This document shows, piece by piece, positions 1 to 36,793 of a stretch of 36,793 nt of DNA. The stretch spans positions 1 to 36,793 of the forward strand of contig JAGVYH010000016.1 of NCBI GenBank assembly GCA_018303325.1, read 5' to 3'. Below the pieces are notes generated by a model, which had not been told where the DNA came from, made no database searches, and saw only the letters and a program-made list of their open reading frames with translations. The first letter of the stretch is position 1, and each line of letters starts with the position of its first letter. The position numbers were made by a program, and so were the translations under genes. The stretch is from Candidatus Woesearchaeota archaeon (GTDB taxonomy: Archaea > Nanobdellota > Nanobdellia > Woesearchaeales > DSVV01).

Positions 1-43
1 ATTTTCGGATAAACTGAAATTAATGTAAAGTTATTTCCTAATA

Positions 44-250
44 ATCAAATCACTTTCTGCTAGTCACTAATGTTCCGATTATTAAAGTGATTTGATATAT
101 AGTAAGTGACGTAAATTTTTATACAAATAGTGTCACTTACTATATTTGAAGGACATAACAATTTTGATAAGTATTTTTTTATGTTCTTCATTATAATTCC
201 ATTTGTATATACAAAAGTCCTTGTTTTTTGTTAGGAAGCTAAGGACTTTT
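44..250. repeat. Array of four consecutive hairpins
   Basis: The first 387 bases hold no convincing gene. Four dyads follow one another: 44-56 pairs with 84-96 (13 bp, perfect), 97-110 with 132-145 (14 bp, perfect), 147-157 with 180-190 (11 bp, one G-T wobble), and 213-222 with 241-250 (10 bp, perfect). Spacers between them are at most about 22 nt. They could be stacked terminators of a gene left of the window, a structured RNA, or REP-like palindromes. The array ends about 30 nt before the methyltransferase promoter. The dyads are seen directly; their role is not known. Confidence 0.6.
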
Positions 251-276
251 AGTAATATCCTTGTCTTTTGAAAAAG

Positions 277-285
277 TTTATATAC
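277..285 (+). promoter_or_regulatory. TATA box for the methyltransferase gene
   Basis: TTTATATAC matches the archaeal TATA consensus. Transcription would start near 305-310, giving a leader of about 80 nt that contains the AAAGGTGA ribosome binding site just before the TTG start at 388. Confidence 0.5.
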
Positions 286-387
286 TCTTATTATATGTGT
301 ATTTTTGTAAGTATACTAATTGAGCAAATTAAATTTGTAGATGAATTATTGATGAGCAGAATGATTGTTAAGTAAAAAGGTGAAAAA

Positions 388-1059
388 TTGGCGAAAAAAA
401 CTGCTGAAAAAGGGTTGCTAAAATATGCCTCACTAAATGCGTGCAGTCCTTCTCATATAAAAACAAGGCCAGAGCCGGAATTTGTTGCTTTCTTGAGTAC
501 ATTAAATGAACGCGGCAAACTATTAGATGTTGGATGTGGAATTGGTTTTGAATCTGATTATGCGCAAAAACTTGGGTTTGAAGTTACAGGCATTGACAAG
601 GATTATGGATGCATTAAAAAAGCAAAAGAATTAAACCCAAATCCTGATTTCAGACAGATTGATTTTTTCAATTACATAAAAAATGTTCCTAAAAATGAAT
701 TTAATGTCATTGTCGATTCCAAATTCAGCAATAAACTCTCTCTTGGCAAATTAAAAAGATATTACAAAAACATATCAAAAGCCCTGAAATATGGTGGATA
801 TATGTACCTGCAGGTTTTATCTACAGAAGATGGATACTGCAAAACTCATTGCCCAAAGAGAGAATGGACAAAAATCGGCGACGAGTATATAAGATATTTT
901 TCAAAAGCAGGATTATTGAATTTGTTAAAGTTAACTGGCTTGAAAGTTGAGAGCCTTAGAACAATCAAACAAAGAACATTCTATGAACTCCACAATAACG
1001 AAACAAAAGAAGAAACATATCATATTGTGATTGCAAGGCAGATTATAAAAAAGTGGTGA
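388..1059 (+). CDS. Class I SAM-dependent methyltransferase
   Basis: The 223-aa protein has the Rossmann-fold methyltransferase motif I, LLDVGCGIGF, at about residues 46-55. A later acidic residue in GIDKD would bind the SAM ribose, and an IDFFNY stretch follows in the motif II region. The C-terminal half is basic and carries HCPKREW, which is not diagnostic. The start is TTG at 388, supported by AAAGGTGA at about 376-383. No other start with a ribosome binding site is close. The acceptor substrate cannot be told. The family covers small molecules, RNA and protein, and the neighbours (two small unknown genes) do not help. The gene is probably transcribed alone from the TATA box at 277. Confidence 0.75.
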   Translation: MAKKTAEKGLLKYASLNACSPSHIKTRPEPEFVAFLSTLNERGKLLDVGCGIGFESDYAQKLGFEVTGIDKDYGCIKKAKELNPNPDFRQIDFFNYIKNVPKNEFNVIVDSKFSNKLSLGKLKRYYKNISKALKYGGYMYLQVLSTEDGYCKTHCPKREWTKIGDEYIRYFSKAGLLNLLKLTGLKVESLRTIKQRTFYELHNNETKEETYHIVIARQIIKKW

Positions 1060-1141
1060 ATTGTTTGTCAGATTTAATTGAATTTAACAATACACTTGCT
1101 TGCTTTTTTGATTTATTTGTTGAAATTCGAGGTGATGTTTA

Positions 1142-1357
1142 ATGCCAAGATTAGAAATTAAAAAAGGAAAGAAAATACTTGCCGTAGCAGAGAGACCTGA
1201 AGATATCAACTTAAAGGTAATAAAAGATTTCAGGTTAAAGATACCACAAATGAAATCCGTATTGACAATGAAAGGCAAAACAATTGTTTTGAAGGGCAAG
1301 TATTCTGAAATCAAGTTATTCCCAAAAGATATTGAAAAGATAAAGAAATTGTTATAA
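1142..1357 (+). CDS. Small basic protein of unknown function
   Basis: This 71-aa protein is rich in lysine and isoleucine (MPRLEIKKGKKILAVAERPE at the N terminus) and has no cysteine, membrane segment or recognisable motif. Alternating charged and aliphatic residues suggest short beta strands and a helical C terminus (FPKDIEKIKKLL). The ATG is preceded by GAGGTGA, a strong archaeal Shine-Dalgarno sequence, which makes it a real gene despite its size. It lies 82 nt after the methyltransferase and may share its transcript. An overlapping minus-strand open frame (1084-1314) lacks any such signal. No family is recognised. Confidence 0.65.
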   Translation: MPRLEIKKGKKILAVAERPEDINLKVIKDFRLKIPQMKSVLTMKGKTIVLKGKYSEIKLFPKDIEKIKKLL

Positions 1358-1379
1358 CGCGAAAATCAATTTTTAGTAA

Positions 1380-1389
1380 AATATATAAA
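1380..1389 (+). promoter_or_regulatory. TATA box before the 56-aa gene
   Basis: AATATATAAA lies about 105 nt upstream of the ATG at 1496. The 5' untranslated leader would be about 80 nt, longer than for most genes in this window. Confidence 0.4.
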
Positions 1390-1495
1390 CTAGTTGTGTA
1401 ATTAATATACTGATATACTAAACTAGATTGTAATATCAATAACTATTTGATAATAATAGAGCTAAAATAATCTAAAAAAGAAAAAGAGGGAAAAC

Positions 1496-1666
1496 ATGGC
1501 AAACAAAATGATGATAGGCGGTGCAGAAGCTAATTTTTTAAAAACAATGTTAGACAATGCAAGTAAAAAATACACCCCAGCAGCACCAAACACAGCTGGC
1601 AATGAAGACCCAAACAAGATAGCACAGCTTACAAAAGATTTACAGGCTAAATGGGCAAAGAGATAA
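1496..1666 (+). CDS. 56-aa small protein of unknown function
   Basis: The frame runs ATG 1496 to TAA 1664-1666 and encodes 56 residues beginning MANKMMIGGAEANFLKTMLD and ending LTKDLQAKWAKR. An AAAGAGGG purine stretch sits about 5 nt before the ATG. Predicted layout: a short N-terminal helix, a proline/asparagine-rich linker (YTPAAPNTAG), and an amphipathic C-terminal helix. Absence of in-frame stops, the purine-rich ribosome binding site, the TATA box upstream and a protein-like composition support coding. It has no cysteine and no membrane segment. No homologue is recognised. Confidence 0.6.
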   Translation: MANKMMIGGAEANFLKTMLDNASKKYTPAAPNTAGNEDPNKIAQLTKDLQAKWAKR

Positions 1667-1757
1667 AGTTAGAAGAGATAAATTTAGTTGTTTTGATTCA
1701 TTATTATTAATTTACTTAATTTTATAATTATTCTTTGATTTTTAGCTGAATTTACAG

Positions 1758-1961
1758 CATAAAAACGTATGTGCATAGCTCTTTTAAGGATTATGCTACT
1801 GTCTCAAATTTGTTTTCTGAGCAGTTTTATTCGTAAGATATCGAGTGGCCGAAAACAAAAGATATATTCGCTGCAACTGCAGAGAATAAATTATAAAGTT
1901 TTCGGCGAAGAAAACTGACAGTAGCATAATCCCAATGAGAGCTATGCACATCCATAAAAAC
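1758..1961. mobile_element. MITE-like element with 35-bp terminal inverted repeats
   Basis: The 452-base gap between the 56-aa gene and rps15 holds no gene but one striking element. Arms 1769-1803 and 1917-1951 are inverted copies, matching 14 + 16 bp around a 5-base unpaired block. Just outside them the 9-mer CATAAAAAC occurs on both sides (1758-1766 and 1953-1961), as a target-site duplication would. Inside, further dyads nest: 1812-1818 with 1909-1915, GCCGAAAAC 1848-1856 with GTTTTCGGC 1898-1906, and a central hairpin near 1866-1887. The whole could fold as one long hairpin RNA. No transposase frame is present. Alternative: a structured non-coding RNA. Confidence 0.55.
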
Positions 1962-1967
1962 CCAACA

Positions 1968-1976
1968 TTTATAAAT
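1968..1976 (+). promoter_or_regulatory. Possible TATA box for rps15
   Basis: TTTATAAAT lies just right of the MITE-like element, about 145 nt before the rps15 ATG. A second AT-rich candidate (TTTTTAAAC near 2074-2082) would give a much shorter leader. Which one is used cannot be decided from the sequence. Confidence 0.3.
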
Positions 1977-2118
1977 CAGTCCCTTCTTTCTTCATAACAT
2001 CGAGAGATAACATTGTTTGTACATACTGGCTTTGTTATACTGGAGATAAGAGCAAATTATTTCTTATTTCCTAAATTTTTAAACAACATTTAAAAAACTA
2101 AACTAAGGAGGATTGAAG

Positions 2119-2574
2119 ATGGCAAGAATGTATTCAAGAAGTAAAGGCCAATCAGGCTCAAAGAAACCATTAAAAGCAACAGTACCAACATGGGTAAGAT
2201 ACAAGCCTAAAGAAGTTGAATTATTAATCGCAAAATTATATAAAGAAAAAAATTCACCCTCAAGAATTGGTTTGATATTAAGAGATGTTTACGGCATTCC
2301 AAGTGTCAAAGTTTTAACAAAGAAATCAATAAACCAAATTTTGAAAGAGAAGAATCTTCTTGCTGAGATACCTGAAGATATAATGAGCCTTATGAAGAAA
2401 AACATCCAAATAAGAAAGCATTTGGAAGAAAACAGAAAGGATCAGGTTGCCAAAAGAGGGCTTTTGATAACCGATTCAAAAATAAAAAAGTTGGTCAAAT
2501 ATTATAAAAAGGATAAGAGACTGCCAGAAGACTGGAAGTACGATCCTGAAAAAGTCAAATTGTTGATTGGATAA
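2119..2574 (+). CDS. rps15: Ribosomal protein uS15 (S15P)
   Basis: The 151-aa product is the archaeal/eukaryotic form of small-subunit protein S15, which binds the central domain of 16S rRNA. The N terminus MARMYSRSKGQSGSKKP is the typical basic archaeal extension. SPSRIGLILRDVYGIPSVK and HLEENRKDQVAKRGL are the conserved S15 core. Length fits the archaeal family. The ATG at 2119 follows AAGGAGG (2105-2111) at the right spacing and is preferred over the in-frame TTG at 2113. A DHH nuclease gene follows downstream, an arrangement known in other archaea, though here a structured gap of about 330 bases separates them. Confidence 0.95.
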   Translation: MARMYSRSKGQSGSKKPLKATVPTWVRYKPKEVELLIAKLYKEKNSPSRIGLILRDVYGIPSVKVLTKKSINQILKEKNLLAEIPEDIMSLMKKNIQIRKHLEENRKDQVAKRGLLITDSKIKKLVKYYKKDKRLPEDWKYDPEKVKLLIG

Positions 2575-2901
2575 TCAAAAAAATAAGTGATTAATTACAA
2601 ACTGGGTATTATACCCCGCAGCTTGCTGTGGCTGGGTACATGCTAATCCGAAGGATTTGCATGTCTGATAATCTCGATGAAGTCGAGATTATCTTTAGGC
2701 AAATTTGAGGCATTTTTTTTGATTGTTCGCTTATTTTTCGAGGCAGGTTTTTTGATTTAATTCAAAAAAAAGGGGTTATAAACTCCACAGCTCTGCTGTG
2801 ACCCATTTTTAAGAGTAAACCTCCCATCTGAAGCGTTGGCAAAATAAAGCCCCGCAGCTCTGCTGCGATTGGGAAGTTTACTTAAAAAAGGGGGAATATT
2901 G
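2575..2901. repeat. Hairpin-rich region between rps15 and the DHH nuclease gene
   Basis: No gene is seen in these 327 bases, but there is dense secondary structure. 2638-2649 pairs with 2653-2664 around a GAA triloop (one mismatch). 2667-2677 pairs perfectly with 2683-2693 (T-G closing pair plus GAA). Two related palindromes follow: CACAGC-TCT-GCTGTG (2786-2800) and CGCAGC-TCT-GCTGCG (about 2854-2868). A weaker relative, CCGCAGC-TT-GCTGTGG, lies near 2614-2630. AGTAAACCTCCCA (about 2813-2825) can pair with TGGGAAGTTTACT (about 2870-2883), enclosing the last palindrome and reaching the ribosome binding region of the next gene. Coordinates near 2860-2880 may be off by one. Confidence 0.5.
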
Positions 2902-4509
2902 GTGTTTAAACAATACTTAAAAGAGTGCGTAGATAGTTTTAGAAATATTGATAATAAAGAAACCATCAGGATAATCACCCATCTGGATACAGACGGCATA
3001 AGCGCTGCTGCAATCCTGACTAAAGCAATGATAAGGGAACGAAAAAAGTTTTCTGTTGTATTTGTTAATTGTCTTACAAAAGAATTTATTACCTCTCTGG
3101 CATCTGAGCCGAACAAAATTTTTGTGTTTTTAGATTTGGGTACCAGCCATATAAGCAAAATTAAGCAAGATTTAAAAGAAAAAACTATTTATATTCTCGA
3201 TCATCACTCAACAAGAATAAGAAAAATAAATGAATTGACAAAGAAGACAGACGAAGAGAAAATAAAGATAGACGAAGAAAAAAGAAAGACAGATGAAGAG
3301 AAAAAAAAGAGTGATGAAGAAAAGAATTCATATCAATATTTATCTCAAAATCTATTTCATGTCAATCCGCACATTTTTGGTATTAATGGCTCAAAAGAAA
3401 TAAGCGGAGCTGGTGTAGCATATATCTTTGCTAAAGAATTAAACATTAAAAATATGGATCTTGCATGTTGGGGTATTCTTGGTGCAATTGGCGATTCGCA
3501 GGAAGATAATAGTTTTTCCGGTTTGAATGAGGAAATTCTTAAGGATGCAATAGACTCAAAAAAGATTTCTGTTGAAACAGGCATAAGATTCTTTGGTGCT
3601 GAGCACAAGCCATTGTTTAAACTGCTGAAAAACTGCACAGATTTTTACATGCCAGGCATAACAGGACAGGATGATAAAGCGCAGGATTTTTTATCTTCTA
3701 TTGGCATTGAGCCAAGAATTAAAGGCAGATGGACAAAATTAGATGATCTAAAGGATGATGAATTAAAAAAACTTATTGAAACTATTTGTTTGGTAAAGTC
3801 TAATAAAAGTAATAATGAAAAAAAGGGAGGAATAACTAATGAAAATAAACAAGATTTAATCGACGACAAAAAAGAAGATTCAAATGATGACAAAAATAAT
3901 TGCTCAATTTATGAAAATAAATATATCTTATGCGGCGCTTCACAGGATATTCGTGATTTAAGGGAACTGTCGACAGTATTGAATGCCTGCGGAAGATTAG
4001 ATAAAGCATCAATTGGGCTTGGATTATTATTAGGCGACAAAAAGAGTTTAATCAGCGCAATATATACTTTGAATGAATACAAGCGTGAAATATTAAATGG
4101 TATTAAATGGATAGAAACAAGGAAAAGAACAAGCAGGATTACTGAAGAGAAAGGATATATTATAATTAATGCTGAGGAAAATATCTCACCCAAAATATTG
4201 GGAACTATTACCAGTATGCTGTCAAGAAATCATGAGCTTGTTCAAGGCACTTATTTGCTTGCATTAGCGAAGACAAAAGACAATAAAACAAAGATTTCCT
4301 TCAGAATCTCAGGTTCATGGAACAGCAAGAGCAACTCAAAGATTAATCTCGTTAAGTTGCTTGGAAGAATGGTTGAGCAGTTTGACGGCGAATACGGCGG
4401 GCATTCAAATGCAGCAGGGGGATTAATAGACACAAAACACGAGAAGATGTTTATTGAAACTGCAAAGAATGAATTAGGGAAAAAAGCGCTGGAAGAAGTT
4501 GTTGAGTGA
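2902..4509 (+). CDS. DHH/DHHA1 phosphoesterase, RecJ/GAN-like nuclease
   Basis: The 535-aa protein belongs to the DHH superfamily: HLDTDG at residues 27-32, FLDLGTSH near 77-83, the DHH motif (ILDHHS) at 100-102, and the DHHA1 GGH motif in YGGHSNAAGG near 499. Archaeal members (GAN/RecJ-like) are single-strand exonucleases associated with the GINS-MCM replisome; others degrade short RNA or nucleotides. Two lysine/glutamate/asparagine-rich insertions, at about 113-143 (four TDEEK-like units) and in the middle of the protein, make it longer than usual. GTG 2902 is chosen because GGGGG (2890-2894) lies at ribosome-binding distance. An in-frame TTG at 2869 lies inside a hairpin, and TTG 2899 is also possible. 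Confidence 0.88.
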   Translation: MFKQYLKECVDSFRNIDNKETIRIITHLDTDGISAAAILTKAMIRERKKFSVVFVNCLTKEFITSLASEPNKIFVFLDLGTSHISKIKQDLKEKTIYILDHHSTRIRKINELTKKTDEEKIKIDEEKRKTDEEKKKSDEEKNSYQYLSQNLFHVNPHIFGINGSKEISGAGVAYIFAKELNIKNMDLACWGILGAIGDSQEDNSFSGLNEEILKDAIDSKKISVETGIRFFGAEHKPLFKLLKNCTDFYMPGITGQDDKAQDFLSSIGIEPRIKGRWTKLDDLKDDELKKLIETICLVKSNKSNNEKKGGITNENKQDLIDDKKEDSNDDKNNCSIYENKYILCGASQDIRDLRELSTVLNACGRLDKASIGLGLLLGDKKSLISAIYTLNEYKREILNGIKWIETRKRTSRITEEKGYIIINAEENISPKILGTITSMLSRNHELVQGTYLLALAKTKDNKTKISFRISGSWNSKSNSKINLVKLLGRMVEQFDGEYGGHSNAAGGLIDTKHEKMFIETAKNELGKKALEEVVE

Positions 4510-4565
4510 ACATTAAATAAAAAAAACATAAAAAAGAAACAAAAAAGCAGCAGGGATTGTGCTTA

Positions 4566-5753
4566 TCATTGATTATTAACTTTAACAAAAGTTAACTTCT
4601 CTTCTATCTTACTCAATGCATAGCCAAATGGCAGATATTTTAGAGTATGGCGCATAACTTCTTCTGTGTACAAGCCATTATCCATGACGATCAGACCATT
4701 ATTTGCTTTTACAGTTGGCTCAACAACAATTAAATCAATGTGGCCTTTGCATTCATATCCTGCTCTTGTGCCGTCTTCATCCAATGGATCACCAAAAGCA
4801 AAATGTATTGCTCTGCCGCATTTCTCGTCTTGTAACATTTTACCTATAAACCCAGTTACTCCTAAATTTGTGCCCAATGCAAATTCTCCAACTTTTCTAG
4901 TAAGGAATTCCTTCTTGCCGTTTAGATTGAACACATATGTTCTTAAATCATATTCTAACTCCTTGTTTCTCGGACAAGATATCTCAACTGCCATTCCCGA
5001 TTGAATGTTTACATAAACGGGTGTTTCTTTTAGATGGCCATATTTCTTGTTTAAGAAATCACCAACACAACCATCAACTACGGCTGTTCCGTTTACATTA
5101 TATGGTGTGCAAAATACTTCGCCGTCTGGCAAATTTGCCAATTGTCCTTTTTTAACTGGCTGAGAAGGTACCCAAGGAAAATTTTGAGGATCAATATCAC
5201 AAATAAGATTAGTTCCCTTTTCACTTGTTACGTTTATTCTTCTTGTGCCTGACAACAAATCAACAAGTGCTTTGCTTAGCGCATACACTACATTATAATC
5301 AGCTGCCATACCTTCCATCATCATTTGTTTTATAAACCCTGGACAATGACCATGTCTCGCACTGGATTTGGAAACAGCTCTCATCATAGGTCTTCTTACT
5401 GTATCTAATTCTTCACCCATTGACTGTGCAACAAACATTGTGACATCTGAATTATTTACTCTTTCTACTAAACCATCAGGCATAGCAGATAATGGCCTTT
5501 TACCAGAATCTTCAAGAACATAAATGGTTACATTATCTTTTCCTGTAATCTGTTTTGCAACTTCGACAAATGCATCTTGTGTTTCACTCATTGTAGCAAA
5601 ATCTGTTACAATTGTTACTTTTTCACCGCTCTTAAGACCAAGCATATTTTCTAAACCCTGTCTTGCGCCTGCGAATATTTTACTTCGCTCTTCTGATGCG
5701 TATTCAGACCCTGCTGATGACTGACTAGATTTTACTAATGATTCTGGTTCCAT
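4566..5753 (-). CDS. M29-family metallopeptidase (aminopeptidase T-like)
   Basis: The 395-aa protein resembles the M29 family (thermophilic leucyl aminopeptidases AmpS/PepS; the fold also covers NicX-type dioxygenases). Seen features: an N-terminal Rossmann-like part (GEKVTIVTDF), a middle LPDGEVFCTPYNVNGTAVVD, then GEFALGTNLGV, HFAFGDP and HIDLIVVEPTV near the C terminus. These match the metal-ligand regions of the family (Glu, His, and the H-x-D pair). Length is close to the family's 400-410. ATG 5753 is preceded by GGTGAT, a strong ribosome binding site, and by a TATA-like TTTATAGTA about 30 nt upstream. It is convergent with the DHH nuclease; only about 55 bases separate the two ends. Substrate is unknown. 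Confidence 0.8.
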   Translation of the reverse strand: MEPESLVKSSQSSAGSEYASEERSKIFAGARQGLENMLGLKSGEKVTIVTDFATMSETQDAFVEVAKQITGKDNVTIYVLEDSGKRPLSAMPDGLVERVNNSDVTMFVAQSMGEELDTVRRPMMRAVSKSSARHGHCPGFIKQMMMEGMAADYNVVYALSKALVDLLSGTRRINVTSEKGTNLICDIDPQNFPWVPSQPVKKGQLANLPDGEVFCTPYNVNGTAVVDGCVGDFLNKKYGHLKETPVYVNIQSGMAVEISCPRNKELEYDLRTYVFNLNGKKEFLTRKVGEFALGTNLGVTGFIGKMLQDEKCGRAIHFAFGDPLDEDGTRAGYECKGHIDLIVVEPTVKANNGLIVMDNGLYTEEVMRHTLKYLPFGYALSKIEEKLTFVKVNNQ

Positions 5754-5930
5754 TTTATCACCTTGTTGTTGCTATATTACTATAAACCTCTCTTTTCACT
5801 AAATTTAATATAATAGAAATTATACTCCAAATATAAATATTTGTATTTATTAGCCAATTAATGTTTTTTACTGCTCTCAATCCTGTTTACCGCTTACAAT
5901 TATATTTCTCCCATACACTCTTTTTCTCTC

Positions 5931-5966
5931 GCTCCCAACCCGTTTGTGGGCGCAGCCACAGTTTCA
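5931..5966 (+). repeat. Partial copy of the 19.3-kb repeat in a 328-base gap
   Basis: The gap 5754-6081 has no gene. 5931-5950 matches 19301-19320 at 19 of 20 bases, and the following GCGCAGCCAC is again a small hairpin, as in the larger repeat. The rest of the gap is pyrimidine-rich or T-rich on the plus strand (for example 5985-6010). The fragment suggests that the repeat family is dispersed in this genome. Confidence 0.5.
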
Positions 5967-6081
5967 TAAAAAAATTTTAAGTTTTAAAAAGTTTTTTACT
6001 GTTTTTTTAGAGTTATGCCTATATTCAATTTTTAAAAAATAAAACCCCAATAATAATTAAAATAGATAAAAAACGCATACT

Positions 6082-6354
6082 TTACAGCACATTCCTTATC
6101 TGATCAATATGATCTACAATATCCTTGCCTTTTTTTGTAAGACTTAGAAGTTTTAATCTTCCCTGCTTGTTGAAATTGATTAAACCCGCAATATTCATCT
6201 GCTGAAGAATTTTTACTACGTGACTGTATGTGCAGTCAATTTGTTTTGCCAAAGAACTTGCATATACTTCGCCTTTTGCATTGTACAAACCAACCAACAT
6301 CATTGTTGGCTTCTCTCTAAAAATCACATTAAAAATTTCTTTATTCTTTATCAC
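6082..6354 (-). CDS. Winged-helix transcriptional regulator (MarR/ArsR-like)
   Basis: The 90-aa protein has one winged helix-turn-helix: PTMMLVGLYNAKGEVYASSL, a recognition helix region SHVVKILQQMNIAGLI, a basic wing (NFNKQGRLKLLSLTKKG), and a short dimerisation helix (KDIVDHIDQI). It is a compact DNA-binding protein of the MarR/ArsR/DUF-type wHTH group common in archaea. GTG 6354 is preferred because GGGGTG lies 5 nt upstream and an AT-rich TATA-like TTTTTAAATT at about 6383-6392 would start transcription near it. An in-frame GTG at 6378 would add eight residues. It is divergent from the XPD-like helicase gene. Target and ligand are unknown. Confidence 0.8.
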   Translation of the reverse strand: MIKNKEIFNVIFREKPTMMLVGLYNAKGEVYASSLAKQIDCTYSHVVKILQQMNIAGLINFNKQGRLKLLSLTKKGKDIVDHIDQIRNVL

Positions 6355-6439
6355 TTTCGCACCCCGTCTAAAATTCACCTAAATTTAAAAATCGCACCCC
6401 TTTGGTTTGTGTAGTAAAATGATTTACAACAATGTCAAC

Positions 6440-6524
6440 ATGTTATATGTAACATCTGCAAAATCTATAATTAATGAAAAACCAAGTGATATTTAAATGT
6501 ATTGAAAATATATGTTGAAACATA
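6440..6524. promoter_or_regulatory. Two related dyads in the divergent regulator/helicase spacer
   Basis: The 341-base stretch 6379-6719 has no gene. It contains ATGTTA-TATG-TAACAT (6440-6455) and TATGT-TGAA-ACATA (6511-6524), two dyads sharing an ATGT...ACAT core. They sit upstream of the winged-helix gene, where an autoregulatory operator would be expected. A TATA-like TTTATTAA near 6685-6692 lies about 30 nt before the helicase ATG, suggesting leaderless transcription of that gene. Operator function is an inference. Confidence 0.35.
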
Positions 6525-6719
6525 GGTTAAAGATTGTAGATATGGTTATTTATACAAAACAAAATATATGTTTTAGTATACTGGTTTAATTTTTTCTGCA
6601 CCGAGGTTTGAAAAAGGCAAATTTTTAACCACATATCCTTAATACCAAAAGTATGATAATACAAAGAAAGGTAAATATCAATAAATTTATTAATCATAAA
6701 AAAACACTAAAAAACTAAG

Positions 6720-8810
6720 ATGACCGAAACAAACGATGAAATTAAACCAAATAACACAGAAATTAATGAAAGTGACATCAATGATACACTTAAAACAAAT
6801 AAAACAGAACCAGATGATAAAATTAACCAAGATAATTTAGAAGTCAATGACATTCTTTTTCCATATGAAAAAATAAGAGACGAACAATCTTTACTCATAA
6901 AAGATATTATTTCTGCACTCAAAGAAAAGAAGAATCTCATTGCCAATGCTCCCACTGGATTGGGGAAAACTGCAGCTGCGTTAAGCCCTGTGTTAAAATT
7001 TGCGTTGGATAATAACCTTACTGTTTTCTTTTTGACATCCAGACAAACACAGCATAAGATTGCAATTGAAACCTTAAAGAATATCAAGAGAATCCACGGC
7101 GTTAAGTTTGAGGCTGCTGATATCATAGGAAAGAAATGGATGTGTGCTGTGCCAAATATAAGCGCGCTTTATTCAAATGAGTTTGTTGAATATTGCAAGA
7201 ATATGAGGGAAACAAATAAATGCGCGCATTATACAAAAACAAGGGAAAAAGACTTAAAGTTAACTGTTGAAGCAAAAAAAACAATTGAAGATTTAAGATT
7301 GGAAATAAGAGATTCAGAAGACATAGTTAATTTTTCTTCAGAATTTAATCTTTGCCCTTACGAAATTTCGTTAGAACTTGCAAAAAAAGCAAAGGTCATT
7401 ATAGGCGATTATTTCTATGTTTTTAATCCTTACATAAGCGAGCTGTTTTTCAAGAAAGCAAATATCGAAATTGAAAAAACAATAATTGTTGTTGATGAAG
7501 CTCATAATCTTCCTGAACGAATCAGAGAACTTGCAACATCAAGACTGACCAATTTTATGGTAAGTCGAGCAGTTAAAGAAGCAAAAAAATATGGATTTAA
7601 TGAAACATTAGCCAATCTTAATCTTATTCAAAATTTAATTAATGAATTATCTAATAAAATAAATGTAACAGATGGTGTAACAAATGGTGTAAAAAATAAT
7701 ATAACTGTTGGCGCGAATTCATTTAATAATTCTAGCAAAGGATTTAGTAGTTCTAACAGAATGTATAATCCTGAAACAAAGATTACAAAAGAAGAGTTTG
7801 TTAATCTGATTAATATAGAAAAAGATTATGAGCAGCTTATTGAAGATTTTGAAGTGATTGCTGAAACTGTCAGAGAGAAACAAAAAAGAAGCTTTATTGG
7901 AAGCATTGCTGCATTTCTTGAAGCATGGAAAGGTGAAGATGAAGGGTTTACAAGATTGTTAAAGCTGGAGAACACAAAAGAAGGGCTGTTAACAACTCTG
8001 AGCTATACTTGTCTTGACACATCAATTATTACAGGACAAATTATTGACAATGCTTATTCCACTATTCTCATGTCCGGAACATTGACACCAACGTTTATGT
8101 ACAGAGATTTGCTCGGTATGAAACGGTGTATAGAAAAAGAGTATAAATCGCCGTTTCCAGAAAAAAATAAATTAAGTCTTATTGTGCCTTTGACTACAAC
8201 AAAATATGAGCAGAGAAGCACTGCGCAGTATGAAAATATAGGTAAAATTTCTGCAGATTTAGTCAATAAAATAAAAGGGAATGTGTTTGTGTTTTTCTCC
8301 AGCTACAAAATCAGAGACAGCATTTATCTTTCATTTATGAATGAATGCAAAAAAACAATATTTCTTGAAGATTCAAAAATGAGCAAAGAGCAGAAATTAG
8401 AAATGCTTGAACGGTTCAAGAAATATAAAAAAAGCGGAGCAGTTTTGTTAGGTGTTACGTCAGGCAGTTTTGGTGAGGGAATAGACATGCCAGGAGATTT
8501 ATTGAATGGCGTGATTATTGTTGGTCTGCCTTTGGGTGTTCCTGATCTTGAAACTCGAGAACTTATTGCGTATTTTGACAAGAAATATAAAAAAGGGTGG
8601 GATTACGGTTACTTATTTCCCGCATTCCAAAAAACCCTGCAAAACGCAGGCAGATGCATAAGAAGCGAGACAGACAGAGGCGTTATTGTGTTTCTTGATG
8701 AGCGTTACATCTGGCCAATGTACAAGCGATGTTTTCCTGCAGATTATAAGACAATAATTGCAAAGGATTATGGTAGGATTATTGAAAATTTTTTTGAGGA
8801 GAAGATTTAG
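6720..8810 (+). CDS. XPD/Rad3-like iron-sulfur DNA helicase
   Basis: The 696-aa superfamily 2 helicase carries Walker A APTGLGKTA at 77-85 and a DEAH box (VVDEAH) near 257-262. Four cysteines between them (142, 159, 168, 212) are placed like the 4Fe-4S ligands of XPD. It also has LMSGTLTP, FGEGIDMPG and the motif VI QNAGRCIRSETDRG. XPD enzymes unwind DNA 5' to 3' and act in repair and transcription. Oddities: an acidic, asparagine-rich N-terminal extension of about 45 residues and an asparagine/serine-rich insert (about 315-350) in the Arch/helicase region. The ATG at 6720 has no ribosome binding site but a TATA-like element about 30 nt upstream. The gene appears monocistronic. Confidence 0.92.
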   Translation: MTETNDEIKPNNTEINESDINDTLKTNKTEPDDKINQDNLEVNDILFPYEKIRDEQSLLIKDIISALKEKKNLIANAPTGLGKTAAALSPVLKFALDNNLTVFFLTSRQTQHKIAIETLKNIKRIHGVKFEAADIIGKKWMCAVPNISALYSNEFVEYCKNMRETNKCAHYTKTREKDLKLTVEAKKTIEDLRLEIRDSEDIVNFSSEFNLCPYEISLELAKKAKVIIGDYFYVFNPYISELFFKKANIEIEKTIIVVDEAHNLPERIRELATSRLTNFMVSRAVKEAKKYGFNETLANLNLIQNLINELSNKINVTDGVTNGVKNNITVGANSFNNSSKGFSSSNRMYNPETKITKEEFVNLINIEKDYEQLIEDFEVIAETVREKQKRSFIGSIAAFLEAWKGEDEGFTRLLKLENTKEGLLTTLSYTCLDTSIITGQIIDNAYSTILMSGTLTPTFMYRDLLGMKRCIEKEYKSPFPEKNKLSLIVPLTTTKYEQRSTAQYENIGKISADLVNKIKGNVFVFFSSYKIRDSIYLSFMNECKKTIFLEDSKMSKEQKLEMLERFKKYKKSGAVLLGVTSGSFGEGIDMPGDLLNGVIIVGLPLGVPDLETRELIAYFDKKYKKGWDYGYLFPAFQKTLQNAGRCIRSETDRGVIVFLDERYIWPMYKRCFPADYKTIIAKDYGRIIENFFEEKI

Positions 8811-8865
8811 AACAAAATGCGTAAGGAAAAATTAGTACGCTCTTGATAGGAAAATAGAACAAAAT

Positions 8866-8875
8866 CTTTATAAAA
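8866..8875 (+). promoter_or_regulatory. TATA box of a leaderless gene (8899)
   Basis: CTTTATAAAA is centred about 28 nt before the ATG at 8899, which has no Shine-Dalgarno sequence. Transcription would start at or next to the start codon. Confidence 0.55.
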
Positions 8876-8898
8876 CACCACCAGATTCACATGTTAAA

Positions 8899-9663
8899 AT
8901 GAATGATTTAGATATAATTCCCGACCTTGATCCAGAACTAATGAGATTAATTAGAAGATATAACAGCATTTCTAATATTCCTAATGATGCATTAATAGAA
9001 AAAGGATATATTAGACATAGAAAAAGAGTAAAAGGACAAGATGGGACTAAAAGAGAAACTATTGTTGTTGTTTCAATGGATACTTTATCTGAGAAGCAAA
9101 TTGCTAAGGCGTATAAAGATTCAGGTATAGAAGTACAAGATGAAGCAGAAAAAGGTCTTACAGAAGAACAATCTCTTGACAGTCTAATTGAAACTGCTCA
9201 GGCAAGAGTAGAAGCAGGATTTAGTCAAGGTATAGGCATGTATCTTTCTATGCAACAGAGAAAAGCACTTGTTGATGGTGTTTATGATTGGGTAAGCACA
9301 GTATACAGTACTGTTGAAGAAAAAGTTGATGTAAGTAAAGAAGGTGGCACTAAAGATAGAAGAGATAGAAAAGGTCAACAAGATGAAAAAAAACCAACCT
9401 TAACTTCTGAAGGTGTTCCACATGTGCAATTTGTCGAGCAAGGCAGTGCTTATTTAAGAAAAAATCCTATGAATGTAACTCATGGCAGCAAGATAATTGG
9501 GTATGTATTAAGAGAATTCTTAGATGGATTTATGCCGGGCGAGAAACGAAGTTTTGAGGAATATTTCAAGAGAGGCGAAGAAACATACTTTAGAGAAAAG
9601 CGAGAAAAAAAAGAAGGGCGAAAAGCACGAAGAGCACTTGAAGAGCTTAGCGAAGCGATGTAA
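8899..9663 (+). CDS. Unknown charged helical protein, 254 aa
   Basis: I do not recognise this family. The protein is soluble, without cysteine, signal or membrane segments. The N-terminal part (residues 1-80) contains DPELMRLIRRYN and a predicted beta hairpin (KGYIRHRKRVKGQDGTKRET IVVV split by a turn). The middle is a lysine/aspartate-rich linker (KEGGTKDRRDRKGQQDEKK). The C-terminal 90 residues (YVLREFLDGFMPGEKRSFEE, then a long basic helix REKREKKEGRKARRALEEL) look helical and could bind nucleic acid. The ATG at 8899 fits a leaderless start after the TATA box at 8866. It stands between the helicase and another leaderless gene, each with its own promoter. Confidence 0.75.
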   Translation: MNDLDIIPDLDPELMRLIRRYNSISNIPNDALIEKGYIRHRKRVKGQDGTKRETIVVVSMDTLSEKQIAKAYKDSGIEVQDEAEKGLTEEQSLDSLIETAQARVEAGFSQGIGMYLSMQQRKALVDGVYDWVSTVYSTVEEKVDVSKEGGTKDRRDRKGQQDEKKPTLTSEGVPHVQFVEQGSAYLRKNPMNVTHGSKIIGYVLREFLDGFMPGEKRSFEEYFKRGEETYFREKREKKEGRKARRALEELSEAM

Positions 9664-9812
9664 TCATTCATTTACTTCTTCCTGAACTTAATTTTACACA
9701 TAATTATTCTACTAAATTCTCTCTTTTGTACACTATCCCTTTTTTGCACAAATCTCAACCGCTTCTACACAATCACCATACAAGTATACAAAACACACAA
9801 AAAACCATAATA

Positions 9813-9820
9813 TTTATATA
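9813..9820 (+). promoter_or_regulatory. TATA box of a leaderless gene (9844)
   Basis: TTTATATA is centred 27-28 nt before the ATG at 9844, with no ribosome binding site in between. This is the same architecture as at 8866. Confidence 0.55.
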
Positions 9821-9843
9821 CTGATATATGATTATACTATGTT

Positions 9844-10260
9844 ATGGTAATGCTATTTGACTTGTTTAACCTATCTGAAGATGTTTATGAAGTTATATTC
9901 GCAACCAAGCAGCAGGCTATAGTAGGAAAACTTTTACTCAGAGAAATGAAGAAAAAGAATGGTGTTATGAACAAGGCAGAAATGAGCGAGTTTGCTACAT
10001 TGTTGCATGATGGTGAAATGATAACTGAAATTGAAGCACCACCATATCTTGGAAAGAAAGTAAAATTGAGTTACAATAAAAGACAATTCTATGATAGAAT
10101 CTTAACACCAATGAAATCAATGGGTATGATAGATTATGATCTTTACAAAAAAGTTTACAGAGTGAGCGATAATTTTAATAAAGTGTTGACAAAGATAGGT
10201 ATTATGTGGATGCAGGAATACAGAAGAGACCTTAACAAGGAATCTAAAAAATTATTATAA
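9844..10260 (+). CDS. Unknown protein, possibly winged-helix, 138 aa
   Basis: This is a small helix-rich protein with no cysteine and no membrane segment. Residues 15-60 (EVIFATKQQAIVGKLLLREM, then NKAEMSEFATLLHDGEMI) and 75-115 (KRQFYDRILTPMKSMGMIDY, then DLYKKVYRVSDNF) alternate helices with a beta hairpin. The second half resembles the last helix and wing of a winged-helix domain (a D..ILTPMKSMGMI-like helix followed by a hydrophobic strand pair). The resemblance is structural guesswork. Start at ATG 9844, with ATG 9850 also possible; both fit leaderless transcription. It may be a transcription regulator, but no family is recognised. Confidence 0.7.
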   Translation: MVMLFDLFNLSEDVYEVIFATKQQAIVGKLLLREMKKKNGVMNKAEMSEFATLLHDGEMITEIEAPPYLGKKVKLSYNKRQFYDRILTPMKSMGMIDYDLYKKVYRVSDNFNKVLTKIGIMWMQEYRRDLNKESKKLL

Positions 10261-10284
10261 CTAATAAATTATAAAAAATAGAGA

Positions 10285-10368
10285 GCTTTGAAAAACTCTT
10301 TTTTATGATATTTTTCAAAGCGGTTCTATTAAGGGTTTTGACTATTTGGATAGGTTATTCAAAACCCT
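10285..10368. terminator. Two tandem hairpins after the 138-aa gene
   Basis: 10285-10295 pairs perfectly with 10311-10321 (11 bp, T-rich loop), and 10332-10341 pairs perfectly with 10359-10368 (10 bp). They follow the stop codon at 10260 and precede the promoter of the SpoIIM-like gene, so they may end the upstream transcript. Archaeal termination usually needs only T-runs, so the role is not certain. Confidence 0.4.
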
Positions 10369-10496
10369 CAATAATCAATTCCAAAATCATTATAAATACT
10401 TTGTCAAAAAGAGATAATAAAAATAAGATAATTTAAACACGAATTTATGTTTAATTTGTATAAAAAAGAAAATCGTATAAAAAAAGAGGTTGAAAC

Positions 10497-11405
10497 ATGG
10501 TTTTAGAGCAAGTATTCAAAGCCAAATGGCTAGAAAAAAGACCGTTGTCTGCTTTATTTCTTGGATTGATGTATGCTGTAATTGGTATTATCAGCGCAAA
10601 ACTTATTTTTCCGGGCAGCACAAGTTTAATGACTGTTGCATTTACATCTATTTTACTTGTTCCTTCTTTGAACAGATTGTTATCTGATGAAGAGAACGTT
10701 GAAATCAGAGAGCAAAAATTTTCCATAAAATTACTTATTAAAGATCATAGAGATATTTTCGAGATATATTTCTTCATGTTCATTGGTGTATTTTTGGCGT
10801 ATGCTTTGTTTACATTGATACTTCCGCAGCCGACAATATTAAGCATGTTCTCTGCGCAGTTAAAAGTCGCTGGGTTTACAGGCAAGGCTTTCAGCGGTTT
10901 CATCAATCAGGAGATAATAGATATTTTGTTAAATAATTTGCTTGTGATGATTGTTTGTTTAATACTTTCTATTGTTTACGGTGCAGGCTCAATTTTGTTC
11001 TTGGTATGGAACGCAAGTGTATGGGGCGCTGTGTTTGGTTATGTTGCACACAATTCATTTGGGCAGACACATCCTTTGATTGCATTTGGCGCAGTTATGG
11101 CGCCGGTATTAGCGCATATGATAACAGAAGCAATGAGTTATTTCTCAGCAGCAATTGTCGGCGGTATTGTAAGCAAAGCAGTAATGAGAGAAGATTTGTT
11201 TAGCGAGAAATTCCACCACATACTTAGCGACGCAATGATCTTATTGCTTCTTGGCTTTGTGATGGTTGCAATAGCTGCAGTAATTGAAGTTATGCTTTAT
11301 CCTTACTCTGGCGCAATATTAATTGGATTTGTAATGCTGTTGGCTTTGATAATCGGCGCGCTTGAGCCGACTAATGTGATGGAGAAAGAAGGAACGGAAA
11401 ATTAA
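10497..11405 (+). CDS. SpoIIM/DUF95-family integral membrane protein
   Basis: The 302-aa protein has about six or seven transmembrane segments: two near the N terminus (residues 17-65), one near 95-115, and four in the C-terminal half. The block NNLLVMIVCLILSIVYGAGS followed by LVWNASVWGAVFGYVA matches the SpoIIM/DUF95 signature (Asn near the membrane, small-residue helix, then N-[AG]-S..G). In bacteria SpoIIM helps peptidoglycan remodelling in the engulfment membrane; archaeal members have no assigned role. ATG 10497 follows GAGGT (10486-10490), with a TATA-like TGTATAAAA near 10458-10466. It stands alone between unrelated genes. Confidence 0.8.
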   Translation: MVLEQVFKAKWLEKRPLSALFLGLMYAVIGIISAKLIFPGSTSLMTVAFTSILLVPSLNRLLSDEENVEIREQKFSIKLLIKDHRDIFEIYFFMFIGVFLAYALFTLILPQPTILSMFSAQLKVAGFTGKAFSGFINQEIIDILLNNLLVMIVCLILSIVYGAGSILFLVWNASVWGAVFGYVAHNSFGQTHPLIAFGAVMAPVLAHMITEAMSYFSAAIVGGIVSKAVMREDLFSEKFHHILSDAMILLLLGFVMVAIAAVIEVMLYPYSGAILIGFVMLLALIIGALEPTNVMEKEGTEN

Positions 11406-11445
11406 ATTTTACTAAGTTTACCAGTTGCTTGAGTTGTTTGGATAA

Positions 11446-11571
11446 GGTAATGTAAATAATTTGAGAGTATAAGAATTTTTTGAGAGTGTAAGGTTTTTCG
11501 TTGAAACTCAGGTAGTGTAAATAATTTGGTATTGTAATAATTGGTAGTGTAAATAATTTTGTTGAAACTCA
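11446..11571 (+). repeat. Tandem-like repeats GGTAGTGTAAATAATTT
   Basis: The convergent spacer 11406-11620 holds repeated words. GGTARTGTAAATAATTT occurs at 11446-11462, 11511-11527 and 11543-11559, with a degenerate copy near 11528-11542 and a looser GAGAGTRTAAG pair at 11463-11491. GTTGAAACTCA occurs at 11500-11510 and 11561-11571. The 23 bases 11541-11563 reappear exactly, inverted, at 23105-23127. The sequence resembles the end of an island or a decayed array, but spacing is not CRISPR-like. Confidence 0.55.
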
Positions 11572-11576
11572 TATTT

Positions 11577-11599
11577 TATGCCAAATAAAAAAAGGCATA
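11577..11599 (-). terminator. Short stem with T-run downstream of the giant gene
   Basis: TATGCC (11577-11582) can pair with GGCATA (11594-11599); on the minus strand the loop is a run of T. It lies about 20 nt after the end of the 1269-aa gene and between convergent genes, so it may serve either strand. The stem is only 6 bp. Confidence 0.3.
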
Positions 11600-11620
11600 T
11601 AATATGCAACATAAATTATA

Positions 11621-14600
11621 CTAAGTAACTTCTATTCTTCCATGCAAATCTCCATACTTTGTATTGAATCGTTCAATGAGTTCTTGTGTACTTCTGCGGA
11701 AGCCGATGATATATCCTTTGGCATCATTCACTTGTGGGATATCCTGATGATCTTGTGGGCTCACAATTCCATACGTATCAGAAATTGGTTTTTTGGCTTG
11801 TGCAGGGTCATAATGATTAATCCAGAATCCTTCCAGCAAATGTTCTCCTGTGTATGATTCATCGAAAACTTTTTCCAAGTAATGAACATTTTTTTGTGCT
11901 ACTGTTTTGTTGAATTTAAATCCCTGTTCACTCATGGTCTTAACATTAACACCATGTCCAGTACTGCCATCATCAATTCGGCTTTGCTTATAAGTAAAAT
12001 CCTTTTCTTCTTCTAGTTCCAGCAATTCTGCAATATGACGAATATACTGCCATACTGAGCGCTGTGCGAGCTTATGAGATGTATTAAAAACAATTTCGTT
12101 TATATGATGCATTCGCGCAGTTTGAAGAATAGCTTTTGTATAGAGAGGCAACCAGTGTGCTTCATGGTTTGGCTCATCAAGGAAATCAGCGATATCCTGC
12201 AACATCACCACACCATCAACATACAGCAATTCTTTACTTTCTCTATCATGACATCGAGATAGGAAAGCTTTGCCAACAGTTGACTTGTGCTGACTAGATT
12301 CATAAATGTTGGCAGCAATAATACTTATATTTCGATCCTGCATATGCGCATAGCCACACCTCTGAAATTTTCCTCCATTTCCAGTGCATTCAGCAGCATT
12401 ATTAAAAAAATTATGTAATGGATTTTCATTAAATTCTAATCTCAACTCGTCAAACGTCCACGATGTAGAAAGGCCATTTTTCAGGCGGTTAATAGCGTTG
12501 ATAAAATCATCATCCAATCCATGCTTTATTCCCAAGTAATATTTAGAATCAAGGATTCGGGTAAAAAGAATATCCGGCTGATCAACAAACAATGAATCAG
12601 CGCTAATTTGTTTTTTCTTGGCAGTTTCTAAATAGCGTTGTATTGGTTCTTCCTTTTCATGGAAAAAGCGATTAAAATTAAATTTAGCAAGGGTCTCAGC
12701 AACTTCTGGAGGAAGAAATTTTTCTTGTTTTTCTTTCCATAATTCTACAATGGAACTCACTGCCGCTTGGCGAAAAGATGCTTTCTCCTTAAATGTTTGG
12801 CTTTGCGCTATTTGATGCATTTCTCTAAATAAATAACCAATAGCATCAACTTCACGAAGCATTCTCTCCCTTATGCCTTGTTTTTTCCCCTGAGGACGTG
12901 CTGTCGTGACAGTATACTTTGACAAGATTCCTGGAACAAACAGAGAGCTGCTTTCGGTAAGAATGGCAGATGAAAAATGTGAGTAGTGCTCGAGGAACGC
13001 CCATTTTGGAAGAGATTCGTGTTCACCTTTTGGGGTAGCATCCAATTCGAAAAATGGGATAGCCATCTCTTTTGCATTTTTTAGCGCCAGAAGATACACG
13101 TCGAGTTGCTGAGGAGAAGCTGTTAAAAATTCAGTTAGTCTCTCTACTAATTCTGGTCTTCTGACGAGACTGTCAATGCTAAAAGCCACTTCAAAAAAGT
13201 CATGCAGCGTTCTTTCCAATGCAATCTCTACAATTTGTTTTCTCTTTTTTGGAACAGATGAAACTTCTTCCATGAGCTGCTTTACATAATCTTGTTTTTC
13301 CGCTTCATCTGATGGCAGCACGCACAAAAAATAAAGCGGATGCTTTGCAGGAAATATCATGGGCATTCCATACGCTTGTTTGAGTTCAACATATAATGTA
13401 AGTGCCTTATCCAGAGCTTTCGTCATTTCAGAAGAAGTATAAGCTTCGAAGAATACTTGTTTCATTCTTTTTTTAGTGGCTTCGTCAAAATGAGGATACT
13501 CTTGCTGAATATCTCTAAGACGCTGGTCAATAAATGAACCGTCTGTTTGTTTTTCAGTTTTTTTTTCATTAGAAACTATATGTTTCCACACAGCATCTGG
13601 CCCTCCGGTTGCTATAGCAAAAATATTTTCCTGAGTGAGTTGATTAACAGGGACATAGAGAAGATTCTCCAAAGCAAGTTTTCTTCGTGCTCCTGTTTCA
13701 TCATGGGCAGTTTCAGCCAAAGCATATTCCAATAATTTTCCGAGACGAAAAAATGTCTCTCTTCTTGCTGATTCTTCCATGGATTTCATCACTGCTTCAT
13801 TTGTCTGGAATAAATGAGGGAAATGATACACTATAAAAGTAAATGCTTCAGCAGAATGAACGCTTCCCAGAGAAGACGGAAGCTCTTCGACCATAAATTT
13901 GATAGCTGATCTGTTGACGTAAGTATCATAATTTTTACTATAACCATACATCTTATTACGATAATCTTGACCATAATCAGGTTTAAAGAATGTGTTTATG
14001 CTTTCTCTGCCCCATGCAGCAAGCACATTTTCCAGTGAAATGACTGGATACTTTTTTTCACCTGCTTCATTTTCTAAATCAGATAACTCTGCCAATGGCA
14101 TTGCAATTCTGAGCAATTCCCAAGTTGATATCCCCAATCTTGGCAATCCTTCATGTTGAGAATGATATCGCGGATTGTCAATCATGCTTTGTGCAAGATA
14201 AACATCTTTTATTCTCTGAGTTGCATAGCCGGAAAGATCCATCATAGAGCCATCGATTACTTTGTCAATGCCTTCAGGTTCGCGAGGCCGGTTTTCCCAA
14301 ATTTCTTTTGTTTTTTTCCATATTTTTTTATAGCGGTCAAGATTGCCTAAACTTAGTTCTAAATCAGCAACGTCGAACCAGCGCATTTTGTTGAATTCTC
14401 TTTCAAGTAGTTCTTCATATTCACTTATATGTCTCTTGGCTTTAACTCTTCTCTCAAATTCTTCAATGACTTCACGATACAAGGAAGCGCTTCGCTGCAG
14501 CTGATGATGTTCCATAACTATACACAGTTCACGTGCATGTTCCATTATCGCACATAGTTCACGTGCTTTAGATGGCATCCTCGAAGCGTTGTTTTCGTTA

Positions 14601-15430
14601 AGAAGATTCTCCAATATTTTTTCTGATTTCTTCTTCACCTTGCTTTGGCAGCCGTGCTTTTCTCCATACTCAAACAAATCTTGATAACGGCTTTGATCTG
14701 CCAGTATTTTGACTGCTTTGTCATGAAGATTATATTTTTCAGCATAACTAATTGCTTCATCTGTTCTCTGTTCGGAGCATAAAATGGCCAGCGATTTCTC
14801 ATGCATTGCTTTATCTTCTGCATATTTCAAAGCTCCATCAATATCTTTCATCTTCAGAAGTGTTTCGACGGCGACTCCGTTTAAATTTTGCTCTTGCGCA
14901 TACCTGAGTAAACGGGGGTGGTCATTTAATTGTATCAGGAAATCCAATGCATAAGTATGATTATTATGCTGCAAGGCTAACTCAACACCGTCCTCAAATC
15001 GTTTCAATTCTTTCAGAAGCTCCAGTTGCAGCTGAACAAGCCCTAATGATTTTGCTGCATTATACTGTCTATTAATATTGCCTATCCGTTCGTGAATACG
15101 AAGCGCTTCTCGATTGTAAATCTCGTGAGTATCTGCAAAATCAGATGCTTGACGCAGGAGTTCTTGAACTTTTTGATATGCTTCTTGTTGACGCTGGTCA
15201 TAATTACAATAACATACGAAATTAGTCGTGAATATTCCTCCTTCATTATTACATTCTTCTTCATCACCACATCTGTCATCGTGGTGAATATCTCCTTTCT
15301 CTTTGTCCGGAGAAGAAAGTTGTTCTACTAATGCGTCAAACTGCAACTTTTTGTCTGATTCAACTATTCCACCAACTATTCCAACTGTTGAAATGCTTGA
15401 CACTCCTTCTGTTATTACATCATCTTTCAT
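11621..15430 (-). CDS. Giant 1269-aa alpha-solenoid protein of unknown function
   Basis: I do not recognise a named family. Residues 54, 60, 73 and 75 are cysteines (C-x5-C-x12-C-x-C), a possible metal site. Residues about 150-260 form roughly five helical repeats of about 26 residues, of the type SYAEKYNLHDKAVKILADQ, resembling clathrin/TPR-like alpha-solenoids. A short in-frame tandem duplication, ARELCAIMEH/ARELCIVMEH, follows near 288-307. The middle is helical and charged. The last 270 residues form a separate alpha/beta-looking domain (ISIIAANIY, KAFLSRCHD, ELLYVDGVVM, INEIVFNTSHKLAQRS), vaguely acetyltransferase-like but unproven. There is no signal peptide or membrane segment, so it is probably cytoplasmic. 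ATG 15430 overlaps the stop of the 16-codon mini-ORF as ATGA. Composition appears richer in GC than that of neighbouring genes, suggesting transfer. Confidence 0.85.
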   Translation of the reverse strand: MKDDVITEGVSSISTVGIVGGIVESDKKLQFDALVEQLSSPDKEKGDIHHDDRCGDEEECNNEGGIFTTNFVCYCNYDQRQQEAYQKVQELLRQASDFADTHEIYNREALRIHERIGNINRQYNAAKSLGLVQLQLELLKELKRFEDGVELALQHNNHTYALDFLIQLNDHPRLLRYAQEQNLNGVAVETLLKMKDIDGALKYAEDKAMHEKSLAILCSEQRTDEAISYAEKYNLHDKAVKILADQSRYQDLFEYGEKHGCQSKVKKKSEKILENLLNENNASRMPSKARELCAIMEHARELCIVMEHHQLQRSASLYREVIEEFERRVKAKRHISEYEELLEREFNKMRWFDVADLELSLGNLDRYKKIWKKTKEIWENRPREPEGIDKVIDGSMMDLSGYATQRIKDVYLAQSMIDNPRYHSQHEGLPRLGISTWELLRIAMPLAELSDLENEAGEKKYPVISLENVLAAWGRESINTFFKPDYGQDYRNKMYGYSKNYDTYVNRSAIKFMVEELPSSLGSVHSAEAFTFIVYHFPHLFQTNEAVMKSMEESARRETFFRLGKLLEYALAETAHDETGARRKLALENLLYVPVNQLTQENIFAIATGGPDAVWKHIVSNEKKTEKQTDGSFIDQRLRDIQQEYPHFDEATKKRMKQVFFEAYTSSEMTKALDKALTLYVELKQAYGMPMIFPAKHPLYFLCVLPSDEAEKQDYVKQLMEEVSSVPKKRKQIVEIALERTLHDFFEVAFSIDSLVRRPELVERLTEFLTASPQQLDVYLLALKNAKEMAIPFFELDATPKGEHESLPKWAFLEHYSHFSSAILTESSSLFVPGILSKYTVTTARPQGKKQGIRERMLREVDAIGYLFREMHQIAQSQTFKEKASFRQAAVSSIVELWKEKQEKFLPPEVAETLAKFNFNRFFHEKEEPIQRYLETAKKKQISADSLFVDQPDILFTRILDSKYYLGIKHGLDDDFINAINRLKNGLSTSWTFDELRLEFNENPLHNFFNNAAECTGNGGKFQRCGYAHMQDRNISIIAANIYESSQHKSTVGKAFLSRCHDRESKELLYVDGVVMLQDIADFLDEPNHEAHWLPLYTKAILQTARMHHINEIVFNTSHKLAQRSVWQYIRHIAELLELEEEKDFTYKQSRIDDGSTGHGVNVKTMSEQGFKFNKTVAQKNVHYLEKVFDESYTGEHLLEGFWINHYDPAQAKKPISDTYGIVSPQDHQDIPQVNDAKGYIIGFRRSTQELIERFNTKYGDLHGRIEVT

Positions 15431-15477
15431 ATTACATCATCTTTCATATTACCATATTTCATGTTACTATCTTTCAT
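15414..15477. repeat. Four head-to-tail units at the giant gene's start
   Basis: ATTACATCATCTTTCAT occurs twice in perfect tandem (15414-15430, 15431-15447). Two 15-base relatives follow (15448-15462, 15463-15477), all ending in TTTCAT, the complement of an ATGAAA start. The array duplicates the translation start of the 1269-aa gene. Confidence 0.75.
15427..15477 (-). CDS. 16-aa mini-ORF linking regulator and giant gene
   Basis: The frame encodes MKDSNMKYGNMKDDVI. Its ATG overlaps the TGA of the upstream regulator gene (ATGA), and its TGA overlaps the ATG of the giant gene (ATGA again). It therefore bridges the two genes without a gap. It consists of repeated units (15414-15430 and 15431-15447 are identical 17-mers; 15448-15462 and 15463-15477 are degraded copies), each containing ATGAAAKAT. 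It may be only the product of a slippage duplication of the giant gene's start. The double overlap would still allow termination-reinitiation coupling. There is no evidence that the peptide itself has a function. Confidence 0.4.
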   Translation of the reverse strand: MKDSNMKYGNMKDDVI

Positions 15478-16502
15478 GTTACCCTCGGCGTGAATTTATA
15501 CTGCCTCAAAACTGTTGACGTCTCATAAGCAATAATCGAATCATGAAATTGCTCCTGCAATCGCTGCACTACTTCATTAAACTCAGTGTTGTTTTTCGCA
15601 AAAATACTGACATGGTAATTCCATCGTCCCAAGCGTTTGCTTAACCAGACAATTTTCGGCTCCTGACGTAAATAGTGCATAAAACTATGTTCATCAATGT
15701 TTTTCTTTCGTAGATATAATTCATACCATTGATATCCTAAATAAGAAAAAGAGGCATAAGGAATAAAATGTTTAATTACTCTTTGTTCAACCAAATTCGC
15801 TAATCGCTTTTGGATAGAGGTAGTAGCTAACTGAACATCATGTGCCAGTTGCACCAAAGGGATGCGGCTGTTTAATTTAAGATGATGCAATATTTCTTTA
15901 TCTTTTGCGTCAATTTTAACTGTTTTAACTATTCCTTTTTTTTGGCTGAAAAACAGGTTATGAAATGATGAGCCTTTATGCTCTGAAATAGTTGGCCGTT
16001 CTTTGAGATTTTCTACAAGAAAGTCCAATCCCATAAAATGATCTTCTAAAATAGTAGAAATGGCATAATCCTTAATAATAGCATGATGCTTATTAACCAA
16101 GGAATCAAAAAATTCCATGAACTCTCTTATTGTGGTAGCAGTCATTCCAAACTGTAAATTCACCAATGAATTAAGATGCTTGAGATGTGTTACTCGCTTA
16201 TCTGCAAGCAAATAATTCAACAGCTCCTGCTGATTATAAGAAGGATGCAGCAGCACATTGACAGAATGAGTGATATATCCTAACTTTTCCGTATTTATCA
16301 GTGTAATAAAGCCATGAAGAAAATCCTTTTTTTGAAGTCCTTTAATTCGATAATGAACAACCTCTTTGGAAAGGTTAAGTGATTTGGCAATGCTGCTCTC
16401 AGAAAAACGGGCATTAAGGCTTAACAAGTACAAAATTTTTCTGTCAGTAAGATCAAGCTCAATACGATTGTTGTGTTCGTGAAATTGCCCCATAAATTCC
16501 AT
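15474..16502 (-). CDS. Double Lrp/AsnC-like transcriptional regulator
   Basis: The 342-aa protein is two Lrp/AsnC-type modules in tandem. Module 1: helix-turn-helix in LDLTDRKILYLLSLNARFSE to SLNLSKEVVHYRIKGLQ (about 15-60) followed by an effector-domain-like region. Module 2: IDAKDKEILHHLKLNSRIPL to TTSIQKRLANLVEQRVI (about 197-245), again followed by a beta-alpha-beta region (YQWYELYLRKKN). Single Lrp proteins are about 150 aa, so this is a natural covalent dimer form. ATG 16502 follows GGTGATC, a good ribosome binding site. It is divergent from the hydrolase gene (about 110-135 bases) and overlaps the mini-ORF leading into the giant gene, so it is a plausible controller of both. Confidence 0.85.
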   Translation of the reverse strand: MEFMGQFHEHNNRIELDLTDRKILYLLSLNARFSESSIAKSLNLSKEVVHYRIKGLQKKDFLHGFITLINTEKLGYITHSVNVLLHPSYNQQELLNYLLADKRVTHLKHLNSLVNLQFGMTATTIREFMEFFDSLVNKHHAIIKDYAISTILEDHFMGLDFLVENLKERPTISEHKGSSFHNLFFSQKKGIVKTVKIDAKDKEILHHLKLNSRIPLVQLAHDVQLATTSIQKRLANLVEQRVIKHFIPYASFSYLGYQWYELYLRKKNIDEHSFMHYLRQEPKIVWLSKRLGRWNYHVSIFAKNNTEFNEVVQRLQEQFHDSIIAYETSTVLRQYKFTPRVT

Positions 16503-16599
16503 AAGTGATCACCAATATATAATACATAACACCCCAAAAACTTAACAAAACCACTTATTCTTTATTAAATTTGTGCAATTGTGAAAAAAATTAATCCGC

Positions 16600-16610
16600 T
16601 ATTTTAATTA
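16600..16610 (+). promoter_or_regulatory. TATA-like element before the hydrolase gene
   Basis: ATTTTAATTAT lies about 30-35 nt before ATG 16639. Spacing favours this ATG as a nearly leaderless start over the longer TTG start at 16612. Confidence 0.3.
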
Positions 16611-16638
16611 TTTGGACATACCTATTTCTATATTCCTT

Positions 16639-17904
16639 ATGACACTCAATACTTTACTTCATAACATACGAAACAGCGTACGAAACAATCTTAGACAATT
16701 AGTTATGCCTAAATATATAATTATCACAGTAGGGCTCACTATAGCATGCTGCTCTTCTCCTATAATTTCTTATTCCAAAAGAAATCAAACACAATTAACT
16801 GATTTGCTGCAACAGATAGATGCGAATCTTCCTATAATTACGCAGGATGCCAACCTTGCAACTGGCCTTTCAAATAATCGGCGAATACAGGATGATGAAC
16901 TATCAGAGTATAAGCCAATACAGTTTACTTTACCAAACGGAACATTGGAAGAAGGTATATATAAGCAAGGAGAGAGTACTGCACCATTGCTAATTGGAAG
17001 CTTTGGATTTTTTTCCGATGTACATGCCAATGCAGTGTATAATTTTACGCACATAGTACTAGAAGAAGTGCTGCAGAACTATAATGTTCTTATTCTTAAT
17101 CATCCCTCCAGTGCCCCTTTTTACTGTGCAAATGGAGAAGCCAGTTGGGGCGGGATTGAAGAAGGTTATATTATAGTTGAAATTGCCAAACAAATGAAAG
17201 AACAATTTGACATTCCCGTTGTTCATGCTATTGGCGTCAGTATGGGTGGAAACGGCGTGATGCATGCTGCGTACAGAGGAAAAGATGTACTTGATTCAGC
17301 CGTAGTGTTTTCTTCTGTAACAGATTTTCTTGACGTGCCTGGAAATACATTAAGGGGTCTTCGAGATGACAGCGAATTCGGGCCAGCCTTTTGGAGCTTT
17401 ACCAACTGGTTGAATAATATAGGAATGGAAATGCTCTACGATGGTTTTGAAGAAGAAAGAAAAAAAAATCCTGCGTGCAAGGGCAAATTCTTTACATTGG
17501 AAGAAATTGAAACAATTTATCTCACCACGCCGCGCTATGCAAATGCTGAACGTATGGAAGAATACCTCGCTCTTTATATCACTGATAAAATACTTCCAGA
17601 AAAAATGCCAAGCTCACTGGAAGAGTATCTCAGCATGAGCGATGCTACTCATATTGCATCTTCTATTCAAATTCCTTTGTTTGTCGTGCACGCGCATGAC
17701 GATGCTGTTGTCTCGGAGCACCATTTCTATCGATTTATGCTAGCAGGGCGGGAAAATTCCTTTATCAACGGCATTATTACCACTGATGGTGGACATTGGG
17801 GCTTTGCTGCGGCGTATGGTACAAAATTTGTGGCCTGCTTGATTAGGACGTACACAGAATATTGGTCAAAGCCTAAGCTGAAGCTTGAATCAAAATGCTT
17901 CTGA
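16639..17904 (+). CDS. Probably exported alpha/beta hydrolase
   Basis: The 421-aa protein has the alpha/beta-hydrolase catalytic set: nucleophile elbow GVSMGG (Ser about 201), an acid in HAHDDAVV, and a histidine in TDGGHWGF (about 386). LIGSFGFFSD and NHPSSAPFYCAN lie at the oxyanion and lid regions. The layout resembles YheT/ABHD1-3-type hydrolases. Near the N terminus, PKYIIITVGLTIACCSSP is a hydrophobic segment followed by a lipobox-like TIAC-C, so it may be a membrane-anchored or secreted esterase. Three starts are possible: TTG 16612, ATG 16639 (TATA spacing) and ATG 16705 (starts right at the signal segment). It is divergent from the Lrp-like regulator. Substrate is unknown. Confidence 0.82.
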   Translation: MTLNTLLHNIRNSVRNNLRQLVMPKYIIITVGLTIACCSSPIISYSKRNQTQLTDLLQQIDANLPIITQDANLATGLSNNRRIQDDELSEYKPIQFTLPNGTLEEGIYKQGESTAPLLIGSFGFFSDVHANAVYNFTHIVLEEVLQNYNVLILNHPSSAPFYCANGEASWGGIEEGYIIVEIAKQMKEQFDIPVVHAIGVSMGGNGVMHAAYRGKDVLDSAVVFSSVTDFLDVPGNTLRGLRDDSEFGPAFWSFTNWLNNIGMEMLYDGFEEERKKNPACKGKFFTLEEIETIYLTTPRYANAERMEEYLALYITDKILPEKMPSSLEEYLSMSDATHIASSIQIPLFVVHAHDDAVVSEHHFYRFMLAGRENSFINGIITTDGGHWGFAAAYGTKFVACLIRTYTEYWSKPKLKLESKCF

Positions 17905-17917
17905 ATCAAAATGCTTC
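17886..17917. repeat. 16-bp tandem duplication across the hydrolase stop
   Basis: TGAATCAAAATGCTTC occurs twice head to tail (17886-17901, 17902-17917). The first copy encodes the last residues (ESKCF) and the second starts with the TGA stop, leaving a short spacer to the next ATG at 17924. Confidence 0.75.
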
Positions 17918-17923
17918 TGAAAC

Positions 17924-18439
17924 ATGATATTAGAATGGGGTTATCATGGGCTAAGCCTTGAACAATGGAGCAGAATTTTACAAAAAGGAGAGTTAAAGCC
18001 AGCCTCTCGATTGGATGTCTTTATCAACAGAAATGCTGCGCTAGAAGAACTGGTAGTGAGGCCTTTTCTTAAAGAAATTGAACTTCCAAATTTTGTATAT
18101 CCCCTTTATTCTTTTTTTATTCCTCGTAGTTCTTCTGGAGAAGAGTACCTCGCCAAAATTCCTGAGTCTTATACAAAAGCCAGACAATTCCTTCGTCAGT
18201 TTATTGACGCTCGTATGGAAGTACTAATTAAAGCGCGCCTGCCTGCAGAAAGAATTTATGTTGTTGACTTCGCTAAGCTGATTCCTGTGTATGACCTAAT
18301 AGTAGACAGAACACGAGGATGGATGGATTATTTAAAGAGTTTTACACCACTAGATAAGTATACGGAAAAAGAAGAGACTATGCCAGAAATTCTCGTCAGC
18401 GACACGATTCCCTTAGAAAACATTGTTCGGATATTTTAA
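17924..18439 (+). CDS. Possible ADP-ribosyltransferase-fold protein, 171 aa
   Basis: The N terminus, GYHGLSLEQWSRILQKGELK, resembles the YH-G-[ST]-L..IL..G opening of ADP-ribosyltransferase-fold proteins (DarT, Tpt1 and PARP-like groups). The C terminus PEILVSDTIPLENIVRIF resembles their [AP]E-[VI]-LV....IP...I strand with the catalytic glutamate. The middle has FVYPLYSFFIPRSSSGEEY and a helical region with basic residues. Length fits small toxin-like members. No macrodomain antitoxin is adjacent. It follows the hydrolase by 19 nt without a ribosome binding site, so it is probably cotranscribed. The fold call rests on two motifs seen by eye, and an unrelated fold is possible. Confidence 0.7.
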   Translation: MILEWGYHGLSLEQWSRILQKGELKPASRLDVFINRNAALEELVVRPFLKEIELPNFVYPLYSFFIPRSSSGEEYLAKIPESYTKARQFLRQFIDARMEVLIKARLPAERIYVVDFAKLIPVYDLIVDRTRGWMDYLKSFTPLDKYTEKEETMPEILVSDTIPLENIVRIF

Positions 18440-18516
18440 GATTTACACAATTTAAACTAATTTTACACGTTTACTCAAACATTTAACCACCTACAAGTAA
18501 TAATAAAGTCGAAATC

Positions 18517-18524
18517 TTTATATA
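18517..18524 (+). promoter_or_regulatory. TATA box for the HD-domain gene
   Basis: TTTATATA lies 54 nt before ATG 18578; transcription from about 18547 would give a leader of about 30 nt. Confidence 0.5.
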
Positions 18525-18577
18525 TTAGTTCTTAATCTTTTTGAGTTAGCAACACAATACTAAACAAAACAGCAAAC

Positions 18578-19162
18578 ATGGTAAACAATTTCAAACCAAC
18601 TGAAAAAGAGGCATTAAAGCTATTGGCAAGATATGCGCCTGATAAGCATAGCTATGACGCTGTTTTAAGACACGTGAAAGCAGTGCAGAAAGCAGCGTTG
18701 ATGATAGTTAAAGATGTAGATAACACTAAATGCGACAAACATTTAATCAAAGTTGCATCATTGCTGCATGATATTGGCAGGTTTGATTGTCCACCTAACT
18801 CAGGAAAGGATAAGATAATTCAGCATGGTATTGTCGGTTCAAGAATACTAAAAAAAGAAGGCTGGCCAAAAACTTATCAACGTGTCTGCGAAACGCATAT
18901 TGGCATTGGTATAAGAAAGAAAGATATTATTGAACAAAAATTACCCTTACCATTAAAGGATTTTGTGCCAAGAACATTTGAAGAAAAAATAATAGCTTAT
19001 GCTGATAATTTAGTTGATAATGATAAAATTAAAGACGAGAAATATGTTGTAGAGCGGTTCAGAAAAGAATTCGGCGAAGAATTTGCAAGAAGAGTAGAGA
19101 GATTTCATGAAGATATTAATTTGCTTTTAGCTAAAAAAAAGAAGTATAGTCACGGACATTAA
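18578..19162 (+). CDS. HD-domain metal-dependent phosphohydrolase (TIGR00295-like)
   Basis: The 194-aa protein carries the HD signature: HVKAVQKAA (first His), LLHDIGRF (His-Asp pair), then HGIVGSRIL and ETHIGIG with further metal ligands. The order and length match the archaeal HDIG proteins of the TIGR00295 type, whose substrate is not established; HD enzymes hydrolyse nucleotides or phosphate esters. The C terminus is a charged helix (RRVERFHEDINLLLAKKKKY). It has its own promoter at 18517. The stop codon lies inside the loop region of a 12-bp hairpin (19145-19190), which also covers the last codons. Confidence 0.85.
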   Translation: MVNNFKPTEKEALKLLARYAPDKHSYDAVLRHVKAVQKAALMIVKDVDNTKCDKHLIKVASLLHDIGRFDCPPNSGKDKIIQHGIVGSRILKKEGWPKTYQRVCETHIGIGIRKKDIIEQKLPLPLKDFVPRTFEEKIIAYADNLVDNDKIKDEKYVVERFRKEFGEEFARRVERFHEDINLLLAKKKKYSHGH

Positions 19163-19232
19163 TAATTGAACATAAAGCTCCGTGACTATATTCGTGGACT
19201 TTAACAATATTAATACAGATATTAAAGTCCAC
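19145..19232. terminator. Two hairpins at and after the HD gene stop
   Basis: 19145-19156 pairs perfectly with 19179-19190 (12 bp), starting inside the last codons of the HD gene. 19194-19204 pairs perfectly with 19222-19232 (11 bp). They fill the start of the 440-base gap before the endonuclease V homologue and may act as terminators or protect the transcript's 3' end. Confidence 0.45.
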
Positions 19233-19253
19233 CACTATAAGACCTCAAAAAAG

Positions 19254-19492
19254 GTATTTGTTTAGCTGGTTAATGTTTTTTTCCGACCACAACACGTTAA
19301 GCTCACAACCCGTTTGTGGGACGCAGTCCCCCGTCACATGAAATTTTTTTATGTTTTTTTAATAATTACATAATTCGTTTAAGCTTAAACTAATAAAACC
19401 TAAACTAAAAATCATGAACGTAGCCAATCAGGTAAGAAATAAAGAAATAAAATTAGTAAAATGGGTGGCTTCGCCTAGGAACGAAACAATTA
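19254..19492 (+). repeat. Composite repeat copy 1, module A-C (forward)
   Basis: This region of about 238 bp has no gene. It recurs inverted at 26728-26948. Conserved blocks, in order: TTTGTTTAGC... with a T-run and CGACCACAACAC, then CGTTTGTGG-ACGCAGTCCCCCGT (a GGGAC-GCA-GTCCC hairpin), then ATGAACGT-GCCAATCAGGTA, then a GGC-TTC-GCC hairpin followed by GAACGAAACAA. Linkers between blocks differ, as expected for a structured RNA or an old mobile element. Ends carry a short imperfect inverted repeat (TATTTGTTT and AACAATTA). Confidence 0.65.
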
Positions 19493-19498
19493 CAAAAA

Positions 19499-19595
19499 AT
19501 ATACTAAAAGTGATTAATTTTCGAACAAATTAATCACTTTTGTAAGTTGGAAAGCAAAGCTTTCTAACTTCTCAGGAATCTCTGATTCCCGAGAT
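19499..19595 (+). repeat. Composite repeat copy 1, 97-bp hairpin module B
   Basis: It matches 26976-27072 in the same orientation at 96 of 97 bases (19524 A versus 27001 T). It contains three hairpins: AAAAGTGATTAATTT with its complement around a 6-base centre, AAGTTGGAAAGC-AAA-GCTTTCTAACTT, and CTCAGGAATC-TCT-GATTCCCGAG. The module ends 7 bases before ATG 19603 of the endonuclease V homologue, so a transcript reading into that gene would have the hairpins directly before the start codon. Confidence 0.75.
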
Positions 19596-19602
19596 TGTGA
19601 AC

Positions 19603-20346
19603 ATGTTAGATTTAAAAAAGCTAAAAGAGGAGCAGTTAAAGTTAGCGAAAAAAATAGTTCTTACAGATAGTTTTGAAACCATTAAAAAGATTGCAGGTGT
19701 TGATTATATTTACACTGATAAGGATATTATCTGCGCAATTGTTGTTATTGACTACAAAACACTGCAGATTATTGAATCAAAGTATTCTGCTGAACCAATG
19801 AGCATACCTTATATTCCTGGATTCTTAAGCTACAGAATCGCTCCTGTTACCTTAAAAACAATTGAAAAATTAGTAAACAGACCAGATTTATTAATGATTG
19901 CTGGTAATGGAATCATGCATCCAAGGCAAATTGGCGCAGCAAGCGCGATTGGTTTGTTTATAGATTTGCCAACAATAGGAATAGCAAAGAAAAGACTGTG
20001 CGGAGAAGAAAAAGGAGATACTGTTTATCTTGGAAAAGATGTTATTGGCAAGAAATTAGAAACAAGGGATAAAGCAAAGCCAATATACGTGAGCCAAGGG
20101 CACAAAATAAGCCTAACTTCGACGATAGAAATAACAAAAAACATGCTCAAAGGCCACAAACTGCCAGAGCCGCTGTATTTTGCGCATAGGTATGGGAATA
20201 AGATTAAAAGTAAACTAAAAGAAGGTAATGGCAATGGTTCAAAGAAAGATAACAATAGCTTAAAAGAAGATAATGGCAATGGTTCAAAGGCAGAGAATAG
20301 TGATAGTAATAAAAATAAGAACAGCACATTAGCTAACAATTCTTAA
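19603..20346 (+). CDS. Endonuclease V homologue with degenerate active site
   Basis: The 247-aa protein aligns by eye with endonuclease V over its length: AGVD (Asp34), IPYIPGFLSYR, HPRQIGAASAIG, DLPTIGIAKKRLCG and SQGHKISL. The family (Nfi) cuts DNA or RNA next to inosine with a metal held by Asp, Glu and Asp (D43, E89, D110 in Thermotoga). Here Asp34 is kept, but the Glu of FREx is Ile79 and the Asp of VDGHG is Ala100 (IAGNG; the His is Asn102). The lysine and the late histidine (His167) remain. It may bind without cutting. The C-terminal 45 residues are a low-complexity Asn/Gly/Lys tail with a duplicated LKE-NGNGSK unit. ATG 19603 is taken; GTG 19597 is also in frame. Confidence 0.88.
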   Translation: MLDLKKLKEEQLKLAKKIVLTDSFETIKKIAGVDYIYTDKDIICAIVVIDYKTLQIIESKYSAEPMSIPYIPGFLSYRIAPVTLKTIEKLVNRPDLLMIAGNGIMHPRQIGAASAIGLFIDLPTIGIAKKRLCGEEKGDTVYLGKDVIGKKLETRDKAKPIYVSQGHKISLTSTIEITKNMLKGHKLPEPLYFAHRYGNKIKSKLKEGNGNGSKKDNNSLKEDNGNGSKAENSDSNKNKNSTLANNS

Positions 20347-20390
20347 TTCTTTTCTTAATTCTTAGTACATATATAATACACTCTAACAAA

Positions 20391-20400
20391 ATATATATAT
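20391..20400 (+). promoter_or_regulatory. TATA box of a leaderless gene (20423)
   Basis: ATATATATAT is centred about 27 nt before ATG 20423, with no ribosome binding site in between. This supports ATG 20423 over the in-frame TTG at 20417. Confidence 0.5.
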
Positions 20401-20422
20401 CAGTTGTTTCTTAATCTTGACC

Positions 20423-20701
20423 ATGGCAGACGAAGATATTGTGGATGAAGAAAAAACAGAGGAAAACGAAGGCATTTACTCAGACGAAGGAAGAGAGGAA
20501 ATGCTGGACAATGATGAGATTGATTCATTTGAAGAAGGATTTATGCAGGGCGCAGAGATGGATGGCCAGAAAGCAAAATGTAGAAAATGCGGCAGAATCC
20601 TAATAAATCCTAAAAGCACAGTTGAAAGAGAAGTCAACGGAAAATTAATCTGGTTCTGCAGCGAGAAATGCGCTGATAAGTATGAAGAACTGCAGGGATA
20701 G
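20423..20701 (+). CDS. Acidic zinc-ribbon protein (TRASH/YHS-like finger)
   Basis: The 92-aa protein has an acidic N-terminal half (MADEDIVDEEKTEENEGIYS) and a C-terminal zinc finger: CRKCG ... WFCSEKCADKYEEL. The C-x2-C ... C-x3-C spacing with F preceding the third Cys resembles TRASH/YHS-type treble-clef fingers, which bind metals or mediate protein contacts. The acidic arm suggests interaction with a basic partner. It has no membrane segment. The start is ATG at 20423, leaderless. It lies between the endonuclease V homologue and a site-2 protease, each with a separate promoter. Confidence 0.75.
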   Translation: MADEDIVDEEKTEENEGIYSDEGREEMLDNDEIDSFEEGFMQGAEMDGQKAKCRKCGRILINPKSTVEREVNGKLIWFCSEKCADKYEELQG

Positions 20702-20828
20702 GTCTTTTTTTGTTATTTTTAGTAATTCTTAATTTAATAATAATTATTTAATAATTATTCACTTTTTTTACAAATATTACTTTGTTATATAGATAACAAT
20801 ATAATCTATTTATTCTTTTTTACACTAA

Positions 20829-20838
20829 TTTTATAAAT
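20829..20838 (+). promoter_or_regulatory. TATA box of the site-2 protease gene
   Basis: TTTTATAAAT is centred about 27 nt before ATG 20861; the gene is probably leaderless. Confidence 0.5.
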
Positions 20839-20860
20839 CAGCCCATGTTTAGATTTAACA

Positions 20861-22003
20861 ATGAAAAGCTCACTCAATTTAGGCAAAGTTCATGACATAG
20901 GAATATTTATTCATTATTCATGGCTGTTTATATTTTTAATAGTTGCGTGGTCTCTTGCTACAGATATGTTTCCTTATTATTATCCTGAGTTTACCACAAA
21001 AACATACTGGATAATTGGCATAATTTCTGCAGTATTGTTATTCCTCAGCGTATTATTGCATGAATTAAGCCATTCTATTGCTGCAAAATACAGCGGCATA
21101 AAAGTCAGCTCAATTACATTATTCTTTTTTGGCGGTGTTGCAACAATTGATGAAGAAGGCATCTCGCCAATGAAAGAGATGATGATTGCGCTTGCCGGGC
21201 CATTATTCAGCATTGTGTTTGGCATGATATTCTATTTAATTTTGCAGATTACAGAAGTAAATATTATATCAGCCATTGCATTTTATCTTTCCAGAATAAA
21301 TTTAATACTGGCTTTTTTTAACATGATTCCTGCCTATCCTCTCGACGGAGGCAGAGTGTTAAGAGCATTTTTATGGGGCTGGACAAATGACCTCAAAAAA
21401 GCAACAATGATAGCATCAAAAGGCGGGAAATGGTTTGGAATAGGTTTGATAGTGATTGGTGTATTAAACATCTTCTTTTTTAATTTTGGCGGTTTATGGT
21501 TTGTTTTTCTTGGAGGTTTCCTGTATATGATTGCAGGCGCAGGATATCAGCAAGTGCTCATAAAGCAGGAGTTGGAAATACCATTAACTGATTTTATAAA
21601 CAAAAATTTTGAGAAGGTTTCTTTAAATGAAAGTATTGCTGAAATAATGAAAAAAGCAATGAAATCAAAAACACTACAAGATACATCAACACAAGAGAAT
21701 GCATTAGCATTACAGAATGCATTTATTGTTATAGACAAGAACAAAGTGAAAGGAATAATTAAGATTAAAAACCTAAAAGAATTATCTGATGAAAAAAAGA
21801 AATCATTAAAGGCAAAAGATGTTGTTGAAATTGTGCCTTTGCTGAACCAATCAGTAAATGCTTATAGCGCCTTCAATATTATGATGAGAACACATAACAG
21901 CGTTCTTCCTGTTGTGAATAACAAACAAGAAATTATAGGAATTGTTGATGGTAATAAGATTATAAATTATTTGAATATGAAAATTGGGAAAAGTTCAGAA
22001 TAA
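20861..22003 (+). CDS. Site-2 protease-like M50 metalloprotease with CBS domains
   Basis: The 380-aa protein is an M50B intramembrane zinc protease. HELSH (residues 67-71) is the HExxH motif in a transmembrane helix, and N-x2-P-x3-LDGG (154-164, NMIPAYPLDGG) gives the third ligand. About six transmembrane segments occupy residues 15-235. The C-terminal 140 residues form a CBS-domain pair (ESIAEIMKKAM ... FIVIDKNKVKGIIKIKN ... HNSVLPVVNNKQEIIGIVDG), which in other proteins senses adenine nucleotides. This architecture is common in archaea. Such enzymes cleave membrane proteins, often anti-regulators. The start is ATG, leaderless. Substrate is unknown; no anti-sigma-like target is adjacent. Confidence 0.93.
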   Translation: MKSSLNLGKVHDIGIFIHYSWLFIFLIVAWSLATDMFPYYYPEFTTKTYWIIGIISAVLLFLSVLLHELSHSIAAKYSGIKVSSITLFFFGGVATIDEEGISPMKEMMIALAGPLFSIVFGMIFYLILQITEVNIISAIAFYLSRINLILAFFNMIPAYPLDGGRVLRAFLWGWTNDLKKATMIASKGGKWFGIGLIVIGVLNIFFFNFGGLWFVFLGGFLYMIAGAGYQQVLIKQELEIPLTDFINKNFEKVSLNESIAEIMKKAMKSKTLQDTSTQENALALQNAFIVIDKNKVKGIIKIKNLKELSDEKKKSLKAKDVVEIVPLLNQSVNAYSAFNIMMRTHNSVLPVVNNKQEIIGIVDGNKIINYLNMKIGKSSE

Positions 22004-22186
22004 AACAAGTATTAACATAAATTCATTAGTTGATTCATTAGTTGAAAAAAGGGAATTTGCGGTAATTGTTCAAGAATCCCTTATATTCAAGTTTTTTTAA
22101 TGTCCACTGGCTTAAAAGCTTTATATACACAAAAAACAAAGAGATTATGTGTTATAACACTTCTCACTGGACAAGTCGGCGTAAGG

Positions 22187-22194
22187 TTTATATA
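22187..22194 (+). promoter_or_regulatory. TATA box of the BRO-like gene
   Basis: TTTATATA is centred about 27 nt before ATG 22218, pointing to a leaderless transcript. The rest of 22004-22217 shows another TATA-like TTTATATAC near 22119 but no gene. Confidence 0.5.
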
Positions 22195-22217
22195 GATAGC
22201 AGTTTTACAGTTAATCT

Positions 22218-23099
22218 ATGGAAACTAACAAAATACATAATACAACTAATAAGATACACAACGCATTGGTTGTATTTGAAGGCAAACAGATTAGAAGGAC
22301 TTGGTTTAATGAGGAGTGGTGGTTTTCTGTAGTTGATGTAATTAGTGTTTTAACAGAACAAGTAGACTTTCAAATAGCAAGGAAGTATTGGAATAAGCTA
22401 AGCCAACGGTTAAGAGAAGAAGGAAGCGAAGTGGTGACAAATTGTCACCAGTTGAAATTACCAGCAGAAGATGGAAAACTTAGAGAAACCGATTGTGCTA
22501 ATACTGAAGTATTGTTTCGTATTATTCAGTCTATTCCTTCTAAGAAAGCAGAACCTTTCAAACTTTGGCTTGCTCAAGTTGGTTATGAACGAGTGCAAGA
22601 AATAGAAAACCCAGAACTTGCACAAAAACGAATGAAAGAAATTTACAAAGCCAAAGGTTATTCTGATGATTGGATTGAAAAAAGAGTAAGAGGAATAGTA
22701 GTAAGAGATGAGCTTACTGACGAATGGAGTAAAAGAGGTGTTAAAGCTGAAAAAGAGTATGCAATACTTACTGCTGAAATTTCAAAAGCCACATTTGGAA
22801 TGACTCCAAGCGAATATAAAGAATTTAAAGGCTTGAAAAAAGAGAACTTGAGAGATCATATGAATGACTTAGAGCTGATTTTTACCATGTTGGGTGAAGC
22901 CTCTACTACAAGAATTGCGAGAGATAAAGATGCTCAAGGGTTTATTGAAAATAAGGATGCGGCAAAGAAAGGCGGAATAGTTGCGGGTGTAGCAAGAAGA
23001 GAACTTGAACAGCAAAGTGTCCGAAAAGTATCCACACCAGATAATTTTCTTTCTGAACCAGAAAAGAAGAAAAAATTAGAAGATAAACGCAAAAAATAA
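22218..23099 (+). CDS. BRO-N/DinD-like prophage antirepressor family protein
   Basis: The 293-aa protein opens with a BRO-N domain (ALVVFEGKQIRRTWFNEEWW, then SVVDVISVLT and TEVLFRIIQSIPSKKAEPFK with LAQVGYERVQE), as in viral BRO and phage antirepressor proteins. The second half matches the DinD type (ISKATFGMTPSEYKEFKGLK, ENLRDHMNDLELIFTMLGE, AAKKGGIVAGVARRELE). DinD-like proteins counter recombination intermediates or DNA-damage responses in bacteria; archaeal copies are usually stray mobile genes. It starts with ATG 22218, leaderless. It lies just inside the right copy of the 23-bp inverted repeat (23105-23127), which suits a mobile-element cargo. Confidence 0.85.
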   Translation: METNKIHNTTNKIHNALVVFEGKQIRRTWFNEEWWFSVVDVISVLTEQVDFQIARKYWNKLSQRLREEGSEVVTNCHQLKLPAEDGKLRETDCANTEVLFRIIQSIPSKKAEPFKLWLAQVGYERVQEIENPELAQKRMKEIYKAKGYSDDWIEKRVRGIVVRDELTDEWSKRGVKAEKEYAILTAEISKATFGMTPSEYKEFKGLKKENLRDHMNDLELIFTMLGEASTTRIARDKDAQGFIENKDAAKKGGIVAGVARRELEQQSVRKVSTPDNFLSEPEKKKKLEDKRKK

Positions 23100-23104
23100 G
23101 TTTT

Positions 23105-23150
23105 AACAAAATTATTTACACTACCAAGTTATTTATTTACACTAGCAAAA
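23105..23150 (-). repeat. Inverted copy of the 11.5-kb repeat word
   Basis: 23105-23127 is the exact reverse complement of 11541-11563 (23 bp). A degenerate second copy (ATTTACACTAGCAAAAT) follows near 23133-23150. It lies six bases after the BRO-like gene stop. Confidence 0.7.
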
Positions 23151-23227
23151 TAACAAAACTAGTTTTCGTTTGTTTCGTGTAGTTGTTTAGAAATGTCCAT
23201 TATCAGTGATTATGATTCTCTTTCTTG

Positions 23228-23250
23228 GTTGAGTAAAATCTTTACTCAAC
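23228..23250. terminator. Triloop hairpin spanning the U32 gene stop codon
   Basis: GTTGAGTAAA (23228-23237) and TTTACTCAAC (23241-23250) form a perfect 10-bp stem with a three-base loop. It contains the TAA of the U32 gene (minus strand) and lies downstream of the BRO-like gene (plus strand), so it could terminate either one. Confidence 0.5.
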
Positions 23251-25290
23251 TCCTCTGCTAAAATGCCCTGTGGTATATCCTTTCTTTATTTTTGTATCGT
23301 CAAACTGTTCGCCATTCAGAATTTTGCGATAAATTCTTATAAATTTATCAACATCTTTGTTTGTGTCCATATAAAAATATTTTATCCCTTGTTTAAGGCA
23401 GTCTAGTGATTTATTGAAAAGCCCAATCTGTTGTGAATTTAATATTTCATAAATACAAGGATTACTGTGAGTCTGCCTAACCTTAAAGTTTCTTCCTTCT
23501 TCGTCAACAAGTTCAGGCGCTTTTAACCTTTGAGTTGTTGTCATTAAGACAATATTTCCATGGACAAGAACAATAAAATTCTTATTCTTCAGAGCACTAA
23601 TCTCTGAAAAATTTAGTTCAGGTGAAATAATTGGGATGCATCCATGCTCATTTACATAATAATTTACATCAATATCATTAAAACAATTGAAGGAATAATC
23701 CAGATGCAAATTTCCATAACCATATTCTGGCATGTTTTCTTTGATAGCTTTATTTTCTTTGATAGCTTTAAGAAGCCCCCTGTTTCCAACCAAAACACCG
23801 TCTGGCTTAATCAGTTTCAGTTTTTCAATTATTTCATTGAGTTGTTTATCTGACAAGATTCTTGGTGTGTAAACAAAAAACTTCGAATTTTTAATTAATT
23901 TTTTAACATCACTGCAGTCGTTTTTTAAGATGTCATAATATATTATATCTGCCTTTTCTTTATCAGCATCAATCGCAGATTTCTTATCGTAAACTTTGCA
24001 GAATAGTTTTACTTCGTCTTCATTCTCTCTTTTTGGTATGATGGGAATAATTAATTTTCTGTCTATTATTTTGGGTTTAGTTAAAGGAATTTCATCTCCT
24101 AGCTCCAGCTTCATATCAACAGACGATGTTTTATACACAGGGCATCCGTCTCCTGCACCTTTTGTATCTATTTGTATTGTTTCGCCTTCAGATGCTTCGT
24201 GGATATTTATTGCCTCACCAACATTATCATCTTTTGATTTAGCAATGATTTTTATCTTAGAAACAGTAAAGCCAATAACTTTATCATCTTTCCATATAGC
24301 TATGCCGTCGCCAATCTTCAATGCTTTTTTTAATTTTATTCTTTCATTCTTAATAACACCGATAAACAACCCTCTGTTCATTGGTTTTCTTGTGTCGACA
24401 ATCGAATCATTGAACGCAAACCCTGTTGTAAATTCTCGGTTGAAAGCAAGCATAAGCTCGTCAATATCCTTTTCAACTTCCCTTTCAAAACTTACCTTAT
24501 CTTCGATAAAAACCTTAAATTCGCTTGCATAATAAGCATCGATATATTTTCTATATATCTTTGCAACAGTACCAACATATAATGGCGTTCTCATTCTTCC
24601 CTCTATTTTAAGTGATGCTGTGCCTGTTGCTATAATGTCTGGAATCTTTGAAAGAAGGCATAAATCCATTGTGCTCAAAAGATATTTATTATTGTAAATT
24701 TTTCTGCATGGCTGAGCGCATCTTCCTCTGTTGCCGCTTCTGCCTCCAACCATTGACGAGAATAAGCATTGCCCGCTGTAACTTAAACATAATGCGCCGT
24801 GAACAAATACTTCTGTTTCATATCCCTGTTTTTTTCCATTGTCAGAAATTAGTTTTATTTCTTCCATTGATAATTCTCTTGCAAGAATCACTCTTTCAAC
24901 ACCGTCTGGAACAGAATAGCTGTTTGTTGTTGTTGCCTGCGTCGACAAATGTATCGGCAACTGTGAAAAATTAGCTTTGATTAAAGGAATAAGGCAGGGA
25001 TCTTGGATAATAACTGCGTCTGCTCCTGCGCTGTGTGCTAAATTTATTTGATTAAGAACCTCTTCAATTTCATTAGGTTTCACAAGCGTGTTAAAAGTGA
25101 CATACACCTTTACCTTTCTTTTGTGGCAGAAATCTATGGCATTAAATATGTTGTGAGTGCCAAAATTATCTGCTGAACGCCTGGCATTAAAATTTTGCAG
25201 CCCTAAATAAACTGCATCAGCGCCGTTATGCACTGCTGCCCTTAAACATTCTTCATTTCCAGCAGGAAGCAATAATTCAATTTTTTTCAT
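23242..25290 (-). CDS. U32-family protein (RlhA/PrtC-like) with DUF3656-like tail
   Basis: The 682-aa protein starts with the U32 domain: ELLLPAGNEECLRAAVHNGA, VYVTFNTLV, ADAVIIQDP, LSTQATTTN. It then has the signature HGALCLSYSGQCLFSSMVGG, with cysteines at about 168, 175, 191 and 195 in the GRSGNRGRCAQPCR region. These four cysteines are the iron-sulfur ligands of RlhA/TrhP/UbiU-type enzymes, which hydroxylate RNA bases or ubiquinone precursors; the old name is collagenase-like peptidase. The long C-terminal part resembles the DUF3656 region of RlhA (23S rRNA hydroxylase), including a 'GDGIAIW' beta-barrel-like segment. Length fits RlhA (about 650). The ATG at 25290 lacks a clear ribosome binding site. 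Substrate is inferred only. Confidence 0.88.
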   Translation of the reverse strand: MKKIELLLPAGNEECLRAAVHNGADAVYLGLQNFNARRSADNFGTHNIFNAIDFCHKRKVKVYVTFNTLVKPNEIEEVLNQINLAHSAGADAVIIQDPCLIPLIKANFSQLPIHLSTQATTTNSYSVPDGVERVILARELSMEEIKLISDNGKKQGYETEVFVHGALCLSYSGQCLFSSMVGGRSGNRGRCAQPCRKIYNNKYLLSTMDLCLLSKIPDIIATGTASLKIEGRMRTPLYVGTVAKIYRKYIDAYYASEFKVFIEDKVSFEREVEKDIDELMLAFNREFTTGFAFNDSIVDTRKPMNRGLFIGVIKNERIKLKKALKIGDGIAIWKDDKVIGFTVSKIKIIAKSKDDNVGEAINIHEASEGETIQIDTKGAGDGCPVYKTSSVDMKLELGDEIPLTKPKIIDRKLIIPIIPKRENEDEVKLFCKVYDKKSAIDADKEKADIIYYDILKNDCSDVKKLIKNSKFFVYTPRILSDKQLNEIIEKLKLIKPDGVLVGNRGLLKAIKENKAIKENMPEYGYGNLHLDYSFNCFNDIDVNYYVNEHGCIPIISPELNFSEISALKNKNFIVLVHGNIVLMTTTQRLKAPELVDEEGRNFKVRQTHSNPCIYEILNSQQIGLFNKSLDCLKQGIKYFYMDTNKDVDKFIRIYRKILNGEQFDDTKIKKGYTTGHFSRGVE

Positions 25291-25414
25291 GATATATGAT
25301 GTTATTAAATGGGATTTATAAATTTGTTTGGGGTAAAAATAAATAATTATTTAAATGCTGATTTTTAAGGTTACACATAGACAATAAACAAGAGATAAAA
25401 AAGAGGACAACCCA

Positions 25415-25753
25415 ATGTTAAATGGCTATCATCATTTTCACAGACGGAAAAGGATTCATTTAAAACATGAGAAATACCCTCATCCAAATAAATGGAAAAG
25501 GCTGATTGATAAAATTATTTATATCGTCGGTATTGGCGCTCCATTAATGACAATTCCCCAGCTTGCGAAGATTTGGGTTGAAAAGAATGCTGCAGGGGTT
25601 TCTGTAATATCTTGGGCGTCTTATCTTATCGCTGCCATTGTCTGGCTAATATATGGTATTGCACACAAAGAAAAGCCAATAATTGTAGCATATTGTTTAT
25701 GGATTATTTTTGAAGTTTTGATTGTTGTCGGAACATTAATTTATGGGAATTAA
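25415..25753 (+). CDS. SemiSWEET/PQ-loop membrane protein
   Basis: The 112-aa protein has a basic, histidine-rich cytoplasmic N terminus (residues 1-30, HHFHRRKRIHLKHEKYPHP) and then three transmembrane segments typical of a SemiSWEET half-transporter. GAPLMTIPQLAKIW carries the PQ-loop-type proline-glutamine, GVSVISWASYLIAAIVWLIY follows, and then VAYCLWIIFEVLIVV. SemiSWEETs dimerise to move sugars. The N-terminal extension is unusual for the family (normally about 85-95 aa). ATG 25415 follows GAGG about 9 nt upstream. It is divergent from the U32 gene. Confidence 0.82.
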   Translation: MLNGYHHFHRRKRIHLKHEKYPHPNKWKRLIDKIIYIVGIGAPLMTIPQLAKIWVEKNAAGVSVISWASYLIAAIVWLIYGIAHKEKPIIVAYCLWIIFEVLIVVGTLIYGN

Positions 25754-25849
25754 GCATTGTGGTTGGGATGCTGGTTTATGGGTAACTATTAAAAGCAGTA
25801 AGACAGTAATACTTTATTCTAAAAAATGTAATTTATATTATCAGCATTT

Positions 25850-26704
25850 CTACGCATGCTTCAGCACATTAAAGAAACTGTCAAATATCTTGTCATCTGT
25901 TGTAACTTGATAAAATCCTATTCCTTGTTTTACGCAAATATCATGCAGTTGGGAAGAATGGTCATTTAATTTTTGTAAGTATTTCTGTCTTAATCTCCTG
26001 CTGATAAAAGTTCTTAGCATTACATTTGATTCTGAATCAAATAATTTCACGTCGCCGTACATGTTTAATTCCTTTTCTTCCCTGTCAAGAACTTGGACAA
26101 CTTTAATCTCATGCTTGCCTAATCTCATTAATCCTTCTCTTAATTCATCTAAATTAAACAGAAAATCACTCAAAACCACTACAAGGCATCTGCCGTGCAG
26201 ATGTTTTCTGTATTTCTGCATACTTTCTTCAAATTTAGAAAAACCTTTAACGTCAAGATGATTTAATTTGTCAACAATTGAAGCAAGCTGCGACATACCT
26301 CTTCTTGGTCGTATTGTATCAATATCATTTGAAAAAGTTGTAAACTCAAATTTATCATTTTCTCTCAATGCAAGATATGCAAATCCAGTGCCAAGCATTG
26401 AGCCATATTCATATTTGGTTGTATGTTTCCCAAAATTCATGCTTGAGCTTTTATCAATAATGAGATGAACTGTTAAAGTCCTGTCTTCTTCAAACTGTTT
26501 GACATAAAGCTTGTTTGTTCTTGCAAAGACTTTCCAGTCAAGTGTTCTGATATCATCGCCAGCAACATAATCCTTATAATCTTTTATTTGAAGGCCTCTG
26601 CCTTGACCAATGGATCTTCGCGCACCTTTATAATTAGAAGTGACTCGTTTTCTTATTATTAAGCTGAACCGCTTAAGTTGGTCTAAAAAGCTTGTATCAA
26701 TCAT
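25850..26704 (-). CDS. DUF58 protein, MoxR-associated
   Basis: The 284-aa protein has the DUF58 signature RGLQIKDYKDYVAGDDIRTL followed by DWKVFARTNKLYVKQFEED. A vWA-like part follows with a MIDAS-type DKSSSM, and HGRCLVVVLSDFL and KHEIKVVQVLDREE as later strands. DUF58 proteins are encoded next to MoxR ATPases and are thought to act with them in assembling or activating complexes; no membrane segment is present here. It is the last gene of the MoxR cluster, but 336 bases containing the composite repeat now separate it from moxR, where most genomes have a few bases. ATG 26704 has no obvious ribosome binding site. Confidence 0.92.
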   Translation of the reverse strand: MIDTSFLDQLKRFSLIIRKRVTSNYKGARRSIGQGRGLQIKDYKDYVAGDDIRTLDWKVFARTNKLYVKQFEEDRTLTVHLIIDKSSSMNFGKHTTKYEYGSMLGTGFAYLALRENDKFEFTTFSNDIDTIRPRRGMSQLASIVDKLNHLDVKGFSKFEESMQKYRKHLHGRCLVVVLSDFLFNLDELREGLMRLGKHEIKVVQVLDREEKELNMYGDVKLFDSESNVMLRTFISRRLRQKYLQKLNDHSSQLHDICVKQGIGFYQVTTDDKIFDSFFNVLKHA

Positions 26705-26727
26705 TTTATTGTAGATTTAATATAAAC

Positions 26728-26948
26728 ATATTCGTTTCATTCATGGGCGCAGCCATCATTCTTATCATTATTTTTTTTATTTCCTACCTGATTGGCCACG
26801 TTCATTATGATTTATTTTTTTCTGTTAGTTTAATATACCTTTCTTAAAACACTTAAACTAAAATCATGAGACGGGGGACTGCGTTCCACAAACGTGCTCT
26901 GAGCTTAGTGTTGTGGTCGAAAAAAAACCTTAATCGGCTAAACAAATA
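26728..26948 (-). repeat. Composite repeat copy 2, module A-C (inverted)
   Basis: This is the reverse complement of 19254-19492 with variable linkers: the CCTGATTGGC-ACGTTCAT block near 26798-26815, ACGGGGGACTGCGT near 26870-26884, CCACAAACG, GTGTTGTGGTCG, and GGCTAAACAAATA at the end. The termini ATATT[CT]GTTT form a 10-bp inverted repeat with one mismatch. The 336-base gap between the DUF58 gene and moxR is nearly all repeat; no gene is seen. Confidence 0.65.
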
Positions 26949-26975
26949 TATATTCTTTATTTCAAGTATATTATT

Positions 26976-27072
26976 ATATACTAAAAGTGATTAATTTTCG
27001 TACAAATTAATCACTTTTGTAAGTTGGAAAGCAAAGCTTTCTAACTTCTCAGGAATCTCTGATTCCCGAGAT
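26976..27072 (+). repeat. Composite repeat copy 2, 97-bp hairpin module B
   Basis: It is identical to 19499-19595 except for one base at the centre of the first hairpin. Here the module overlaps the 3' end of moxR (minus strand): its third hairpin encodes the last nine residues and its second hairpin provides the stop codon. Confidence 0.75.
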
Positions 27073-28033
27073 ATACAAAAGTGCAAAATAATGTTCGATT
27101 TTTAAGAATATCAGCAATAACTTGATCAGTGTTAAGCCCTTGCCTTTCAGCTTCAAAGTTTAAGATGATTCTGTGCCTTAAAACAGGGTATGCCATTTTT
27201 TCAATGTCTTTTATGCTGACGTGGCTTCTTCCGTTCATTAATGCGTATGCTTTTGAAGCTAATATTAAGCCAATTGAAGCTCTTGGAGATGCGCCGTATT
27301 CAATATGTTTTCTGTCTGTTCTTGTTGCTCCGATTACTTTGACAACAGAATTCGCTAAATCATCAGCAATTGGCACTTGCCTTGTTAACTTTTGCAGTGC
27401 AAGGAAGCTAGTTTTGCCTAATATCTTTTTTATTTCTTCCTCTCTTTCTGCTTTTGTATATCTTCTTACTATCTCTATTTCCTCGTCATAAGACGGATAA
27501 TCTAATTTTATTTTTAATAAGAATCTGTCTGTCTGAGCTTCTGGCAGTGGATATGTTCCTTCTTGTTCAATTGGGTTTTGTGTAGCGAGAATAAAGAATG
27601 GTCTTTCAAGCTGGTGAGTCTTATTTCCCACTGTAACCTGCTTCTCCTGCATTGCTTCTAATAGAGCAGATTGTGTTTTAGGTGTGGCTCTGTTAATTTC
27701 ATCTGTTAATACAATGTTCGCAAAAATCGGGCCCTGCTGGAAATTAAAGAATCTTTTGCCTCCTACTTCTTGGATAATTTCTGTTCCAGTGATATCAGAC
27801 GGCATTAAGTCAGGAGTGCCTTGAATTCTGGAGAATTTCATATCCATTACTTGAGCAAGTGTTTTGACAGTCAAAGTTTTACCCAGTCCAGGATAACTTT
27901 CTAAAAGCGCGTTGCTGTCACAAAGCATTGCAACGATAATTTGCTCAATTGCATCTCTTTGGCCAACAATTATTTTATTAGTTTGCTTAAAAACAGCGTC
28001 AAATGTTCCTTTTAATTTTTCAATGTCTATCAT
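27041..28033 (-). CDS. moxR: MoxR-family AAA+ ATPase
   Basis: The 330-aa protein has Walker A ESYPGLGKTL (about 45-54), Walker B LTDEINRATPKTQSALLEAM, sensor 1 in FFILATQNPIEQEGTYPLPE, the arginine-containing AQTDRFLLKI, and the MoxR lid GASPRASIGLI. MoxR ATPases act as chaperones with vWA-domain partners. The usual family length is about 310-320. Here the C terminus LGNQRFLRS and the TAG stop come from repeat module B (27041-27070), so the original end of the gene has probably been replaced. The lid domain itself looks complete, and activity is likely kept. ATG 28033 follows AAGAGGTAA. It belongs to the minus-strand vWA cluster. Confidence 0.95.
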   Translation of the reverse strand: MIDIEKLKGTFDAVFKQTNKIIVGQRDAIEQIIVAMLCDSNALLESYPGLGKTLTVKTLAQVMDMKFSRIQGTPDLMPSDITGTEIIQEVGGKRFFNFQQGPIFANIVLTDEINRATPKTQSALLEAMQEKQVTVGNKTHQLERPFFILATQNPIEQEGTYPLPEAQTDRFLLKIKLDYPSYDEEIEIVRRYTKAEREEEIKKILGKTSFLALQKLTRQVPIADDLANSVVKVIGATRTDRKHIEYGASPRASIGLILASKAYALMNGRSHVSIKDIEKMAYPVLRHRIILNFEAERQGLNTDQVIADILKNRTLFCTFVYLGNQRFLRS

Positions 28034-28102
28034 GTTGATTACCTCTTTTTATATTCTATTTATTATTTTTTTCTAGCAATACCTTTTTTTACTTTTTAAT
28101 CA

Positions 28103-28840
28103 TCATTCAAATCCGTATTTTCTTATCTCTCCAAAGTATTTCCTTATATATATTCTTTTCTTTTTTGGCAGCATTTCCTCGAAACTCTTGTCACTCTGCT
28201 CAAAAAGGTCTTCAGGAAGATATAAATCACGCTTTTCCTTCTCTTTCTTTGCTGACATTGCCATTTCATTGACCTGTGCATTATCATTAAGGTCTTCTAT
28301 GCTGATATCTGCCTCAAGCAAGCTGTTAGGAATAAGCCCTTCCAGAACATCTTTGTTGCCTTGTAATGAAAGCGATGCTAATGCTGCCCTTAAATCATAA
28401 ATCATTATATCATTTGAAACAACAAAAAGCACTGCTCCTGATGAGAGGATTATCATAAACAGCAGGTAAGTTACTTTTTTAAGGTCTATAAAACTTGAGA
28501 TTGGCACATTTTTTAATGAATTTAAGACGCTTGCATGAAGTCTTGAAACAACATAATTGACAATATTTGCATAGTCTGCTGCTGTTCTTAATTTTTCAGC
28601 TAAAAATGGATTTCTTCGCTCAATTTCTGTCAGATTTTTAGAATCAATTTCTTTATGCAGCTTTACAGCAAAATATATCATTGCAATTGCTATTGCCAGT
28701 CCCCATTGAAAGAAATTGAACATACAGAGGATGATAAACGAGAGCAGGAACACTATTAAAGCTCTTAAAAACGTCATAAACAAGATTACCTTGTTCTGTG
28801 TTGCGTACACTTCGTTTAGCGCGGTTCTAAATTCTGCCAT
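28103..28840 (-). CDS. MoxR-cluster membrane protein, 3 TM
   Basis: The 245-aa protein has an N-terminal membrane hairpin (residues 22-63: VILFMTFLRALIVFLLSFII and the following WGLAIAIAMIYFAVKL) and a third segment (TYLLFMIILSSGAVLFVV). A charged cytoplasmic tail of about 90 residues follows (LYLPEDLFEQSDKSFEEMLP, ending with lysine/arginine clusters). No family is recognised. Position between the coiled-coil gene and moxR suggests a membrane component of the same assembly. ATG 28840 is chosen because AAAGGT lies just upstream; a longer frame to 28912 would run through a 15-bp hairpin. It is 69 bases before the moxR start. Confidence 0.8.
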   Translation of the reverse strand: MAEFRTALNEVYATQNKVILFMTFLRALIVFLLSFIILCMFNFFQWGLAIAIAMIYFAVKLHKEIDSKNLTEIERRNPFLAEKLRTAADYANIVNYVVSRLHASVLNSLKNVPISSFIDLKKVTYLLFMIILSSGAVLFVVSNDIMIYDLRAALASLSLQGNKDVLEGLIPNSLLEADISIEDLNDNAQVNEMAMSAKKEKEKRDLYLPEDLFEQSDKSFEEMLPKKKRIYIRKYFGEIRKYGFE

Positions 28841-28862
28841 TTTTACCTTTTGGACTAGGGGT

Positions 28863-28915
28863 TGGGTGTTAGGTGCTAGCAATGATAATTTATCGCCGCC
28901 AGCACCTAGCACCCA
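28863..28915. promoter_or_regulatory. 15-bp intergenic hairpin inside the MoxR cluster
   Basis: 28863-28877 pairs with 28901-28915 (15 bp, one wobble), and extra copies of the CCAGCACCT word lie nearby (28920-28928). It sits between the coiled-coil gene stop (28932) and the next start (28840). It is G+C-richer than its surroundings and could be a processing or attenuation site. Confidence 0.5.
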
Positions 28916-28931
28916 GAAGCCAGCACCTCGT

Positions 28932-29483
28932 TTATGTCAATCCTTTATAACATTCCAAATCATTATTTGTTTTGCAGCTTTTCATATCATCCTTAAGATT
29001 TTCAAGCTCCTGCTCTTTTTCCTCTAAATTATTAACTTTTTTCTCCAATGATTCTATTTCATTCTGCGCTGTGCTCAATTCTGATTTTTTCGCGTTTAAG
29101 TCATTGGTTGTATCCTTCAGTTCAGTAAGCGTTTTGTCTAATTGATCTTTAGTGTCTTTTAATCCTGTTTGTGTCTTTGTCAGTTCTATTTCTGTGTCTT
29201 CATATATTTTATTATACTCTTCTCTTGATTTTTCTTCTATTTTTTTGCTTTCATTCAGTTCAAGGCTCATATTTAACTGCTGATTGGCACATTGGTTTAG
29301 ATTTTTTGTTGTCAGTGTAAGATTTGCTTTTGTTATTTTCAAATCCTTTTCCATTGTGTTGTAATCAACATTAACATTTGACATAGAATATACAAAATAA
29401 AGAGTCAATAAAACAGTAGCTGCAATAGTTACTCCAATTAGAAAGATAAGATTAAAGTTTATATCTTGTTTTAGTATTGCCAT
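28932..29483 (-). CDS. Single-TM coiled-coil protein of the MoxR cluster
   Basis: The 183-aa protein has one N-terminal membrane anchor (FNLIFLIGVTIAATVLLTLY) and then a long coiled coil from about residue 40 to 165, rich in K, E, N, L and T (TKTQTGLKDTKDQLDKTLTE, NEIESLEKKVNNLEEKEQEL), ending in KSCKTNNDLECYKGLT with two cysteines. Its large part is likely extracytoplasmic or cytoplasmic depending on topology, with a single anchor. Start ATG 29483 is chosen because AAAAGGGATGA precedes it; ATG 29492 overlaps that site. No named family is recognised. It would be a spacer or scaffold for the vWA proteins, which is inference from context. Confidence 0.8.
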   Translation of the reverse strand: MAILKQDINFNLIFLIGVTIAATVLLTLYFVYSMSNVNVDYNTMEKDLKITKANLTLTTKNLNQCANQQLNMSLELNESKKIEEKSREEYNKIYEDTEIELTKTQTGLKDTKDQLDKTLTELKDTTNDLNAKKSELSTAQNEIESLEKKVNNLEEKEQELENLKDDMKSCKTNNDLECYKGLT

Positions 29484-29571
29484 TTTTATCATCCCTTTTT
29501 ATATTATTATTTTGTGCTTTTAGTATATATATCTCCTTTATTAAATTATAATCATTTAATTCTATACATAT

Positions 29572-31905
29572 TCATCCATTTTTAATTTTTTCCTTTATTC
29601 TTCTGATTAAGACTTCAATAAGGAAAAACACCATTGCTGCAATTACAAAATACCAGTCAATATACTGTTTAGTCATTACATCTATTTTAGCTTTGTCTTT
29701 TGCTTTTTTTATGATATTTGAATAATCTGTCGGGTTAAAGATACTGCCGCCTGTTTCTTTTGTCATTTGCTCAATTTCATTCTCATTAAATCCAATATTT
29801 CTGTATTCCAAGTCATAATTGACTCCAAACTCTTTGCCTAAAATCGTTCCAAAACCAATAGTGTTTGGAACAATAATGCATTCATAATAATCTTCGATTG
29901 CATAAAAATTACATTCAGCTGTTTTTGGAGCAGTCTTGCCTTTATACTCTACTTTTGTTTCTTTGTTGATGATTGCATCCATTATTCTGATATAAGTGTC
30001 TCTTTTTCTGTTAGGATCCCCAACACCCCAGTCCATTACTCTGTAAATCAAGAATATGTTTTTTGGAAGATACATATCCTGAGCCCATTCTTTGCCGTCG
30101 TCAGTTGAAATAACACCAACTTTGTTATAATTATTGACTGAAACTATCGGGATGCCTGTGCCTGTTGTCACAAGAACATCTGCTGAAGCAGTTGGAACAA
30201 CAGAATTATATTTGTATAAACTTGCACTTATTGTCAGGCCTTGTGTTATCCAATGGCTGGGGTTAGAGATAATAAGATTCTTTTCAAACAGATTATTTGC
30301 TTCTTCAGGAGATTCAATAAACATGCCTCTTCCAAATGTGCTTATTGCCTGCCTTGTTTTCTTTAATGGGCTATCATCATATTCATCATTTTTTAGGTTA
30401 TAACTATGAACCCTGATTCCTTTATTTCTTAATGATTTTATATATTCTATTGAAGGTGTAAATATCTTCTCGTGAATTGCGCCGTCGCTTATAACAATAA
30501 TATTATTATTGCCTTGCATACCTGCAAACATCTTATCTGCCTGTTTAAGGCCAATGTCAAGTTGGGCAGGCCTGTACCATTTTATTCCGCCAATTTCATT
30601 AATATCTTTATGTTCTAACATTAATTTAACTATTCCATCCTTTTGCTGTTTTGGTTTCCAATCACTAATCACATCGCCAATATGCGCGAACATCACAACT
30701 GCAATATGTATGGGTTCTTTTCTGTAAATAAAATAATTAAGGATATCGTTTGTAACTTTCTCTTCACGCGTCATCTTTTCGCTTATGTAACCTGAACCGT
30801 CTAGCAAGAAGAGGAAATTAAAATCAACACCAACCTCTTCCATGTATCCTTTCTTTACAGGAAGCAGAAGATCTATATTTGAATTTGTCAAGAACGACTT
30901 CTCACCACCAATTACTATCAGGCCATTTCCGTCGTCAGTAAAACTCTCCAGCAGTTTTCCTTGGTCATAACTAATATCATCCATCTTATCATTTACCACA
31001 ACAGAATAATAAGAGGATAAATCATTTGGTAGTGTTGAAGTCTTCTGCGTGTTATATCTTGCGTAAAGTATGCTGTCAATATAAGATGTTTTGTCTGAAA
31101 GGTATAATACTTTTGGCTTTTCAACCACATCAACAACATGATAATAATGATTATTTATATCATATTTGTCGTCTGCCAAAATCTCAGCTTCAATTTTATA
31201 TGAGCCAACTTTGGTAAACTTTTGTTTTATCTGTATTTCCTGCTCATCTGTTTCTTTTGAATATACTGCCTGTCCTGCGACCTTTACCTGAAGCTGCACA
31301 GGTTTGTTAGCATTCCTTAAATATACATTAAATACATAATCAGTGTCAACAATTGAAGAATACGGACCTTTTATTTCAATGCTTGCATCAGGGTTTACTT
31401 CTTCTAATCTTATTGCATTAACTGTTGTATTAAACTTCTTTGCAAATGTAATAATATCCTTAAAATCCATGCTTTTCTCGTCGTTATTTCCGTCTGTGAT
31501 TAACAGTATGTTCTTTTTATGCAGCTCTCTGAAGATTTCATCGCCTAACATAGATGTTGTGCCAGAGCCAATCATCCTGATGTTAGTTGGGATTTCTTTT
31601 TCCAGCTTCTTTTTTAAGTCTAATACATTGGTATCAAACAATCCCATTGAAGAAGAATTATCATAAAGTATATTTATCTCAGGGTTTCCTGCAGTTGTTT
31701 CCTTCTTTATTATATAAGGGGCAGTAAGAGCAAATACAAGAAGCCCGAAAATAATCGCTCTAGATAAGAAAAGCAATATTCTGTAAATAATTGTTGAGCG
31801 TTTTTCTTCTTTTTCAAACTTTACAAAACTTATTGCTAGTAAAACAGCTAATAATATTATAATAGGGATATATAATAGCATCATTTCTGGCTTATCAATC
31901 TGCAC
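29572..31905 (-). CDS. Large membrane-anchored double-vWA protein
   Basis: The 777-aa protein has two N-terminal membrane segments (about residues 8-26 and 40-63), then a vWA-like domain (INILYDNSSSMGLF, a D-x-S-x-S MIDAS variant) and a beta-sandwich region. A second vWA-like domain follows (FNFLFLLDGSGYISEKMTRE), with NNIIVISDGAIHEKIF, and the C-terminal membrane helix (WYFVIAAMVFFLIEVLI) ends in a basic tail. The overall plan resembles BatB/glutamine-amidotransferase-like membrane vWA proteins. The second MIDAS (D-G-S-G) is complete enough to bind metal. GTG 31905 is the longest start; ATG 31884 is possible. The spacer to the upstream gene carries TCACCAATT repeats (31928-31955). Confidence 0.85.
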   Translation of the reverse strand: MQIDKPEMMLLYIPIIILLAVLLAISFVKFEKEEKRSTIIYRILLFLSRAIIFGLLVFALTAPYIIKKETTAGNPEINILYDNSSSMGLFDTNVLDLKKKLEKEIPTNIRMIGSGTTSMLGDEIFRELHKKNILLITDGNNDEKSMDFKDIITFAKKFNTTVNAIRLEEVNPDASIEIKGPYSSIVDTDYVFNVYLRNANKPVQLQVKVAGQAVYSKETDEQEIQIKQKFTKVGSYKIEAEILADDKYDINNHYYHVVDVVEKPKVLYLSDKTSYIDSILYARYNTQKTSTLPNDLSSYYSVVVNDKMDDISYDQGKLLESFTDDGNGLIVIGGEKSFLTNSNIDLLLPVKKGYMEEVGVDFNFLFLLDGSGYISEKMTREEKVTNDILNYFIYRKEPIHIAVVMFAHIGDVISDWKPKQQKDGIVKLMLEHKDINEIGGIKWYRPAQLDIGLKQADKMFAGMQGNNNIIVISDGAIHEKIFTPSIEYIKSLRNKGIRVHSYNLKNDEYDDSPLKKTRQAISTFGRGMFIESPEEANNLFEKNLIISNPSHWITQGLTISASLYKYNSVVPTASADVLVTTGTGIPIVSVNNYNKVGVISTDDGKEWAQDMYLPKNIFLIYRVMDWGVGDPNRKRDTYIRIMDAIINKETKVEYKGKTAPKTAECNFYAIEDYYECIIVPNTIGFGTILGKEFGVNYDLEYRNIGFNENEIEQMTKETGGSIFNPTDYSNIIKKAKDKAKIDVMTKQYIDWYFVIAAMVFFLIEVLIRRIKEKIKNG

Positions 31906-31955
31906 TAAACTAATGAATTCTACTGGTGAAGTAATTGGTGAAATTGGTGATGCGA

Positions 31956-33836
31956 TTATAAATCACCCCTAACTTTTATATATAATAATTCTGAAAAAAG
32001 AACAAGAATACACATATAAATCAAATAAGCAATAATCCTTCTTTTAATATTTGCTGCGCTTTTTTCTGATTCATACCCTTCTTTATTCTCGTCTTTCAGG
32101 AAATAATTAATGTCAGATTCTTTTGAATCTAATAGGTTGACATAGATTTTTCTGCTGTCAATAGAATACTCACCTACCTCATTGAAATCAAGCACAGCGG
32201 TTTTTAACTTGCCAGATGGCGTTTTGATTTCAGTTTCATCATCAAACATTAATTTATCGCCAACTTTGTGGTTAATTGTGCTGATATCTTCTGCATGGAT
32301 CATGTAATCAATAAGTTGCTGCCAGAATAATGGATATGATACATCGAACTTAAATTTGCTTTCAGAATCAATAATGCCGTAATAAGCTATTTTTCCGCTG
32401 CCTAAATCTTTAACAGCAATAATTGTGGAATTATCTGATGCCCCATTTGCGAGAGCAATTGCGCCGCTCTTTAATTTTGCATTATAATATTTATTGGTTT
32501 TAGTGAAGCTTAAGTCATTTGTTATTTCACTTAAGCTTTGAAGATTGAAGACTTCTGTTGGCTGTGAAATAAAATTGCCAAGTGTTACAGGCAGCAAATC
32601 TTTAAGAGGTAAGTCATCCAAACCCTGAAAACCCATAACAATAAATGCTGCGCCCTTCTTTTGCACTAGGCTTTTTATTTTGTCCAGTGATGCTTTTGGA
32701 AGCTTGTCAACATCTATCTTTCCAAGAATGATTATATCATGATCAATAGGCACCATTTTTGGCGGAGCAGCTGTTTCTATTGTAATTTCAGGATTCCAAA
32801 TATCTCTATATGCGCTTATTGCTGGCAGAATGTAACTTTTCTCTTCATTGGTAATTAATAGTACTTTTATTTTCTTTTTTACTGGTGTGTAAATATGTAT
32901 TTGATTGTCTAATTCAAAATCATCCTTAATTAACAGTTTGATTAAATTATCTCCTTCCTTGTTTTTGAATGTAATCTTTTCGTTCATCTTAGGCAAGATT
33001 GCAACATTTTTTTTGTCACCATTAATATCAACATCAAATTTAAGAGGTTTGTCATTATAATTTTGGATTGTAATCTTTGATTCCTTTTCAGAAAGATCTG
33101 CATTAACAATGCCTATATTATTTTTATTTCCTGCATCAGAATTAAGGTTTACAAACTCAACATAAACACCTTTTGCTTCCAAGGTTTTTTTGGCTATAAT
33201 CGGCTCAACACTGTCTGTATTGATAAAATCGCTGATTACAATTACTCTTCCCTTCTCACCTGCTAATAAATCGCCTGCTGCAAGGATTGAATTGCCAATG
33301 CTTGAGAGCCCAGCTTTTGGCTTAAGTTTTGTGAGAATATCTGCAGCTTCCTCTTCTTTTCCATCCTTCAGCACGATTAACGGCTCATTGTCAACTAAAA
33401 CAATGCTGGTTTTTCCTTCGACATAGCCCTTTGCTTTTGTGACTGCTTTCTCAAACAAATTATCTGCGCCAACACCTGCTCCGATACTAACTTGCATACT
33501 TGCGCTAGTATCCAAAACAATGACTGTATGCTCATTGCTGATATCTTTACTTGAGAAGAAATACGGCTGCATTGCTGATATTGCAAGAATTGCTATAAGC
33601 AGGAAATGGAATATAAGCAAAAAATCCCTTAATAACCTTTCAAAGAAGGATTCTTTTTTAGATTTTCCAGTATCTTTCATGAGAAATATTAAAGATGGGA
33701 TTGTCTTTTGCAAAGGTTTTGGCCTTATTAAATAAATTAACAGCAGGAGAAATAATCCTATCAATGCATAAAGTCCAAGAGGATTATCAATATGAGTAAA
33801 TAAGGAATTTTTTATCTCTGCAACTGATATAACCAT
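31956..33836 (-). CDS. BatA-like vWA membrane protein
   Basis: The 626-aa protein begins with the BatA N-terminal domain: a first membrane segment (LGLYALIGLFLLLLIYLIRP), a short linker (KTIPSLIFLMKD) and a second segment (LLIFHFLLIAILAISAM). A vWA domain with MIDAS DTSASM follows, then later strands KTSIVLVDNEPLIVL and KGRVIVISDF, a long extracellular beta-rich region including a glutamine amidotransferase-like part (KVLLITNEEKSYILPAISAY), and one C-terminal membrane helix. Family members (aerotolerance Bat proteins) cooperate with MoxR ATPases. ATG 33836 follows GAGGT at good spacing. Confidence 0.88.
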   Translation of the reverse strand: MVISVAEIKNSLFTHIDNPLGLYALIGLFLLLLIYLIRPKPLQKTIPSLIFLMKDTGKSKKESFFERLLRDFLLIFHFLLIAILAISAMQPYFFSSKDISNEHTVIVLDTSASMQVSIGAGVGADNLFEKAVTKAKGYVEGKTSIVLVDNEPLIVLKDGKEEEAADILTKLKPKAGLSSIGNSILAAGDLLAGEKGRVIVISDFINTDSVEPIIAKKTLEAKGVYVEFVNLNSDAGNKNNIGIVNADLSEKESKITIQNYNDKPLKFDVDINGDKKNVAILPKMNEKITFKNKEGDNLIKLLIKDDFELDNQIHIYTPVKKKIKVLLITNEEKSYILPAISAYRDIWNPEITIETAAPPKMVPIDHDIIILGKIDVDKLPKASLDKIKSLVQKKGAAFIVMGFQGLDDLPLKDLLPVTLGNFISQPTEVFNLQSLSEITNDLSFTKTNKYYNAKLKSGAIALANGASDNSTIIAVKDLGSGKIAYYGIIDSESKFKFDVSYPLFWQQLIDYMIHAEDISTINHKVGDKLMFDDETEIKTPSGKLKTAVLDFNEVGEYSIDSRKIYVNLLDSKESDINYFLKDENKEGYESEKSAANIKRRIIAYLIYMCILVLFSELLYIKVRGDL

Positions 33837-33973
33837 TATAGACCTCTTTTTTTATTTCAATTTCTTTTTTTTGTATCTTTTGTATTTTTAGTTAATTTCT
33901 TATTAGATTAATAAATCTTTCTACAAGTTATTTAAAAATAAGGAGAATATAAAGATTTTGGTTTTTAGTCTGT

Positions 33974-34465
33974 TTACAACTTAGCTTTGAGTATATCCCA
34001 AAAATCATACAATGCTACGCTTAAATAAAGAAGAGCTGAAAAAACAAAGATTATTGAATATAACTGAGGATATACAAAACCAATACTTATGACCAACGTT
34101 TCAAGCATTAATGCCAGCAGCAGCATAAACATAAAAGTGACAAAGTGAGAAAACATTCTTTGAGATAGTAAGAGTATATTGCTTTTTTCATAAGTAAATG
34201 TAAAGTTGGCAAAACAAATAGCAACAATCAATATACTTAATATAAGTAAAAAATCATTTAATTGAAATGGTTGTATCTGTTTCAATACCTGTAAGAGCGG
34301 AAAATAAAATATAACTGAAAAAAAGAGGATAAAAATATTCTTGACAATATTTTCCTTAATCAATCTAATTATTGTAATGTTTTTTAATTGGGCTGTTTGG
34401 TTTGTTTGAGATTGTGAAATTTTTTGTGGCATTTTTTTGATTTTTTCCAGTTTAATGTTCCTCAT
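33974..34465 (-). CDS. Four-TM membrane protein
   Basis: The 163-aa protein has a basic, glutamine-rich cytoplasmic N terminus (residues 1-40) and four predicted membrane segments (IFILFFSVIFYFPLL, DFLLILSILIVAICFANF, HFVTFMFMLLLALMLETLVI, LYSIIFVFSALLYLSVAL). No conserved polar residues stand out and no family is recognised. The gene lies 61 bases after the next upstream gene and 137 before the BatA-like gene. It may share their transcript, or the AT-rich 137-base gap may hold a separate promoter. Confidence 0.75.
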   Translation of the reverse strand: MRNIKLEKIKKMPQKISQSQTNQTAQLKNITIIRLIKENIVKNIFILFFSVIFYFPLLQVLKQIQPFQLNDFLLILSILIVAICFANFTFTYEKSNILLLSQRMFSHFVTFMFMLLLALMLETLVISIGFVYPQLYSIIFVFSALLYLSVALYDFWDILKAKL

Positions 34466-34526
34466 ATTTGTCTTTCTATCTTTATTTATCTTTTAGGCTT
34501 TGTTTAAGATATTCTTAGCTTACTTT

Positions 34527-35324
34527 TTATGCTTTTTCCTCTCTCTGTTTCGGCGCTAATATACACATAAATCCACTTAATATAAACGCAGGTACAGCAT
34601 TCAGCAAAAGCAGTGTTGTTGACTGCGCTGTTTTGTAGATAAAAGTGTATTGCGTCAAAATCACAAAAAGCACCACAACAATTGCTGTGGCTAATAATGG
34701 CGTTATTTGTACAAGCAGCCTGTTTGTTGAGGATGCTAATTTGGCTGGAGTGGAAGTAGTTGACGTAATAATTGTGTATGTCAACACAACGCCAAAAAAC
34801 CCAGGCATTAATGTAAGAAGCACTTTAAGCAGGTTCTCGTCTGTGCTGATGCTTACAAAAAGCGTTAGTACAACCAGCAAAAACAAAGAAGACACCAATA
34901 GAAAATGCGCAGGAAGAATTGTTTTTATTGGATTTTCGTAATCAATAACCTTGCCCTGTTTTATGAACTGAAACGCTTTGTTTAACATATCTTCATGATG
35001 TCCTGCCCTTAACAATGCGCCTTTTATTGCCTTAACAGAATATCCTTTGTTCATTTGCTGTTTAATATAATCTATAAGCATATTTTGAATATAAAAATAC
35101 ATTTCATCATTCATTTCCCTTAATTGCTGCGCAGATGCATGTTTTTGTTTTGGCTGTTTAATCTGTCTTAACCCTTTGAGAAAAGGATTAATTACATGAT
35201 TAACTAAGCCAGAATTATAACCATAATTAACAAGCGCTTCTTTAATATCTTTTAATTGGTATCCCTGCTGAATTTCAAATTCAACATATTTTCTGATGTG
35301 TTCGGTAAGATATTGCTCCTGCAT
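34527..35324 (-). CDS. Membrane protein with two tandem QGY-type helical domains
   Basis: Residues 1-50 and about 72-125 are two copies of a short three-helix domain: YVEFEIQQGYQLKDIKEALV ..YGYNSGLVNHVI and LIDYIKQQMNKGYSVKAIKG ALLRAGHHEDMLNKA. The motif [IY]-x-x-[QK]-x-x-x-GY-x-x-x-x-IK-x-AL-x-x-[AY]-G is shared. Four membrane helices follow from about residue 133 to 258. The repeated small domain looks like a protein-interaction module fused to a membrane anchor. ATG 35324 is preceded by GAGG about 12 nt upstream. It is the first gene of the minus-strand series after the TrmB regulator. Confidence 0.8.
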   Translation of the reverse strand: MQEQYLTEHIRKYVEFEIQQGYQLKDIKEALVNYGYNSGLVNHVINPFLKGLRQIKQPKQKHASAQQLREMNDEMYFYIQNMLIDYIKQQMNKGYSVKAIKGALLRAGHHEDMLNKAFQFIKQGKVIDYENPIKTILPAHFLLVSSLFLLVVLTLFVSISTDENLLKVLLTLMPGFFGVVLTYTIITSTTSTPAKLASSTNRLLVQITPLLATAIVVVLFVILTQYTFIYKTAQSTTLLLLNAVPAFILSGFMCILAPKQREEKA

Positions 35325-35420
35325 TTATATTAAACCTCATGGTTTTTTATATAATCATTAATATAATTTATTTTCTGAATAGCAGAATTTAAATATGTTT
35401 TGGTTTGAATTTTTCTTATA

Positions 35421-36230
35421 TCATCTTTTCTTAGCCATCTTCCATAACATCTCAAAATATTTGCGGTTTGCATCTGCAACTTGTTTGTTTCTTATAATAA
35501 TGCCATAAATTGGGTTGCCCCAAATAATTATCGCAACATTATTACCATAAATATGTGTAGGGTTTGGATTGAAAAGATGATCAGGAATAAGCCTATACTC
35601 AGATTGAAGACCTTCAAAGAATGTTGCAGTTGATTTTTTAGCAAGCAGCTTTTCCTTAAATTTGTTTTTTCTCATTCTGTTGATGTATTGCTCTATAGCA
35701 ATCTTATCAAACTCTAAGAATTTTGTTTCCTCAATACCCATTGCACACATCACTTTTCTTAGTCTTTTTCCTGCTTCTGACATCACTTCTTTTTCTGCTT
35801 CTGTTCTATCTTCTTTTTTTGTTTCTTTCAGCGTTCTTATAATATCATTATATATTGTTCTCAGAACCATTTTTCCTTTGATAACCTCAACCTCTGTTTC
35901 TTCTTTTTCTGTCAAAAACATCCCTAAAAGTTGTGGCATAATAGAATTAATATCTTGTTTTTTTTGTTCAATCTCTTGTTCTCTCTTGTCAAGATAATCA
36001 ATAATTTTGTCTGGCTTTAGAGCTTTAAAGAACTTTTTGTTGTTCTTGATAATATAAGAAACAACCCCTTTTTCTAATAATCGGTCTAGTGCATCATAAC
36101 ATACCTGCCTGTGCAATCCTGAACTTGAACCAATCTCATTAACACTAATTTCGCCTTTATTCAGCAGAGTAAGATAAATTTCTACTTCATTTGATGTTAA
36201 TCCTAATTTAAGCAGTGTTTCTTTTATCAT
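35421..36230 (-). CDS. TrmB-like transcriptional regulator
   Basis: The 269-aa protein has an N-terminal winged helix (LLKLGLTSNEVEIYLTLLNK, then VNEIGSSSGLHRQVCYDALD RLLEKGVVSY), a coiled-coil linker (DYLDKREQEIEQKKQDINSI) and an effector-like C-terminal domain (MCAMGIEETKFLEFDKI, AIIIWGNPIYGIIIRNK). This is the TrmB order; the family often senses sugars, but this C-terminal domain is short, as in many DPANN members. ATG 36230 is chosen; TTG 36251 would add seven residues and lies about 25 nt from a TATA-like TTATAGTA on the minus strand. It may control the downstream MoxR series or the divergent 72-aa gene. Confidence 0.85.
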   Translation of the reverse strand: MIKETLLKLGLTSNEVEIYLTLLNKGEISVNEIGSSSGLHRQVCYDALDRLLEKGVVSYIIKNNKKFFKALKPDKIIDYLDKREQEIEQKKQDINSIMPQLLGMFLTEKEETEVEVIKGKMVLRTIYNDIIRTLKETKKEDRTEAEKEVMSEAGKRLRKVMCAMGIEETKFLEFDKIAIEQYINRMRKNKFKEKLLAKKSTATFFEGLQSEYRLIPDHLFNPNPTHIYGNNVAIIIWGNPIYGIIIRNKQVADANRKYFEMLWKMAKKR

Positions 36231-36352
36231 GAAATCATCTATTATTTCCAAATTATTCTCGTGAATAGTATACTATAATTTCTTAAAAATTGTAATTTTT
36301 GGTTGAAGCCCATGTTATTACTATTCTATTAATCAACTTTTATTTAAAGTTT

Positions 36353-36408
36353 TCGTAATTATATATTACGACAAAGATTTATATACTTTTAACTATCTTT
36401 TAGTAGTT
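36353..36408. promoter_or_regulatory. Dyads and TATA box in the TrmB/72-aa spacer
   Basis: TCGTAAT-TATAT-ATTACGA (36353-36371) is a perfect 7-bp dyad. A TATA box TTTATATAC follows at 36378-36386, and AACTA-N8-TAGTT overlaps the expected start region (36391-36408). This arrangement suits a regulator binding next to the plus-strand promoter. A six-codon frame MFNNLG (36454-36474) precedes the 72-aa gene by two bases. Confidence 0.4.
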
Positions 36409-36476
36409 TATAGCATGAATTGAAGGAAAAAATTAGACAAGGAAAGAATAGTTATGTTCAATAATTTGGGATAAAA

Positions 36477-36695
36477 ATGGCAGACGACAGAAACTCAAAA
36501 TCATCAATTGATGATAAAATGGATGATAAAAAAGTGAATTTAGGTTTCAAATATTTAATAGCAACTTGTGATATGGACGATTTACTTCTTGATCCAAATA
36601 GGTCTGACGAGACTACACATAGTGTCCATCAAGAATTCAAGACTGAAAACGAAAGAGATGGAGTCTACGACATTTATGTCATGGGAAAGAATTAG
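36477..36695 (+). CDS. 72-aa unknown protein
   Basis: The protein starts with a hydrophilic, probably disordered segment (MADDRNSKSSIDDKMDDKKV) and continues with a small alpha/beta-looking part (NLGFKYLIATCDMDDLLLDP, then ERDGVYDIYVMGKN). There is no recognised family, no membrane segment and one cysteine. ATG 36477 follows TTTGGGATAAAA, a weak ribosome binding site. It is separated from the TrmB gene by a divergent promoter region and followed 67 bases later by another start. Confidence 0.6.
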   Translation: MADDRNSKSSIDDKMDDKKVNLGFKYLIATCDMDDLLLDPNRSDETTHSVHQEFKTENERDGVYDIYVMGKN

Positions 36696-36762
36696 GCACT
36701 GTACTAAAATAGATACTTTAATATATTAGTTCTTACATTAATTCTTACCGAGGTGATTTATT

Positions 36763-36793
36763 ATGGCTCGTCCACGCGGAAAAATTAATGTTG
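36763..36793 (+). CDS. Start of a gene cut by the window edge
   Basis: The first ten codons read MARPRGKINV. ATG 36763 is preceded by GAGGTGA (36750-36756) at ideal spacing and by a TATA-like TTTAATATA at 36717-36725, the best-formed start region in the window. The product cannot be named from ten residues; the basic start would suit a nucleic-acid-binding protein. Confidence 0.7.
   Translation, partial: MARPRGKINV

What the first reader, a model, noticed from the sequence alone, without database searches (positions are those of the whole stretch)
19840..19935. Endonuclease V homologue has lost two of three catalytic metal ligands
Seen: the otherwise well-conserved YIPGFLSYR motif continues with Ile79 where endonuclease V has Glu (FREx), and IAGNG replaces VDGHG, so the Asp is Ala100. 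Asp34, Lys129/130 and His167 remain. Established: D43, E89 and D110 (Thermotoga numbering) hold the catalytic metal. Inference: the protein may be an inosine or mismatch binder without nuclease activity. It also has a duplicated Asn/Gly-rich tail and a repeat-derived upstream region.
Basis: partly seen in the sequence, partly recalled or inferred. Interest (0 to 1): 0.62.

Follow-up and report, generated by a model that had tools for sequence, protein, structure and literature searches.

The report
Non-catalytic endonuclease V lineage in Woesearchaeota
An archaeal copy of the DNA/RNA repair enzyme endonuclease V has lost two of the three residues that hold its catalytic metal but keeps the parts that recognise inosine, and the same kind of loss has happened about twenty or more times among its relatives while the gene stayed under strong selection, which suggests that here the protein is kept for binding, not cutting.

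Summary
The protein at 19603-20346 is a clear endonuclease V (EndoV; PF04493, E 2e-58). It has Ile79 where Thermotoga has the metal ligand E89, and Ala100 where it has D110. D43, K139 and H214 are kept, as are the PYIP wedge and the residues of the hypoxanthine pocket. It is neither a sequencing error nor recent decay: a same-genus genome has the same Ile/Ala, two sister-genus genomes have Ile-Ser and Val-Ser, and dN/dS is about 0.09. The larger finding goes beyond the window. Across Woesearchaeales and the rest of its class, only 47 of 150 EndoV sequences keep D-E-D. Rooted counts give 23-31 separate losses (about 10 if only the best-supported branches are trusted). Controls are intact: 65/65 Thermoplasmata and 14/15 Calditrichota. 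H116, R88 and the pocket glycines G113 and G121 hardly change. Eroded and intact copies sit in the same gene neighbourhood (XPD helicase, wHTH, HD protein, EndoV, small zinc protein), so this is in-place loss. Most likely reading: a pseudonuclease that still binds inosine-containing nucleic acid. Binding and any hand-over to partners are inferred, not shown. Main caution: the related Endo_dU family cleaves with an incomplete tetrad.

The parts
19603..20346 (+). Endonuclease V homologue lacking two metal ligands (eroded EndoV), 247 aa
   Evidence: Pfam PF04493 2.3e-58; AlphaFold2 pLDDT 90.4, best PDB matches are TmEndoV structures, rmsd 1.3-1.6 A
19837..19839 (+). Ile79 codon at the position of metal ligand Glu89 (Thermotoga)
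   Evidence: Alignments
19900..19902 (+). Ala100 codon at the position of metal ligand Asp110
   Evidence: Alignments
19702..19704 (+). Asp34 codon = Asp43, the one metal ligand retained
19807..19827 (+). PYIPGFL: strand-separating wedge and first half of the hypoxanthine pocket (P79-L85 in Thermotoga), retained
   Evidence: roles from PMC4650699
20205..20294 (+). 45-nt tandem duplication coding part of the Asn/Gly-rich C-terminal tail; tail predicted disordered
   Evidence: pLDDT 53-65
19497..19595 (+). Copy of a dispersed 99-bp three-hairpin repeat abutting the EndoV start
   Evidence: 72 matches in the genome; fold z-score -8.8
18578..19162 (+). HD-domain protein (TIGR00295-like), conserved upstream neighbour
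   Evidence: PF01966 4e-10; NCBIfam; found upstream of EndoV (-1 or -2) in 9 loci of 6 families
20417..20701 (+). Small zinc-ribbon protein (weakly L24e/YHS-like), conserved downstream neighbour
   Evidence: found after EndoV in 11 loci, sometimes overlapping its stop codon
6720..8810 (+). XPD/Rad3-family DNA repair helicase of the same conserved gene cluster, displaced upstream in this genome
   Evidence: TIGR00604 6e-75; near EndoV in 24 loci of 9 families
9844..10260 (+). Small protein of unknown family (called wHTH-like by inspection only) of the same cluster
   Evidence: 22 loci of 7 families

Best explanation
The gene is a vertically inherited EndoV whose catalytic metal site has been dismantled while its nucleic-acid recognition surface is kept. 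SHOWN here: two of three metal carboxylates are gone and fixed in the clade; the fold, wedge and pocket residues are kept; selection is strong; the gene neighbourhood is that of intact EndoV; and the same kind of loss recurs many times in related archaea but not in controls. INFERRED: it cannot assemble the catalytic metal, so it does not nick; it still flips and binds hypoxanthine in DNA or RNA. MORE SPECULATIVE: it acts as a lesion-binding factor that marks or hands over deaminated sites, for instance to the XPD-type helicase encoded in the same cluster or to an EndoQ-like nuclease found in the same genome. Because the loss recurs, catalysis was probably already dispensable in the common ancestor of these archaea.
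For: Ligand loss confirmed and fixed in 4 genomes of 2 genera. dN/dS 0.087 for the window pair, about 0.05-0.12 for most close eroded pairs, similar to intact pairs. 47/150 class sequences keep D-E-D, against 65/65 Thermoplasmata and 14/15 Calditrichota. Minimum changes on the tree: D110 25, D43 24, E89 12; G113 0, G121 1, H116 1, R88 4. Rooted no-regain counts: 31 losses, 23 with branches under 80 collapsed, 10 with branches under 95 collapsed. Same synteny for eroded and intact copies. Structural model matches TmEndoV D110N and E89Q mutants solved with inosine DNA at 1.3-1.4 A. Mouse EndoV D52A neither cuts RNA nor loses binding; it shifts substrate more strongly than wild type (PMC4842958).
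Against: No assay exists. Endo_dU (DUF99), an EndoV-like family, cleaves DNA with an incomplete DEDD set (PMC11585767). The window protein keeps D34, K129 and H195, so weak or unusual catalysis cannot be excluded. Pocket position Ile122 is Ala112 in the window clade, and pocket residue L85 is among the most variable columns elsewhere, so specificity may have shifted. Helicase and EndoQ partnership is gene context only; EndoQ presence does not track the erosion. The tree is a quick one with SH-aLRT support only.
Confidence: 0.66

Rival explanations
1. Still a nuclease: the protein cleaves with a remodelled site, holding metal through D34, H195 or other groups, possibly on another damaged base, as Endo_dU does.
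For: Endo_dU cleaves dU DNA with an incomplete tetrad, and its D10A mutant stays active (PMC11585767). Asp34, Lys129 and His195 are kept in the window clade. D110 is Glu, a possible ligand, in 17 of 150 sequences.
Against: No new acidic residue specific to the window clade lies in the active-site motifs; the only clade-specific acid is E64 (Tma 74), outside the motifs. Replacements across lineages are chemically scattered (K, N, S, A, R, P, G), which fits release from constraint rather than one new design.
Confidence: 0.2
2. Slow decay: EndoV is being lost by drift in small-genome DPANN archaea, and eroded copies are on the way to becoming pseudogenes.
For: Most genomes of the order have no EndoV at all (131 of 353 have one). 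Losses are scattered.
Against: dN/dS of eroded pairs is about as low as that of intact pairs. One whole family (f60) is almost entirely eroded yet keeps open frames. Pocket glycines, H116 and R88 stay nearly invariant.
Confidence: 0.09
3. New function on the same scaffold: an RNA- or protein-binding role unrelated to inosine, for example in tRNA or RNA metabolism.
For: In family f60 the wedge Ile is often Lys or Arg and pocket L85 varies. f60 neighbours include an MJ1316 RNA-end recognition domain gene. The HD neighbour resembles the HD part of the archaeal tRNA C56 methyltransferase fusion.
Against: In the window clade wedge and pocket are complete apart from Ala112. Neighbours shared across families are DNA-repair-like (XPD; PolX in f38).
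Confidence: 0.18

Closest known systems
Endonuclease V (Nfi; T. maritima, E. coli, human)
   Same: Orthologous fold, PYIP wedge, hypoxanthine pocket glycines, K139 and H214, His116 and Arg88 all kept
   Different: E89 and D110 replaced by Ile and Ala; no intact metal site
Engineered inactive EndoV: TmEndoV D110N (6ozf), E89Q (6ozg), D43A (2w36); mouse D52A
   Same: Metal-ligand mutants that still bind inosine nucleic acid
   Different: Laboratory single mutants; here a natural double loss fixed under selection
Endo_dU (DUF99, PF01949)
   Same: EndoV-like RNase H fold with an incomplete DEDD set in archaea; weak fold match 2qh9
   Different: 11% identity and much lower TM-score; separate Pfam family; shown to cleave dU DNA
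Catalytically inactive Argonaute/PIWI proteins (own knowledge; weak fold hits)
   Same: RNase H-fold nucleases that repeatedly lost their catalytic tetrad and work as binding modules
   Different: Guide-dependent, much larger; no close sequence relationship

Membership tests
Endonuclease V (nuclease) | Pfam Endonuclease_5 domain above curated cut-off | tested here: met
   197.6 bits against 23.4
Endonuclease V (nuclease) | NCBIfam equivalog cut-off (deoxyribonuclease V NF008629, endonuc_V NF041102) | tested here: not met
   192.3 bits against cut-offs 230 and 300
Endonuclease V (nuclease) | EndoV RNase H-like fold | tested here: met
   AlphaFold2 pLDDT 90.4, Foldseek to TmEndoV E 2e-23, rmsd 1.3-1.6 A
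Endonuclease V (nuclease) | Metal ligands D43, E89, D110 | tested here: not met
   Only D43 kept; E89 is Ile, D110 is Ala
Endonuclease V (nuclease) | PYIP wedge and hypoxanthine pocket (G83, L85, G111, G113, G121, L142) | tested here: met
   All kept in the window protein; roles from PMC4650699
Endonuclease V (nuclease) | Phosphate-locking K139 and H214 | tested here: met
   K129 and H195
Endonuclease V (nuclease) | Cleaves 3' of inosine | not testable with these tools
   Needs an assay
Endo_dU (DUF99) | DUF99 domain | tested here: not met
   Only Endonuclease_5 reported in the Pfam scan at E 0.001
Pseudoenzyme (inactive homologue retained by selection) | Catalytic residues lost, gene under purifying selection, orthologous position | tested here: met
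Pseudoenzyme (inactive homologue retained by selection) | No enzymatic activity | not testable with these tools
   Needs an assay

The most novel reading that the evidence does not exclude
In Woesearchaeales and related Nanoarchaeia, EndoV's selected function is no longer (or never mainly was) cutting: it is a family of inosine-reading pseudonucleases in which the metal site has decayed in parallel about twenty or more times, implying an ancestral nuclease-independent role for EndoV, perhaps together with the XPD-type helicase and the small zinc protein encoded beside it.
Probability: 0.45. Interest if true: 0.77.

Novelty: new variant of a known kind. Interest (0 to 1): 0.63.

Why it matters
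EndoV is treated as a universal inosine-directed nuclease whose biological role, especially on RNA, is still debated. A clade where the metal site is lost again and again while recognition residues and the gene itself are kept is a natural separation-of-function experiment: it says that binding alone is worth keeping, gives a set of natural inosine binders to test, and warns that annotation as 'deoxyribonuclease V' is misleading for about two thirds of the homologues sampled in this archaeal class. No paper in the held library on EndoV pseudoenzymes, or on EndoV in DPANN or Woesearchaeota as a topic, was found; this library lacks most subscription journals.

Tried and rejected
Sequencing error or recent decay: rejected, since the replacements are shared by independent assemblies of two genera and dN/dS is low. 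Horizontal replacement by a different family: unlikely, because eroded copies group with intact Woesearchaeota copies and share their neighbourhood. Redundancy with EndoQ as the simple cause: EndoQ-like genes (TIGR00375 matches, nearly all below the family cut-off) occur in nearly all EndoV-bearing genomes outside f60 whatever the EndoV state, and are missing from f60 except G206, where EndoV is almost entirely eroded, so presence does not track erosion. Compensating acidic residue in the window clade: none found in the motifs. A charge swap of D110 to Lys/Arg with K139 to Asp/Glu: 13 of 158 sequences, mostly one clade, left as a curiosity. A tRNA m1I57 link through the HD neighbour: only a weak family resemblance, not pursued. 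No Rfam family in the window.

Full report
OBSERVATION. The open frame 19603-20346 (+) encodes a 247-residue protein that is unmistakably EndoV by sequence (Pfam 2.3e-58; TmEndoV structures about 2e-37). It is the only EndoV in the genome. Position by position, D34 equals D43, I79 equals E89 and A100 equals D110 of Thermotoga. K129 and H195 equal the phosphate-locking K139 and H214. P69-Y70-I71-P72 is the wedge. G73, L75, G101, G103, G111 and L132 equal the pocket residues G83, L85, G111, G113, G121 and L142. Roles are from the E. coli EndoV structure paper (PMC4650699). So two of three metal carboxylates are gone and the recognition parts are complete, except that pocket-lining Ile122 is Ala112, a change specific to this clade.

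THE GENOME. The window lies in a 1.97 Mb draft genome. I infer that the 'order' of the tool is Woesearchaeales.

FIXED, NOT DECAYING. The same-genus genome has Ile/Ala; two genomes of a sister genus have Ile/Ser and Val/Ser. For the window and G001, dN is 0.055 and dS 0.636, ratio 0.087. Most close eroded pairs of other families give 0.05-0.12, and close intact pairs of the same order about 0.05-0.12. Eroded copies are thus about as constrained as intact ones over the whole protein.

RECURRENT LOSS. EndoV occurs in 131 of 353 genomes of the order. Across 150 sequences of the class, 47 keep D-E-D, 102 lack at least one ligand, 93 have a non-acidic residue in at least one ligand position, and 30 in at least two. 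The losses are nearly nested: D110 is missing in 100 of 150, and D43 or E89 is rarely lost while D110 is kept (3 cases). Two routes are seen. In most, D43, D110 and often K139 go while E89 stays (family f60, one large clade, is almost entirely of this kind). In the window clade E89 and D110 go while D43 and K139 stay. On a maximum-likelihood tree built without the catalytic columns, the minimum number of changes is 25 for D110, 24 for D43, 12 for E89 and 16 for K139. Rooted counts without regain give 31 triad losses, 23 with branches under 80 collapsed, and 10 with branches under 95 collapsed. Controls: 65/65 Thermoplasmata (including very divergent ones) and 14/15 Calditrichota keep D-E-D; the Micrarchaeota sequences are all D-E-N. 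The effect therefore belongs to these DPANN archaea and is not an alignment habit.

WHAT IS KEPT. Among columns invariant in the outgroup, G113 and P207 never change, G121, H116 and A123 change once, G136 twice, R88 four times and Y80 ten times, against 25, 24 and 16 for D110, D43 and K139. This is not perfect: L85 (28 changes) and A138 (25) are as variable as the ligands, and in f60 the wedge Ile is often Lys or Arg. Erosion is thus centred on catalysis, with part of the recognition site also drifting in some lineages, though hardly in the window clade.

STRUCTURE. AlphaFold2 on 60 relatives gives pLDDT 90.4 with a disordered tail. The best PDB matches are TmEndoV structures, including mutants D110N and E89Q bound to inosine DNA, at 1.3-1.4 A. 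These, and mouse D52A, which cannot cut but shifts substrate more strongly than wild type (PMC4842958), show that losing single metal ligands does not abolish binding. I did not inspect the model's side-chain geometry.

CONTEXT. In nine families of the order, EndoV lies near an XPD/Rad3 helicase (24 loci), with a small protein that I call wHTH-like by inspection (22 loci, 7 families), an HD protein (9 loci, 6 families) and a small zinc protein (11 loci); both intact and eroded EndoVs occupy this place. In the window's genus the cluster is split by 6.8 kb of genes (11621-18439) that are also found in G001 but not in G005 or G008. Family f38 has a PolX gene nearby, and f60 has SMC, AdoMet decarboxylase and MJ1316-domain genes. 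An EndoQ-like gene is present in the window's genome and in nearly all EndoV-bearing genomes outside f60, but absent in f60 except G206, so it does not explain the erosion.

INTERPRETATION. The most economical account is a nuclease-independent function, probably inosine recognition, that is under selection, with catalysis released from selection in the ancestor and lost many times. What is bound in the cell, DNA or RNA, and who acts next, is unknown. The main rival is residual or altered catalysis, for which Endo_dU is a real precedent (PMC11585767). The tree is a quick one; exact loss numbers will move.

KNOWN OR NEW. By descent this is EndoV; by its defining catalytic feature it is not an EndoV nuclease. 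Searches of the held papers for EndoV with pseudoenzyme or DPANN found nothing, and Woesearchaeota gave one unrelated paper on tRNA wobble.

Noticed in passing
window 19497-19595 and 26976-27072: Dispersed ~99-bp repeat, 72 BLAST matches in the genome with about 17 near full length; halves 1-48 and ~44-99 occur alone. Folds into three hairpins closed by a stem (z -8.8), variant copies show paired changes in hairpin arms, some copies end in an extra inverted module, no Rfam match. Looks like a modular MITE-like element; also present in G001.
   Followed up: partly
window 11621-18439: Four-gene block (1269-aa protein, Lrp-like regulator, alpha/beta hydrolase, 171-aa protein) that splits the XPD-EndoV gene cluster; present in the same-genus genome G001, absent at this place in sister-genus genomes G005 and G008. 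GC is slightly higher than the surroundings.
   Followed up: partly
families f60 (for example L093, L101, L104) and f4 (L015, L070): Other eroded EndoV forms: D110 to Lys or Arg together with K139 to acidic residues (13 sequences), a possible charge swap at the old metal site.
   Followed up: partly
L188, L200, L278 (Micrarchaeota): EndoV of Micrarchaeota is uniformly D-E-N with K139Q and H214D, so another DPANN phylum may also have altered EndoV; only 2 of 116 sampled genomes carry the gene.
   Followed up: no
L240, L237, L243, L247 (class family f90): EndoV homologues that also lack His116 and the HPR motif, a deeper erosion than in the window.
   Followed up: no
window 22218-23099: Bro-N domain protein, typical of viruses and mobile elements, shortly downstream of the EndoV cluster.
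   Followed up: no
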